The position numbers and the translations under genes are program-made. DNA of 58,772 nucleotides from Planctomycetaceae bacterium (GTDB taxonomy: Bacteria > Planctomycetota > Planctomycetia > Planctomycetales > Planctomycetaceae): NCBI GenBank assembly GCA_021732995.1, contig JAKFWA010000037.1, positions 1 through 58,772 of the forward strand, in the 5' to 3' direction. Under the pieces are notes generated by a model. The model was given only the letters and a program-made list of their open reading frames with translations, did not search any database and was not told where the DNA came from. This document shows positions 1-58,772 of the stretch, one piece after another. Position 1 is the stretch's first letter. Each line of letters opens with the position of its first letter.

Positions 1-37
1 CCCCCGACCCCTCTCCCCGAAGGGGCGAGGGGAGAGA
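1..37. repeat. Dispersed palindromic repeat inside leuS
   Basis: An inverted repeat with arms CCCCTCTCCCC (8-18) and GGGGCGAGGGG (22-32), separated by GAA. The same arms occur, in reverse orientation, at the last bases of the window (58727-58772). The repeat lies in the leuS reading frame without a stop, so it would encode about 12 extra residues ([12 protein letters not shown]) between the synthetase core and the editing domain. The upstream part of the repeat is cut by the window edge. Membership of a genome-wide family is inferred from the two copies seen and from recall of similar sequences in planctomycete genomes. Confidence 0.75.
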
Positions 38-2070
38 GTGCTTGCGGGTTTGAGGCTTGGAAAGCAACCCGAGCCAAGACGGGCTTTCCGAAGGCACCGG
101 GCGATGATGTTCTGCGGATCTACACGACCCGGCCCGACACTTTGTACGGCGTGACCTACATGGTACTCGCACCCGAGCATCCGTTTGTCGAACGGCTCAC
201 AACGCCCGAGCAACGGGAAGCTGTTGAGGCTTACCGCAAGCAAGCCGCGCTCAAGAGCGACCTCGACCGCACGGACCTCGCGAAGTCGAAGACCGGTGTC
301 TTCACCGGCGGCTACGCCATCAATCCGGTCAATGGCGAGAAGGTCCCCGTCTGGGTCGCTGACTATGTTCTTATCAGCTACGGCACCGGAGCCATCATGG
401 CCGTGCCCGCGCATGATGAGCGTGACTGGGAGTTCGCCGAGACCTTCAACATTCCGATCAAGACCGTCGTTGCTCCGGCAAATGGAGCGGATGGCGTCGA
501 ATATAGCGTCGCTCCGACGGCGCTCTTCAGCGAACTCGGTGTCGCCGTGAATTCCGATTCCTATAACGGAATGCCGACGCAGGCTTTCAAAGCCAAGATC
601 ACTGACGATCTTGCTACGGCTGGCGTTGCTCGCAAGGCAATCAACTACCGCCTGCGAGATTGGCTCTTCAGTCGGCAGCGGTATTGGGGCGAGCCGTTTC
701 CGATTTGGCATGAGATCGATGCCGATGGCAATCAGACCGGCTTGATGCGCGTGGACTCGGAGGCCGAACTGCCGATTCGCTTGCCGCAGATGGCGGAGTT
801 CAAGCCAACGGGCACGCCCGATCCGATGTTGTCGAAGGCTCCGCAAGAGTGGCTCTACAAGACCGCCGCGGATGGCACGAAGCTGAAGCGTGAGACCAAC
901 ACGATGCCCCAATGGGCAGGCTCGTGCTGGTACTACATTCGCTTCGTTGATCCCAAGAACGATAAGGCGTTCATCGACCCGCTGCTCGAGAAACAATGGC
1001 TGCCGATCGACCTCTACGTCGGCGGCGCCGAGCACGCCGTGTTGCACCTGCTCTACTCACGCTTCTGGCACAAGGTGCTGTTCGATCGCGGACTGATCAG
1101 CTCCGTGGAGCCGTTCCAGCGCCTCGTCAATCAAGGTTTGATCCTCGGCGAAGTCGAGTTCACCGGCTTCAAGACCGAAGCTGGCGAATGGGTCTCGGCC
1201 AAGGACGTTGAAGAAGTCGAGATCGACAACAACACCGTGCGACGTCATTCGAAGACGAAGCAAGTGGTAACTCCCGTGAAGCTGGAGCCTACGCAGGTCG
1301 AGAAGAAGGGCGAAAATTTCATCGTTCCCGGTCAGGCGGACATCGTCGTCGACGCGCGAGCCTTCAAGATGTCCAAGTCACGTGGCAACGTTGTGAACCC
1401 GGACAGCGTCGTGCAGCAATACGGCGCGGACTCGTTGCGGCTCTATGAAATGTTCATGGGCCCGCTGGAGCAGGTGAAGCCGTGGAGCACCACCGGCGTC
1501 GAAGGCGTGTTCCGCTTCCTCTGCCGCGCGTGGCGCATGATTACGGACGAGGACTGTGCGGATCAGGTGCGGTTGCACCCATCGGTGCAGGACGTCGCGC
1601 CGAACGCTGATCAGGAACGGCTGATTCACAGGACGATCAAGAACGTGACCGGCGACATTGAGGCACTCGGCTTCAACCGCGCGATTGCCCGCATGATGGA
1701 GTTCCTCAACGAAGTCAGCAGCATGACGGTGCGTCCGAAGTCCATTATGGAGCCGTTCGTGCTGCTGCTCGCCCCGTTCGCTCCGCACATCGCCGAAGAA
1801 CTGTGGGAGTTGCTCGGTCACACGAAGTCGCTGGCCTACGAACCGTGGCCAACGTGGGACGAAGCCAAGTTGGTCGAAGCCGAAATCGAAGTCCCCGTGC
1901 AGGTCAACGGCAAGCTGCGAGCGACCATCAAGGTGCCCACCGGTTCCGACGCCAAGGTCATCGAAGACGCCGCTCGAGCCAGTGATAAAGTGGTCGAACA
2001 CCTCACCGGCAAGAACGTCGTCAAAGTCGTCTACGTCCCCGGCCGCATGATCAACTTCGTCGTGAAGTAA
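1..2070 (+). CDS. leuS: Leucyl-tRNA synthetase, 5'-truncated by window edge
   Basis: Charges tRNA-Leu with leucine in the cytoplasm (class I aminoacyl-tRNA synthetase). The frame is open from base 1, so the gene begins outside the window; about 690 residues are visible of a usual 820-950. The CP1 editing domain is recognisable from its T-rich stretch TTRPDTLYG (about base 121) and from [15 protein letters not shown] (about base 382). The catalytic second half shows the KMSKS signature ([10 protein letters not shown], about base 1366), and the anticodon-binding helical bundle with [11 protein letters not shown] follows near base 1785. The N-terminal HIGH motif is missing because of the edge. 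A palindromic repeat at bases 1-37 is read through in frame just before the editing domain, which is odd for an essential gene; alternatively the repeat marks a misassembled contig end. The identification is certain; the exact 5' structure is not. Confidence 0.95.
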
Positions 2071-2100
2071 CCGGACAGGGCATCGACTGCAGGAAGAACC

Positions 2101-2436
2101 ATGTACCGCTACCGAGTTCGCCCCGAGTACGGTTCCGGAAAGCTCTTGATTGAACTGCTCCCCGCGTCCGCAGATGAAGCCTTCTTTGGTGAACTGCTCG
2201 AAGTACTCAAGCAGGTGAATGCCAGGATGACAGATGTCTGCGACCTCTGGGTGAATGCTGAAGTGCTGCTCAGCTTCGACAGCGATCTGGGCTCGTTCCT
2301 GGTGTCGAAGGACGTCTGGGACTCGGTCTTCATTATGGCGTCCGAAAACCAGCCCGTGGTACTCAAGATTGCCGACGCGCTTGGAACATATAGTCAGTTC
2401 CAGCGCGAGGTTGTCGACTTCAGCGAATACACTTGA
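2101..2436 (+). CDS. Hypothetical protein (111 aa)
   Basis: I do not recognise a family. The protein is small, acidic and soluble-looking, with no signal peptide or membrane segment. The start is supported by an AGGAAG ribosome binding site about nine bases upstream. It follows leuS by 30 bases on the same strand and may be co-transcribed with it. The mixed alpha/beta pattern (for example VVLKIADALGTYSQF near the C-terminus) fits a compact single domain. No function is proposed. Confidence 0.7.
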   Translation: MYRYRVRPEYGSGKLLIELLPASADEAFFGELLEVLKQVNARMTDVCDLWVNAEVLLSFDSDLGSFLVSKDVWDSVFIMASENQPVVLKIADALGTYSQFQREVVDFSEYT

Positions 2437-2708
2437 GCAGAGCCGACTTCCCCCCAAGAGTCATTTTGACTTTTTGTTCACTGACTACTGGACTGCTCGA
2501 CCAATCTAGTGTCAATTGGTTCATTGGATTCGGCTCACCGCACCGAGGGCATTCTTTTTAAAACGCTTGAATGAACACTCTTGTGAACGTTTTGTCATGC
2601 GTTTTACGCGGAAATTGGCGGAAATTACTTCCGACATGATAGTCATGTGCGACCTAGGTTTGGGCTGCCGTCGTCCGTCCAAATTCTGCTCTTGCTGTTC
2701 GAGCTCAC
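2437..2708. promoter_or_regulatory. AT-rich upstream region with a dyad
   Basis: This gap precedes the signalling operon and is visibly more AT-rich than its surroundings. It contains a perfect dyad ACATGA-TAG-TCATGT at 2634-2648, about 60 bases before the HD-GYP gene, which could be a regulator site. I see no convincing sigma-70 promoter and no gene. The dyad is seen directly; its role is a guess. Confidence 0.3.
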
Positions 2709-3881
2709 ATGCAATCAACGGAATCTGTACAGCCTATCTCTATCGACGCCCAGTCGGTCGTTGCCGACCTCAATCTGGCTTCCAATAAAGAGAGAGCCAC
2801 GATTCTGGTGGTCGACGATGAAGCCGTGAACCTGCGGCTGATCGAATTGCTCCTGAAAGAGGATGGCTATCAGGACATCATTCTCTGCCCCCAACCCGAA
2901 CGGGTACTGGCAGTGGTTGAGCAACATCAGCCAGATACCGTATTGCTCGACGTGATGATGCCGCAGATCAGCGGGCTTGATCTGCTGGCAGCTCTGCGCG
3001 GGAATACCGCGACCCGTCACGTGCCGGTGATTATGCTCACCGCGATGACGGATCGAAAAACGAAGTCGCAGGCTCTTGAACTGGGAGCGACCGACTTTCT
3101 GACGAAGCCCGTAGACTCCAGTGATCTGCTGACGCGAGTCCGCAATGCACTGGTGATGCAGGCTCACCATCTGAACCTGGTCAGTCAGGCGGCTCTGCTC
3201 GAAATGAAGGTTCGTGAGCGCACGGCGCAACTGACCTGGACGCAGATTCAAATCATCCTGTGCCTCGGCCGGGCCGGCGAGCGTCGCGACTATGAGACTG
3301 GTCAGCACGCCGTTCGCGTCGGTCGTTATGCACAGATCCTCGCACAGGAGATCGGCCAGAGCCGCCAATGGTGTGATGAGCTTCTACTGGCCGCCATGCT
3401 GCATGACGTCGGCAAGATTGGCATTCCCGATGCGGTTCTGCTGAAGCCAGGCAAGCTGACCACAGACGAATACCAGCAGATGCAGGCTCACTGTTCCTTC
3501 GGCGAGGAAATCATCCGCCCCACGTGGCGAGATGACCTGCTGTCCTTCCTGCAGTTGGACATTCCCGGCATTGATACTCAGTCATCACTGCTGCAACTGG
3601 CGGCGTCTATTGCGTCTACTCACCACGAAAAATGGGACGGCAGCGGCTATCCGCGTCGTCTGAAAGGTGAAGAGATCCCGCTGGAAGGACGACTCACAGC
3701 GATTGCGGACGTCTTTGACGCCCTGGGCAGCGCGAGACCCTACAAGGCTGCCATGCCACCCGACGAGTGTCGCAGGACTATATCCGATGGATCCGGAAAG
3801 CACTTTGATCCGACGCTGATCGAGGCTTTTCTCAACCGTTTCGACGACATACAGCGCGTCCGCGAACAGCTTTGTGACTAA
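2709..3881 (+). CDS. Response regulator with HD-GYP domain (RpfG-like)
   Basis: A two-domain cytoplasmic signalling protein expected to hydrolyse cyclic-di-GMP when phosphorylated. Residues 30-145 are a receiver domain with the acidic pocket D36/D37, phospho-acceptor D81 (LLDVMMP), T111 and K133 (TKP). A short helical linker leads into an HD-GYP domain (about 185-385) with HD at 232-233 (HDVGKIGIPD), HHEKWDGSGYP at 305-315 and an intact GYP triad at 313-315. All key residues are present, so it should be an active phosphodiesterase. Its stop lies immediately before the start of the RedB-like gene, and the hybrid kinase follows, so the three genes form one operon. The kinase is the likely phosphodonor, but this is inference. 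Confidence 0.9.
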   Translation: MQSTESVQPISIDAQSVVADLNLASNKERATILVVDDEAVNLRLIELLLKEDGYQDIILCPQPERVLAVVEQHQPDTVLLDVMMPQISGLDLLAALRGNTATRHVPVIMLTAMTDRKTKSQALELGATDFLTKPVDSSDLLTRVRNALVMQAHHLNLVSQAALLEMKVRERTAQLTWTQIQIILCLGRAGERRDYETGQHAVRVGRYAQILAQEIGQSRQWCDELLLAAMLHDVGKIGIPDAVLLKPGKLTTDEYQQMQAHCSFGEEIIRPTWRDDLLSFLQLDIPGIDTQSSLLQLAASIASTHHEKWDGSGYPRRLKGEEIPLEGRLTAIADVFDALGSARPYKAAMPPDECRRTISDGSGKHFDPTLIEAFLNRFDDIQRVREQLCD

Positions 3882-3894
3882 AGGCCAGAGGATC

Positions 3895-4503
3895 ATGTCG
3901 CGTACGACCTGTATTATATCACTCGCCTGCTGGTGTTTGCTGGTAGGCTGCGGCTGCGCCTGGGCATTCATGTATCAAATGACACCCAGCCCGCAATATA
4001 CACCACCGGCTGTTTGGCCCAGCGAGTGTGCCCTCACCGATAAACACACACAACCAACGCTGCTGGTTTTTGTGCATCCGAAATGCCCGTGTACGCGCGC
4101 GACATTCCGCCAACTGGAACGCTTCCTGACGCGCCATCAGCAGAAGTTACAGATCTATGTAGTGATCTCGAAGCCGGCATCGGCTCCGATTGATTGGGAA
4201 CACACAGATCTGTTGGCATCAGCGAAAGCCCTGCCGGATGCCTGCGTCATCATTGATGATCAAGACGAAATCCGGAGCTGTTTTCAAGCCTCAACATCTG
4301 GAGAGATCCTGCTCTACGGAGTTGACGGACGTTTGCAGTTTCAAGGTGGAATCACACCGGGTCGAGGCCATGAAGGCGCTAATCCTGGCGAAGCAATTCT
4401 GGCCGCGTTGCTGAAGCAAGAAACTCCTGATCTTCAAACCACACACGTCTTCGGCTGTGGTTTAGAGACCAAGAAATCCTGTTGCGAAGGGGCACGCCGA
4501 TGA
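3895..4503 (+). CDS. RedB-like thioredoxin-fold membrane protein
   Basis: The N-terminus carries one hydrophobic segment (about residues 8-26) that is a signal anchor or signal peptide, followed by a thioredoxin-like domain facing the periplasm. The active-site motif is FVHPKCPCT, with C64-P-C66 instead of the usual CXXC, as in RedB-type proteins. The conserved tail GRGHEG (about residue 155) and FGCGL followed by a further Cys pair near the C-terminus also fit that family. The start chosen (3895) has AGAGG just upstream; an ATG at 3874 overlaps the previous gene but has no better site. It ends in an ATGA overlap with the hybrid kinase, implying translational coupling. A redox partner or sensor role for the kinase is inference. 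Confidence 0.75.
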   Translation: MSRTTCIISLACWCLLVGCGCAWAFMYQMTPSPQYTPPAVWPSECALTDKHTQPTLLVFVHPKCPCTRATFRQLERFLTRHQQKLQIYVVISKPASAPIDWEHTDLLASAKALPDACVIIDDQDEIRSCFQASTSGEILLYGVDGRLQFQGGITPGRGHEGANPGEAILAALLKQETPDLQTTHVFGCGLETKKSCCEGARR

Positions 4504-6758
4504 ATCCGTCAACCGTCGGTATGGAACAGCGAGTGCAACAACTGCTGAAGGAACAACAGCAGCAACACTATGTCGCCATGGACCGCATGTTCGGCGTGTT
4601 GATGATCTTTCAATGGCTGGCGGCTATCGCAGCCGCCTATTGGATCTCGCCGCTCGCGTGGGAAGGCATGTCCAGCCGCGTTCATCCGCACGTGTGGCTC
4701 GCGATCGGTCTGGGTGGCGCAATCGCCAGTCTACCATTGATCTTTGATTTCGCCTGGCCTGGACAGCGCATCGCACGCTACGTCAATAGTGCGGCGCAGG
4801 TGCTCTTTTCCGCGCTTCTGATCCATGTGACCGGCGGCAGAATTGAGACCCACTTCCACGTGTTTGGATCACTGGCGTTTCTCGCCTGCTATCGAGACTG
4901 GAAAGTTTTAATCCCAGCAACGGCGATCGTAGCCGTTGACCACTTTGTCCGGGGTATGTGGTGGCCTGAGTCCGTCTTCGGGCTTGCTACTGCGAGCCAC
5001 TGGCGCTGGCTGGAGCACGCGGGCTGGGTTATCTTCGAGGATATCTTCCTGGTTCTGGCATGTCTGAAAGCCATGTCGGAGATGCGCGTCGTTGCGACTC
5101 GTACCGTGGCACTGGAAGAGACGGAATACTGGAAGAAATCGGTCCTCAATGCAGCGCTGGACGCTATTGTCACGATCGATGCCACGGGGCGAATCACCGA
5201 GTGGAACGGCGAAGCGGAGCAGGTTTTCTGCTGGCGAACGGACGAAGCGCTGGGCAAGCAGATGCACGAGCTGATAATTCCCACTCGCTTTCATGCCACT
5301 TATCTTGAGATGCTGAGCAAGTTCCGAGAAACCGGTGTCAGTCCGGTTCTTGACCGCCGGCTGGAGATGACAGCCTTGCGGCGAAACGGCTCAGAGTTCT
5401 CCATCGAAGTCGCGATTACACCGATTCACGCCCAAGACCAGGTGACGTTTTGCAGCTTCATTCGCGATATCAGTGATCGCAAGACTTATGAGCGTGAACT
5501 CCTGCAGGCCAAGGATGCGGCGGAAGCGGCCAGCCGCGCCAAGAGCAGCTTTCTCGCGAATATGAGCCATGAAATTCGCACGCCGCTTAATGGTATTCTC
5601 GGCTTCGCGGAACTCCTGCGGCGAGGCGCTGACGGGGGTAATGATACAGTGCGGCAAGAGTTTATTGATACCATCGACAAATGCGGACGGCACTTGTTGA
5701 CCGTCATCAACGATGTTCTGGATTTATCGAAGATCGAAGCGGGCCAGTTTGAGGTGCATCGCGCGGCGTGTTCTCCTCACGATATTCTGGCTGACGTGGC
5801 TTCAATTCTGCGGGTCAAGGCCAAGGAGAAAGGCTTGACGCTGAATTATCGCTGGGAGGGCGACGTTCCTGAATCCATCGAAACTGACGCCGATCGCCTG
5901 CGGCAAGTGCTCATGAACGTTGTGGGTAACGCGATCAAGTTTACTGAAGATGGATCTGTCACGATCACGGCAAAGCTGGAAGTTGATACTACGGGCAGCA
6001 CAAAGCTGGCGATCCATGTGAAAGATACCGGCATTGGCATTGCTCCAGATAAGGTCAGTGCGATCTTCGCACCATTCGTGCAGGCTGATTCTTCCGTGAC
6101 TCGCCGGTATGGTGGTACTGGCTTGGGTCTTTCAATCTGCAAGTCGCTGTGTGAACTGCTCGGCGGTTCGATCAGCGTTCAGAGTCAGTTGGGGCTGGGA
6201 AGCGTCTTCACCTTTTCGGTGGATGCTGGCCAGACGAGGTTGTCGCCTTCGCCCAGCTTCACTCAGGGCGACTTGATCAAGTCACGCGGTAAGAACGCGG
6301 ATGCACGTGGCGACAGACTGGATGGCGTTGAGATTCTCCTCGTCGAGGACGGTGAGGTGAACCGACAGTTCATTCGACTCCTGCTGGAAGAAGCGGGCGC
6401 CACAGTCACCATAACGGAAGATGGCCAGCAAGGTTTGCAGCAGGCCCGGCAGCGTACGTTTGATGCAATCATCCTGGATATGCAGATGCCGATCATGGAC
6501 GGCTACCGAGCCGCGGGTGAGATGAGAGATTCAGGTGTGGCGTGTCCTATTATCGCGCTGACCGCACATGCCATGTCTGGCGATGCCGAAAAGTGCCTCA
6601 ATGCTGGATGCTCGCACTACCTCTCCAAGCCGGTGAAGTCGGCACATCTGATCAAGACGCTGATCGAGGTACTGCACTCCAAAGCAGATGCGAGCGAAGA
6701 GGATGCCCTGCCGGGCTCAGTAGCCTCTGAGGATCGAGGCGTCTATCAACTCGCATAG
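4500..6758 (+). CDS. Hybrid sensor histidine kinase, His-rich membrane sensor
   Basis: A 752-residue inner-membrane kinase. Residues 29-192 form about six membrane segments containing a striking motif with several histidines in or near the membrane (IHVTGGRIETHFHVFGSL at 108-124, then YRDW and DH at 147-148), suggestive of a bound metal or cofactor. A PAS domain (about 212-330), a dimerisation domain with phospho-acceptor H357 (MSHEIRTPLNG), an ATPase domain with N477, DTGIG (509-513) and GGTGLGLSI, and a C-terminal receiver with D660 and K710 follow. All catalytic residues are intact. The start at 4500 is preferred over 4482 because of GAAGGGG nine bases upstream and the ATGA overlap with the RedB-like gene. 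It probably signals to the HD-GYP regulator in the same operon. Confidence 0.9.
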   Translation: MNPSTVGMEQRVQQLLKEQQQQHYVAMDRMFGVLMIFQWLAAIAAAYWISPLAWEGMSSRVHPHVWLAIGLGGAIASLPLIFDFAWPGQRIARYVNSAAQVLFSALLIHVTGGRIETHFHVFGSLAFLACYRDWKVLIPATAIVAVDHFVRGMWWPESVFGLATASHWRWLEHAGWVIFEDIFLVLACLKAMSEMRVVATRTVALEETEYWKKSVLNAALDAIVTIDATGRITEWNGEAEQVFCWRTDEALGKQMHELIIPTRFHATYLEMLSKFRETGVSPVLDRRLEMTALRRNGSEFSIEVAITPIHAQDQVTFCSFIRDISDRKTYERELLQAKDAAEAASRAKSSFLANMSHEIRTPLNGILGFAELLRRGADGGNDTVRQEFIDTIDKCGRHLLTVINDVLDLSKIEAGQFEVHRAACSPHDILADVASILRVKAKEKGLTLNYRWEGDVPESIETDADRLRQVLMNVVGNAIKFTEDGSVTITAKLEVDTTGSTKLAIHVKDTGIGIAPDKVSAIFAPFVQADSSVTRRYGGTGLGLSICKSLCELLGGSISVQSQLGLGSVFTFSVDAGQTRLSPSPSFTQGDLIKSRGKNADARGDRLDGVEILLVEDGEVNRQFIRLLLEEAGATVTITEDGQQGLQQARQRTFDAIILDMQMPIMDGYRAAGEMRDSGVACPIIALTAHAMSGDAEKCLNAGCSHYLSKPVKSAHLIKTLIEVLHSKADASEEDALPGSVASEDRGVYQLA

Positions 6759-6974
6759 TGTTTCCGGGATGGGAATGATCGGAGTGGCGAGAGCCCGAGA
6801 TACACCCTGAGTAACCGCCCAACTGAACTCAGCCATCCTGGAGTAGTCCGAAGGATTGATAGCCCACTTCTGCGTGAAGTTGCTGGTCTCATCAACTCGA
6901 CGGAAGCTGTCGAGATTCGATCACGTCGCTCGAGTCTCGGTATAAATCGGCAACGCGCTGGCTGTTGGCGACAT

Positions 6975-7715
6975 CTACGACCCATCGACCAGACTCACCG
7001 CAGGCTCCCGGTAGCTTCGTTCGTCGGTGAGCTGAAACGCTAACGGCTTGGGTATAGGGCTCTTCACCCAACTGCCGTACTCGTCCATGAATGCCCCATT
7101 TGAATAGAGCATGCGCTGCGGTGCGTCGTGGCCGAGTTTGAAAATGAGGGCCGGTAGTTCCCAAGTGTAATGGATCTCGTTCAGCGGCAGACTGGCGTCA
7201 TACTCCGTTCCTTGGTTCAGTCTGGCGTAGAGGATAGTTCCAAAGTCGGAGTCATTTTTCGCGGCAACGTCGAATGAGAGAGTGGAGTACTTGAAGATCA
7301 CTTGAACTAGGTGCGGGTGAATCCACAGCGAGCGGCCGGATCGATCGTCTGACGAGAAACGCAGCCCACGCAGTACGAGCGAGTTTTCGAACAGGGCGCG
7401 GATCTCCGGCGTGGTTCGCGCTTCGGTGTTGCAGTTGCGATCGTTCTCAAGCTGGGCCATCGCCAGTTCGTCGACAAAGTAGTCGGTCGTAAACCGTGAA
7501 GTCGCGGACCACACGCGACCTTCCGAGTCCGGCTGCCAGAGCTGGCACGCGACTGCGTCAACAGGGTAGTCCTCGTTTTGGGCGCGCAGGGCAGTAAGTT
7601 CGTACGTGAAGTTCACGCAGAGATGCAGCTCGCCGTCCCACCTGAGGATTCGCCCGTCCGTCGTTGGGACGTCGAATGGTCGCTGCAGAAGCTCGAACGT
7701 ACTTTGAAGTCTCAT
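6975..7715 (-). CDS. Hypothetical protein (246 aa)
   Basis: I do not recognise a family. The protein is soluble-looking, with no signal peptide or membrane segment, and reads as a beta-rich protein (long runs such as GELHLCVNFTYEL near the N-terminus). The frame stays open upstream to 7844, but the ATG at 7715 is preferred because the protein-like composition starts there. It is divergent from the GntR-family regulator and convergent with the hybrid kinase gene, from which it is separated by about 215 bases. No function is proposed. Confidence 0.6.
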   Translation of the reverse strand: MRLQSTFELLQRPFDVPTTDGRILRWDGELHLCVNFTYELTALRAQNEDYPVDAVACQLWQPDSEGRVWSATSRFTTDYFVDELAMAQLENDRNCNTEARTTPEIRALFENSLVLRGLRFSSDDRSGRSLWIHPHLVQVIFKYSTLSFDVAAKNDSDFGTILYARLNQGTEYDASLPLNEIHYTWELPALIFKLGHDAPQRMLYSNGAFMDEYGSWVKSPIPKPLAFQLTDERSYREPAVSLVDGS

Positions 7716-7920
7716 CGACGCCTCGCTCTTTCGTCCGTGGCAACGCCGGGATGATTGGGACGCACCTATTTGCCTGTATTGTTGTCCGCCCAAATAGGAA
7801 TCGTCCTTTAAGCGGTCGTTGCCGAATGAATTTTCTGGCGGCACTTCACCCGCGGCGGACCGGCTGGTCGAATGTGCGATTGCGATTGCAATGCACTTCG
7901 TTCAAGTTGGTCAGTTCTGC

Positions 7921-7948
7921 TTGACGGAAATTCGTTGTCTGATATGAT
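7921..7948 (+). promoter_or_regulatory. Sigma-70-like promoter of the GntR operon
   Basis: TTGACG (7921-7926) and TATGAT (7943-7948) are spaced by 16 bases, close to the sigma-70 consensus. The predicted transcription start lies around 7955, about 30 bases before the regulator start codon and directly over the operator-like palindrome that follows. This is the clearest promoter-like sequence in the window. Confidence 0.6.
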
Positions 7949-7955
7949 TCATCAA

Positions 7956-7968
7956 CTTGTCATACAAG
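7956..7968. promoter_or_regulatory. GntR/FadR-type operator candidate
   Basis: A perfect palindrome CTTGT-CAT-ACAAG. It matches the general FadR-subfamily operator shape (GT...AC half sites) and sits just downstream of the -10 box, over the expected transcription start. Binding here would block transcription, so autorepression of the GntR-PSD1 operon is the simplest reading. The palindrome is seen directly; its role is inferred from the family and the position. Confidence 0.55.
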
Positions 7969-7985
7969 ATGTCTGGAGTAATCAG

Positions 7986-8711
7986 ATGGCTGTGGCGATT
8001 CGATCAAAACGTGAATTGGACAACGAACTGGCTCCGGGGCTCGTGGAGTCGGTGGTTCGGTCGTTGCGTGAACGCATTCTGGCCGGGGAGTTTGCTGAGG
8101 GCGTGCTGCCTCCGCAGGGGGAACTGGCGACTGAGTTCGCGGTTTCGCGAAGTGTCATTCGCGAGGCAATGCAGCAGTTGCAGTCGTCACGGCTGATTGA
8201 ACTCTCGCAAGGGCGTAATGCGCGGGTTGTCCCGGTGGGCTCGGAAGCGATCATCGACAACTTGCAGCTTTTCATGCAGCGCAGTCAGGCGTCGTTGCTG
8301 CACCTTGCCGAAGTCCGGCAGCCGCTGGAAGCGGAAATCGCCGCGCTGGCGGCTGAACGGATTGATGATGAGGCGTTGCTGAGATTGCACATCTCCGTCC
8401 GCAAGCTGGCGGAAGCGAAGACTTCCGAAGAACAGATTGATGCGGACATCGACTTTCATCGCATTCTGGCCGAGGCGACGGGTAATCCCATCTACCTGTT
8501 TCTGATGGATGCACTGGCTGAACTGCTGCGTGAATCACGCCGCAAGACGATTGGCTTGGGGGGCGTTGAGCCCGCTCTGGAAGGACATCGTGCCGTGCTG
8601 CAAGCCGTGCAAAAACGCAACGGGAAAGCTGCGCGAGCGGCCATGCTGGAACACGTACAGGCATCGCGTCGAGACCTCGAAGCGTTAATGGAACGAAAGG
8701 GTCGCTCATGA
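7986..8711 (+). CDS. GntR-family (FadR subfamily) transcriptional regulator
   Basis: The N-terminal winged helix-turn-helix (about residues 17-85) has the typical LPPQGELATEFAVSRSVIREA stretch (41-61). The C-terminal FCD domain (about 105-230) carries the metal ligands D154, H158, H201 and H223 expected for binding a carboxylated ligand. Family members often sense sugar acids or other organic acids. The frame is open to 7872, but the ATG at 7986 is chosen because it is the first start after the promoter and operator and gives the family's usual length (241 aa). Its stop overlaps the next start (ATGA), so it is translationally coupled to the PSD1 gene and probably controls the unit down to the pectate lyase. 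Confidence 0.88.
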   Translation: MAVAIRSKRELDNELAPGLVESVVRSLRERILAGEFAEGVLPPQGELATEFAVSRSVIREAMQQLQSSRLIELSQGRNARVVPVGSEAIIDNLQLFMQRSQASLLHLAEVRQPLEAEIAALAAERIDDEALLRLHISVRKLAEAKTSEEQIDADIDFHRILAEATGNPIYLFLMDALAELLRESRRKTIGLGGVEPALEGHRAVLQAVQKRNGKAARAAMLEHVQASRRDLEALMERKGRS

Positions 8712-11700
8712 ATCGTCAGTCGCTCACTGCCGTTCATTTTGGGCGTTGGCTCAAGTCCGGGCTCGCTCTCTTGATTGCCTGGTTCGTGCCAGCGCAGACC
8801 GCGCGAGCCGCAGAGCCGAACGACTTCTTTCAGAAGAAGGTCGCGCCGATCCTGCAGGCTCGCTGTGTGAGCTGCCATAACTCGCTCGACCGCAAAGGGG
8901 CGTTCTCGCTGCAGAAGCCTGATGACGTGGCTGACAGTGGATATGTCGAAGCTGGCAAGCCGGACGACAGTGAGTTCCTGAAGGTTCTGATCTCTCAAGG
9001 TGGCAAACGGGCCGCGATGCCGAAGAACGGTGAGCCGCTCAAAGCGGAAGAAGTTGCCGCGATTCGCGAATGGATTGCCGCGGGCGCCAAGTGGCCTGAC
9101 GGTTTCGTGATTGAAGAGGCGGTTGTCGAGAACTCCGATTGGTGGTCGTTCAAGCCGCTCAAGAAGCCCAGTGTTCCGCAGTTCGAGGGGCAGGATGCGG
9201 CTTGGATTCGCTCGCCTGTTGATGCCTTCGTGCTCAAAACCCTGCGTGATCAGAAGCTCGATCACTCCGCGGAAGCTGACAAACGCACGCTGATTCGTCG
9301 GCTCTACTTTGATCTGATCGGTCTGCCGCCGACACCTACCGAAGTGGATGCATTCGTCGCCGATGCAAATCCGAAGGCCTATGAAAACCTCGTTGAGCAC
9401 CTGCTGGCCTCGCAACATTACGGCGAACGCTGGGCCCGGCACTGGCTGGACGTCGTGAAGTACGCAGACACCTGTGGCTACGACAAGGACAAGCTCCGGC
9501 CGAACGCCTGGCCATATCGTGACTACGTGATTCGTGCGTTCAACGAAGACAAACCATATACCCGTTTCGTGCAGGAGCAGGTGGCTGGCGACGTGTTGTT
9601 TCCCGGCACGGCCGACGGAATTCTGGGGCTGGGTTTTATTGCTGCGGGACCGTGGGACTTCATTGGTCATGTCGAGGTGCCTGAAGGCAAGATCGACGGC
9701 AAGATTGCACGGCATACCGATCGCGACGAAATGGTGACCAACACCTTGAACACGTTCTCGTCGATGACGATTCAATGTGCTCAGTGTCACAACCATAAGT
9801 TCGACCCGTTTACTCAAGAGCACTACTACAACCTGCAATCGGTTTTCGCGGCCGTTGATCGAGCTGAGAGGCCGTATGACCTCGACCCGCAAGTCGAGAA
9901 GCGACGCCAGCAGCTTGATGCTCAATTGCGTGCCGCGCGAGCCACGCTCGGCGGCTTGAATGCGGCCGTTCAAAAGGATGGCGGTCCGGAACTGGTGGCG
10001 CTTGAGAAGCGGCTCGCCGAGCTGTCGCCGAAAACTCAACCGGCCGCGAAGCGTCCTGAGTTCGGTTACCACAGCGGCATCTCGCCCAAGCAGGACGTGG
10101 AGAAGTGGGTGCAGATTGACTTGGGCCGCGAAGTCGAGATCTCCAGGATTGTGCTGCGCGCCTGCCATGACGATTATAATAATGTCGGCGCGGGCTTCGG
10201 ATTCCCGGTTCGTTTCGCGGTTGCATCGTCACTGATCCCGTTTGATCAGGCGAACGCCGCCGGTGTGACATCACTCACGCTGCATGATGCGACTTTGCGA
10301 GATACTCCGAACCCGGGATTGGTCCCGTATGAAATCGCCGTTGAGAAAACTCGCACACGCTATCTGCGAGTGACCGCGACGAAGCTCGCATTGCGAGCCA
10401 ACGACTACATCCTCGCGTTGGCCGAGATGCAGGTGTTCGATGCTCAAGGCAACAACGTGGCCTTGAAGGCTGCGGTGACGGCTCTGGATTCGATCGAAGC
10501 TCCAGTGCGTTGGGCTAAGACCAATCTGACGGATGGCATCTGGGCGACGGCGGGAGATGCCGCCGCGATTCAAGAATTCGCCGAAGTTCAGAAGCAACAC
10601 CGCGCGATTCTGGACCGCATCACGACGCCGGAACGAGTGAAGGAGCGGGCTCGGCTGGGGAAAGAAATCGAGTCATTCGAGACTCAGTTGCAGGGCTTGC
10701 CTGCGGGCAAGATGGTCTATGCAGCAGCCACTCATTTCGCGCCGCAAGGTGCTTTCACTCCGACGAGCGGTAAGCCTCGCTCCGTGAATTTGCTGCATCG
10801 CGGGAACGTGCTGCAGCCGCGTACTCCGTCGCTGCCAGGCACGCTGCCGATTCTGCCGGCTTCTGTAGTCGCTGCGGCTAAAAAGCCAGCGGTCTCGCAG
10901 GCCACCTATGACTTTGATGCTGCTGGTCGCTTCGCGCTGCCCGCGAATCATTCCGAAGGTGACCGTCGTGCGGCGCTCGCAACATGGCTGACGCGGCCTG
11001 ACAACCCACTGACATGGCGTTCGTATGTGAATCGAATCTGGCAGTATCACTTTGGTCGCGGTCTGGTCGAAACGCCGAACGACTTCGGTCGCATGGGCAA
11101 ACTGCCGACGCATCCGGAACTTTTGGATTGGCTCGCCGCCGATTTCCGCGACAACGGCCAGTCCACGAAGAATCTGCACCGCCTGATTGTCTTGAGTTCT
11201 ACCTATCGACAGTCGTCGGCTCATCATGATGTGAGTGCCGCGGTCGATTCAGAGAATCGCTATCTGTGGCGCATGAATCGACGCCGACTGGAAGCTGAAG
11301 AGATTCGTGATGCGATGCTGTCTGTGAGCGGTAAGCTTGACCAGAAGATGGGTGGCCCCGGCTACTTCCTGTTTGTGCTCGAGCACACCGCGCATTCGCC
11401 GCACTACGAGTACCACAAGTTCAACCCTGAAGATCCGGCGTCGCACCGGCGTTCGATTTATCGCTTCATCGTTCGCTCGCAGCCCGATCCGTACATGACG
11501 ACGTTGGATTGTGCGGACTCCTCGCAAAGTACGCCGCAACGTAATGAGACCCTCACTTCGCTGCAGGCTCTGTCATTGCTCAACAACGGTTTCTCGCTGT
11601 CGATGTCGAAGCATTTCGCCGCGAAGCTGGCTGGTGAGAAATCTGCGATCGATGAACAAGTTCTGCTGGCCTTCAATCGTGTCTCCGGTCGTCAGCCGAC

Positions 11701-11803
11701 CGTCGCGGAGCGAACCGAGCTGACGGCTTACGCTCAGAAGCACGGTCTGGCGAATGCGTGCCGAGTACTCTTCAACCTCAGCGAGTTTGTCTACGTCGAC
11801 TGA
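8708..11803 (+). CDS. PSD1 / DUF1549-DUF1553 cytochrome-like secreted protein
   Basis: A 1031-residue exported protein of the planctomycete PSCyt1-PSCyt2-PSD1 type. A signal peptide ends near ARAAEP (about 35). A PSCyt1 haem-like CXXCH motif is at C53-C56-H57. The DUF1549 domain (about 160-370) includes a second CXXCH at C357-C360-H361 (CAQCHNHKFDP). A discoidin-like beta domain occupies about 460-600, and DUF1553 (about 770-1031) ends in the usual FVYVD. Such proteins nearly always pair with DUF1501 proteins in planctomycetes, and are suspected to act in polysaccharide catabolism, but no biochemical role is established. It starts inside the regulator's stop (ATGA) and is followed by the phosphatase and the DUF1501 gene. 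Confidence 0.92.
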   Translation: MNRQSLTAVHFGRWLKSGLALLIAWFVPAQTARAAEPNDFFQKKVAPILQARCVSCHNSLDRKGAFSLQKPDDVADSGYVEAGKPDDSEFLKVLISQGGKRAAMPKNGEPLKAEEVAAIREWIAAGAKWPDGFVIEEAVVENSDWWSFKPLKKPSVPQFEGQDAAWIRSPVDAFVLKTLRDQKLDHSAEADKRTLIRRLYFDLIGLPPTPTEVDAFVADANPKAYENLVEHLLASQHYGERWARHWLDVVKYADTCGYDKDKLRPNAWPYRDYVIRAFNEDKPYTRFVQEQVAGDVLFPGTADGILGLGFIAAGPWDFIGHVEVPEGKIDGKIARHTDRDEMVTNTLNTFSSMTIQCAQCHNHKFDPFTQEHYYNLQSVFAAVDRAERPYDLDPQVEKRRQQLDAQLRAARATLGGLNAAVQKDGGPELVALEKRLAELSPKTQPAAKRPEFGYHSGISPKQDVEKWVQIDLGREVEISRIVLRACHDDYNNVGAGFGFPVRFAVASSLIPFDQANAAGVTSLTLHDATLRDTPNPGLVPYEIAVEKTRTRYLRVTATKLALRANDYILALAEMQVFDAQGNNVALKAAVTALDSIEAPVRWAKTNLTDGIWATAGDAAAIQEFAEVQKQHRAILDRITTPERVKERARLGKEIESFETQLQGLPAGKMVYAAATHFAPQGAFTPTSGKPRSVNLLHRGNVLQPRTPSLPGTLPILPASVVAAAKKPAVSQATYDFDAAGRFALPANHSEGDRRAALATWLTRPDNPLTWRSYVNRIWQYHFGRGLVETPNDFGRMGKLPTHPELLDWLAADFRDNGQSTKNLHRLIVLSSTYRQSSAHHDVSAAVDSENRYLWRMNRRRLEAEEIRDAMLSVSGKLDQKMGGPGYFLFVLEHTAHSPHYEYHKFNPEDPASHRRSIYRFIVRSQPDPYMTTLDCADSSQSTPQRNETLTSLQALSLLNNGFSLSMSKHFAAKLAGEKSAIDEQVLLAFNRVSGRQPTVAERTELTAYAQKHGLANACRVLFNLSEFVYVD

Positions 11804-11869
11804 AAGGGCAGGGTGGGAGAGATCTTTCTGGTACTGCGTTAAATATGGTTTCAAAGTCCCTGAGACATC

Positions 11870-12571
11870 ATGACGTACGGTGTGCTGTTCATCCTGATTT
11901 CTGGCCTGATGACCGCGAGTGCGTTGATCTCGCGCGGCTCGCAGTTTGTTTTACTGTGGCCTGCGCTGAGTTTCGGCCTCGTCGGTGTCGCCTATCTCGG
12001 GGTGGGTGGCTGTATCTTCGGCAAGCAACGCGATGGCAGCCTGCGCTGGGTGAATGTGATCGCACTGCTTCCCTATCTGCTGCTTGTGTGGAGCGTTTGG
12101 CACTTGCTGAGATGGGTTCGCAAAGGGCAGCCTTATCAAAGTCTGACGGATGGCATTCTGATTGGGCGTCGCTTGTTGCCGTCCGAGGTTCCAATCGGTC
12201 TCGCAACGGTGATCGATCTGACCTGCGAGTTTCCGGAGATACGACCGCTTCGACGATTGCAGTATCGAAGTTTCCCATTGTTGGATGGCATGTGCCCTGC
12301 GGTCGAACAGTTGCGAGGTTGGGCTCAGGAAATCCTCGCCGCGCAGCCTCCCGTGCTCATTCACTGCGCGGAAGGGCACGGACGAACGGGACTCGTGGCC
12401 GCCGCCTGCTTGCTGGAGCGCGGTCTTGAGAATACTGCAGAAAGCGCGATTCGTTTTGTGCGCCAGCAGCGTCCGAGCATGCGACTGAATGCACGACAGC
12501 AAGCCCTACTTGAAGCGGTTGCCAATCAGATTGCCGGCAGCCGACCGACACCCGGAGAGCAGCCCTCATGA
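11870..12571 (+). CDS. Membrane-anchored dual-specificity phosphatase-like protein
   Basis: The N-terminal half has about three hydrophobic segments (residues 4-22, 27-48 and 62-80). The C-terminal half is a cysteine-dependent phosphatase domain with the P-loop HCAEGHGRTG, giving catalytic C166 and R172 (CX5R), and a plausible general acid D139 (LLDG). It would dephosphorylate a protein or phosphoester on the cytoplasmic face; the substrate is unknown. It lies 66 bases after the PSD1 gene and ends in an ATGA overlap with the DUF1501 gene, so it is embedded in a pair that is normally contiguous. Confidence 0.85.
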   Translation: MTYGVLFILISGLMTASALISRGSQFVLLWPALSFGLVGVAYLGVGGCIFGKQRDGSLRWVNVIALLPYLLLVWSVWHLLRWVRKGQPYQSLTDGILIGRRLLPSEVPIGLATVIDLTCEFPEIRPLRRLQYRSFPLLDGMCPAVEQLRGWAQEILAAQPPVLIHCAEGHGRTGLVAAACLLERGLENTAESAIRFVRQQRPSMRLNARQQALLEAVANQIAGSRPTPGEQPS

Positions 12572-14037
12572 TCAATCGACGTGGTTTTCTCTGGCAGTCA
12601 GCTCATGGATTCGGGGCGCTCGCGCTGGCCTCCATGCTGCAGGCAGATGGGCTGACGAATCCCGCGGTGGCGGGCGATGTCGGTTCGAATGCGGTGCTGA
12701 AGACCTTGCATCGACCGGCCAAGGCCAAGCGGATCGTGCAGCTCTTTATGTCTGGTGCGGCTTCGCATCTGGACCTGTGGGATTACAAGCCTGAACTGGA
12801 GAAGCACCACGGTGAGGCCTCCAACTTCGGCGAGTATGTGGAGGCGTTTCAGAACGGTCTCGGGCCGTGGATGAAGTCGCCGTTTGCGTTCAAGCCCTAC
12901 GGCAAGTGCGGCAAGATGCTGAGCGACGTGGTCGCGCCGCTGGGCGAGGTCGCTGATGACATGGCCTTCGTGCACAATGTCGTTGGTAAGACGGGCGTGC
13001 ATTCGCAAGCCACGTTTCTGCAGGCGACAGGCTTCCAGAATCCCGGCTTCCCCGGCATGGGAGCCTGGATCAGCTATGGCCTGGGCTCGATGAATGACAA
13101 CCTGCCGACCTTCGTCGTCTTGCCGGATCATCGTGGCTATCCCTCGAATGGACCGAAGAACTGGGCATCGGCCTTTCTGCCGGCGAGCACTCAGGGGACG
13201 ACGATTTTCCCACAGCGTGAGATCCCGATTGAAGACTTGCTGCCACGTTCCGACTTTGTGACGTCCGACAGCGATCGCGATGGGCTCGCCTTACTGAATC
13301 GTTTGAATCGTGGTTTCGAGCAGCAGCGGCCGGGTGATTCGCGACTCGACGCGCGGATCAAGACGTATGAACTCGCAGCCAAGATGCAGCTCAGCGCGCC
13401 GGAAGCACTGGATCTTTCGAAAGAGCCAGATCACATCTTGAAGATGTATGGCTTGGAAACGGCCGGCAAGACATATCCCACCGAGATCAATGTACCAGAA
13501 GAAGCTGAGTATTTCGGTCGCAAATGTTTGATCGCTCGGAGACTGCTGGAACGCGGCGTGCGGTTCGTGCAGATCTGGTCGGGCAACGATAACAGCTTCC
13601 CGCGGCGTAACTGGGACAGTCACGAAGATGTCGAGCGCGATCATGGCCCGCTGGCGATGGGCATGGCCGTGGGGGCGGCGGCACTCATCAAGGACCTCAA
13701 GCAACGCGGACTGCTCGAAGACACGATCGTTTTGTGGACCACTGAGTTCGGGCGCATGCCATCAACACAGGGCAGCAAGGGACGCGATCACAACCCGTAC
13801 GTCTTCAGCAATTGGCTGTGCGGTGGTGGCATCAAGGGCGGAGTGACTCACGGTCCGTCTGATCAATGGGGCTACAAGCCGCTCGACCGCGAGAACCCCA
13901 CGCAGGTTTACGACATCCACGCGACCATGCTGCACCTGATGGGTATCGACCACACGAAGCTGACTGTTCGCAGTAACGGCATCGACCGACGTCTTACCGA
14001 TGTGCACGGGCACGTGATTGAAGATCTGATGGCGTGA
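12568..14037 (+). CDS. DUF1501 family secreted protein
   Basis: A sulfatase/alkaline-phosphatase-fold family common in planctomycetes. The N-terminus has a Tat-like signal with twin arginines at residues 4-5 (NRRGFLWQS) and a hydrophobic stretch, so export in folded form is likely. Conserved stretches include SGAASHLDLWDYKP (about 62-75), EFGRMPSTQGSKGRDHNP (about 394-411) and GVTHGPSDQWG near the C-terminus. Length (489 aa) is normal. It starts within the stop of the phosphatase gene (ATGA). The pairing with the PSD1 protein suggests a joint role; the actual substrate is not known. Confidence 0.92.
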   Translation: MINRRGFLWQSAHGFGALALASMLQADGLTNPAVAGDVGSNAVLKTLHRPAKAKRIVQLFMSGAASHLDLWDYKPELEKHHGEASNFGEYVEAFQNGLGPWMKSPFAFKPYGKCGKMLSDVVAPLGEVADDMAFVHNVVGKTGVHSQATFLQATGFQNPGFPGMGAWISYGLGSMNDNLPTFVVLPDHRGYPSNGPKNWASAFLPASTQGTTIFPQREIPIEDLLPRSDFVTSDSDRDGLALLNRLNRGFEQQRPGDSRLDARIKTYELAAKMQLSAPEALDLSKEPDHILKMYGLETAGKTYPTEINVPEEAEYFGRKCLIARRLLERGVRFVQIWSGNDNSFPRRNWDSHEDVERDHGPLAMGMAVGAAALIKDLKQRGLLEDTIVLWTTEFGRMPSTQGSKGRDHNPYVFSNWLCGGGIKGGVTHGPSDQWGYKPLDRENPTQVYDIHATMLHLMGIDHTKLTVRSNGIDRRLTDVHGHVIEDLMA

Positions 14038-14179
14038 TGATCAAGGCTGAGTGTCGGTTGGGCGTTCGGTTGATGGTAGCATTCCTTCGCGCATCCCGTT
14101 CTACTTTTCCTGCGCAGTCGCTGCGTGTTGAAAATCGTTGCGAAAGACGAACTCGCACCTGGATCTACTGGAGATCGCG

Positions 14180-15607
14180 ATGAACTTCCCAAAGCTCGCG
14201 GCATCACTTTTGGCAATCCTCTGCTGGGCGTGCGTGTTGAGTGGGAACGCTCAGCCAGTTTCCGCCGCCGAACCGAAGCTGAAGGACGAGGCGACTCAGG
14301 CTCTGAAGAAGGCTGCTTCCTACTACCGGGGCAAAGTCGCCACGCGTGGCGGGTACGTCTACTACTACAGCGAAGACCTGCAGCAGCGGTGGGGCGAAGG
14401 CAAGGCTGCGCCGGATACGGTTTTTGTCCAGCCACCAGGGACGCCCACGGTTGGTATGGCCTATCTCAAGGCCTTTGCGGCGACGGGAGACCCATTCTAT
14501 CTCGACGCCGGACGTGAGGCGGCTGAGGCGTTGGCATACGGGCAACTCCAATCGGGCGGATGGACACAGACCATTCGCTTTGAGAAGGGGGAACGCACCG
14601 GGCCTTATCGAGATGGCAAGGACACCTCGTCGCTCGATGATGGGCAGACTCAGTCTGCTCTCATCATGCTGATTCGTGCGGATCGCGCACTTGATTTCAA
14701 GCACGCGAAGATTCATGCCGCTGCTGAGCGGGGCTTGAATGCTCTGTTGAAGGCGCAGTTTCCGAACGGTGCGTTTCCCCAGATTTGGCGAGCGCCAGTG
14801 ACTCCGCATCCCGTCATGAAGGCCAAGTTCCCTGACTATGACTGGAAGACCGAAGGCCGATTAAAGAACTACTGGGACTACTACACTCTGAACGATGGCC
14901 TGGCAGGGACAGTATCCAACGTGTTGCTGGAAGCTCATTCTGTCTACAAGGATGAGAAATATCTGGCTGCTCTGAAGAAGCTGGGTGATTTTGTGATTCT
15001 CGCACAGTTGCCTGATCCGCAACCCGGTTGGGCGCAGCAGTATAACTATGACATGGTTCCTATCTGGGCTCGCAAGTTCGAACCGCCGGCTGTGACTGCG
15101 TGGGAAGCTCAAGATGTCATGGAAACGCTGATCAAGATTTCTAATTATACGGGCGAAAAGAAGTATCTGGAGCCGATTCCACGAGCATTGGCATACTACA
15201 AAAAATGCCTGCTCCCCGATGGCAGAGTCGCCCGGTACTACGAGCTCAAGACGAACAAGCCGTTGTATATGGACGGGGACTATAAATTGACGTACGACGA
15301 TTCGGCTGCTCCCGCTCACTATGGGTGGAAGCAGTCGGCACGCTTCGATCAAATTGAAAAGGCGTATCAAGATGCGAAGAGTGGCATAAAGCCGGGTACG
15401 TCATCGCAGTCCCTCCAGAACCTTGAAGCTGAGTCACGCAAGATCGTCAGCGCACTGGATTCGGAAGGACGCTGGGTTTCCAGTTTCGCGGGCGAGCGTC
15501 TGGTGGGGCAACCGAAGTTCGCTCAGTCGTTCCGTTATATCTCGAGCGACGTGTTCAGTCGCAACGTCGAGACGTTGAGTGAGTATATCACTTTGTCCGC
15601 CAAGTAG
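14180..15607 (+). CDS. Pectate lyase (PL10-like / PelA family), secreted
   Basis: Expected to cleave polygalacturonate by beta-elimination outside the cytoplasm. A signal peptide covers about residues 1-29 (ends in VSAAEP). The mature part is an alpha/alpha-toroid-like protein with the motif GWAQQYNYDMVPIWARKFEPP (about 278-298), typical of this pectate-lyase family, and a run of aromatic and acidic residues characteristic of the substrate cleft (GQLQSGGWTQ, NGAFPQIW). The start at 14180 has GGAG upstream and yields a clean signal peptide; the frame is open to 14138. It lies about 140 bases after the DUF1501 gene, on the same strand as the regulator-PSD1 unit, and gives the best clue to what that unit is for. 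Confidence 0.88.
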   Translation: MNFPKLAASLLAILCWACVLSGNAQPVSAAEPKLKDEATQALKKAASYYRGKVATRGGYVYYYSEDLQQRWGEGKAAPDTVFVQPPGTPTVGMAYLKAFAATGDPFYLDAGREAAEALAYGQLQSGGWTQTIRFEKGERTGPYRDGKDTSSLDDGQTQSALIMLIRADRALDFKHAKIHAAAERGLNALLKAQFPNGAFPQIWRAPVTPHPVMKAKFPDYDWKTEGRLKNYWDYYTLNDGLAGTVSNVLLEAHSVYKDEKYLAALKKLGDFVILAQLPDPQPGWAQQYNYDMVPIWARKFEPPAVTAWEAQDVMETLIKISNYTGEKKYLEPIPRALAYYKKCLLPDGRVARYYELKTNKPLYMDGDYKLTYDDSAAPAHYGWKQSARFDQIEKAYQDAKSGIKPGTSSQSLQNLEAESRKIVSALDSEGRWVSSFAGERLVGQPKFAQSFRYISSDVFSRNVETLSEYITLSAK

Positions 15608-15622
15608 TGCTTTGTGGGCTGA

Positions 15623-17056
15623 TTAAAGCAGGGGGCTCAGCAAGCGAGCCATGTTCTCGCAGACCTTCGTTGTCAGCGATCTTGCTTTCCACTGAGTCGA
15701 GGAGAGCTTGTCGCTGGCCGCAAAGTAACGCTCTTGCTGAGAGTGCAATTCAGTGGTGACGCCCTTGTCGTAGACAACCAGCGTCACTTCCGCATTCAGG
15801 ACGAACGAGCGGATGTCAATGTTGCTGGAACCGATCACGCAGACTGTGTCATCGATGCTGAGATGTTTGGCGTGCAGCAGTTTGTCACGGTAAAGATGGA
15901 CATGAACGCCCATGTCGAGCAATTGCTGGTAGTAAGACTTCTGTGCGAGGCATACTAGCAGTTGGTCGGCAACGTGTGACACAACCAAACGCACTTCAAC
16001 ACCCCGCCGCACAGCAGTATCAAGTGCCTGCAGCAGTGCATCGTCCGGAATGAAATAGGGTGTCGTGATGACGACTCGCTGCTGAGCACTGTGGACCAGA
16101 GCAACGATTAGCGAGGCGACGTTCGATGCGGGGTAGTCGGGGCCGCTCGGCAGCACTTGGGCGGGCGTGTGTCCGGCACCGACCGGGTCGGGAAATAGAT
16201 CCGTTGTTTCGAGGACTTCTTCGGTTTCGAGGAACCAGTCTGCGACGAAGACGGCCTGCAACTGCAAAGCGACCGGGCCTGTGACGCGCACCACAAGTTC
16301 TTCGTAAGTGATGCCAGGCTTGAAGTCGCTGTCGACCAGATTCTGGGAGCCGGTGTAAGCGGTGCGACCATCGATCACCGCGATCTTGCGATGGTTACGC
16401 AGGTCCGCGCGGGCGGACTTGCGCCTCAGGAAGCTGACTGGGAGCGCCCACCGCACTTGGGCTCCGGCCGCGGTTAGCTTCTGTTCGACGGAACGCGACC
16501 ACTTTCGAGAGCCCAGCGCGTCGATGAGCACTCGACAGGTAACGCCGCGTAGCGAAGCTCGTTGCAACGCCGCAATGACTTTGGTTCCGACTCCATCATC
16601 GGCAAAAATATAGTACAGCAGATGAACGCTATGCCGAGCTTGATCGATGTCGGCAACGAGGCGGTCGACAGATTCGTCGTAATTGGGTAGCAACTCGACG
16701 GAGTTCTGATTGAGTGGCAGGAAGTGCCCCAGATTCTGCACCAGCAGGATGGCAGTGGGCAGCGTATTCGCGTCGGGCCGAAACGGTTGCAGGCTGTGCT
16801 GCAGTCGATGACGCGTGGGTACCAGGAAGGTCGGCAATTGCAGGAACCGATCGACGCGCCATTGAGGATACTTGGGACGTCCGATTACCAGATATAGTAC
16901 GAGTCCAGCCCAGGGCATAAAGAAGACGAGCAGCAACCAGCCCTTGGCGGCTTCGGGGGATCTCCGAAACGGAATCACTACGAGCATCACCAGCCGGATG
17001 ATCCATTCGGAGGCGACGTATAAAAAGCCCCATGTTGTTCCACTGGCGAAGTCCAT
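15623..17056 (-). CDS. cls: Cardiolipin synthase-like phospholipase D protein
   Basis: Joins two phosphatidylglycerol molecules into cardiolipin in the inner membrane. Two N-terminal membrane helices (about 13-31 and 39-58) precede the two phospholipase D half-domains. Both HKD motifs are intact: H222-K224-D229 (NHRKIAVID) and H395-K397-D402 (LHAKHLSID). Length (477 aa) is typical. It is convergent with the pectate lyase, 15 bases apart, and downstream of the metallo-beta-lactamase homologue on the minus strand. Confidence 0.92.
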   Translation of the reverse strand: MDFASGTTWGFLYVASEWIIRLVMLVVIPFRRSPEAAKGWLLLVFFMPWAGLVLYLVIGRPKYPQWRVDRFLQLPTFLVPTRHRLQHSLQPFRPDANTLPTAILLVQNLGHFLPLNQNSVELLPNYDESVDRLVADIDQARHSVHLLYYIFADDGVGTKVIAALQRASLRGVTCRVLIDALGSRKWSRSVEQKLTAAGAQVRWALPVSFLRRKSARADLRNHRKIAVIDGRTAYTGSQNLVDSDFKPGITYEELVVRVTGPVALQLQAVFVADWFLETEEVLETTDLFPDPVGAGHTPAQVLPSGPDYPASNVASLIVALVHSAQQRVVITTPYFIPDDALLQALDTAVRRGVEVRLVVSHVADQLLVCLAQKSYYQQLLDMGVHVHLYRDKLLHAKHLSIDDTVCVIGSSNIDIRSFVLNAEVTLVVYDKGVTTELHSQQERYFAASDKLSSTQWKARSLTTKVCENMARLLSPLL

Positions 17057-17134
17057 CAGCGGCTTGTCCTCTGTAGGTGATACGCGTGACGGTGTTTCCG
17101 GACCTCGGGGCCGTATTGCTGACGCTTGCGAGAG

Positions 17135-18109
17135 TTAATCGGTCTTCGAGTGGCTCGCGCGCTCTGCCGCCAGAGTCGCTTCAAATGCGGCTCGTCGGGT
17201 AGCAACCCACTTTTGGTAGCCTGCAAGGTCGAGCCAGGCTTTCGCGCCCTCCTTGGCCACACGCTCCAGCTTGGCGTTGAGTCCATAAGCCTCGTTGTGT
17301 GGCGCCAACCAGACGTCCGGCTGCAAAGATTCCAGCGTTTTGAGTGTGCGTCGATAATTGGCTTCAATGCCGGGGTAGGAGGGCTTGTCGCTGAGGTGAT
17401 AGCCGGGGTTGATGCCGGTTCCGTCCGGGAACACCACTGTGTAACTCTTACCGGAGTCAGTCACCTTCGTAACATAGCTGGTTGAGCCTCGAGTGTGGCC
17501 CGGCGTCAGCAGTGCCTTGATTGAAATGTCTCCCAGCTTGATCTCGTCTTCGTCATTGAAGACCACGTCAACTTCAGCCGGCTCGAACAGGAACTCCTTA
17601 TATGAGCTGTAGTGGAAGTCGAGCTTTCCGCCGGATTCAAACAACTCCTGCTCTTCGCGCATCATCGCAATCCTGGCACCACAGACCTGCTTGAGGTGTG
17701 CGTGACCACCGACGTGATCAATGTGAGCGTGTCCGGTTAGGATCAGCTTCACATCCCCCGGTTTGAAGCCGAGCTGGCGAATGGATTTCTCAATCAGAGG
17801 TCCTGAGTTCGGCATTCCCGTATAGATCAAGACGTGGCCTTCGGTGCCCGTGATCAGGAAGACGCCGAGTCCCTTCGTTCCAACGAAGTAAATTGGCCCC
17901 AGGATCCTGGCCGGATCGGCGGGCTCTTCCCACTTCAAGCGTTTGCCAGCCGACTGCAGAAACAATGCCGGATCTTTGGCGAGTTGCTCGACGGTGGGAT
18001 CCTTGTCCTGGCTACAAGCAGGCGCGGTGCGGCTCGCAAACGCGAGCCATCCCATGACGACGATGGCTATTAACCGGGTCGCGACTGGAAACGCTGATCG
18101 AGTTGGCAT
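17135..18109 (-). CDS. Subclass B3-type metallo-beta-lactamase homologue, secreted
   Basis: A signal peptide (about residues 1-33) precedes a metallo-beta-lactamase fold. The zinc site is complete and of B3 pattern: H127-x-H129 and D131-H132 in GHAHIDHVGG, H205 in TPGHTRGS and H271 in LAPHNEAYG. The stretch YPGIEANYRRTLKTLESL (about 245-262) matches the region before the last histidine of B3 enzymes. It could be a true beta-lactamase or a related hydrolase; sequence alone cannot decide. A strong hairpin (18135-18169) lies about 25 bases upstream of the start. The gene is on the minus strand behind the large secreted protein and before cls. Confidence 0.85.
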   Translation of the reverse strand: MPTRSAFPVATRLIAIVVMGWLAFASRTAPACSQDKDPTVEQLAKDPALFLQSAGKRLKWEEPADPARILGPIYFVGTKGLGVFLITGTEGHVLIYTGMPNSGPLIEKSIRQLGFKPGDVKLILTGHAHIDHVGGHAHLKQVCGARIAMMREEQELFESGGKLDFHYSSYKEFLFEPAEVDVVFNDEDEIKLGDISIKALLTPGHTRGSTSYVTKVTDSGKSYTVVFPDGTGINPGYHLSDKPSYPGIEANYRRTLKTLESLQPDVWLAPHNEAYGLNAKLERVAKEGAKAWLDLAGYQKWVATRRAAFEATLAAERASHSKTD

Positions 18110-18134
18110 GATTTCATCGGGCCTGTGAATGCGA

Positions 18135-18169
18135 GAAGCCTCGAAACCTGTAACAGATTTCGAGGCTTC
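18135..18169. other. Strong stem-loop upstream of metallo-beta-lactamase gene
   Basis: A perfect 12-bp inverted repeat: GAAGCCTCGAAA (18135-18146) and TTTCGAGGCTTC (18158-18169) around an 11-base loop. It lies between two minus-strand genes, about 25 bases before the start of the downstream one. There is no T-run after the stem in either direction, so a plain intrinsic terminator is not well supported; a leader hairpin or a terminator of the secreted-protein gene are both possible. Confidence 0.6.
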
Positions 18170-18290
18170 ATGGCTGATATTGCCGCCTCTTGCAAACGTG
18201 ACTGCCGAGACGGCGGTGGTTGAGAAATTTCCGATCGAAGCCGCAGGTCTGTCCTGAAACCTCGGTGGAAATCTCGACCTCCGAAGAGGA

Positions 18291-20036
18291 CTACTGACGA
18301 GGCTGGCGTTGAGCAGCCTGCATCGTCTGGAAGATCTTGTAGAAGCCCATCACCGTTGCAGCGGGGACTTCGGTTCGCAGACGCAGGCCTTCCGGCTCGG
18401 TGCCAACGGCGAAGGTGACGAAGTTCGGAGCGATCTTCAGACCCTTCAACTGGTTGACAGGCAGCGGGATGGGCAACGGCGGAATGTCGTCTTTGCCCGC
18501 TACGTCATTTGCAATCAACATGGCCTTCACCGCGAAGTTCGGGATATCGACCATGCCGATCAGGTTGGCTTTCGCTAGCTGACGTGAGCGGCTGCCGGCG
18601 ACTGGCGACGTTGGTGTGCTGCTCGCTGCCTTGACGGAGTCAATCGCTGTCTTCATCAAGTCGCTGCCCCCACCGACGGTCTGTACGACATGATCGTTCA
18701 CCGTCGTCAGACGTTGAGTGACCCCGTCCTTGCCGTACACAACCTCCATCACGTGCTTCTGGATCTGCAGCGGGTCAGCTTCTTCGCTGATTTCCTGCTT
18801 CACCTTGATGAGATCGATCGATGCGTCGCCAATCTTCTCGGCGCCTTCCTTGACCGTGATTTCCTGCTTGATGCCTGGAATTTCGAGCTTGTAGCCGGAA
18901 CTCATTTCACGGCTCAGCTTGAGCATCTTCGCGGCGGGGGTCACTTCGGTGACAATGATACCGGTGATGACACCTTCGGGACTTGGAGCAGCGAGACCGA
19001 ACGAACCGCCGATCGAGCCGTACTTGAGGTCCTTCATCTCGGCACTGAACTTGTCAACTTTCGCCTTCGCGTCAGCGTTCTCGCCGAACATGCTGGATGC
19101 GAGTTCCATCGCTGACTTGATCATGCCTTTTGTATCGCCGTGCAGCGCGAAGTAGCCCAGTTGATCCTGCGGCAGCTTGGTGAGCACTCGCAGTTCATCC
19201 GGTTCATTCTTCTGGAGCAGCAGATCGCTCTTGGTGCCCTTCTTCACGAGGAACAATTCTTCAAGCGCGAGGTTCTGATCGGTCACCTGCACGCCGATGG
19301 TGAAGGACTGCGAATCGCGAGCACCCTGAATCAACGCATGGCCGAGCTTGCCGTAGAAATCCCAGACAGCATCGAGGTTCATGCCGGGGTTCTGAGCTGC
19401 GGCGCCGGCGGTCAGGTTCTTGATCGCTTCAATGCCTTCGTTCAGCTTCTCGTCGGCTTCCTCAAACTCTTCGGCGTAGATCTCACGCAGTTGGACGAGG
19501 TTCAGGTAAGCGGACAGTTCAGAGTTTTCGCACAAATCCGTCGCGCGCTTATCGAGACCGGCGGCAATCGACTTCGACTTGCCTTCCTTGCAGGCCTTGA
19601 CCAGTTCAATCGCCGCTTCATCTTGCGAGTAAGCGACCCACTTATCGTGAGTCACGAAGCTGAAGTTTTCGCCAACGGCTTCTTCCAGCGCCTTGTCGTC
19701 GGTCGTCGGAATGATGAAGACGACCTGCGGCTGAGCGTTCTTCTGCACGAACGTCGCGACGTACCAGTCCTGCTTCAGGTCCACACCGCCGAGGGTGGGA
19801 TTAGAAATCAGCACGCCCATCGCGGGCGCCTGGCCTTGGATCAGGAAGCCCACTCCGGGAACGCCGTTGTTCACGTAGTTGCCAACTTTGACAATTGTTT
19901 GCTCGGGAGTCTTGAATCGCAGGACAACCGACGCATTCTCGGGCACCAGGTCCAATGGACCGGCCGCCAGAGCGGGCATCGTTCCCAGCAGCATCAAGCT
20001 GAGCAGCACTCCTCCAATGACACGACGCAACATCAT
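18291..20036 (-). CDS. Large secreted hypothetical protein (581 aa)
   Basis: I do not recognise a named family. A clear signal peptide (about residues 1-24, ending in PALAAG) precedes a long exported domain that alternates beta-rich and alpha-helical stretches; an acidic helical part (EIYAEEFEEADEKLNEG, about 185-201) is notable. The C-terminal part has a short proline-rich region (PPLPIPLPVNQ). The composition resembles secreted proteins of planctomycetes with no assigned role. The first two codons are both Met, so the start may be 20033. Confidence 0.75.
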   Translation of the reverse strand: MMLRRVIGGVLLSLMLLGTMPALAAGPLDLVPENASVVLRFKTPEQTIVKVGNYVNNGVPGVGFLIQGQAPAMGVLISNPTLGGVDLKQDWYVATFVQKNAQPQVVFIIPTTDDKALEEAVGENFSFVTHDKWVAYSQDEAAIELVKACKEGKSKSIAAGLDKRATDLCENSELSAYLNLVQLREIYAEEFEEADEKLNEGIEAIKNLTAGAAAQNPGMNLDAVWDFYGKLGHALIQGARDSQSFTIGVQVTDQNLALEELFLVKKGTKSDLLLQKNEPDELRVLTKLPQDQLGYFALHGDTKGMIKSAMELASSMFGENADAKAKVDKFSAEMKDLKYGSIGGSFGLAAPSPEGVITGIIVTEVTPAAKMLKLSREMSSGYKLEIPGIKQEITVKEGAEKIGDASIDLIKVKQEISEEADPLQIQKHVMEVVYGKDGVTQRLTTVNDHVVQTVGGGSDLMKTAIDSVKAASSTPTSPVAGSRSRQLAKANLIGMVDIPNFAVKAMLIANDVAGKDDIPPLPIPLPVNQLKGLKIAPNFVTFAVGTEPEGLRLRTEVPAATVMGFYKIFQTMQAAQRQPRQ

Positions 20037-20436
20037 AGTTTGTTCCTAGCGAGATCGATGAGATGGGACGAGGAGAGTCAAACGCGGCAACACGATCTCA
20101 AATTGCCGCTCAGATGCCCACGAGCGGAGCACCCTCATCACCGGTATGACCGGCATAACCTGACAATCACGCGTGGGAGTATAGCGTTAAAAGTTCCGTG
20201 TGGATCTTAAACAGACCAGTTTGACTGTGGAAAAACCCGGCCTATGTTTCTGGCGTGACCGTGACTCAGCGACTGCGGTAGCGTGAAACCGACTGCGATC
20301 AACGATGTCCATCACGACAATCTGAATTCACGACGCTACTTTATGGCGTGACAAGGAGAGCTGGGAGCTTTGAGGGGACCTTGTCACGCCATTTCTCTTT
20401 TCGCCTGCATGACTTGCGAGACAGCGAGCGTCGTCG
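20037..20436. other. Divergent intergenic region with a 14-bp perfect palindrome
   Basis: Holds the upstream regions of the large secreted protein (minus) and the DUF3293 gene (plus). The main structure is an inverted repeat ATGGCGTGACAAGG (20343-20356) and CCTTGTCACGCCAT (20379-20392) with a 22-base spacer, about 45 bases before the DUF3293 start. It may be a leader hairpin, a regulator site or a small mobile palindrome. I see no gene and no convincing promoter. Confidence 0.55.
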
Positions 20437-20889
20437 ATGCGTGGTGTTTCTGATCAAGTTCACCTGGACGCGGCTTACCGTCGCACGACGTACTGGATTG
20501 AAACTCCGCACCGCTACTACGCAATCCGCATTGATGAGCACCACCCGGAACTCGACGAGTTTCTGAGTTCTCACGGTCCGCACTGTTGGGCAGTCATTAC
20601 GGCGTTCAATCCGGACTCGCAGTTGCTCAGCCCACCGGAAAATCAGGTCCTCGCCGCGAGGCTCGCTCGTGCAGTCGAAGCTGTGGGGTTCGAGTCATTC
20701 GTTGCGACGGGAGCTGGCTGGTCGGGTGATTGGCCGCCGGAGTCAGGGCTGCTGATCGTTGGGATCGCTGAAGCCAACGCACGCGATCTGGCCCGAAAGT
20801 TTCAGCAGAAAGCATTGGTGTTCGGTGAGTCCGGTTGCAGAGCGAGACTGCTCTGGACCGACGATTGGGTCGCCACTTCCGGCAGTTGA
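20437..20889 (+). CDS. DUF3293 domain-containing protein
   Basis: A 150-residue cytoplasmic-looking protein. The DUF3293 signature is visible in WAVITAFNPDSQLLSPPEN (about 51-69), and the C-terminal half contains ESGLLIVGIAEANARDLARKF (about 103-123). The function of the family is unknown. A strong palindrome sits just upstream. The ATG at 20437 gives a sensible length for the family. Confidence 0.75.
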   Translation: MRGVSDQVHLDAAYRRTTYWIETPHRYYAIRIDEHHPELDEFLSSHGPHCWAVITAFNPDSQLLSPPENQVLAARLARAVEAVGFESFVATGAGWSGDWPPESGLLIVGIAEANARDLARKFQQKALVFGESGCRARLLWTDDWVATSGS

Positions 20890-21021
20890 TCGTTGTTTGA
20901 GGGTGGAAAAAATCCTCATCAGAACTTTAGGATTCTCCCGCGATCACGTGTCACATTGAGTTTCATCCAAGCTAGCATCTTGCCGCAATCGTGGTTTTGC
21001 TTGGATTTGATGGACCTCTTC

Positions 21022-21438
21022 ATGTCCCCGGCTTCCCTCTTCAACTTGAGCTTGCTGAAGCGCGCTTTCTGCGTGATTGCGCTGTTCAGCTTGTGGCTTG
21101 GTTTGGAGCAGACGGCGTCGGCAAGCTGTGGTGACTGGCTCGCAAATCACTCTGCTGGTCACACTCAGCAGGGACAGGTGGAAACCGCTTCCGGGGACAA
21201 GACTCGAAAAGAGGTTCCTCCGGCGCATCGGCCGTGTAACGGTCCGAAGTGTTCTCAAGGTCAGCTTCCTGCGGCTCCGCAATCGCCCGTAGTGCGGTTG
21301 CAGGCGCCCGATGAAATCACGGCACTCGCGCTCGTTGCCGGATTATCACCGCAAGCAGGAAATGACTGGATCGCAGCCGCTGAGCTGCTGGTGAGCGCTG
21401 GCTCGGGCATTCGTCTGGAGCGACCACCGCGCTGCTAG
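21022..21438 (+). CDS. Small secreted cysteine-containing protein
   Basis: About 138 residues: a signal peptide (hydrophobic FCVIALFSLWLGLEQTASAS) is followed by CGDWLANHS, then a low-complexity, Gln/Pro-rich region with PCNGPKCSQ. This pattern (CGD near the mature start, then a PC-GP-C motif) recurs in small planctomycete exported proteins of unknown role. The frame is open to 20893; 21022 and 21010 are both possible starts and neither has a strong ribosome binding site. Confidence 0.55.
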   Translation: MSPASLFNLSLLKRAFCVIALFSLWLGLEQTASASCGDWLANHSAGHTQQGQVETASGDKTRKEVPPAHRPCNGPKCSQGQLPAAPQSPVVRLQAPDEITALALVAGLSPQAGNDWIAAAELLVSAGSGIRLERPPRC

Positions 21439-21817
21439 CTGCGCGTGAATTGTGTCGCCTGTGATTTCGCACCGCCCGGCTGGAAAAAATCAGCCTGAAG
21501 AGTACCCGTCAGAAAGCTGCTGCGCGGGCGCAGTTCGTGCTGCGAAGCAGTTCGACAGGGTCGCTTCCAGGTTGGTCCCTCAGCGTCTGAAAACGACGAG
21601 CAGCTGCGCAGATCTCTGCTTTCCGGCGGTGCAAATCTTCGACTCGGTCGCTTCCGCCGTACTGTGCGCTTTGCATTGGTAAGCGTCAGTTTGACTGCCA
21701 AATGAGCCGCGTATGGCGCGGTTGAGCGACCTCTTGATCTACCTGTCGATTGGGCCTGTTCGGGCTCAGAAGTCTTATTGATTCATTATTTCCAGTCTTC
21801 TTCCAAGGGGGCCTGCT
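21439..21817. other. Intergenic region before DUF1559 gene
   Basis: About 380 bases with no gene I would support. A weak promoter-like pair TTGACT (21691-21696) and TATGGC (21712-21717), spaced by only 15 bases, lies about 100 bases before the DUF1559 start. Confidence 0.3.
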
Positions 21818-22807
<990 letters not shown>

Positions 22808-22852
22808 ATTGTAAACTGTTTTTTCATAGCTTTGTTTCGGGACAAGACCGCT

Positions 22853-23251
22853 ATGCCGCAGAATTATTTTCAAATGATAAGAATTCGCAGTTTGGAGATT
22901 GTCGCGTTGTTGTCTGTTGCGTTGCTCTGCGGTTGCTCGCAAGGAGCCCGGTCGCTGAAGCTCGACAAAGACCTGGCAAAGAAGTCGCTCGAGCAAGCCC
23001 TGACGGCTTGGCGCGACGGCAAAACGCCCAAAGATCTGCAGAGCGGGACACCGCCCATTATCTGTACTGATTTTCAATGGGCTAATGGAAAGAAGCTCAC
23101 GAAGTTCAAGATATCGGACACGGAATCTTCCGACGGCACGAATCTCCATCTCTCCGCTGAATTGGCGGTGGCCGGAGACGCCGGAGAAGAAATCAACACC
23201 GTTGATTACATCGTGGGCACAAGTCCGGTGATTACTATTTCTCGACCATGA
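22853..23251 (+). CDS. Small lipoprotein downstream of DUF1559 gene
   Basis: A signal peptide with lipobox LLCGC (lipidated C28) precedes about 100 residues of exported protein with a short beta-rich C-terminal part. It lies 45 bases behind the DUF1559 gene, and such pairs are common in planctomycetes. The frame is open to 22832; 22853 or 22874 are alternative starts. Function unknown. Confidence 0.65.
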   Translation: MPQNYFQMIRIRSLEIVALLSVALLCGCSQGARSLKLDKDLAKKSLEQALTAWRDGKTPKDLQSGTPPIICTDFQWANGKKLTKFKISDTESSDGTNLHLSAELAVAGDAGEEINTVDYIVGTSPVITISRP

Positions 23252-23279
23252 TACGGAATTTTTGCCGCAGGAATAAAAT

Positions 23280-24731
23280 ATGAAGATAATGAAGCACACA
23301 GCACTCCTTTTGGCAGCGATTGCATCTGGCGTCGCGTTTGGTGCTGAGCCGGCCACTGAGCCTCGCCCGGTACCTCTAACTCGTCCGGAAATGAAGCAGT
23401 TTCTGGAAGATATGAAGAAACGCGAGCCGCGTATTCCGTTGCCCGAACTGACGGACGCCGATCGCGAACGTATCGGCGAACGCGGAATGAACTATGAGTC
23501 CCGGCTGCGCTACCATTATATCAATGGCGGAAGCAACTCTGGCGGTGGTGGTGGTCGCGGAGGAGCACCCGGTGGCGGTGGTGGAAACGCGTTTGGTGGG
23601 TTTGGATTCTCGCGTGAAGCCGATCCCAAGATGACGCTGACCTATGCCTTTAAGACTGAGTTGTTCTGGATCGTCGCGCGCACCAACAACTGCCAATACT
23701 GTCTCGGACATCAAGAGTCCAAGCTGTTGGGTGCAGGCTTGAGCGAAGACGAGATTGCAGCGCTTGATGGCAACTGGCTGGAGTTCAAGCCGGCTGAACA
23801 AGCTGCTTTCCGATTCGCGCGGAAGGTTACCTATCAACCTCACCTGATCAGCGACGCGGACGTTGCGGATTTGAAGAAGCACTACACCGACCTGCAGATT
23901 CTCGAGATGACGCTGTCCACTGCCGGCAACAATGCAATCAATCGCTGGAAGGAAGGCGCGGGGATTCCTCAGTCATCGAACGGCGGCGGATTTGGAAATC
24001 GCCGCCCAGGTGATGGTGCTGCTGCCGGCAATGAGCCTCGCAGTGAGGCTCATCAGAGCTATCTGACGGAGACCGCGGAAAAGAATCGCAAGACGATCAC
24101 TAGCGTTGCCCCGTACCTGTTCGATGCCAAGAAGGGCGAGCCGACACACGCTTCAAATGTGTCTCGTCCCTCGGTGGAACCGCGTGCTGACGTTGAAAAG
24201 GCATTAGCTCAGGCGGCTCAACGCACCCCGCGATTGCCGTTGGTTGAGGAAGCCACAGCTCGCGAACTCTTGCCCGAGGATTGGTCGAAGGATCCCTTGC
24301 CACAATGGGTTCGCCTATTGGCCAACTTCCCGCGAGATGGCAAGTCGCGCATTCTAAGCCAGCAGTCCGCCGATACGACGGGTGACCTCAAGCCGCTGTT
24401 GAAGGCTCAAGTCAGCTGGATCATTGCTCGACAAGATCGCGCCTGGTACGCGGCTGGTCTCGCCAAGCAACGCCTGAACAAGCTCGGTGTGTCAGACGAC
24501 AAGGTCTTCGCGCTGGATGGCGACTGGTCGGAATTCACGCCTGCGGAACGAGCTCAATTCACCCTGGCCCGCAAACTGTCCGTGTCTCCGATCGTGCTGA
24601 CTGACGCCGATGTGGCAGTTGCTGTGAAGGAAGTCGGGCCGCGCGATACGACGCAACTGATCCAGTACGTCACGACCTGCGCTTCGTTCGATCGCATCAC
24701 GGAAGTGGCGGGACTGCGAGTCGAAAAGTAG
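23280..24731 (+). CDS. Tandem carboxymuconolactone-decarboxylase/AhpD-like secreted protein
   Basis: Signal peptide (about 1-21) and two AhpD-like helical domains. The first (about 110-230) contains the redox motif NCQYCLGH with C138, C141 and H144. The second (about 365-480) keeps the fold signature (ALDGDW, LARKLS) but has lost both cysteines (RAWYAAGLA), so only one site can be redox-active. A glycine-rich stretch (about 82-105) links the signal region and first domain. It may act as a peroxidase-like or alkylhydroperoxidase-like enzyme in the periplasm. A second AhpD-like gene follows at 24938. The loss in the second copy suggests a structural role for it. Confidence 0.82.
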   Translation: MKIMKHTALLLAAIASGVAFGAEPATEPRPVPLTRPEMKQFLEDMKKREPRIPLPELTDADRERIGERGMNYESRLRYHYINGGSNSGGGGGRGGAPGGGGGNAFGGFGFSREADPKMTLTYAFKTELFWIVARTNNCQYCLGHQESKLLGAGLSEDEIAALDGNWLEFKPAEQAAFRFARKVTYQPHLISDADVADLKKHYTDLQILEMTLSTAGNNAINRWKEGAGIPQSSNGGGFGNRRPGDGAAAGNEPRSEAHQSYLTETAEKNRKTITSVAPYLFDAKKGEPTHASNVSRPSVEPRADVEKALAQAAQRTPRLPLVEEATARELLPEDWSKDPLPQWVRLLANFPRDGKSRILSQQSADTTGDLKPLLKAQVSWIIARQDRAWYAAGLAKQRLNKLGVSDDKVFALDGDWSEFTPAERAQFTLARKLSVSPIVLTDADVAVAVKEVGPRDTTQLIQYVTTCASFDRITEVAGLRVEK

Positions 24732-24765
24732 GCCTACGAACGTCCTGCCGTGTGCGGCGACGGTC

Positions 24766-24815
24766 TTGAACCGTAGCAGTCCCGTCATCCCGAGTGCGGG
24801 CTGCTACGGTTTCAA
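24766..24815. terminator. Hairpin after AhpD-like gene
   Basis: Arms TTGAACCGTAGCAG (24766-24779) and CTGCTACGGTTTCAA (24801-24815) pair with a single bulged base around a 21-base loop. It lies 35 bases after the stop. There is no long T-run, so it may be a factor-assisted terminator or a palindromic repeat. Confidence 0.4.
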
Positions 24816-24937
24816 GGCTCGTTCCTCATGCGGCATTGAACGCGAAGTCATAAAACGCTGAGGCATTGAACTGACAGGGAAGAACCGGCAGATTGACGCT
24901 CGCTCCTGCCAGTGCGTTGAGTAAGGGAGATGTCAGG

Positions 24938-25489
24938 ATGGCTCATATTGCATTGCCCCCGGAGTTCCCGGGCATCATCGGACCACTCGCGGCTTATCGA
25001 GACACCGAGAAGCATCTGGACGGGTTGGCGAACGCACTGATGTGCGGACCATCTTCGCTAACGAAGGCCGAGCGCGAGCTGATCGCCACCTATGTGTCTT
25101 CCGGCAATGAATGCTATTTCTGCACAAACTCGCACGCGGCAGTAGCGCGACATCTGCTCGGTGAAAAGCAGCATCTGGTCGCCGATATTCTGGCTGATGC
25201 CGCAACCGCCCACATTGATGAAAAGCTCCGCGCGCTACTGGTGATTGCTGGCAAGGTTCGCAAAGACGGTCGGCTAGTCACAGCAGAAGACGTTGCCAAA
25301 GCGCGAGAACATGGAGCCGACGACAGAGCGATTCACGACACAGTGTTGATAGCGGCCATGTTCTGTATGTTCAATCGCTACGTGGATGGTCTCGCCACGT
25401 GGACGCCGCGCGATCCTCAAGTCTACGAGGAAATCGGCGCGCGCATCGCGACCAAAGGTTATGGCAGCCGTTTCCGGGAATCGTCCTGA
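24938..25489 (+). CDS. Peroxidase-related AhpD-like enzyme
   Basis: A 183-residue cytoplasmic-looking AhpD/CMD-family protein. The redox motif ECYFCTNSH gives C59, C62 and H66. Family members reduce peroxides or related substrates; the substrate here is unknown. The frame is open to 24893, but the ATG at 24938 has AGGGAG upstream and starts at the family's usual position (MAHIALPPEFPGI). It is one of two AhpD-like genes in this block and precedes the deiodinase-like gene. Confidence 0.85.
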   Translation: MAHIALPPEFPGIIGPLAAYRDTEKHLDGLANALMCGPSSLTKAERELIATYVSSGNECYFCTNSHAAVARHLLGEKQHLVADILADAATAHIDEKLRALLVIAGKVRKDGRLVTAEDVAKAREHGADDRAIHDTVLIAAMFCMFNRYVDGLATWTPRDPQVYEEIGARIATKGYGSRFRESS

Positions 25490-25543
25490 ATCGCTGACTG
25501 CTCTGTGTTGAGTCCATTGTTCCGGCATGGCAGGAGCTTTCGA

Positions 25544-26782
25544 ATGCGTCCGCTTCGATTTGCCGTTGTGATGTTTGCCTTGATGGAGTTGCTGATGTCC
25601 TCGCGCGCTTCCGCCGATGAACCAACCAAGGTGGCTCCTCAGCCTCGCGTCACAGTGAAGCCCGCTGAGCTGGAAGCCTTGTTCAAGGGTAAGGAGTCAT
25701 CGCCGGATGAACTGAAGGCGATGGCTGATAAGCTCGAAAAGTCTTACGAAGGCGCTCCGCCGGAAGCGGTGCGGATGCTGATTGCGATCGCGCGCGGATC
25801 GCAGATGGGACCGGGGGAAGGCTGGTTCGGAGGTTCGCAGTCGCGGTACTCGTGGTCCTGGATGGCGAAGAAGCATGAGATCGAACCCACAGGTTCCATT
25901 ACCGAGGACAAGTTCAAAGGGCCTGCCAAGTTGTTCGCGCGGCTGGATCGGAACAAGGACGGTCAGGTCACGGCGGATGATCTGGACTGGTCGGATCGGC
26001 ATCCGGTCGTGCAACAATTCTACATGATCAATCGGCTGTTCCGAAAATTTGATCGTGAGGGTGATGGCCGGGTTACTCGTGAGGACCTCTTGGCATTCTT
26101 TGAGCGCGCTGCCCAAGGTAAAGACGCCATGAGTTCCGACGACTTCCGCGACGCCATGATTGGCGGCTTGCCGGGTTTCTTGCCGGGTGATGCTCCTACT
26201 ACAGAAGTGCTGTTAAAGGGACTGGTCCGCAGCGAAATCGGGTCGTTGCAGGAAGGGCCGCGAGTTGAAGAAACAGCTCCAGACTTTCAGCTGACAAGTC
26301 AGGACGGCACTCGAACGGTGCGTTTGAGCGAGCAGCTGGGATCGAAACCCATCATTCTGGTGTTCGGCAACTTTACTTGCGGGCCGTTTCGGTCGATGTA
26401 TCCAGTTGTGGACGACCTATACCAGCGTTACCGTGACGATGCGATTTTTCTGGCCGTCTATGTTCGGGAAGCTCATCCGGATGATGGCTGGTTGATGGAA
26501 TCGAACACGAGAGTGGGCGTAAAAGTTTCTCAGCCGCAGACACAGGCCGAGCGAGTCAACGTGGCGCGGCAATGTTACGCCAAATTGCGCTACACAATGC
26601 CATTACTGGTTGATGAGATCGACGATCCCGTCGGTAATGCGTACAGCGGCATGCCGGCACGCATGTACCTGATCGACCCGGCCGGTAAAGTCGTCTACAA
26701 AGGAGGTCGCGGACCCTTTGGATTCAAGAGCGGAGAACTCGAGCAAGCATTGCTCATGCTGTTGCTTGATCTGCAGAAGTGA
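25544..26782 (+). CDS. EF-hand protein with deiodinase-like thioredoxin domain
   Basis: Signal peptide (about 1-24), then an EF-hand pair: loop 1 D135-N137-D139-Q141-D146 (DRNKDGQVTADD) and loop 2 starting D170 (DREGDGRVTRED). The C-terminal thioredoxin-fold domain (about 240-410) has FGNFTCGPFR with C279 and the hallmark EAHPDDGW (309-316), which match iodothyronine deiodinases, with Cys where animals have selenocysteine. Bacterial homologues of this type exist, but a calcium-binding fusion is notable. The enzymatic activity (reductive, possibly dehalogenating) is inference. The start is ATG 25544 with AGGAG about nine bases upstream. Confidence 0.82.
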   Translation: MRPLRFAVVMFALMELLMSSRASADEPTKVAPQPRVTVKPAELEALFKGKESSPDELKAMADKLEKSYEGAPPEAVRMLIAIARGSQMGPGEGWFGGSQSRYSWSWMAKKHEIEPTGSITEDKFKGPAKLFARLDRNKDGQVTADDLDWSDRHPVVQQFYMINRLFRKFDREGDGRVTREDLLAFFERAAQGKDAMSSDDFRDAMIGGLPGFLPGDAPTTEVLLKGLVRSEIGSLQEGPRVEETAPDFQLTSQDGTRTVRLSEQLGSKPIILVFGNFTCGPFRSMYPVVDDLYQRYRDDAIFLAVYVREAHPDDGWLMESNTRVGVKVSQPQTQAERVNVARQCYAKLRYTMPLLVDEIDDPVGNAYSGMPARMYLIDPAGKVVYKGGRGPFGFKSGELEQALLMLLLDLQK

Positions 26783-26844
26783 TTGGCCCGTGCTAAGACA
26801 CCAGGCCAGGCGCTTCTGTTGAAGTGCAGGCGAGGCTGGGAGAG

Positions 26845-26938
26845 TGCTGCGGCACAAGCGTCTCGTTTGCATGGAAGACCGGCCCAGCCCGAAGGAGGTC
26901 TTCACCCGCGTCGCAAACGAGACGCTTGCACTGCAGCA
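26845..26938. repeat. Large compound inverted repeat
   Basis: A perfect 16-bp pair CAAGCGTCTCGTTTGC (26855-26870) and GCAAACGAGACGCTTG (26913-26928) is extended by imperfect arms to about 26 bp each. Inside lies a second pair GAAGACC / GGTCTTC, giving a stem within a loop. It occupies the 425-base gap between the deiodinase-like and LpoB-like genes. The architecture resembles a small non-autonomous palindromic element or a large terminator; I see no gene in this gap. Confidence 0.6.
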
Positions 26939-27207
26939 TGTGTCTCCAGTCTTCAGGGCGACAATCCGACGCTGGCGCAACTTCAAGCCGAGCCGATTTG
27001 GCTGCTTCTTTTCCAATTCTCGCAAGCTCGCCAGCTTCTCATTCTGGAACCGATATCGACGCATTTCAGAGTCCGCCGTAGCATTACTGCTCGCCCGAGA
27101 TTCAGCCGTTGGACGATTTCTATTCAAGAAGCTGATAGCGGGCCTCAGGCACCCACTCGCCTGACCGGGATCACGGAGTGATCCACAGTTATTCGAAGGG
27201 ATTCGAC

Positions 27208-27882
27208 ATGAAGCGTCGCGGGTTTCTCCAACTGGTGACCTGCCACGGTGCGGCATTGGCAGCGGCTTGCCTGAGCGGTTGTCGCGGCAAGCAGTACGCG
27301 CACGTTCTGGATGACGATGACAAGAACATGGTTGGCAGCCATGCGGCCGGTGCCGAAGTGTTTGATCAACAGATCGAAGAGGCCGTCGGCAAACTGCTCG
27401 GCCAGCAGATGAGCGGCATTCGACAAGTCAGCCACGAAACCGCCGTGCTGGAACCGAAGCGCATTTGCTTCGTGGGGATTGAAAACGCCAGCGCTGAAGA
27501 ACTCGCCGATTCCAAGGCACAGATCTATGACCTGATCGACCAGAAAATCGCTGACTCGAAGATGTTCGAGACCATCAGCCAGCGATATGTCGAGGCAGGC
27601 CTGAAGGATGCACGGCTGCGGCCCGATGATCTCTTCAAGCCCTCGAATCGAAGCCTGTTTGCGACCGTGATGGAACGTAGTGGCACTCCGTTTGACTATC
27701 TGCTGTTCGCCCGATTCACGTCGCTAACGACGAAAAGCAACGGTGACTCACAGCGAGATTACGCGCTGAAACTGGAACTCGTTGACATCCAGACGGGCAA
27801 ATACGAGACAGTCACCGCCAAGGTTCGCAAGGGCTACCACAAGTCTGTGCTGGGCAAGATCAAGCACTACTCGGGCGACTAG
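27208..27882 (+). CDS. LpoB-like penicillin-binding protein activator, lipoprotein
   Basis: A twin-arginine signal (MKRRGFLQL) leads into lipobox LSGC with lipidated C25, suggesting Tat export and lipidation. The remainder matches LpoB-like domains (SKMFETISQRYVEAGLKD, about 121-138; SLFATVMERSGTPFDYLLFARF, about 149-170), which activate a class A penicillin-binding protein from the outer membrane. The frame is open to 27178, but the ATG at 27208 starts the signal cleanly. A COG3014-like lipoprotein gene follows, the usual genomic partner in other phyla. Confidence 0.8.
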   Translation: MKRRGFLQLVTCHGAALAAACLSGCRGKQYAHVLDDDDKNMVGSHAAGAEVFDQQIEEAVGKLLGQQMSGIRQVSHETAVLEPKRICFVGIENASAEELADSKAQIYDLIDQKIADSKMFETISQRYVEAGLKDARLRPDDLFKPSNRSLFATVMERSGTPFDYLLFARFTSLTTKSNGDSQRDYALKLELVDIQTGKYETVTAKVRKGYHKSVLGKIKHYSGD

Positions 27883-27985
27883 TCGCCGACTCCGCCTTGG
27901 GCAGTGTGCCTGAGGCGGCTCCGTTTCGGTCTAACCAGGACACGAGTGCCGTTCCGTCCCATGCTGTGCGTGGGGACGAGAGGAA

Positions 27986-29347
27986 ATGACCAAGAACCCG
28001 CGCCAACCTGCGATGCGTTATCACCGAGCGGCTCAATGCTTGATTGCGTCGCTGGGTTGCGTGTTGGCTGGGTGTGCGTCCCATGCGAAGCAACTGGTCA
28101 CGTTGCGCGATTCGTACTACGCCGATCGCATGACCGTGGCGGGCGAGGCCGCCGACAAGCTCATCCAGAAAAAGAAGTCGGATGTCGACGTGCTCAAGCT
28201 GGATCGAGCGATGATTCAGTTGGCAGCCGGCAAGCCTGCTGATGCTGAGAAATCGCTGCGTGAAATTCGCGACCGCTTTGATGCGCTCGAAGGTCAGGAC
28301 ATTGCCGAGTCAGCCTTCTCGCTCGTCACAGATGACACGAAGCGGGCCTACGCCGGCGAAGACTATGAGAAGATTCTGATCCGCTGCTTTCTGTCGCTGT
28401 CCAACTTGATGCACGACGGATCGGATGCAAAAGCATACGCGCTGCAGGTCACGGAAAAGCAGCAGAGCATCATTCAGGCAGGCGGAGACGACGCGACTAA
28501 GAACCCGAAGTTAGCGTACAAGCGGGTGGCGTTGGGAGCATATCTCAACGGAGCTTTGCAAGAGGCCACGCATCGTGACTACGACGATGCGGCACGGTCG
28601 ATTCAACTGGTCGTTAATTGGGAACCCGATTTCAAGTTCGGCAAGCAGGATCTGAGTCGCGTGACGACTGGTCATCACTCGGAACAAGGTCACGGTGTTC
28701 TGTATGTCTTCACGTTGATTGGGCGCGGCCCCTACAAGGAAGAACGTGCCGAGGAAGCATCCTCAGCCGCGCTGCTCATTGCAGATCGCATCTTATCTGT
28801 GACCGGTAAGCATTCATTGCCGCCGACAATCGCGCCGGTAAAGGTGCCAATGGTTGTCTGCTCGCGCAACAGGATCTCAACAGTTCGGGTAGCGGTGGAT
28901 GGCCAGAAATCCGGAGAGACCGAAACCATCACGGATATCGGTCGCATGGCCGTTGACCAGTACCAGGCGGTCTTCCCGACCATCATGGCCCGCGCTGTCG
29001 TGCGACGTGTGGTGAAGAAGGGGGCGATCTACGCGACCAAAGAGGCGGCTCAAGTGGACAACCCGCTGGTTTCACTGGCGCTGGATGGTGTCGGTGTTGC
29101 CTGGGAAGCGACTGAAAACGCGGACACGCGCTGCTGGGGCCTGTTGCCGGACAAGATTCAGGTGCTGCGAGTGGAACTCCCCGTGGGCACTCATGATGTC
29201 AGCCTCACACCCGGCGCCGACCGTGCCAACATCGGCCCGGCAGTAGGTCGAAAAGTCACGATTACGGACGGCTCCAACACCTACCTGATGGCCACATTCC
29301 CAGACTCGCACCTCGTGGGCGAAGTGCTGGTGAGCGAGCGACAGTAA
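27986..29347 (+). CDS. COG3014-like lipoprotein
   Basis: Lipobox LAGC (lipidated C30) after a signal peptide, then about 420 residues of exported protein with TPR-like helices in the N-terminal half (VLKLDRAMIQLAAGKPADAEKSL) and a beta-rich C-terminal half. The family is often encoded next to LpoB, as here, and is suspected to act in peptidoglycan assembly, but its function is not established. RBS GAGGAA lies just before the ATG. Confidence 0.75.
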   Translation: MTKNPRQPAMRYHRAAQCLIASLGCVLAGCASHAKQLVTLRDSYYADRMTVAGEAADKLIQKKKSDVDVLKLDRAMIQLAAGKPADAEKSLREIRDRFDALEGQDIAESAFSLVTDDTKRAYAGEDYEKILIRCFLSLSNLMHDGSDAKAYALQVTEKQQSIIQAGGDDATKNPKLAYKRVALGAYLNGALQEATHRDYDDAARSIQLVVNWEPDFKFGKQDLSRVTTGHHSEQGHGVLYVFTLIGRGPYKEERAEEASSAALLIADRILSVTGKHSLPPTIAPVKVPMVVCSRNRISTVRVAVDGQKSGETETITDIGRMAVDQYQAVFPTIMARAVVRRVVKKGAIYATKEAAQVDNPLVSLALDGVGVAWEATENADTRCWGLLPDKIQVLRVELPVGTHDVSLTPGADRANIGPAVGRKVTITDGSNTYLMATFPDSHLVGEVLVSERQ

Positions 29348-29470
29348 CCGCTGGCGTCGTAGGCTTCAGAACGCGCGTTTCGGCGGTGGCGAGCTTATTT
29401 CCCTGCGATCGTTATCTTCTGGGATCGTCCAGTTTCGGATCCTGTTGTCGACGTCGTAGGAAAGTGCGCC

Positions 29471-31231
29471 GTGAGAATCGCTCGACAGTTCGCGTCGCTG
29501 ATGTGCCTTGCTTTAACCGTCATCTCAGCTTGGTGTTTGGGCGCCTTGCCCGCTCAGGCGGAACTCAAAACCTGGGACAGCAAGCACTCGATCGATCGCA
29601 TCGAAGTCACGATGGTGTACTTCTTGCCGAAGGATCGAGTCGCGCTGGTCGACTGGCGTGAGCGTCTGGAGTTTTTCCGCCGACGTCTGGAGTTGTTCCA
29701 TCAGCGTGAATTTCAGGGCCAGTCACAACTGGTCGCCAAGGTGGTTCCGGAACCGGTTGTCTCTGACCGTTCGACGGAACAACTGCGAGCGGGCGATGGC
29801 GACTTCACCTTCTTCCGTACACTGGAGGAGGTCGACGAGCGGCTGCAGTTCGGCCGCGGCGAACACAAGGCGTTTCCAATTCTGCTGGTGCTCAGCGACA
29901 TCAACTGGCGCCCGCTCGATGACTTCTTTCGGGTGAAGCCCGCAGGCGACAAGTTTGAATTCGAAGGACAGCTCATCAACGGCATTCATCACCCCGGCGC
30001 CACGTCCGGCGGTGCTCGGGCAACGTATCTGGCGCGTCGCGGCGTCGGTTGGGGCCTGGTCAGTTCGGATGGTTGGCGAGTGCCCTACTGCGGTTCGGAC
30101 TGCGTGGTCTATCACGAAGGCGTCGGGCATCCGATCGGCCTGCCGCATCCGGAACCGGGTAACGGCTCGGTGATGAGCATGGGACAGTACCGTGGCTGGC
30201 TGAGTGAATCGTGGCTGGACGACGCCCAGAAGAAACGATTGGGCTGGCAAGCGCCCACCGAGGAGATTGATCGCAAGTCGGACTTGTTCTCGGTCTTCAA
30301 GGCGCTGCCGGTTCCGGCAATTCCGAAGCCCGGTGAAGACGTCAGCCTCAAGCTGACGCTACCCGCAGCCACCAACGTCAAAAGTTGTCGAGTGCGCGTG
30401 CAGCTCGACGTTCTTGGTCCTTGGCTGGAAGTCGCGCGACTCGACAAGTTGCCCGAATCAGCGGCGATCGGCTTGGGCAGGTTCGACCGCCCCGCTCCAG
30501 TGAGCTACCGCGCTGAAGTGGAACTGGCGGACGGGCAGACATCAGAAATCTGGGGCTACTTTCAGGTTCGTTCCGAGCCCCGAGTGAACCCTCAACCGCC
30601 GAAGTCGAGTAGCTCCGAACAACCAAAATCCGTCGCCTTCCCGGACGGCGGCGAAGAACTGGATCTCTTGAAGTCGATCGACATCAAGCGGGATCAGGTT
30701 TCCGGCCAATGGAGCCTGATCGACGAGCGGCTGGTGTCCCCCAAAGAGTACGGAGCGCGACTGCAACTGCCCTACCAACCACCGGCCGAGTACCGCCTGA
30801 CGGTCATCGCTGAACCACTGGATGAGCCCAACGGCTTGATCCTCGGGCAGGTGTTGAGTGATCAACGCTTCAAGATTCTGCTGAACCATCAGGCGGGCAA
30901 GAAGACACTGGGCGCAATCGAGAACGTTGACGGCAAGAACGTTGCGAGCAACATCACGTCGTTCGAGCGATCACTCTTCCAGAAGGGCCGACCGTCAGAA
31001 GTCATCTGTACGGTTCGCAAGAATTCGGTGCAGGTGCTGGTTGATGGCCGCGAGGTCATCTCGTGGCAAGGCGAGCCCTCGCGACTCAGCATGGACGACT
31101 ACTGGCAAACCCCCAACAAAACAGCATTGTTCGTGGGTGCGTACGACTGTCGCTATCGCTTCCACCGAGTCTCTCTGACACCATTGTCTGGCAACGGCAA
31201 GGAGCTTGAACCGGCGAAGCAAACGCCCTGA
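29471..31231 (+). CDS. Secreted protein with zincin-like motif
   Basis: Signal peptide (about 1-30) followed by a domain with YHEGVGHPIGLPHPE (214-228). The residues H215, E216, H220 and H226 resemble a metzincin HExxHxxGxxH site but with one extra residue between E and the second H, and a methionine-rich SVMSMGQY nearby (233-240) recalls a Met-turn. The C-terminal part (about 400-580) is a lectin-like beta-sandwich. It may be a metalloprotease or a related hydrolase; the altered spacing makes activity uncertain. The GTG start has GGAAAG upstream. Confidence 0.7.
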   Translation: MRIARQFASLMCLALTVISAWCLGALPAQAELKTWDSKHSIDRIEVTMVYFLPKDRVALVDWRERLEFFRRRLELFHQREFQGQSQLVAKVVPEPVVSDRSTEQLRAGDGDFTFFRTLEEVDERLQFGRGEHKAFPILLVLSDINWRPLDDFFRVKPAGDKFEFEGQLINGIHHPGATSGGARATYLARRGVGWGLVSSDGWRVPYCGSDCVVYHEGVGHPIGLPHPEPGNGSVMSMGQYRGWLSESWLDDAQKKRLGWQAPTEEIDRKSDLFSVFKALPVPAIPKPGEDVSLKLTLPAATNVKSCRVRVQLDVLGPWLEVARLDKLPESAAIGLGRFDRPAPVSYRAEVELADGQTSEIWGYFQVRSEPRVNPQPPKSSSSEQPKSVAFPDGGEELDLLKSIDIKRDQVSGQWSLIDERLVSPKEYGARLQLPYQPPAEYRLTVIAEPLDEPNGLILGQVLSDQRFKILLNHQAGKKTLGAIENVDGKNVASNITSFERSLFQKGRPSEVICTVRKNSVQVLVDGREVISWQGEPSRLSMDDYWQTPNKTALFVGAYDCRYRFHRVSLTPLSGNGKELEPAKQTP

Positions 31232-31311
31232 AGATTCAACCCAGAAATCGCTCTGACTGACAGTCGCAAATCAATGCCTCTCGACTAAACTCCGGGTCCG
31301 CGAACAAACGC

Positions 31312-31385
31312 GCCCTCGTAGCTCAATTGGATAGAGCGTTGGCCTCCGAAGCCAAAGGTTACAGGTTCGACTCCTGTCGGGGGTA
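31312..31385 (+). tRNA. tRNA-Arg (anticodon CCG)
   Basis: A complete cloverleaf: acceptor stem GCCCTCG/CGGGGGT with G-T pairs, D-arm GCTC...GAGC, anticodon stem TTGGC/GCCAA with loop CTCCGAA (anticodon CCG), and T-arm ACAGG-TTCGACT-CCTGT. CCA is not encoded. It decodes CGG. Confidence 0.92.
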
Positions 31386-31491
31386 CTCTTTCGACGACTG
31401 CACGCGCATGGCGTCGAGATTCGGTTTGTGCACGTCTTCGCTGCTCTTGGCTCATCGCACGCGTTGAAGAATCGGTCGGTATCTTGTTGCG

Positions 31492-32364
31492 CTAGCGGAG
31501 CACTCGCTTCCAGGCGCGGGCCAGATAGAGTGGCAGATCAGAAGAGATCAGCCCCGGTTCCGAGAGTTCCTCGGCGGCTAGATCGCCCGCCAAACCGTGC
31601 AGGTACGCTCCTGTTCGGGCAGCCTCAAACGGCGACAGCTTTTGGCCAAGCAGTGCAGCGATCAGGCCCGTCAAGACGTCACCGGAGCCACCGGTCGCCA
31701 TGCCGCTGTTGCCCGTCGAATTGAAGGCAATACGCTCGCCGTCGGTGATGATCGTTTGCGGCCCCTTGAGCAGCAGCACGACGTTGTGGCGGGCTGCGAA
31801 CTCGCGGGCGAAGGCCTCTCGATTTGACTGAATCTCATTCATCGAAAGTCCGGAGAGCCGCGCGAACTCGCCGGGATGCGGAGTCAGAATCCGCGGAGCC
31901 GCGGAATCTGCCTTGAACGCACCGGCTTGAAACGCTTCGGCCAGCACGTTGAGCCCGTCAGCATCAATGACAGCGGGCACCTGCGCTTCGGCCACGGCGA
32001 AACGCACCAGCTCGCCGACCGCCGCCGAATTCCCGAGTCCCGGACCGATCGCGACGGCGTCCTTATCCTTGAGAGCCGACAACAACGACTGCCGAACCGG
32101 CTCGGTGAGCATGCCGGTGTCGGCAAGATCCGGGAACTCGAGCGTGAGATAGGCGGGTTCGTAGCTGGCCACGATTGCCTGAACACTATGCGGCACCAAG
32201 AGATACACTAATCCGGCGCCGCCGCGCAGGGCAGACACGCCGCACAGGCAGGCGGCACCGCTCATGCCTCGGCTTCCGGCGATAATCAGGATGCGGCCAA
32301 ACGTTCCCTTGTGCCCGTCAGCGGGGCGATCGGGTAGCTGAAGCGGTTGGTCAGAGACGTTCAT
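31492..32364 (-). CDS. nnrD: ADP-dependent NAD(P)H-hydrate dehydratase
   Basis: Repairs hydrated NADH and NADPH in the cytoplasm. A ribokinase-like fold with NSGMATGGSGDVLTG (nucleotide and catalytic loop, about 216-230) and TPHPGEFARL (about 165-174). The epimerase domain (YjeF N-terminal) is absent here. The start at 32364 has GGAG upstream and gives 290 residues; the frame is open to 32406. It is divergent from a small lipoprotein gene. Confidence 0.9.
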   Translation of the reverse strand: MNVSDQPLQLPDRPADGHKGTFGRILIIAGSRGMSGAACLCGVSALRGGAGLVYLLVPHSVQAIVASYEPAYLTLEFPDLADTGMLTEPVRQSLLSALKDKDAVAIGPGLGNSAAVGELVRFAVAEAQVPAVIDADGLNVLAEAFQAGAFKADSAAPRILTPHPGEFARLSGLSMNEIQSNREAFAREFAARHNVVLLLKGPQTIITDGERIAFNSTGNSGMATGGSGDVLTGLIAALLGQKLSPFEAARTGAYLHGLAGDLAAEELSEPGLISSDLPLYLARAWKRVLR

Positions 32365-32493
32365 CACAGGCTCCGTTGAGGACATCCGATTCGGTATAGG
32401 CCCCAAATTGAAGCCTCACTATGGTACGCGGCACGAAAAGCGGATTTCCTTCGGAAGAACGCATTCTTGTCACTCCCCAGGAGACGGATCTCA

Positions 32494-32811
32494 ATGCGAG
32501 GACGCTTCGTCATCGCAGTGTCGGTGGCCTGCTGTTGCAGCGGGTGCATCCACGATCCGTACCTGCGCTGGCCACAATGGGAACCGCGACCGCTGGCCGT
32601 TGAGAAACGGGCCTCGGAGTTTCACGACCCGTTCGCTGACGAAACCATGGGCCCGCGAGTTGATGCTCGTCCCCGTGATGCTGGCACTCAGCGAGCAATC
32701 CCACGCCAGGCATCAGATCTGCGGGGACTCCACATTCTTGGTCCGGATGCGAGCGTGCCCGCGAAGGCCAAGACCGCCCGCAACTACGGCCAGTCAGTCA
32801 GCGGCGATTAG
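32494..32811 (+). CDS. Small lipoprotein
   Basis: A 105-residue lipoprotein with lipobox CSGC (lipidated C18) and a Pro/Arg-rich mature part (DPYLRWPQWEPRPL). GGAG lies 10 bases before the ATG. A short planctomycete-type lipoprotein of unknown function. Confidence 0.6.
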   Translation: MRGRFVIAVSVACCCSGCIHDPYLRWPQWEPRPLAVEKRASEFHDPFADETMGPRVDARPRDAGTQRAIPRQASDLRGLHILGPDASVPAKAKTARNYGQSVSGD

Positions 32812-32837
32812 CCACCGAAGCCGCCCGGTCTTCAATT

Positions 32838-33992
32838 TCAAAGTGCGGGGCCAATCCGCAGATTCTTGAATCGCACGACCGTGCTGTGATTCTGCAGACC
32901 AAGAAACCCCTTCTCCAGCCGCAGCTTGATGAGTTCGTGAGTCTCAGGCTTCACGTCGATGATCTGCACTCCGTTGTGAGTCGTGGTGATGTTCTGGCCG
33001 CGACAATTGATTTCGAGCGTGTTCCATTCCCCAGCCGGACGACCGACTTTCTTGCTGGCTCCGCTGATGTCGTATACCGAGCCGCAATACTGATAGTCCT
33101 TCAGCTTCGCATACTGCGGAGCCGCATCGTCCAGAACCTGCACTTCAAACCCGGCGGGCGGCTCCTGATCGTTCGCGCGATGATGATTACCGTTCTTCGG
33201 TACTCGCACATAGATGCCGCTGTTGCCACCGGCTGAGACCTGATAGTCAAACCGCAGGTTGAAGTCGCCGTACTCATTCGCGGATCGCAACCACGGACCT
33301 TTCTTGCCGTCGCAGACGATAGCGCCGTCTGCGACCGACCAGCAGGCTGAGGCTTCCTGCTCAGCACCCTCCCAACCGACGAGGTCCTTGCCGTTGAAGA
33401 GTGATTCGTACCCCAGTTCCTTCAACGAGACGTTGCGGATCAGGAACTGCCCGCCCTTCGGAACTTCGACCTGAAATCCGACATACCCCACCGCGTGTTT
33501 CAGTCCCGCGACGTCATAAGCAGGCTTGCCGTTGATTTCGAGTTTCACGCGATCATCGATCACGGTGATGTCGAAGCTGTTCCAATCACCCGCTTTGATC
33601 AGCCCCGTGCTTGCTGCACCGGGCAAGCTGCCGATGTTGCCTTCTTTGCCTTCCAGCAGATTGACTTGATAGCTCTGCTTCGGGAACGGAGCACCACCCG
33701 CCTGAGTGCGGATGTAGATGCCGGCGTCGTAGACCTTCTCCTGCAGAGCCTTCCATTCGACGTGCATCACGAAGTTGCCGTAGGTGTGATCTGATCGCAA
33801 CCAGCCATCGCCGCCTTCCAGCAGCAACTGGCCGTCCTTCACCGACACTTGGCAGCCGTTCTCGATGGTCCATCCGTTGAGTGTCTTGCCGTCGAACAAT
33901 GACGACTGATGTCCTTTCAACGCGGCATCGTCGGCTTGAGCCGCAGCCACCCATGCCGTCAGCAGCACGTACATCGCAAACACAATCCGCAT
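32838..33992 (-). CDS. Double DUF1080 (3-keto-disaccharide hydrolase-like) secreted protein
   Basis: Signal peptide (about 1-19) and two consecutive DUF1080 lectin-like beta-sandwich domains, residues 25-190 and 195-384. Each begins with a SLF(D/N)GKxLxGW stretch, and RSDHTYGNF versus RSANEYGDF show the duplication. Family members act on sugars in the periplasm; a DUF1080 enzyme is known to cleave 3-keto-glycosides. Whether both copies are active is unclear. Confidence 0.9.
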   Translation of the reverse strand: MRIVFAMYVLLTAWVAAAQADDAALKGHQSSLFDGKTLNGWTIENGCQVSVKDGQLLLEGGDGWLRSDHTYGNFVMHVEWKALQEKVYDAGIYIRTQAGGAPFPKQSYQVNLLEGKEGNIGSLPGAASTGLIKAGDWNSFDITVIDDRVKLEINGKPAYDVAGLKHAVGYVGFQVEVPKGGQFLIRNVSLKELGYESLFNGKDLVGWEGAEQEASACWSVADGAIVCDGKKGPWLRSANEYGDFNLRFDYQVSAGGNSGIYVRVPKNGNHHRANDQEPPAGFEVQVLDDAAPQYAKLKDYQYCGSVYDISGASKKVGRPAGEWNTLEINCRGQNITTTHNGVQIIDVKPETHELIKLRLEKGFLGLQNHSTVVRFKNLRIGPAL

Positions 33993-34066
33993 GGCCGATT
34001 CCTTGATGAATAGCGAAGAAAGTGGTGTTCGATGTTAGAGCCGGCGCTGACTCTTATTACACGCTG

Positions 34067-35347
34067 TCACGAGTCCCGAATGTGGAAGAGTCGCTTCAAC
34101 GCATCAACCAGACCGTGAGGCGTACCGGCTTTGGCTTCTTGCCGTAGAGCTTCCAACGGCGGATGCAACAGCTTGTTCACGATGCGTTCGACACTGCGTT
34201 CCACCGATTCCAGGTCGCTGGCATTCAGGTGCCCGAGTTTCGTACGGAGCTTTGTCATTTCGTCGCGGCTGATCTCATGCCACTGCTCGCGTAAGCGTTT
34301 GACGATCGGGCCCGTTGCGCGGTGATAGATCTCCTGCATGAACCGATCGGTTTCATCGTCGATGATCTTCAGCGCCTGATCGATCTCTTTCTGCCGCGTC
34401 TTGCGGTTGCGATCGCACGTCGAGTTCAACGCGTCGATGTCGTACAGAAAGACGTTGTCGTCGATGTCGGCAATCTCCGGCGCGAAGTCACGCGGAGCAC
34501 CGAGATCCAGAATGAAGACCGGGCGCCCGCCGGATTTCTTTCGCACGGCCCGGAATCGATCCAGATCCACGAGCGGCGGCGTTGCCCCCGTAGTGCTGAC
34601 GATCACATCCGCCGCGCCCAGCCAACGATCAAGTTCCGTCAGCGGTTCCGGTCGAGCGCGCTCGAACTGCGCGGCCAGAGCCTGAGCACGCTCAGCGCTG
34701 CGGTTCACGACAACGATCTCGCCAACGCCCTCGCTCTGCAGATAGCGCAGCGTTTCCTCCGCCATCTCACCCGCGCCGATGATCAGCACGCGTTTGTCGT
34801 CGAAGCGATCGAAGATGCTCTTACCAAACTCACCAACCGCGACGCTCGCAATCGAGACTCGGCCTTCGGCCAGATGCGTCTCCGTGCGAACGCGGCTGGA
34901 AACTCGAATGGCCCCCTGAAACAGTGCATGCGTCAGCGGCCCGCACGCATCGTTTTCCTGAGCCGTCTGATACGCCGTCTTCACCTGACTGACGATCTGC
35001 GGTTCGCCCAGCACCATGCTGTCGAGACTCGACGTGACCTGAAACAGGTGCCGCACGGCGTCTGGCCCGGTGCGTTCCAGAAACTCTTCCAGGAACTCTG
35101 CCACCGGCACCTGATGAAAGTCTGCGAAGAATTCGACCAGTTCGCGATGCGTCGGCGCAGCCTCAGTGGCTTCTTGAGCGGTGTAGATTTCGACCCGGTT
35201 ACAAGTCGACAACACGACCGCCTCAGCCCCCGGAAACCTGTGTCGCAACTGCGCGTACGCCTGCTGCAGCTTTTCAGACGAAAAGGCTAGCTTTTCGCGA
35301 ACGCTGAGCGCCGCTGTTTGGTGGTTGCAGTAGACCACTTGCAGCAT
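34067..35347 (-). CDS. hemA: Glutamyl-tRNA reductase
   Basis: First committed step of the C5 tetrapyrrole pathway: NADPH-dependent reduction of glutamyl-tRNA to glutamate-1-semialdehyde. The catalytic cysteine sits in STCNR (C49 from this start), with GEPQIVSQVK (about 114-123), the NADPH-binding GAGEMAEETL and the C-terminal dimerisation helices all present. Length (426 aa) is normal. The start is ATG at 35347; an adjacent GTG at 35350 is possible. Confidence 0.95.
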   Translation of the reverse strand: MLQVVYCNHQTAALSVREKLAFSSEKLQQAYAQLRHRFPGAEAVVLSTCNRVEIYTAQEATEAAPTHRELVEFFADFHQVPVAEFLEEFLERTGPDAVRHLFQVTSSLDSMVLGEPQIVSQVKTAYQTAQENDACGPLTHALFQGAIRVSSRVRTETHLAEGRVSIASVAVGEFGKSIFDRFDDKRVLIIGAGEMAEETLRYLQSEGVGEIVVVNRSAERAQALAAQFERARPEPLTELDRWLGAADVIVSTTGATPPLVDLDRFRAVRKKSGGRPVFILDLGAPRDFAPEIADIDDNVFLYDIDALNSTCDRNRKTRQKEIDQALKIIDDETDRFMQEIYHRATGPIVKRLREQWHEISRDEMTKLRTKLGHLNASDLESVERSVERIVNKLLHPPLEALRQEAKAGTPHGLVDALKRLFHIRDS

Positions 35348-35350
35348 CAC

Positions 35351-35814
35351 GGGCGGGAACTCTCGATGGGCAGCAAAAAAGGCAGGGCAGGAATACAGAC
35401 GGGGAGATTCTAAGGTGACAGCCAGCCTCAGAACTACTGGCTAGAGATAGTCTGTCATCAACTCGTCCAGATGCATAGCGTCCCAAGCCGGTCTGGCCTG
35501 ACAGCGATAACGTACGGCTTGTGCCGAATGCAGCAATCAAGGAGACGTGTTCGCTAAGGGAGAAGTTCGGAGCACTGCCTACAGAAACGTCTGGCGGCGG
35601 CTGATTTCGCGCGCCTCATCCAACCGTCACAAAACATTGAACAGGCAAGCTGACTGGCGGTGTAGAGTCATCAGCCCGCAGGTCCCTACCTGCCGCGAAC
35701 AGCTTTTCCGAGTTCCCCCCGTTGCAGATACGTCATCAGCGGATTCATCTCGAAGTTCTGGACGGCCGAACTCGTGTGCGGGCAATACTCGTTTTGTTTG
35801 TGAGGTTCACGGCC
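35351..35814. other. Intergenic region upstream of hemA and a small gene
   Basis: About 460 bases between the divergent hemA and a small membrane protein gene. It contains a short hairpin GCAGGT-CCCT-ACCTGC (35678-35693). I see no gene, and no promoter I would support. Confidence 0.4.
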
Positions 35815-36033
35815 ATGCGTAATGCAGCATTTCCCGCAATCCTGATGGCGGCAGCCGCCGGTTTCGTGACGGTCGAACTCATGTCTCCGGTTCCAACCAG
35901 CCAGCATAAACCGCATCGAAACTCGGATTTCGCGGTTTCGGCGTCGGCTGTCGTTGACGAAAGTGGCGTAATCAATCGCAATTCAACGCAGGAACGGACG
36001 TTCGAACTGGAGCTGACTGGAGACGGCGAGTGA
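35815..36033 (+). CDS. Small membrane or secreted peptide coupled to ABC transporter
   Basis: A 72-residue product with one N-terminal hydrophobic segment (about 5-22) and a polar tail. Its stop overlaps the start of the natA-like gene (GTGA), so it is translationally coupled to an ABC transporter whose permease is fused to a CPBP protease-like domain. It could be a small component or substrate of that transporter. No homologous family is recognised. Confidence 0.5.
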
Positions 36034-36791
36034 TTTCGGTTTCGAAGCTGACGAAAACTTTTAACGACCTGAAACGCGGTAACGTGCCCGCTCTGAATGC
36101 AGTGTCGTTTGAAGTTCGTCCCGGCGAGGTGTTCGGGTTACTCGGCCCCAATGGCGCGGGTAAGACCACCTGCCTGCGGATTCTGAGCACCGTGCTTCGC
36201 TCCACCGGGGGCACGGCCATCATCGCGGGTTACGACGTCAACAAGAACCCCGCGCAAGTTCGTTCGCGCATCGGCTTCATGTCGAACAACACCGGCGTCT
36301 ACGACCGCATGACCGCCTGGGAAATGGTCGAATACTTCGGTCAGCTCTACGACCTGGAAGGCGAGCAGTTGCGAGAACGCATGCATGCCGTCTTCGCCAC
36401 GTTGCAGATGAACGACTTCAAGGACCTGCTATGTGCCAAGATGTCAACGGGCATGAAGCAGAAGGTTTCCATCGCCCGCACGATCATTCATGACCCGCCC
36501 GTCATGATCTTTGATGAGCCAACCTCTGGCCTGGATGTCCTGGTCGCCCGCAATGTGGTGGACGCCATTCGCAAGCTCAGAGACGCCGGCAAGACGATCA
36601 TCTATTCGACGCACATTATGTCCGAAGTGGAAAAGCTGTGTGATCGCGTCGGCATCATTCACAAGGGAAGTATCCTGGCGATGGGTTCGCGGACTGAGTT
36701 ATGTGATCAGCACAACGAACACGATATCGAAGAACTCTTCTTCAAACTGGTGGACCAGTACGACGGATTACAAGCCAGCGTAGCGGTGTAA
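36030..36791 (+). CDS. ABC transporter ATP-binding protein (NatA-like)
   Basis: Complete ATPase domain with Walker A GPNGAGKT (about 39-46), a signature MSTGMKQKV, Walker B VMIFDEP and switch H (STHIMSEVE). It powers export by the following ABC-2 permease. GTG start, with GGAG eight bases upstream and a GTGA overlap with the small upstream gene. Family members export drugs, ions or peptides. Confidence 0.9.
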
Positions 36792-36842
36792 GCAAATGGA
36801 GTTTCAGCGCAACAAGGTGGTTCACTTCCGAAGAGGCAATTT

Positions 36843-39377
36843 GTGTCGATGACGTGGAAAAACATCCGGCTGATTCTGCTCCGCGAGGTGCGGGACCAGC
36901 TCCGTGATCGGCGCACGTTGTTCCTGGTCCTGGTGCTGCCGCTAATTTTGTATCCCGGCCTGGCCATCGGCATGCTCCAGATGGCGATGTACCTCAACGA
37001 GCATCCGCAGGTCGCCGTCATTCTGGGCACCGAGAACCTGCCCGAACTGCCACTGATCGAAGAAGGCCGCATCGCCGAACGCTGGTTCTACAACCCTGAG
37101 ACCGCGCAGAAGCTGCTGGTCGTGACGGACTCCTCAACGATTCGGGACTCAGTCGACCTGAGACTTCCCGGCACCAGTCACCTTAAAAAGGATGAACTGC
37201 TCAACGCCGCGCGGCGCGTGGAGCAGCTCGCCCAGACCTATCGGCAGCTCACCGAACAACTGGCTCCGTATGACGCCAAGATTGCCGACGAAGCCTTCTG
37301 GCTGGCAAGCGCGACCAATCAGCAGGTCAAAAAGAAAGACATTCCGGCGGACTTGGACTTCAATGGCCTGGTCGAGAAACGCCATCAGGTTCACGAGCAA
37401 TTGGTGGACGAGTTCGCCAACAGCAAGTTGCAGGTCCTGGCGTCGATCCCTGCGGGCTACGGTCGGGCCATCGCCCAAATTGACGAACTGCTAGCCTCGA
37501 AAGATTTCAGCAACAGCAAGCTGCGCGAGCTGCCGACGCTGCGTCCGCTGGTCGTTCGCAACCGCGCGAGCGACAAGTCCGAAGTCGCGTATCGGCGAGT
37601 CCGGGAGTCGTTCGACTTCTGGGAAAAGGGGTTGCTGTTTCATCGGCTCGAAGCCGCGAATCTGCCGATGACCGTCGCCGATCCGCTGAACATTGTGCCG
37701 TTGGACATCGCCGGCGAGCAGGAAGTTGCCGCGAATGTGTGGAGCAAAGTCTTCCCGGCAATCCTTGTCATTATGGCGCTGACGGGTGCCTTCTATCCGG
37801 CGATCGACGTGGCGGCCGGTGAGAAGGAGCGCGGCACGATGGAAACGCTGCTGATCTGCCCGGCCACCCGGTCAGAAATCGTGCTCGGCAAGTTCCTGAC
37901 GGTGCTGCTGTTCAGCGTTGCAACAACGGTCCTGAACCTTATCAGCATGGGCTCAACGAGCCGTTACATTGTGTCGGTCACGCAATCCGCTGCTCAAACC
38001 AGCTTCGGCAACATGCCGTTGCCGACGGCGATGGCCATCTGCTGGATGGTGGTGTTGCTCATTCCGCTGGCTGGTCTGTTCAGCGCGTTGAGCTTTGCAT
38101 TGGCCACTTTCGCCCGCAGCAACAAAGAGGGCCAGTACTATCTCACGCCGTTGTTCATGGTGGCGCTCGGTTTGACGATGTTTGCGATGTCGCCATCGAT
38201 CGAGCTATCGACCACCGCTGGGCAGTCGCTGTTCTACTGCATGATGCCGATTGTCGGTCCGGCCTTGCTGCTGAAGGCGCTCTTAGTAAACACGAACGGC
38301 ACCGGAGTGTTGGTCTTTGCGTTTCCGGTGTTGATGTCGAGCGTTGGTTACACGTTGCTGGCGCTGTGGTGGGCCGTCGAGCAGTTCAAGAGCGAAGACG
38401 TACTGTTCCGCGAATCGGAGCGGTTTGATTTGGGCCTGTGGCTCAATCACCTGTTCCGCGACAAAGAACCAACGCCCACAACCAGCGAAGCAGTGGCCTG
38501 CTTCATCATCATGATGTTGCTGCAGTTCCTGTCGATCAACGCGTTCGGCCAGTCGATGGTCGGCGTGAAGCCCGAAGACATGGGCATGAAAGTTATCCAA
38601 CTGGCCGTCATCCAGCAGATCGCTCTCATCGCCAGCCCGGCCATATTCATGGCGCTGCTGTTGACCAAGAGCGCGCGGCAGACGTTGAAGCTGAACTGGC
38701 CGAAGTTCTCGTTCCTCGCTGCGGCTATCGCCTTGCCGTTGGCGCTGCATCCGCTGGCCAATGAACTGCTGCACGCGCTGCATCAGTTCTTCCCGCAACT
38801 GCCCGATGCCGCGAAGGCAGCCTTTGCCACCATGGCAGATCAATCGTTGCCGCTGGCCATCGTCATCGGAGCCTTCGCGCTCACGCCGGCAATCTGTGAA
38901 GAAGTCGCCTTCCGCGGCTTCATCTTGTCGGGATTGAGTCGCGGCGGGCGCACCGGGATTGCGATCCTGCTGTCCTCCATCACCTTCGGCATCATCCACA
39001 TGATTCCGCAACAGGTCTTCAACGCCACGCTTATCGGGCTGGTTCTGGGTTTGATCGCCGTCCGCAGCAACAGTCTGTTGCCGGGAGTGCTCTTCCACCT
39101 CTGCTTCAATTCCATGGCAGTCCTGCACGCGCAGTTAAGCGGTCATCTTCTGGGGCAACCAGAATCCGAACTGGGACCGGCTCGCTGGTTTGTGTCCGTG
39201 ACGCCGGAAGGCATTCGGTACATGCCGATCACGTTGGGAGTTTGTGCCGTCAGCGCGTTCGCTCTAATTCGCTGGCTGATCCGGCAACCGCATGTGAAGT
39301 TGCCGACCAGCGCTGCGGCGGAAATCGGTGCACCCCGCGAAATGGACGATCACCAGCACGCCGCGCTGACCTCCTGA
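36843..39377 (+). CDS. ABC-2 permease fused to CPBP intramembrane protease domain
   Basis: An 844-residue inner-membrane protein. The N-terminal part is NatB-like: a first membrane helix (about 20-45), a large extracytoplasmic domain to about 300, then a group of helices (about 300-530). The C-terminal part is a CPBP (Abi-type) domain with E686-E687 and R691 (EEVAFRG), H719 and H752/N756, which are the putative protease residues. Such fusions occur in planctomycetes. With the small upstream peptide and NatA it forms an operon that could process and export something. GTG start with GAGG about six bases upstream. Confidence 0.88.
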   Translation: MSMTWKNIRLILLREVRDQLRDRRTLFLVLVLPLILYPGLAIGMLQMAMYLNEHPQVAVILGTENLPELPLIEEGRIAERWFYNPETAQKLLVVTDSSTIRDSVDLRLPGTSHLKKDELLNAARRVEQLAQTYRQLTEQLAPYDAKIADEAFWLASATNQQVKKKDIPADLDFNGLVEKRHQVHEQLVDEFANSKLQVLASIPAGYGRAIAQIDELLASKDFSNSKLRELPTLRPLVVRNRASDKSEVAYRRVRESFDFWEKGLLFHRLEAANLPMTVADPLNIVPLDIAGEQEVAANVWSKVFPAILVIMALTGAFYPAIDVAAGEKERGTMETLLICPATRSEIVLGKFLTVLLFSVATTVLNLISMGSTSRYIVSVTQSAAQTSFGNMPLPTAMAICWMVVLLIPLAGLFSALSFALATFARSNKEGQYYLTPLFMVALGLTMFAMSPSIELSTTAGQSLFYCMMPIVGPALLLKALLVNTNGTGVLVFAFPVLMSSVGYTLLALWWAVEQFKSEDVLFRESERFDLGLWLNHLFRDKEPTPTTSEAVACFIIMMLLQFLSINAFGQSMVGVKPEDMGMKVIQLAVIQQIALIASPAIFMALLLTKSARQTLKLNWPKFSFLAAAIALPLALHPLANELLHALHQFFPQLPDAAKAAFATMADQSLPLAIVIGAFALTPAICEEVAFRGFILSGLSRGGRTGIAILLSSITFGIIHMIPQQVFNATLIGLVLGLIAVRSNSLLPGVLFHLCFNSMAVLHAQLSGHLLGQPESELGPARWFVSVTPEGIRYMPITLGVCAVSAFALIRWLIRQPHVKLPTSAAAEIGAPREMDDHQHAALTS

Positions 39378-39542
39378 GATCGCGGCTCCACAATCCCGGC
39401 GATCATTTTTTCCGAAGTCTGCCCCGCACTTTGGACCTTGGACTGGCGACTCAATACAGTTCGCCGACGTGGTTCTGACGATGGTGCGTCAGATCAACAT
39501 TCACTGCTTTGAAGCGGCAGCTAGTCAAACTGCCGAAGATCC

Positions 39543-40349
39543 ATGCCAAGTCCCCGCGTTTGTGTGTTACGAGCCCCAGGAACCAACTGCGATCCGGAAA
39601 CGGCGCACGCCTTTGAGTCGTGCGGTGCGAAGGCCGATCGCGTGCATCTGCTGCGGCTGCTGGAAAACCCGAAACAGCTCGCCGACTACCAGATTCTGTG
39701 CGTTCCCGGTGGCTTCAGCTACGGCGATGACATTGGCGCGGGTGTGATCTTCGCAAGCCACCTGCACGGCAAGCTGTCCGACGTGCTTCGCGAGTTCCTC
39801 ACCAAGGACAAGCTGGCACTCGGCATCTGCAACGGTTTTCAGGTGCTGCTGAAAGCTGGCGTCCTGCCCGACGGGACCGAGAGCCTGCAAGCCGCCAACG
39901 AAGGCCGCCGCGACACAACTCTCACCTGGAACAACAACGGTCGCTACACGGCATTGTGGGTGCGCTTGAAGGTACAGAAGACGAAGAGCGTCTTCCTGAA
40001 GGGTATCGACGAGATCGAAATGCCCATCGCCCACGCGGAAGGACGAATTGCCGTCGAAGACAAAGCCACGCTCGATCGTTGGCGCGAACGCGGCCAGATC
40101 GCTCTGACCTACACGGGCAATGGCTCGTCCGGTGCCTCCGATGAACTGCTGGACTATCCCGTCAACCCGAATGGTTCATTCGCAAACATAGCAGGGCTCA
40201 GCGATCCATCAGGTCGAGTCCTCGGCCTGATGCCGCACCCCGAACGCTTCCTGTTCGCTACGCAGCACCCCAACTGGACCCGCTTGGGCCTGCGAGGCGA
40301 CGGCGATGGCCTGAAGTTATTCCGCAACGCCGTCGAGTATTTCGCCTAG
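39543..40349 (+). CDS. purQ: Phosphoribosylformylglycinamidine synthase subunit PurQ
   Basis: Glutamine amidotransferase subunit of purine biosynthesis. Catalytic Cys96 in GICNGFQVL, with H232 and E234 of PHPERF completing the triad. The N-terminal VLRAPGTNCD motif is also characteristic. Length (268 aa) fits the long, non-Bacillus PurQ type. It is not next to purL in this window. Confidence 0.92.
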   Translation: MPSPRVCVLRAPGTNCDPETAHAFESCGAKADRVHLLRLLENPKQLADYQILCVPGGFSYGDDIGAGVIFASHLHGKLSDVLREFLTKDKLALGICNGFQVLLKAGVLPDGTESLQAANEGRRDTTLTWNNNGRYTALWVRLKVQKTKSVFLKGIDEIEMPIAHAEGRIAVEDKATLDRWRERGQIALTYTGNGSSGASDELLDYPVNPNGSFANIAGLSDPSGRVLGLMPHPERFLFATQHPNWTRLGLRGDGDGLKLFRNAVEYFA

Positions 40350-40571
40350 CATCAATTCCGTCAGTGACCCGCTTGATAATGTGCTTCACGTTAGGCGTTG
40401 CCTCCGAACAAGTGCTTTGTTCGGCCCAATTCACATGATCTCAGGAGTTCCGGAGTTATCCACCGGCATGTCGCTTCAAGCTGACGTTGTGCTGTTTGCG
40501 AAGAGTTAAGACGCTCAACCTGCGGAGCCAACTCACCCGTTTCAGATCTCACAGACTGAAGACGCTTGCGC

Positions 40572-42638
40572 ATGATGCAGAGTCACTACTCGCTGATGTA
40601 CGGAGCGATCACGCACGACGATGGCGTGCAGTTCACGGTCTATAGCAAGTCTGCCACAGGGATGCGGGTGCTGCTGTATGATGCGGTCGATGATCGCGAA
40701 CCCGCTCGGGTGATTGACTTCAATCCGTTCGTCAACCGCCTGGGCGATATCTGGACGATCTCGGTACCGGGCTTGAAGCACGGTACGCTGTATCACTTTC
40801 AGGCCGACGGGCCGTTCGAACCTGACCGCGGTCAGAGGTTCAGTTCACGGGCTCGATTGATCGACCCGTTCGCTCATGCGCTGGCGGGAACATTCCAACC
40901 GTCTGATGACGGGATTGTCCGACCTCCGAAGTGCGTCGTTATTGACGACAACTTCAACTGGAACGGTGATCGGCACCTCTGCCGCCCGCTGTCTGAATCC
41001 GTGATCTACGAACTGCACGTGCGCGGGTTCACTCAATCACCGACCAGCCAGGTGAAGCATCCGGGTACCTATCTGGGGCTCATCGAGAAGATTCCCTACC
41101 TGAAGCGGCTGGGCGTGACGGCTGTGGAACTGATGCCGGTGCAGGACTTCATGGAACGGCATTGGGATGGTCGCTCGACCGGCCGTACGAACTATTGGGG
41201 CTATGACCCGCTGGCTTTCTTCGCACCTCATCGCGGTTATGCCTCGTCTACCGAACCTGGGGCACAAGTGCACGAGTTCAAGCAGATGGTGCAGGCTCTG
41301 CACGCGGAAGGCATCGAGGTCATTCTGGATGTCGTCTTCAATCACACCGCGGAGAGCGACGTTCGCGGACCGACGCTCGGCTTTCGCGGCCTGGAGAATC
41401 AGGTCTACTACCTGCTCGAAAACGGCGGCCGCGACTACGCGAATTATTCGGGCTGCGGTAATTCGATCAACGGCAATCATCCCATTGTGCGTGAGATGAT
41501 TTTCCACTGTCTGCGTCATTGGGCCATCGAGTACCACATTGACGGGTTTCGTTTCGATCTGGCTTCAATCCTCAGCCGCGATCGACGTGGGCACATCGTG
41601 CCGAATCCTCCCATCGTCGAAGCCATCGCCGAAGACCCTTTCCTCGCCAACATGAAGCTCATCGCTGAGGCTTGGGACGCTGGTGGCGCCTATCAGGTTG
41701 GTTCGTTCGCCGAAGTGCGCTGGGCTGAATGGAACGGTCGCTTTCGTGATGATGTGCGCCGCTACTGGAACGGCTTCGACTTGTCGCTCGGCAATTTCGC
41801 GACGCGTTTGGCCGGTTCCAGCGACCTGTATCAGAGGGGTAGTCGCGAACCGTATCACGGAATCAACTTCGTCACGTCGCACGACGGTTATACACTCAAT
41901 GATCTGGTTTCATATGCGCGGAAGCACAATGAAGCCAATGGCGAGAACAACCGCGACGGTGACAATCAGAATTTCAGTATCAACTTCGGCGCTGAAGGTG
42001 AAACCGACAATCCGGCGATCAATGCTCGCCGGCAAACCCAGTTGAAGAACCTTCTGGCCACGCTGATGCTCAGCCAAGGCGTGCCAATGCTGCTGGCGGG
42101 CGATGAGATCCGTCACACTCAGCAGGGCAACAACAATGCTTACTGTCAGAACAATGAACTCTCCTGGTTTGACTGGAGCAAGCTGGAAGACAACCTCGAT
42201 CTGTTCCGCTTCACACGGGAATTGATCGCCTTCCGCCGTTCACAGCCTGCCCTGCGCCGCGACCGCTTTCTGACCGGACGGCCAGATTTTGATGGCGGAT
42301 ACCCCGACATTTGCTGGTTCAACGCGCATGGTCTGCCCGTTGACTGGCTGCGCGATCGAGGCAGCCTGATGTGCGTGTTGGGACGTACTCACGCCAGTGC
42401 TCGCGAATGTGCCGGTCGAGCCGTGCTGATGATGTTTCACGCTGCGGAAACTCGCACGACTTTCGAACTGCCGCTCGAAGCCCGCTCATCCCGCTGGCGT
42501 ATCGTGCTCGACACCGCCGCACCATCGCCGGACGACATCTATCCGCAACTCGATGGCCCGCTCTTCGAAGGCTTTTCGATTCTGATGCCCGGCCCGTCGG
42601 TGCGATGCTTCGTCGAATGCTCTGTTCAAGCTCGTTGA
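40572..42638 (+). CDS. glgX: Glycogen debranching enzyme GlgX
   Basis: Hydrolyses alpha-1,6 branches of glycogen or maltodextrin. An N-terminal carbohydrate-binding module precedes the GH13 barrel with catalytic D329 (DGFRFDLAS), E366 (AEAWD) and D438 (SHDGYTL). Further regions (GNNNAYCQNNELSWFDW, about 515-531) are typical of GlgX. The ATG at 40572 is preferred to the in-frame TTG at 40566. Length 688 aa is normal. Confidence 0.93.
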   Translation: MMQSHYSLMYGAITHDDGVQFTVYSKSATGMRVLLYDAVDDREPARVIDFNPFVNRLGDIWTISVPGLKHGTLYHFQADGPFEPDRGQRFSSRARLIDPFAHALAGTFQPSDDGIVRPPKCVVIDDNFNWNGDRHLCRPLSESVIYELHVRGFTQSPTSQVKHPGTYLGLIEKIPYLKRLGVTAVELMPVQDFMERHWDGRSTGRTNYWGYDPLAFFAPHRGYASSTEPGAQVHEFKQMVQALHAEGIEVILDVVFNHTAESDVRGPTLGFRGLENQVYYLLENGGRDYANYSGCGNSINGNHPIVREMIFHCLRHWAIEYHIDGFRFDLASILSRDRRGHIVPNPPIVEAIAEDPFLANMKLIAEAWDAGGAYQVGSFAEVRWAEWNGRFRDDVRRYWNGFDLSLGNFATRLAGSSDLYQRGSREPYHGINFVTSHDGYTLNDLVSYARKHNEANGENNRDGDNQNFSINFGAEGETDNPAINARRQTQLKNLLATLMLSQGVPMLLAGDEIRHTQQGNNNAYCQNNELSWFDWSKLEDNLDLFRFTRELIAFRRSQPALRRDRFLTGRPDFDGGYPDICWFNAHGLPVDWLRDRGSLMCVLGRTHASARECAGRAVLMMFHAAETRTTFELPLEARSSRWRIVLDTAAPSPDDIYPQLDGPLFEGFSILMPGPSVRCFVECSVQAR

Positions 42639-42750
42639 GGAATCGCTACCCCGCGGAAACCACCGGGCGTCCATTGAACCGGCCAAGCCGCAGATGTGTC
42701 ATTCCCCGCACGTGTTTTCCAGCGTTGAATCCCAAAAGGCATCGCGAACC

Positions 42751-42778
42751 TTGAAAGCCATTCAGACCCAGTGATAAT
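42751..42778 (+). promoter_or_regulatory. Promoter of tRNA-Gly
   Basis: TTGAAA (42751-42756) and GATAAT (42773-42778), spaced by 16 bases, lie 13 bases before the first base of tRNA-Gly. This is a good sigma-70-type match in the right place. Confidence 0.5.
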
Positions 42779-42791
42779 CTCATTGCTCTCC

Positions 42792-42862
42792 GCGGGTGTA
42801 GTTCAATGGTAGAACGAAAGCTTCCCAAGCTTTAGGCGAGGGTCCGATTCCCTTCACCCGCT
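42792..42862 (+). tRNA. tRNA-Gly (anticodon CCC)
   Basis: A complete cloverleaf: acceptor GCGGGTG/CACCCGC, D-arm GTTC...GAAC, anticodon stem AAAGC/GCTTT with loop TTCCCAA (anticodon CCC) and T-arm with GGTCCGATTCC. CCA is not encoded. It decodes GGG. Confidence 0.92.
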
Positions 42863-42867
42863 CTTTC

Positions 42868-42903
42868 AAAGGCTCCTTGTCAGCAAGTGACAGCGAGCCC
42901 TTT
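42868..42903 (+). terminator. Hairpin terminator after tRNA-Gly
   Basis: AAAGGCTC (42868-42875) pairs with GAGCCCTTT (42895-42903) with one bulged base, and an inner TGTCA/TGACA extends the stem. It begins six bases after the tRNA. The T-run is within the stem, so strength is uncertain. Confidence 0.5.
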
Positions 42904-42960
42904 CTGTTGACGGGGCTTACCTTTGCGACGACCTGCCCCGAACCTGTGACGTTTTCGTGG

Positions 42961-43006
42961 AGCACGATGTCACCGTGCTTGTTTTCAGGCACGTTGGAAA
43001 CGTGCC
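42961..43006. repeat. Short palindromic repeat pair
   Basis: Two adjacent hairpins: AGCACG/CGTGCT (42961-42979) and GGCACGTT-GGA-AACGTGCC (42988-43006). The second resembles a palindrome I recall as widely dispersed in planctomycete genomes; only one copy is in this window. Confidence 0.45.
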
Positions 43007-43075
43007 CCACATTGTGCCGGCAGATGGCGGACGAGATTGTTCGCCTTGCAAACTGTGTGGCCTGGCTCACCGGCA

Positions 43076-43540
43076 TCAGGCGGCGACGAACTTGTCGCCT
43101 TCGACCTGGCGGGCGTTGCCCATGATGACCATAGTTTGCAGCAACTCTTCGATGCGGTCGGCTTTGGCTTTGGTGAAGCGTTTGGCCATGTCGGCGGCGG
43201 TGACGGGGTGGCTCGATGACGCCAGTTGATGACGAATCGCGAGCACCTGGTCGGGCAGCTTGTCGGGGAGCGGCAGTTTCTTGGCCTTCTCTTTTGTCGC
43301 GGCCTTCTTCGTGGGTGCTTCCGGTTCGGCTTCGTCGCCTGCGGGTTCTGCGATGGCGAGTTGCGTTTGAGTGGCTCGACCGGAGGCGGGGTTCTGGAAC
43401 TCCGGACGCAACCAGCGGATGAGCCCGCGTTCTTCTTCGGCTGCGCGTTCGGCATTCAGAGCGACCAACCGTTCAAGAATCTCTTCGTCGGTCAACGTGA
43501 CCGGCCAGCCGTAGGCTTCAAACACGGCGGCATCGATCAT
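43076..43540 (-). pseudogene. C-terminal remnant of an MmeI-like type IIG enzyme
   Basis: About 154 residues beginning IDAAVFEAYGWPVTLTDEE, which match the conserved C-terminal end of MmeI-like (type IIL/IIG) enzymes. A stop codon lies directly before the first ATG, so homology starts exactly at the junction. The N-terminal half of the same kind of enzyme lies at 45490-46734 on the same strand, with a complete restriction-modification module between them. The rest (low complexity, Lys/Ala-rich 75-95) continues the tail. Not expected to be functional alone. Confidence 0.7.
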
Positions 43541-43546
43541 CTATGC

Positions 43547-43581
43547 TAAACCCAATTTGGGCTAATCCCAATTTGGGTTTA
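43547..43581. promoter_or_regulatory. Paired CCCAATTTGGG operators (C-box-like)
   Basis: Two identical 11-bp palindromes CCCAATTTGGG (43551-43561 and 43567-43577) with flanks TAAA and TTTA making an overall dyad. They lie 14-41 bases before the Xre start. This is the layout of controller-protein binding boxes in type II restriction-modification systems: the regulator would bind here to autoregulate itself and the overlapping endonuclease gene. The sequence is seen; the role is inference. Confidence 0.65.
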
Positions 43582-43591
43582 ATCTTGAGCG

Positions 43592-43834
43592 ATGACCGAA
43601 TCTGTTCACACAAATCGCTATCGTCGGTTTAGGGAATTGCTCACGGCCGCTCGGCTGGACCACGGCCTGACACAGGAAGCACTCGCGAAGAGACTGGGCT
43701 GTATTCAGACGTATGTCAGCAAATACGAGCGCGGCGAGCGCCGTCTGGATGTAGTCGAGTTCCTGGATGTCGCAACGGCTTTAGAGCTTGATCCGGTGAA
43801 AGTCATTCGAAGGATGCAAGCCACGGATGACTAA
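43592..43834 (+). CDS. Xre-family regulator (C-protein-like)
   Basis: An 80-residue helix-turn-helix protein (LTQEALAKRLGCIQTYVSKYERGERRL, about 28-54). It is the size of restriction-modification controller proteins and its end overlaps the endonuclease gene by eight bases. The paired palindromes upstream are probable binding sites. Confidence 0.8.
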   Translation: MTESVHTNRYRRFRELLTAARLDHGLTQEALAKRLGCIQTYVSKYERGERRLDVVEFLDVATALELDPVKVIRRMQATDD

Positions 43835-44591
43835 GGACTCTAAGCTTCTAGCGTCACGCATTGCAGCATTGTCTCAAGGCCAGCGTGCTCTGCTTGTCAC
43901 CATGATTGACATGTTCGAGCATCCCATTGAGTGCTATCGAGATCCCACTTCGGACATCGTAACCACTGACTTCCTGACCACATTTGGAGACATTCTCAAG
44001 CTGCACCACAGTCTGTCGGATGACTATCTAGATAAGTATCGATTCGAGGTTGCGATGCAGCGGGTCTATGGAGCATTAGGACATGAAGCTGTTCGGCCAA
44101 GTCGTTGCCATCCTGGGCATGACCTGACAGTTGACGGAACCAAGTGGTCACTCAAGACGCAGGGCGACGCCAATATCAAGAGGGACGTGCTTCACATCTC
44201 CAAGTTCATGGAGTTGGGGCGAGGCAAGTGGGAGAATGAAGACGACTTGCAAGGGCTGCGAGATCGCTTCCTCAATCACCTCATTGCCTACGACCGTATA
44301 CTTCAACTTCGGTATTTCTTGACTACTCGCAACGATGCTTCTCGGCATTTTTATGAACTCGTGGAGATCCCCAAGAGCCTTTTGTATGAGGCTCAAGGTG
44401 GCGTGTTCAAGATGATGCTGAATAGCAGGCAGTCGCCTAAGCCGGGATACTGCACGATCACTGACGCTGATGGCATGGTGCGTTTTCGGCTTTACTTCGA
44501 CGGTGGCACAGAGCGAAAACTTCAAATCAAAGGCCTGCGCAAAGATCTTTGTAAAGTTCATGCGACATGGGAATTCAAGAAGTCCACTTGA
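43827..44591 (+). CDS. Type II restriction endonuclease (PD-(D/E)XK-like)
   Basis: A 254-residue protein with no close family I can name. A likely PD-(D/E)XK core is seen at D99 (GHDLTVDG) and S108-L-K110, followed by a conserved-looking ISKFMELGRGKW. The position, between a controller-like gene and a DNA methyltransferase, strongly suggests a restriction endonuclease. Its start overlaps the Xre gene and its end overlaps the convergent methyltransferase gene by 17 bases. The recognition site is unknown. Confidence 0.7.
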   Translation: MTKDSKLLASRIAALSQGQRALLVTMIDMFEHPIECYRDPTSDIVTTDFLTTFGDILKLHHSLSDDYLDKYRFEVAMQRVYGALGHEAVRPSRCHPGHDLTVDGTKWSLKTQGDANIKRDVLHISKFMELGRGKWENEDDLQGLRDRFLNHLIAYDRILQLRYFLTTRNDASRHFYELVEIPKSLLYEAQGGVFKMMLNSRQSPKPGYCTITDADGMVRFRLYFDGGTERKLQIKGLRKDLCKVHATWEFKKST

Positions 44592-45465
44592 GCCGTCGCT
44601 CAGCAATGTCGACATATTCCGGGTTCAACTCAATTCCAACGAACTCGCGTCCGAACATTTGGCAGACTTCTCCTACAGTTCCCGACCCAAAAAATGGATC
44701 TAACACCATTGCTCCTTCCGTTGTGCCGGCGAGCAAGCAGCGAGTCACCAACTCGCGGGGAAATGTTGCGAAGTGTGCTTCGCGAAATGGTTCGGTGTTG
44801 ATAGTCCAAACGGATCGACAGTTTCGCTTGCTTCCATTAACTGCTTGTTCCTTTACAGCCTCGTGCTGATAGTCATATCGCTCGGATTTGGAGAGCAGGA
44901 AGACGTACTCGTGAACTCGCGACGGACGGTCTTTGACTGACTCTGGAAGCCCGTTGTTCTTGTGCCAAACAATGTCGGATCGCAAATACCAACCGTCGGC
45001 TTGAAGAGCGAACGCTAGTCGCCACGGGACACCAATTAGATCCTTTGGTTTGAGCCCCTCTGGCGTTGGTGCGCGATAGTCCATGCCGCGCGCTGGATTC
45101 TTCTTATCTTCGTCCCTCCACGTCCTGCCCCCGCTCGTGTAACTATCTCCAATGTTAAGCCACAATGTCCCATTGTCGGCAAGCGCACGTCTAACCTCAC
45201 GGAAGATCGCAACGAGGTCGCTAATATAATCGTCGAGCTTGGGTTCGGCTCCAATTTGGCCGCGGATGCCGTAGTCCCTTAATCCCCAATAAGGTGGACT
45301 GGTGATACAGCTTTGAAAGATCCCGGCCTCAAGCTTCGCAAGTTCTTGCCGCGCGTCCCCGGTGATGATTCGGCCGCCCCTTGATCCGGGCTCTACCACG
45401 TGAGTTGTCGATTCCTTCTGATCAAGTTCAGGAAAGAGTTGTCGCGGCATCGGGGTGAACTCCAT
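44575..45465 (-). CDS. Type II DNA methyltransferase (N4-cytosine or N6-adenine)
   Basis: A 296-residue beta-class methyltransferase. Catalytic motif TSPPYWGLRDYG (55-66) and the AdoMet-binding DPFFGSG (256-262) near the C-terminus. SPPY points to N4-cytosine methylation, but N6-adenine cannot be excluded. It would protect host DNA against the neighbouring endonuclease. A site resembling the controller operators lies 24 bases upstream. Alternative start 45450. Confidence 0.88.
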   Translation of the reverse strand: MEFTPMPRQLFPELDQKESTTHVVEPGSRGGRIITGDARQELAKLEAGIFQSCITSPPYWGLRDYGIRGQIGAEPKLDDYISDLVAIFREVRRALADNGTLWLNIGDSYTSGGRTWRDEDKKNPARGMDYRAPTPEGLKPKDLIGVPWRLAFALQADGWYLRSDIVWHKNNGLPESVKDRPSRVHEYVFLLSKSERYDYQHEAVKEQAVNGSKRNCRSVWTINTEPFREAHFATFPRELVTRCLLAGTTEGAMVLDPFFGSGTVGEVCQMFGREFVGIELNPEYVDIAERRLKWTS

Positions 45466-45488
45466 CTAACTCGCCGAGCTTCTTGTAG

Positions 45489-45499
45489 CCTAAGTTGGG
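45489..45499. promoter_or_regulatory. Degenerate controller operator upstream of methyltransferase
   Basis: CCTAAGTTGGG (45489-45499) differs from CCCAATTTGGG at two positions and lies 24 bases before the methyltransferase start on the minus strand. It may let the regulator control the methyltransferase, or it may be a relic of the insertion boundary. Confidence 0.35.
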
Positions 45500-46734
45500 T
45501 TGATCCTAGCCGGACCTCGTGAAACATTCCACTTGCTTTTCGTTGCTGCAACCACGGTGGTGTGAACTGCCTCCCATTCCTCACGCAATGGCTCGATGAC
45601 GGTCGGCATCACCAGCCGCTCGACATAGGCTCGCGGCGTGTAGTGGGCTCCGAGCTTGTGGCGTTCAATCGGGTCCAGGGCGCGTTCCAGCAGCGTGCCG
45701 AAGATGGCGGGTTCGACTTCACGCCAGTTGGCTTTGCTGGCTTCGATGAGCAGTGCGAGTTGTTCCTCAGTCAGCGGCAAGGCTTCGCAGTCCTCAAACA
45801 AACCGCCGTTGAAGCGTCGCAGCTTCTTCCGCAGGATCGGCGAGAACGTGCCCTGATCCATCGCTTCCCACAACGCCCGTACCATGTCGGGAAAGTTGTG
45901 AACCTCGCCCTTCAGGCTGTGGAGCAACTCGGTGAAGCTGCCCAGCGGGATGAGTTCGACATCCTCGGCGAACATGGTGAAGAGACACCGCATCAGGAAC
46001 TGAGCCACACGCCCCGCCGCGAGCTGAGAACCTTCCAGCGACTTCGCCAGCCGCGCCAGCTTGTCCGCCAGTTCCCGAGTGACCTTCGCACTGCGGCGGC
46101 TGGGGTCGAGTGAGAGCGGCTCGGTCCAGACGTGTTTCAGCTTCTGGCGCTGTTCCGCGTCCGCGAGCTTGTCCATCGAAATGCGGAAGCTGCCAGGGTC
46201 AGGGAACGGCAGATAGGTCTTGCCCGACCGTGTGAAGTCCGCGAACAACTCAATGGAATGCCCGACATCCACCACAATCAGAAACGGCGGCCAGCCTTCG
46301 TCGGTCGGCAACGCGCGGGCGTACTGCTCAGCCTGCCCGCGAGCTTTGACCATCGCATCGTCCCAACTCTTGGTCCCGCGAACGGCGGTGCCCTTCTTGG
46401 TCTTCTTCGGCTTGTCAGAGAGTTGGAACTCATCCTTCGGCGCGGCCTGTTCGCTGCCCTGCTTGGCTTCAAGCACAAAGCAGCCGCGCTTGTAGAGGTC
46501 GATCCGACCGATGCTGGTGGTGCCGTCCAGATTCTGAAACGTGACATCCCGCTCGAAGACGTAGGCATTCTCCGCCACGTTGGCCTTCGTCGGCTCCGGC
46601 TTCGCAACGCCGATCAGCTCACACAGCTCCGTCAGGAACAGTTGATAATTTGCCCGCTCCGCAGCCTCCGAAGCTGACCAGCGAGCCACGAACGAAGCCA
46701 CGACTTCAGCAGAGACATCGACGGGAGCATTCAC
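45490..46734 (-). pseudogene. N-terminal remnant of an MmeI-like type IIG enzyme
   Basis: Matches the N-terminal half of MmeI-like restriction-methyltransferases: a PD-(D/E)XK nuclease with D and ExK ([17 protein letters not shown]111, E121, K123 in the frame counted from 46830), and the linker [15 protein letters not shown] directly before the methyltransferase core. Homology ends near 45560; the last about 24 residues are unrelated. The GTG at 46734 (VNAPVDVS) is the family-like start; the frame remains open to 46830. The core methyltransferase and target-recognition region is missing, and the C-terminal end reappears at 43076-43540. Confidence 0.72.
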
Positions 46735-46826
46735 AGCGGCGGCATCCTCAATGGTTAAGTTCAAGAGGGTGCCAAGTGTATCGGTAGTTTCCGAGACGGC
46801 GAACGTGCGCGGTCGTTGTCGAGGCG

Positions 46827-47030
46827 TCACTTGCGAACGTTTCTTAGCAACCGTCGAACGAATTCCGCCTTCTCGGAATCGGTTGGCGGAAGCGTCCCAG
46901 AATCGAGAGCAGCAGCGAAACTTGGTGCGACCGGCCAGCGAAGGAGTTTGATGTCACCACGGCGATCTCGATGAGTCTCAGCCGTCTTGATCTTGCCCGC
47001 TCGTTTGAAGTTGCCTGGGGCCGTTCCCAT
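46827..47030 (-). CDS. Small hypothetical protein upstream of type IIG remnant
   Basis: A 67-residue basic ORF (end [16 protein letters not shown]) whose stop overlaps a GTG start at 46830 for the type IIG frame. The overlap suggests coupling, but no family is recognised and it may be spurious. Confidence 0.3.
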
Positions 47031-47129
47031 GTTGACGAGCTGGCGCGCTGATATGGTTCATCGAGCACGCAGCTCAAATTCATCAATCAGCAAACGCGCG
47101 GTGGCGCGGTTTTCCTTGAGGCATTCAGC

Positions 47130-47522
47130 ATGTTGAAGCAGCTCGACGTCGAGATTCGGGTGCGGTACTACGAGACCGACGCCATGGGGTTTCTGCACCA
47201 TTCGCGTTATCTGCAATACTTTGAACTCGGCCGCACGGAGCTGTACCGGGCTCAGGGTGGCGATTACCGAGCCATGGAAGAGCAGGGGTTCTTCCTCGTG
47301 ATTGCCCGCGCGGAAGTCCGGTATCGGTTGCCCATCCGTTATGACGATGTGGTTGTTCTGCGGACTACTCTCAGCCGGTCCAGCGCCGCCAAGCTGGAGC
47401 ACGACTACGAGATTCTGCGCGATAACCAGGTGCTGGCGACGGGACACACGGTGCTGGGGTGCGTGGATCGGCAAGGTCGCATTCAGCGCATGCCAACTCA
47501 CTTGCTGGACGTGGACGAGTAA
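47130..47522 (+). CDS. 4HBT / YbgC-like acyl-CoA thioesterase
   Basis: Hotdog-fold thioesterase of 130 residues. Catalytic region YYETDAMGFLHHSRYLQYFE with D17 as in YbgC-type enzymes. Cleaves acyl-CoA or similar thioesters in the cytoplasm; substrate unknown. Confidence 0.85.
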   Translation: MLKQLDVEIRVRYYETDAMGFLHHSRYLQYFELGRTELYRAQGGDYRAMEEQGFFLVIARAEVRYRLPIRYDDVVVLRTTLSRSSAAKLEHDYEILRDNQVLATGHTVLGCVDRQGRIQRMPTHLLDVDE

Positions 47523-47566
47523 CCGACCGTTCCAGTCGTGCGGTTCAATAGGGCCGCGCGACACGG

Positions 47567-48016
47567 TTAGCCTTCGGGCAGAATGATGCCAGCGTGCCAG
47601 AAGTCTTTGAGCTGCTTTACAAGCTGCAGGAACTGATCCATGTTGACCGGCTTGTTCATGTAGCCATCGACGTGCAGATTCTGAGCTGAGGTCAGATCTT
47701 CTTCAGACGTCGAAGCCGTCAGCACAACAACCGGAATCATATTGAGTTCCGGGTCGGCTTTGATTTCGGCGAGCACGTCGCGTCCATCGCGTCCGGGTAA
47801 TCCAAGGTCCAACAGGATCAGGTCCGGTCGCGGCGCCTTCGCGTAGATACCCTTCTGATGCACGAAGTTCAGCGCTTCACCGCCGTCCGTGAGCCAGGTC
47901 ATGCGGTGCTGGACTTGCCCATTCCGCAGAGCGCCCATCGTCAACTTGGCGGCCACCAGACTGTCTTCGACCAGCAGGATCTCCATCGGCCGGCCAACGG
48001 TGTCAACTCGCGACAT
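47567..48016 (-). CDS. Single-domain response regulator
   Basis: Receiver domain only: E17/D18 acidic pair, phospho-acceptor D70 (LLDLGLPG), T100 and K122 (NKPV). It lies 30 bases after the Ser/Thr kinase gene in the same direction, so the two are probably co-transcribed and may work together. Resembles Rcp1-type receivers. Confidence 0.88.
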   Translation of the reverse strand: MSRVDTVGRPMEILLVEDSLVAAKLTMGALRNGQVQHRMTWLTDGGEALNFVHQKGIYAKAPRPDLILLDLGLPGRDGRDVLAEIKADPELNMIPVVVLTASTSEEDLTSAQNLHVDGYMNKPVNMDQFLQLVKQLKDFWHAGIILPEG

Positions 48017-48046
48017 ATGAGTCCTTCCGCGCGGTGGTGATGAGCG

Positions 48047-49627
<1,581 letters not shown>

Positions 49628-49799
49628 GAGGATCTGTCCTGGAGAAACGTGAGGCTCGTTTCGGGAGCGGAGCGGATCAGCGCTGCGCTTCCAGTTGACT
49701 CGGACGTCGCGATTATGAGCTGCCGACAGAATGAAGCAAATCTGGAACAGGTTCGTGAGAGCGTGATGTACTCAGATCAACGCTTGCTCGGCTTGATTG

Positions 49800-50768
49800 T
49801 CAGGCTGGCCCAGTTTTGGACTTGGGATCCAGAAGTACCTTCAGAACAGGCTGAGTCCGCGTAAATTCAAGTGCGTCAACGGCTTGTTCAAGCGGGAAAC
49901 GTGCCGAAATCAACGGCTTCACCTTCACGCGACCTGCGGCGAGTCCAGCGATTGCGTCGGCGAACGGACCGCAGCGAGAGCCCACAACGCGTACTTCGTC
50001 GATCACGACCGGAGCCAGCGCCAAGGTTTGCTCACCAGCGACAGTGGTCTTCAGGATCACAGTGCCCCACGGGCGAACCCACTGCAAAGCAGACGTGAGG
50101 CCGGCTGCTGAGCCGGTGCAATCCACGACGACCTCCGCGCTCCGATTGGGGGTTGCATCGCTGAGGATAACCGTCTCAATTCCAAATCCACTCAAGACTT
50201 GCAGCTTCTGCGGATGTTTACCGACAACCAGCACCCGGCATCCGAAATCTGCCAGAACCTGAGCGCAGACGTTCCCAAGTCGTCCGTCGCCCAGAACGAC
50301 GACTCGGGTTCTCGGGCGAACGAGCTGCTGACGCAGGATTTGGTAGGCCGCCGCCACTGGTTCGACGAACACGGCTTCGTCGTCCGACAGTGAGTCGGGT
50401 ACGACGTGTAAGTTCTTGACGGGTACAGAGATGGAGTCGGCAAAGGCGCCGTCGCGGTTCAAAATGCCAATTACGGACCGATTCGGACAATGGGTTGGCA
50501 ATCCCATTAGGCACGTTTCACACTGCCAGCAACTGCAGTTGATCTCGCCGACGACACGCTGGCCCATCAATTTTCCGTAGCGGGCAATTCCCACGAATTC
50601 GTGGCCTAAAACGCCGCTGAAACCCATGTATCCCCGCATCAACTGCAGGTCGGTTTCGCAGATTCCAGCTCGCAGGACGTCAACAACAATGTCCTTTTCT
50701 GTGGGTATCGGCTCAGAATAGTCGTGCCTGATCGAGACCGTCTGACCGGACAAATGGACCGCCAGCAT
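49800..50768 (-). CDS. Zinc-dependent alcohol dehydrogenase (MDR family)
   Basis: Medium-chain dehydrogenase of 322 residues. Catalytic zinc ligands C37 and H56-E57 (GHEF), structural zinc site C80-C83-C86-C94, and a nucleotide-binding VVVLGDGRLGN. Substrate not evident. The ATG at 50768 has GGGAG nine bases upstream; the frame is open to 50843. Divergent from rpmA. Confidence 0.9.
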   Translation of the reverse strand: MLAVHLSGQTVSIRHDYSEPIPTEKDIVVDVLRAGICETDLQLMRGYMGFSGVLGHEFVGIARYGKLMGQRVVGEINCSCWQCETCLMGLPTHCPNRSVIGILNRDGAFADSISVPVKNLHVVPDSLSDDEAVFVEPVAAAYQILRQQLVRPRTRVVVLGDGRLGNVCAQVLADFGCRVLVVGKHPQKLQVLSGFGIETVILSDATPNRSAEVVVDCTGSAAGLTSALQWVRPWGTVILKTTVAGEQTLALAPVVIDEVRVVGSRCGPFADAIAGLAAGRVKVKPLISARFPLEQAVDALEFTRTQPVLKVLLDPKSKTGPA

Positions 50769-50931
50769 GTAGAAACTCCCGCCGGAACTTGGCACGGATG
50801 GTTTTGCACTTGGGGCGAGGTTCGCTAAGCTTTCGCCCCTCATTTGGATTACAACGCGACTCTGGCGGTCCGGAACGGCCCACTCAGTCGTGCTTTCACT
50901 TACTTCGAATCAAAAGGATGGGAACGTAGTC

Positions 50932-51201
50932 ATGGCTCACAAGAAAGGGCAAGGATCGACGCGCAATGGTCGTGAGTCGCATTCGAAGCGCTTGGGTATC
51001 AAGAAGTTTGGCGGCGAGTACGTGATTCCAGGTAACATCCTGATCCGTCAGCGCGGAACCCGCTGGCATCCTGGCAAGAATGTTGGCATCGGTCGCGATC
51101 ACACGTTGTTCGCGCTTGTCGAAGGCAAAGTTCGCTTTGATCAGGACGGCGGTCGTATCAACATCGACCCGCTGCCAGCCGAAGTCGCCGCCTCGAACTA
51201 G
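50932..51201 (+). CDS. rpmA: 50S ribosomal protein L27
   Basis: L27 of 89 residues, start [20 protein letters not shown], complete to the C-terminus. The mature protein lines the peptidyl-transferase centre. rplU, usually directly upstream, is not here: the upstream gene is a divergent dehydrogenase. An intrinsic terminator follows. Confidence 0.96.
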
Positions 51202-51234
51202 AGTCGGCTACCGCGCTACCAATCAGATTGCGAT

Positions 51235-51267
51235 AAACGGACGGGTTGATCCCCGTCCGTTTTCTTT
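51235..51267 (+). terminator. Intrinsic terminator of rpmA
   Basis: AAACGGACGGG (51235-51245) pairs with CCCGTCCGTTT (51252-51262) around a 6-base loop, followed by TTTCTTTT. A classic Rho-independent terminator, 34 bases after the rpmA stop. Confidence 0.88.
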
Positions 51268-51427
51268 TGCGCAGATGGAAAAAGGACATTGAAGCCGCAG
51301 CCGTAGCGCAGCCGGCAATGACGTTCTGTTTCGGTGGTTGGTACGTCTCGCGACTTGATAGCTAGACTGCATCGACAGAACACTGCTATTCGGTATGGCT
51401 TCAAACTTCGCCCTGTCGAGAGAGTTC

Positions 51428-52357
51428 ATGAATCGTCAGCGTGCTGTTCGCCAGATGCTTGAGGACTTACGGAGCGCCGGAGTGACTCACGTTCCGGCAG
51501 ACTTCGCGCGCGAACTGGCCACAGCGCTGCAAACGGCTCCGGCAGAGAAACGTACGGCTCCCGTTGCTCCGACGCCGGCAGCGAAGCCTTCGCTCGCACC
51601 CGCACCGCGAACCCAGCCTGTCGTGTCGACGGCTCCCGCTGTAGTGACACCAGCACCGGCGCCGAGTGCTTCTCCGGCAGCGCCGACGGTTGCTCGATCA
51701 GCACCCGTAGCACCTGCTGCAAGCTTGTTTGAGAAGCCCGCAGCGATTCCTGCCGCTCCCGCGCGGCCGTGCCTGAATCTGACTCGTGATGAACGCGTCG
51801 CCCAACTGAAAGATGTCGCGGCGCGGGTGGCTCAGTGCACTCGCTGCGAGGAACTGGCGCGGACCCGGCATCAGACCGTATTCGGAGTCGGCAATCCGGA
51901 AGCCGAGATCATGTTCATCGGCGAAGCTCCCGGAGCTGACGAGGACCGGCAGGGCGAGCCGTTTGTGGGTGCGGCGGGGCAGTTGCTCAACAAGATCATC
52001 ACGGCCAGCAAACTGACGCGCGAAGAGATCTACATCTGTAACATCCTGCGTTGCCGGCCGCCGGGAAATCGGACTCCGGCACCTGACGAAGCCGCGAACT
52101 GCCGCGAGTATTTGGACGCTCAGATTGCGACCATCAATCCCAAGTACATCGTCTGCTGGGGTTCGGTGGCAGCTCAGAACCTGCTGAACATCACTTCGTC
52201 CATCGGCAAGCTGCGCGGAAAGTTCTTCGACTATCAGGGCATCAAAGTGATGTGCACCTACCACCCGTCGTACCTGCTGCGCACTCCGACTGCAAAGAAG
52301 GACGTCTGGGAAGACATGAAGTTCTTCCGACGTGCTCAGGGCGTTGAGCTGCAGTAG
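51428..52357 (+). CDS. Family 4 uracil-DNA glycosylase
   Basis: Removes uracil from DNA. The Fe-S cluster cysteines C137 and C140 (CTRC), the active-site motif [17 protein letters not shown] (about 165), [11 protein letters not shown] and HPSYLLR are present. A Pro/Ala-rich linker (about 45-105) separates a short N-terminal helix from the catalytic domain, which is unusual for the family. The frame is open to 51395; 51428 is the likely start. Confidence 0.9.
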
Positions 52358-52369
52358 CCCCAAGGTGCG

Positions 52370-53410
52370 TTACGCGGCGCGCCGTGTTGAGCGTTCATCA
52401 GTCGACGTCATCGCGTTTGACTTGAGCGGCAGGTAGGTATCAAGCACCACCAGCTCGCCGTCTGGAACGAACGTCACATTCTCGCAAGTTGCCGGAATAA
52501 GACATGAGGTTCCCGCTCGTAGCGACAGCGTTTCACCGCCCGCGTGCAACGCACCCGCTCCGGTCAGCACGGTGGCTACATGACAGCAATTGCGAACCTG
52601 CATGCCGAACGGAATGTTGCCGCGATGCCGTTCCATGACGAAGTAATCGCAGGCTGTCAGCAACTGCGTTTCAGACTTCCGTCCGCCGCCTTCGTTGAGC
52701 GACACCAGCGTGCGCGGACGAATCGGCCAGATTGGCGGGGCACCGAACGCAATGCACTCCAGCGATTCCGAGAGATGCAGTTGCCGCGGGCGGCCATCGG
52801 TTCCGACGCGTCCCCAGTCAGAGACGCGGAACGTGAGGTCGCTCGACTGCTGCACTTCCGCCAGCAGGATGCCTTCACCGATCGCGTGCAGCGTACCCGC
52901 CGGAATCTGGTAGCAATCTCCAGGAGCCACGGTGATGCAATGCAGGCAATCATCCACTGTGCCGTTGGCGATGTGGCGTTCGAAGGTGGCTCGATCCACA
53001 TGCGGCTTCAAGCCCGCGTAGACCTTGGAATCCGGAGCACAGTCGACAATCACCCAGGCTTCGGTCTTGCCGAGTTCACCGGGTTGAAAGGCTTCGGCCT
53101 GAGCATCATTCGGATGCACCTGCAGCGACAGGCGGTCAGACGCATCCAGAAACTTCACCAGCAGCGGGAAGCGAGTCAGCCCCGCGTGCTGGCCCAAGAG
53201 TTCTGCGTTTCGGGTGCGAACCAATTCGCTGAGCTGCAGGCCGTCAAAGGGTCCACCGGTGATCACAGACTGCTCAGCGGACCGATCACAACATTCCCAG
53301 CTTTCGGCGTAGTCCGTACCGGGACCCAGCGGCTTGCCGAGTGAACTCCCGAGGCGAGTTCCCCCCCAGCGCGCCCGTTTCATGAGCGGATGAAACTGAA
53401 TTGGTCCCAT
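52370..53410 (-). CDS. manA: Mannose-6-phosphate isomerase (type I)
   Basis: Interconverts mannose-6-phosphate and fructose-6-phosphate. Zinc ligands Q97, H99, E117 and H175 (SLQVHPND, GTLHAIGEG) intact. It is the last gene of a surface-polysaccharide operon and would supply activated mannose precursors. Confidence 0.92.
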   Translation of the reverse strand: MGPIQFHPLMKRARWGGTRLGSSLGKPLGPGTDYAESWECCDRSAEQSVITGGPFDGLQLSELVRTRNAELLGQHAGLTRFPLLVKFLDASDRLSLQVHPNDAQAEAFQPGELGKTEAWVIVDCAPDSKVYAGLKPHVDRATFERHIANGTVDDCLHCITVAPGDCYQIPAGTLHAIGEGILLAEVQQSSDLTFRVSDWGRVGTDGRPRQLHLSESLECIAFGAPPIWPIRPRTLVSLNEGGGRKSETQLLTACDYFVMERHRGNIPFGMQVRNCCHVATVLTGAGALHAGGETLSLRAGTSCLIPATCENVTFVPDGELVVLDTYLPLKSNAMTSTDERSTRRAA

Positions 53411-53440
53411 TCCAATGTTCTTTGCGTGGAGTGTTCAACA

Positions 53441-54403
53441 TCAAGCCGCTCGAGCGGCTCGTTGATCGAGGATACCCAGCACCTTGTCCAGGACGGTGGC
53501 CACGGTGAGCTGCTTGATGTCCCCGTCTGGCGCCTTCAACGTATGATTTGTCGTTCGTTCGGGCGGGAACGGACCAAACCGCTCGATCGGAGTCGGACCG
53601 AACAGGCCGAGCACTTCCACACCCATTGCCGCAGCAATGTGCATCGGGCCGCTGTCGTTCGCGATCACCAATCGAGCTCGTGAAATCAGCGAATACATTT
53701 CCGGGAGCGACGTTTTCGAGGTCAAGTTGATGAAGCGGTCCGCGGGTACTCCGGGCGGGTTGTCCCACTTCTTGTGACTGTCCCAGATCACGTAGGTGTC
53801 TGGTCGAGCCGCCAGCAATTCACGACTGAGTTCACCGAACTTTGGCCACTCTTTGTTTTCGCCGCGACTGTTCGGAATCATGACGATCGGATTCTCCGGA
53901 ATCGTCACACCGCCGAGAGTAGCAGTCTGCGGAAATGTGAATTGAATTCGCGGATCGGCCTCACGCTTCAGATTTAATGCCGGTAAAAATTGCAATAATA
54001 CTTCTACCGCGTGCGCGAGTTTACCACCGACGGGAAGCGGGACTGTCTCATGATAGAAGAGACGGCTGAGTTCCTTGGCGTCGGACCGGCCGATTTTGCG
54101 CGGCGCGCGAGCTGATACTGTCATCAGCCCGGTTCGTGCCAATCCCTGAAAATCAAGCACGACATCGAACTTCAGCGAGCGAATCTGCTGACACATCTTG
54201 AGGAACGCTTTCACTCCACCGGTGCGGTTGAAAGTGATCACTTCCCCGTTCACGGTCGGGCAGTTTCTCACGACGTCGGCGAACCGGTCGCGCACAACCC
54301 ACGAGATGCGCGCGTCCGGGATCTGGTCGCGAATGCCCTGCACCACCACCAGACTGTGAATGATATCGCCGATGGAACTCGGCTTGATAATCAGAATTTC
54401 CAT
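53441..54403 (-). CDS. Glycosyltransferase family 9 (heptosyltransferase-like)
   Basis: ADP-heptose:LPS heptosyltransferase-type enzyme. Characteristic SSIGDIIH at the N-terminus, VIANDSGPMHIAAAMGVEVLGLFGPT (about 242-267), split here into VIANDSGPMH and GLFGPT, place it in GT9. It lies six bases after the DUF4254 gene. Confidence 0.9.
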   Translation of the reverse strand: MEILIIKPSSIGDIIHSLVVVQGIRDQIPDARISWVVRDRFADVVRNCPTVNGEVITFNRTGGVKAFLKMCQQIRSLKFDVVLDFQGLARTGLMTVSARAPRKIGRSDAKELSRLFYHETVPLPVGGKLAHAVEVLLQFLPALNLKREADPRIQFTFPQTATLGGVTIPENPIVMIPNSRGENKEWPKFGELSRELLAARPDTYVIWDSHKKWDNPPGVPADRFINLTSKTSLPEMYSLISRARLVIANDSGPMHIAAAMGVEVLGLFGPTPIERFGPFPPERTTNHTLKAPDGDIKQLTVATVLDKVLGILDQRAARAA

Positions 54404-54409
54404 AAGGAA

Positions 54410-55000
54410 TCAGCCTGCTTTGAGTTGGGCGCCAATTCGCAGCTCTGGATTCAATGTCGCGTCGTTATACATCTTGAATTGGTAGTAGACGCGGAAGCTG
54501 CGAGTTCCAGCCTGAGCTCCGGCAAGCAATTCAGTGAGTGCGCCGCTCAGGTCATTCAGTTGCTGGGTAATGATCGCGACCTTGTGCTGACATTTCGTAC
54601 GGTGTTCCGCCGAGGCATCCGCCCGGCAGGCCTCTTCATTCATGTGATAATACTTGAGGCCCAGGATCGAGAGGCGATCCACCATCATGCCCGGTGTTTC
54701 GGAATTGAACGAGCAGCCGCTTTCTTTAGGTTTCAGCTCGGCGACAAAGTGCTTGTCCATCTGCTCGACGAGATCGTTTCGCTTCTGGTTGAAGCGATCG
54801 ATGGAACGCTTGGCCTGACGCACGGATTCGGCGCCCAGGTCGTCCCGACGGGCTCGATCCTCTTCGTGCCACAGCAGGAAGTTCTGCAGATGGTTCTGCT
54901 CGACCAGCCCCAGAAAGCCGTCCAGCGTGCCAACGGTCGGGGAATGGTGCCACTGGTCGGTGAGGCGACAGTGAAGGTCCGTAATTTCCTGGGCGAGCAT
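54410..55000 (-). CDS. DUF4254 family protein
   Basis: A 196-residue all-alpha protein with WHEEDRARRD (about 44-53) and a repeated DRLSILGLKYYHM pattern, matching DUF4254. The function is unknown but the family often sits beside GT9 glycosyltransferases, as here. RBS AAGGA lies just upstream. Confidence 0.8.
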   Translation of the reverse strand: MLAQEITDLHCRLTDQWHHSPTVGTLDGFLGLVEQNHLQNFLLWHEEDRARRDDLGAESVRQAKRSIDRFNQKRNDLVEQMDKHFVAELKPKESGCSFNSETPGMMVDRLSILGLKYYHMNEEACRADASAEHRTKCQHKVAIITQQLNDLSGALTELLAGAQAGTRSFRVYYQFKMYNDATLNPELRIGAQLKAG

Positions 55001-55056
55001 CGTGTTGAATCCTTTCTAAACGTCTCCGGCATCCATGCCGTTATCTAACCCAACCG

Positions 55057-56088
55057 CTAAGCAGACCGTCTCAATGTCATGGGAGCGGTCGCAAGTTCCG
55101 CTACGGCTGCGTTCCACGCCTCATCGTCGCGCACATCCTGCAATCGCTCGATGATCTGGCGAAAACGCTGCCGAAAACGGAAGTCATTGGCCTCATACCA
55201 GAATCGCGCCGCCGCACCAAGATGTCTCTTCTCGGTAACAGGCGTCTGCAACAGGGTTTCAATGCGGTATTCCAGCGCGTCCGGGTCCACGAAATAGTTG
55301 ACGCCCAGATGACGCGGCTTGAATTGCTTCCACGGTACCAGCACACCGCGTTCGGGAGTGATGAGTTCGTTCATCGGCGGACCGTCCGTTGTCACCACGA
55401 CCGCAGAGCAAGACATTCCCTCGACGATGTAATGTCCCCAGCCTTCCGAACGGGACGGGCAGAGATGAATGCCGTTCTCGTTCTGCAGTTGCTGGAGCTC
55501 GCGATCACTGAGCCGCCCCGCCATCAACCGCACATTCTGCGGAACGGTCTGCGGGGCGTTGCTGGCCGCTTGCACCAGCGTGAGTTCCGGCCATTCGGGA
55601 TGCCGAGCCCAGAGTTCCAGCACGGTCTCTGTGCCTTTGGCCGTACTGCGACCGGCCAGATGGAAGAAGCGGTTGTAGTCCGGTTCAGCGTTGGGCAGCC
55701 CGCGATCACACGACGTGAAGCCCGTCCACAGCACATTCAATGCGTACTGTTTGAAGATGGTCTCGGCATGCAGCGTCTTGCAGAGCACGAGATCCGTGCG
55801 TCGCAAACGAGCGGCATGACGCAAGGGGAACCGTTCCTGATTCGGGATCAACAAGGTCCGGCCGGCACCGTGAGACCATCCCCAGGAAACTCGTTCGACG
55901 TGCAGGTTGAGTGCTGTTGCTTCTCGCTTGGAGCCCGTGAAGCGAGCCATCAGTGGACCGAGGAAGCTGAGGTCGCGCGTCGAGCAGTATTCAGGTTCAA
56001 ACGCGGGACGCAGAGTTTCGTCAATGAGCGCGATGTCTCGATCCAGTCCGACTCCGTTGCGTTTCGAGATGATGCGAATCTGGGACAT
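55057..56088 (-). CDS. Glycosyltransferase (GT4-type)
   Basis: GT-B fold enzyme with the nucleotide-sugar-binding SEGWGHYIVEGMSC (about 215-228), split here, and PPMNELITP. Part of the polysaccharide operon. Substrate not known. Confidence 0.82.
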   Translation of the reverse strand: MSQIRIISKRNGVGLDRDIALIDETLRPAFEPEYCSTRDLSFLGPLMARFTGSKREATALNLHVERVSWGWSHGAGRTLLIPNQERFPLRHAARLRRTDLVLCKTLHAETIFKQYALNVLWTGFTSCDRGLPNAEPDYNRFFHLAGRSTAKGTETVLELWARHPEWPELTLVQAASNAPQTVPQNVRLMAGRLSDRELQQLQNENGIHLCPSRSEGWGHYIVEGMSCSAVVVTTDGPPMNELITPERGVLVPWKQFKPRHLGVNYFVDPDALEYRIETLLQTPVTEKRHLGAAARFWYEANDFRFRQRFRQIIERLQDVRDDEAWNAAVAELATAPMTLRRSA

Positions 56089-56138
56089 GAGAATGATCGC
56101 GAGAGGAAAGTGTGGGGTTAATCGCTGATGTAACGGGA

Positions 56139-57239
56139 TCAGGCCGCGTCGGCGGTTGCTCGACGTTGCGGGGTAACTCGCTCGAAAACCTGTTCGAGTG
56201 AGCGAATGTGATTCGTCGTGCTGAAGAGTTCGCAGACGCGTCGCTTGCCTGCTCCGGCGCAGCGAGTCCGTAGCTCTTCATTCTGCAGCAACTCAATGAC
56301 GGCTGCCGCCAGTTGGTCGGGGCTACCAGGATCGACCAGCAGGCCCGTTTCGCGGTGCAGAATCGTTTCTGGCAAGCCGCCGACTTTGGTCGCAACGACC
56401 GCGCGACCGGCGGCCAGAGCTTCGGCAGCAGTGAGTCCGAACGACTCATTCAGCGACGCGCAAACCACCAGATCCAGTGCCTGCATGATCGCCGGAACGT
56501 TGTCCTGATAACCGGCCCAGCAGATGGCGTGATCGACGCTCAGTCGCTTCGCCTCGCGGCGAAGATCAATGCCATACTGCGTCATATTCATGCCGACGAT
56601 CACCAGCCGGGCTGTGGGTACAGCGGCCAGGATCTTCGGCAGGGCCTGAACAAGAAACATGTGACCTTTGTAGTCGGCCACGTTGCCCACAATGCCAATC
56701 GCGGTCAGGTCTTCGTTGAGTTCCCACTGAGCCCTTAGCCCCGCGACAGCTTCAGCATCGACGTGGTCGAAGGAATCCGTGTCAATCGGGCAGTAGATCC
56801 GCGAACTGTAAGCTTTGCGCACCAGGTTGTATTTGCGATGGTAGGCCAGTGTGGCTTCCGAATTGGCGATGACGTAATCGTTGAATCGCCAGTGCAGCTG
56901 CATGTGGTTCTGATGAGCTGTCGCCACTGTGGGAATGGAGAACAACTTCCTCAGCAGCACACCGAAGAAGTGAGCCCGGCTGTTGTGCGTATGGATGACA
57001 TCCACGCCGTGATCTCGACAGTATTTCGAGATGCGCCGCAGTTCGGTCAGCGGCCAGCGTTCTAGAGCGGAATGGATGTAGGGAATCTGCAACTCGTCCA
57101 GCTTCTGAGCCATCCAACCGCCTGCGACACACACGGGAGTTACCTGATGACCGCGTTCCCGCAAGGATCGAATCAGGTCGAAGCAGTATTTGGTGGCTCC
57201 GTTGAAGCCGGCGCCAGATACAACTTCCATGATGTGCAT
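56139..57239 (-). CDS. Glycosyltransferase family 4
   Basis: GT4 enzyme with an N-terminal acceptor domain (SGAGFNGATKYCFDL) and a C-terminal donor domain with SLNESFGLTAAEALAAGRAVVAT, split here, and GLLVDPGSPD. First gene of the operon, 50 bases before the second transferase. Likely builds a surface glycan. Confidence 0.9.
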   Translation of the reverse strand: MHIMEVVSGAGFNGATKYCFDLIRSLRERGHQVTPVCVAGGWMAQKLDELQIPYIHSALERWPLTELRRISKYCRDHGVDVIHTHNSRAHFFGVLLRKLFSIPTVATAHQNHMQLHWRFNDYVIANSEATLAYHRKYNLVRKAYSSRIYCPIDTDSFDHVDAEAVAGLRAQWELNEDLTAIGIVGNVADYKGHMFLVQALPKILAAVPTARLVIVGMNMTQYGIDLRREAKRLSVDHAICWAGYQDNVPAIMQALDLVVCASLNESFGLTAAEALAAGRAVVATKVGGLPETILHRETGLLVDPGSPDQLAAAVIELLQNEELRTRCAGAGKRRVCELFSTTNHIRSLEQVFERVTPQRRATADAA

Positions 57240-57276
57240 GACAAAACTCTTCCTTGAGCGCTGCAGTCGATTGTCG

Positions 57277-57295
57277 TCTTTCGCTCCGCGAAAGA
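57277..57295. repeat. Short palindromic repeat
   Basis: TCTTTCGC-TCC-GCGAAAGA: an 8-bp hairpin with a 3-base loop. It resembles a palindrome I recall as dispersed in planctomycete genomes; single copy in this window. The rest of the gap (57240-57730) contains no gene I would support and no convincing promoter. Confidence 0.45.
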
Positions 57296-57730
57296 ACGGC
57301 CCTTCACAGTCAGAAAAGTAACTCTGAAACCCGCTTCCTGGTGGTTGCGGTCCTGCTCCTCCTCATCTTATTGAGAGAGCATCACGGGCTTGTAAGACGC
57401 TCCGTTGCACAAGGTCAATACGAGCGTCCGCAGCCTGAAACGACCAGACCTGACTGCATGTGTTGAATCCCGTCGAACTGCAGTCTGTTTTACTCCAGAC
57501 GGCAAATATTCTGGAAAAACTGGTCTTTGCCCCTTTTCGGGTCAGGGCTATAACGCCACTCCTTCCTACGAGAGTTCTTCTCGCACACGTTCTTTTTGCC
57601 AGGCTCGTCCGAGCCGTACGGCATCCCCCCAATATCCACTCCGATCGCTCGACGCTGTTGTGCTTGCCACAGTCAGGGTCGCACCCTCCATCAAATCATT
57701 TCTCAGTAGACGGTTCGCAAAGGAGTTCCC

Positions 57731-58585
57731 ATGCGCCTGTCGGCACGTCTTTCACTTTGCCTTTTGGCGGGTCTTGCAGCCCTCACGACCACGGGTTGCA
57801 ACACAGTGCCCAATTCATGGATGCGCCAGAGCCAGTTGCGGAACCGCGACATGTACGCGCAGAAGCAGGCCATGGCGAATCAGGCCGCGATGAGCGATCA
57901 GGATCGCGCCCGGTTAGCCCAGGAGAATGCCGACATGCGGCAGAAACTGGACCTCGCCAATCAGCGACTCGATAATCTGCAGAGCGAGCGGTCTCAGCTC
58001 AACAGCCGCCTGACGGCAGCGATGAAGAGCCAGCCCAATCCGTTGCCAGAATCGGCCACTCGCCGCTTCCAGGATCTCGCGAAGAAATATCCCGGCTTCA
58101 ACTTCGATCCGGACACCGGTGTGAGCAAGTTCTCCTCCGACGTGTTGTTCGACTCGGGCAGCGCGAACATCAAGGAGAGCGCGTCACCGCTGCTGTCTGA
58201 ATTCTCCAAGATCATGGGCGACGGCGAAGCCAGGCACCTGAAGGTGCTGGTCGTCGGCCACACGGACGACAAGCCGATTTCGAAGGATGCCACGAAGAAG
58301 GTTCATCCGACCAACTGGCACCTGTCGACCAACCGAGCGAACTCGGTGGTTATCAAGCTGCATCAGTACGGCATCTCTGAGAACCGTATGGGTGCCGCTG
58401 GTTACAGCATGTTCCAGCCGTCGACACCGAACTCGAACGACAAGGCCCGCAGCCAGAATCGTCGCGTGGAGATCTACGTCCTCGCTCCGGATTCACCGAT
58501 CGCCCAGGCGATGGAGAGTGACGCCTTCGATCCTCGTTCGGCTCTGAACAAGGCTGACGAATTCGATCCACGACTGGCGAAATAG
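57731..58585 (+). CDS. OmpA-family peptidoglycan-binding lipoprotein
   Basis: Lipobox TTGC (lipidated C23), a coiled-coil (about 55-98) and a C-terminal OmpA/MotB domain (about 130-255) with VLFDSGSANIKESA, VVGHTDDKPI, TNRANSVV and SQNRRVEI. It links the outer membrane to peptidoglycan, Pal-like or MotB-like. Confidence 0.9.
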   Translation: MRLSARLSLCLLAGLAALTTTGCNTVPNSWMRQSQLRNRDMYAQKQAMANQAAMSDQDRARLAQENADMRQKLDLANQRLDNLQSERSQLNSRLTAAMKSQPNPLPESATRRFQDLAKKYPGFNFDPDTGVSKFSSDVLFDSGSANIKESASPLLSEFSKIMGDGEARHLKVLVVGHTDDKPISKDATKKVHPTNWHLSTNRANSVVIKLHQYGISENRMGAAGYSMFQPSTPNSNDKARSQNRRVEIYVLAPDSPIAQAMESDAFDPRSALNKADEFDPRLAK

Positions 58586-58613
58586 TTCGCGACAAGTTTC
58601 CGAAGAATGCATC

Positions 58614-58648
58614 AAGCCCGGCTCAAATGATGACGCCGGGCTTTTTTG
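58614..58648 (+). terminator. Intrinsic terminator after OmpA-family gene
   Basis: AAGCCCGGC (58614-58622) pairs with GCCGGGCTT (58635-58643), followed by a T-run. A Rho-independent terminator, 28 bases after the stop. Confidence 0.88.
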
Positions 58649-58683
58649 TTGACGGATCTCTCGATAAACACCCCCCGCTGTAG

Positions 58684-58703
58684 GGCGGACAATCCTGTCC
58701 GCC
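58684..58703. repeat. Short palindromic repeat
   Basis: GGCGGACA-ATCC-TGTCCGCC: a perfect 8-bp hairpin. It directly precedes the terminal repeat and resembles a palindrome recalled as dispersed in planctomycetes. Confidence 0.5.
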
Positions 58704-58726
58704 GAAATGCGCTCAAAACAGTCTAA

Positions 58727-58772
58727 GCTCCCCTCGCCCCAGTAACCTGGGGAGAGGGGCTGGGGGTGAGGG
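58727..58772. repeat. Dispersed palindromic repeat at window end
   Basis: CCCCTCGCCCC and GGGGAGAGGGG arms around AGTAACCT, followed by CTGGGGGTGAGGG at the edge. It is the reverse-orientation copy of the repeat at bases 1-37, including the outer arm CCCCC. The window therefore begins and ends in the same repeat. Confidence 0.8.

Follow-up and report, generated by a model that had tools for sequence, protein, structure and literature searches.

Furuta, Abe, and Kobayashi (2010) reportedly described insertions of restriction-modification (R-M) modules accompanied by substitution or target duplication. Among the enzymes and loci closest to the one analyzed here, MmeI and related type IIL/IIG enzymes are presented, in the part of the account considered, as single chains composed of a nuclease, a spacer, a methyltransferase, a target recognition domain (TRD), and a C-terminal helical bundle (PMC4833311). 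The Esp1396I system comprises a C/R operon convergent with the M gene, with two operators located before C/R and one before M (PMC4041747). At the level of whole loci, the Streptococcus suis variable defense locus between rpiA and trmE is occupied in turn by different R-M, Abi, or CRISPR systems (PMC5398294).

The window, i.e., the whole 58,772-nucleotide stretch of contig JAKFWA010000037.1 of a Planctomycetaceae bacterium that was analyzed, contains two separated ends of an MmeI-like type IIG gene, both on the minus strand. The C-terminal remnant (43076..43540, 154 aa), identified by profile match and alignment, corresponds to positions 994-1135 of the 1136 positions of the PADLOC type IIG model PDLC03627 (E 3.4e-40) and gives no Pfam or NCBIfam match at E 0.001. 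The N-terminal remnant (45490..46830), comprising a nuclease domain, a helical spacer, and the start of the methyltransferase domain, corresponds to positions 4-387 of the same model (E 5.7e-168) and matches Pfam MmeI_N (5.1e-29) and MmeI_hel (9.4e-18). Its homology reaches approximately 46750, and its final residues (below approximately 45537) are non-type IIG sequence. The translated nuclease domain carries D-x9-ExK, which we take to be the nuclease motif. An earlier sequence-only reading had assigned both remnants to one MmeI-like enzyme and had placed the N-terminal limit at 46734, close to the values obtained here; the profile search, with one type IIG model common to both pieces, and the alignment with an intact homologue bear this out. 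On the intact 1228-aa homologue G002, the N remnant aligns to residues 67-468 and the C remnant to 1078-1228; the pieces are thus collinear and do not come from different families. L120 is the best intact match of both remnants among those compared (78.6% and 51.2% aa identity for N and C, respectively). Compared with G002 and L120, approximately 610 residues, encompassing the methyltransferase core and the recognition domain, are lacking; no gamma-class methyltransferase core or TRD is present in the chain at the locus, and a full-length type IIG query against this genome (E 1e-12) returned no matches beyond the two remnants. The N-terminal nuclease, the helical spacer, and, as a separate fragment, the C-terminal region have been kept; the gene shares these domains with the MmeI type IIL/IIG enzymes as far as the considered part of their description goes, but is without the methyltransferase core and TRD (PMC4833311).

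The alignment places the right-hand junction, on the C remnant side, at 43537..43543, where an in-frame TAG immediately precedes the ATG of the remnant, and the remnant starts at a conserved position (..LDAAVFEAYGWP), as the sequence-only reading had noticed. The left-hand junction lies at 45530..45566, with N-terminal homology ending at 45566 in DNA and at approximately 45537 in protein. With approximately 610 residues lost and approximately 2.0 kb gained, the middle of the gene has been replaced rather than merely interrupted, again as proposed from the sequence. In an empty-site search of one same-genus genome (G001), nothing matched the type IIG gene; the neighboring genes lay on separate contigs there.

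The insert of approximately 2.0 kb is a complete SmaI-family R-M module, whose regulator, endonuclease, and methyltransferase had all been recognized in the earlier reading. It encodes a helix-turn-helix controller (C protein, 80 aa; 43592..43834, plus strand; HTH_3, E 3.3e-11; PADLOC Control_protein PDLC03664, E 7.5e-10), a SmaI-family type II restriction endonuclease (254 aa; 43827..44591, plus strand; PF17411 positions 1-240/240, E 1.8e-72; PADLOC PDLC03562, E 5.8e-72), the start of whose gene overlaps the C gene by 8 bp, and a convergent N6_N4 family DNA methyltransferase (N6_N4_Mtase, 296 aa; 44575..45465, minus strand; PF01555, E 4.2e-50; PADLOC PDLC03387, E 4.9e-124). The GC and codon-usage profile sets the insert apart from the remnants, in agreement with the higher AT content claimed earlier: GC of the C/R/M genes is 0.55/0.50/0.535 versus 0.62 in the remnants, and GC3 is 0.60/0.57/0.56 versus 0.73-0.77. 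A 4.4-kb Klebsiella plasmid has the identical C-R/convergent-M layout (42% identity to the R and 61% to the M protein of the window). Across the phylum, the SmaI family was found in 2/392 genomes, i.e., that of the window and one more distant (43 bits); close SmaI relatives were found neither in the genome collection nor in the viral contigs, and a SmaI-family search gave 0 matches in phages and seven plasmid records. Avoidance of CCCGGG was considered as a sign of SmaI specificity and rejected, because the reversed control GGGCCC is rarer still genome-wide (576 versus 705 CCCGGG); the window alone contains 2 CCCGGG sites versus 11.5 expected.

Two identical CCCAATTTGGG palindromes, at 43551-43561 and 43567-43577 upstream of C/R, are putative controller operators OL/OR, and a single site, CCTAAGTTGGG, at 45489..45499 upstream of M, is a further putative operator, differing from the C/R sites at 2/11 positions; this level of match was equalled by 1.3% of 5000 random 75-bp stretches from the window. 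Inspection by eye of the Klebsiella plasmid shows a 12-bp word upstream of C that reappears in inverted form upstream of M. The C/R genes convergent with M and the two candidate operators before C/R resemble the Esp1396I arrangement as given in the considered part of its description (PMC4041747), but the enzymes here belong to the SmaI family and the operator sequence is another one. By analogy, the module is likely expressed as in Esp1396I: the controller would act on the two operators before C/R and on the one before M, and methylation would precede restriction.

Judged from these alignments, a predicted controller-regulated SmaI-family module has taken the place of the type IIG methyltransferase core and TRD, and with these parts replaced, the type IIG enzyme is therefore presumably inactive. 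The new module would supply restriction in its place.

The defense turnover suggested for this locus is supported, and the same kind of replacement recurs in 14 further loci. Together with the window, 15 loci show collinear type IIG gene ends around unrelated small cargo, 12 in a first and three in a second subfamily, in hosts from the window's own class (probably planctomycetes), Acidobacteria, Anaerolineae, and Verrucomicrobiaceae. The cargo consists of six type II R-M systems, one GmrSD, one AbiL/RloAB, one PDC-M38, three weak defense or toxin-antitoxin matches, and three cases without a named system. One-sided loci are excluded from this count, namely G632 (HaeII R-M), G534 (Eco57I/TaqI_C), G506 (SIR2-like), G496 (PLD-like), G612 (no named system), and G018 (dCTP deaminase-like, at a contig end). 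In 7/9 split loci for which a best intact match was obtained for both pieces (the exceptions being G008 and G763), one intact homologue was the best match of both. L123/G763 was considered as an intact gene and rejected, its DNA carrying stops at 1020 and 2373, and is split. L144 yielded a C piece only, with no N piece found in the 5.4 kb upstream, where a 574-aa gene gives an FtsK-like match below the cut-off and nothing else. Among 21 viral-contig loci, no two-sided split was seen and three matches were C-only (L215, L216, and L222). No donor DNA bearing cargo together with type IIG ends was found.

The two breaks behave differently. The left break varies widely between loci, with N pieces ending at residues 131-585 of 1228 in 11 first-subfamily loci, while the right break falls within an approximately 80-residue span at the boundary between the recognition domain and the C-terminal bundle in the 12 first-subfamily loci. 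In the breakpoint test, which covered 11 of these 12 loci (G780 was omitted because a contig end truncates its C piece), C pieces start at 963-1078 of 1228, and 0/20000 simulated uniform right-edge sets were as tight; the test used 963 for L135, whose endonuclease frame, however, extends to 7984 and places the start near 1020. A corresponding right break is present in two of the three second-subfamily loci (G524 and G043) and in the one-sided G632 and G506. Overall, the right edge lies at the boundary of the recognition domain and the C-terminal helical bundle, or up to approximately 75 residues beyond it, in 14/15 loci; the exception is G583, where the C piece begins past the common edge. Exact edges were readable in G002b and G524, which have close intact relatives (95% and 95.7% aa identity, respectively). 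The identity of G524 to a same-genus intact gene is 0.88-0.93 over the 99 codons adjoining the cargo and 0.94-0.96 after it, with 0.58, 0.68, and 0.71 in three of four outer windows, and intact controls show no rise beside the break point. The fourth outer window (0.90) runs against this mosaic signal, which comes from one locus. Lost and gained DNA lengths gave a Spearman coefficient of 0.56 (P 0.07, n 11), and no length matching is claimed.

On balance, we somewhat favor the view that a SmaI-family module was swapped into the type IIG gene as one instance of recurrent replacement, likely by recombination via the conserved ends. Such recombination would probably be anchored in these ends, above all in the C-terminal block, and incoming DNA with another defense module would exchange the middle. 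Where blastn aligned them, the type IIG ends are mostly approximately 67-85% identical in DNA between loci, which is low for ordinary RecA recombination across distant hosts. The lack of a donor and of shared words above 8 bp (direct) or 9 bp (inverted) near the junctions of 12 loci likewise counts against this route. Ordinary defense-island turnover, in which illegitimate recombination and deletion strike any dispensable gene and type IIG genes are not special, would fit the clustering of defense genes and their replacement of one another at common loci, as indicated in the parts of two accounts considered (PMC5398294, PMC12707154), and also the deletion without cargo in L175 and in G079, the latter with weak N matches only; nevertheless, we consider it rather unlikely, since first-subfamily genes, and most of those in the second, have their right edge within a narrow part of the gene. 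It is also at odds with an HsdR control in 170 genomes, where no pieces paired with a gap >1 kb among the matches listed, versus eight type IIG splits in the same genomes; this result applies to the 674 HsdR positions covered by the model and to pairs, single short pieces (e.g., G042, G006, and G636) lying outside it.

A near-fixed right edge with a variable left one could also be produced by a mobile element or recombinase that targets the start of the C-terminal block, followed by variable deletion of the left part, and many C-side starts lie, by eye, in or just before the DNA encoding HRKRQQ..HP.LT.T. This is improbable given that the 60 bp around both junctions in 12 loci revealed no common motif, terminal sequence, repeat, or target duplication (shared words reached at most 8 bp direct and 9 bp inverted) and that integrase and transposase families are absent among the cargo genes scanned. 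Retention of the remnants for function, e.g., an N-terminal nuclease or C-terminal domain acting with the cargo, appears very improbable. The N remnant of the window does retain 94/94 conserved columns, the matched C stretch is free of internal stops in all of the 10/12 loci that yielded such a stretch, and the G002b C remnant shows dN 0.020 and dS 0.188 against an intact copy, but this ratio may be older than the split; moreover, G002b, G747b, and G780 show erosion or frameshifts in the N remnant, cargo orientation is mixed, and the C remnant of the window breaks 2/26 conserved columns, a fraction reached by only 6% of the intact genes compared.

The replacement seen here shares with the events reportedly described by Furuta, Abe, and Kobayashi the chromosomal location of the R-M module and the loss or change of resident DNA; in contrast to them, one gene family is struck repeatedly here, by both R-M and non-R-M modules and with a common edge. 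It resembles the Streptococcus suis locus, as far as the considered part of its description goes, in that different defense systems alternate at one place, but the neighbors there are rpiA and trmE, whereas here a disrupted restriction gene provides the anchors with its two ends (PMC5398294). A single R-M substitution is a known kind of event, while a slot within one gene family that is used repeatedly and has one nearly fixed edge seems to be new, as far as the literature surveyed shows. More tentatively, it is possible that type IIG families serve as a general defense exchange slot across phyla, with their ends as arms and a nearly fixed anchor in the C-terminal block.

These findings address the open question of how compact defense modules move and replace one another, and present a probable case in which one restriction system inactivates another by arriving in that other's gene. 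The type IIG family also allows a direct test of the recombination route. Type IIG ends bracketing unrelated modules provide a simple search rule for new defense systems, and if the exchange slot is real, type IIG loci could be used for discovery, e.g., through the cargo of G679, G008, G747, and G043, which has a weak match or no named system.

The window is a single contig from a 9.4-Mb genome and carries a type IIG gene that has lost its middle. The sequence-only reading had described two remnants of one MmeI-like enzyme flanking three inserted restriction-modification (R-M) genes; gene calls, profile searches, and the sequence bore out both remnants, their coordinates, and all three genes. 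A single PADLOC type IIG model matches the N-terminal (45490-46830, minus strand) and C-terminal (43076-43540, minus strand) remnants at 4-387 and 994-1135 of its 1136 positions, confirming that both derive from one family, and they are collinear in alignment with intact homologs. The supposed loss of the middle is likewise upheld, the absent part corresponding in the alignment to ~469-1077 of the intact 1228-aa protein of genome G002, our numbering reference. Measured against highly conserved columns set from 65 intact sequences, some representing the same gene counted twice, the N-terminal remnant keeps 94/94 and the C-terminal remnant 24/26. A tRNA-Gly (ccc) gene (42792-42863) lies ~210 bp from the C-terminal remnant; genomic islands often enter at tRNA genes.

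The ~2.0-kb insert comprises an HTH controller (C), an endonuclease matching the SmaI family over its full length (R), and an N6_N4 methyltransferase by profile match (M), and it is, as had been suspected, more AT-rich than the remnants (GC 0.50-0.55 vs. 0.62). C and R overlap by 8 bp, while M is convergent to R, with a 17-bp overlap at the R end. C/R has two identical palindromes in front of it, and M has a single imperfect version; as putative operators, these would give the layout of Esp1396I, where the controller represses M too (excerpts of PMC4041747); by analogy, the controller may regulate the window module similarly. A Klebsiella plasmid of 4380 bp has its genes in the same order, with overlaps of 8 bp and 12 bp, and its proteins share 42% (R) and 61% (M) identity with those of the window, showing that related modules exist on plasmids. 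On this plasmid (L072, NZ_AP021958.1), which has a ColRNAI-type replicon, the SmaI-family R-M system with its window-like layout occupies 2142-3954, and its endonuclease is annotated merely as hypothetical.

Collinear N- and C-terminal type IIG ends enclose cargo at 15 such two-sided loci, 12 in a first subfamily (the window included) and three in a second. Strong defense profiles mark the cargo at nine of the 15 (six type II R-M, GmrSD, AbiL/RloAB, and PDC-M38). In the first subfamily, G002 holds an intact copy and, ~3.6 Mb away, a broken one with an m5C methyltransferase, a DUF4928 endonuclease, and Vsr between its pieces, the C piece being 95% identical to that of the intact copy. Other first-subfamily loci contain a BsuBI/PstI system (G574), type II R-M systems (L135, Acidobacteria; L185, Verrucomicrobiaceae), a BglII-type R-M system (L172, Anaerolineae), PDC-M38AB (G765), or AbiL/RloAB (G780, its C piece cut by the contig end); GmrSD occupies second-subfamily locus G583. 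Cargo is weak or toxin-antitoxin-like at three loci: G679 (first subfamily; a metallo-beta-lactamase-fold protein, PDC-M48B 2.5e-13, LmuA 1.2e-11, with two uncharacterized proteins), G763 (first; an HTH protein and a weak PD-T4-9_C match), and G524 (second; HTH and PIN_10). Three further loci have cargo without assigned identity, namely G008 (first; a ParA-like and two uncharacterized proteins), G747 (first; two small uncharacterized proteins), and G043 (second; two uncharacterized proteins). Same-slot cargo with no or weak defense profiles (L106 5665-8251, L045 4683-6770, L047 5075-6146, L107 7510-8387) provides candidate novel defense modules. A 128-bp stretch, 87.5% identical, lies 3' of both G002 copies (L044 7052-7179, L023 2240-2367), and at L029 a dCTP deaminase-like gene (579-1217; PF22769, E 3.8e-34) adjoins the N-terminal remnant of a type IIG gene where the contig ends.

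A genome scan for type IIG relatives, taking the best 80 of 540, yielded 61 intact genes, eight partial (all at contig ends), four with the C end alone (three at contig ends), and seven flagged as split: one bare deletion and six with cargo, three of the six coinciding with G574, G763, and G765. Among 21 viral-contig loci, 16 were intact and five partial or C-only, and no two-sided split was seen; viral-class contigs (L204-L213) carry type IIG genes of this gene family with the whole middle. Across 170 genomes of the window's taxonomic family, there were eight split loci vs. ~10 intact or contig-cut, judged by eye from the matches listed, with separate results added for G008 and G763. For HsdR, a large defense gene taken as a control, the matches listed in the same genomes included no one-contig pair of pieces with a gap >1 kb, the widest gap noticed among them being ~0.8 kb, inside one open frame; likewise, no such pair appeared among the matches listed for 397 genomes of the class, a listing restricted to a higher-scoring range. 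The control in the 170 genomes is useful but not complete, as it covers the stronger matches, a model spanning part of the protein, and paired pieces.

In G002 numbering, N pieces end at 131 to 585 and C pieces start at 963 to 1078 (11 of 12 first-subfamily loci), a tightness of right edges reached by none of 20000 simulated sets. At the DNA level, C starts fall at ~1005-1034 in 10 of the 12, those of G780 and L135 being placed by eye, with G574 (1055) and the window (1078) outlying. Second-subfamily C starts lie at 821-845 of G626 (G632, G524, G506, G043), equivalent to ~997-1021 in G002 by paired alignment coordinates, and G534, G583, and G612 start later (868-926), without sharing this edge. 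The TRD of MmeI extends to residue 825, with a C-terminal helical bundle after it (excerpts of PMC4833311); order along the protein would place the right edge near this boundary.

At seven of nine loci, one and the same intact homolog is closest to both pieces, indicating that one gene lost its middle. We favor, with modest confidence, a mechanism in which incoming DNA bearing a defense module would swap out the middle by recombination anchored in the conserved type IIG ends. Compared with a same-genus gene, G524 shows identities of 0.88-0.93 over the 99 codons before the cargo and 0.94-0.96 in the C piece, with three of four outer N windows at 0.58-0.71 and one at 0.90; outside the gene, no more blastn hits to that genome were found at E 1e-5 over ~19 kb. 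This pattern, from a single locus and not clean, could be a trace of exchange through homologous arms. Because of G583 and the outer window of G524, we slightly lowered our estimates for end-anchored replacement and for a general exchange slot, and slightly raised that for ordinary defense-island turnover, which we still consider unlikely.

Homology-anchored recombination on one side, or directed insertion followed by leftward deletion, could likewise explain why the right edge is near-fixed and the left edge variable; a search for junction repeats at 12 loci found none. That the remnants drive cargo expression is argued against by the occurrence of cargo in both orientations.

Replacement of part of one R-M system by another is a known type of event, and Furuta and colleagues reportedly described R-M insertion with substitution or target duplication in 2010. 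Excerpts of published work also describe the silencing of another endonuclease by a mobile R-M system (PMC8989522), defense genes that cluster and replace each other at shared loci (PMC12707154), and defense systems swapped at a shared locus (PMC5398294). The titles and abstract starts listed from the open-licence PMC literature named no nested defense modules recurring inside type IIG genes. What seems new is the recurrence within one gene family, with a largely common edge. The type IIG genes of these subfamilies may constitute a general exchange slot for antiviral defense across phyla, a reading that we put forward tentatively and with some doubt.
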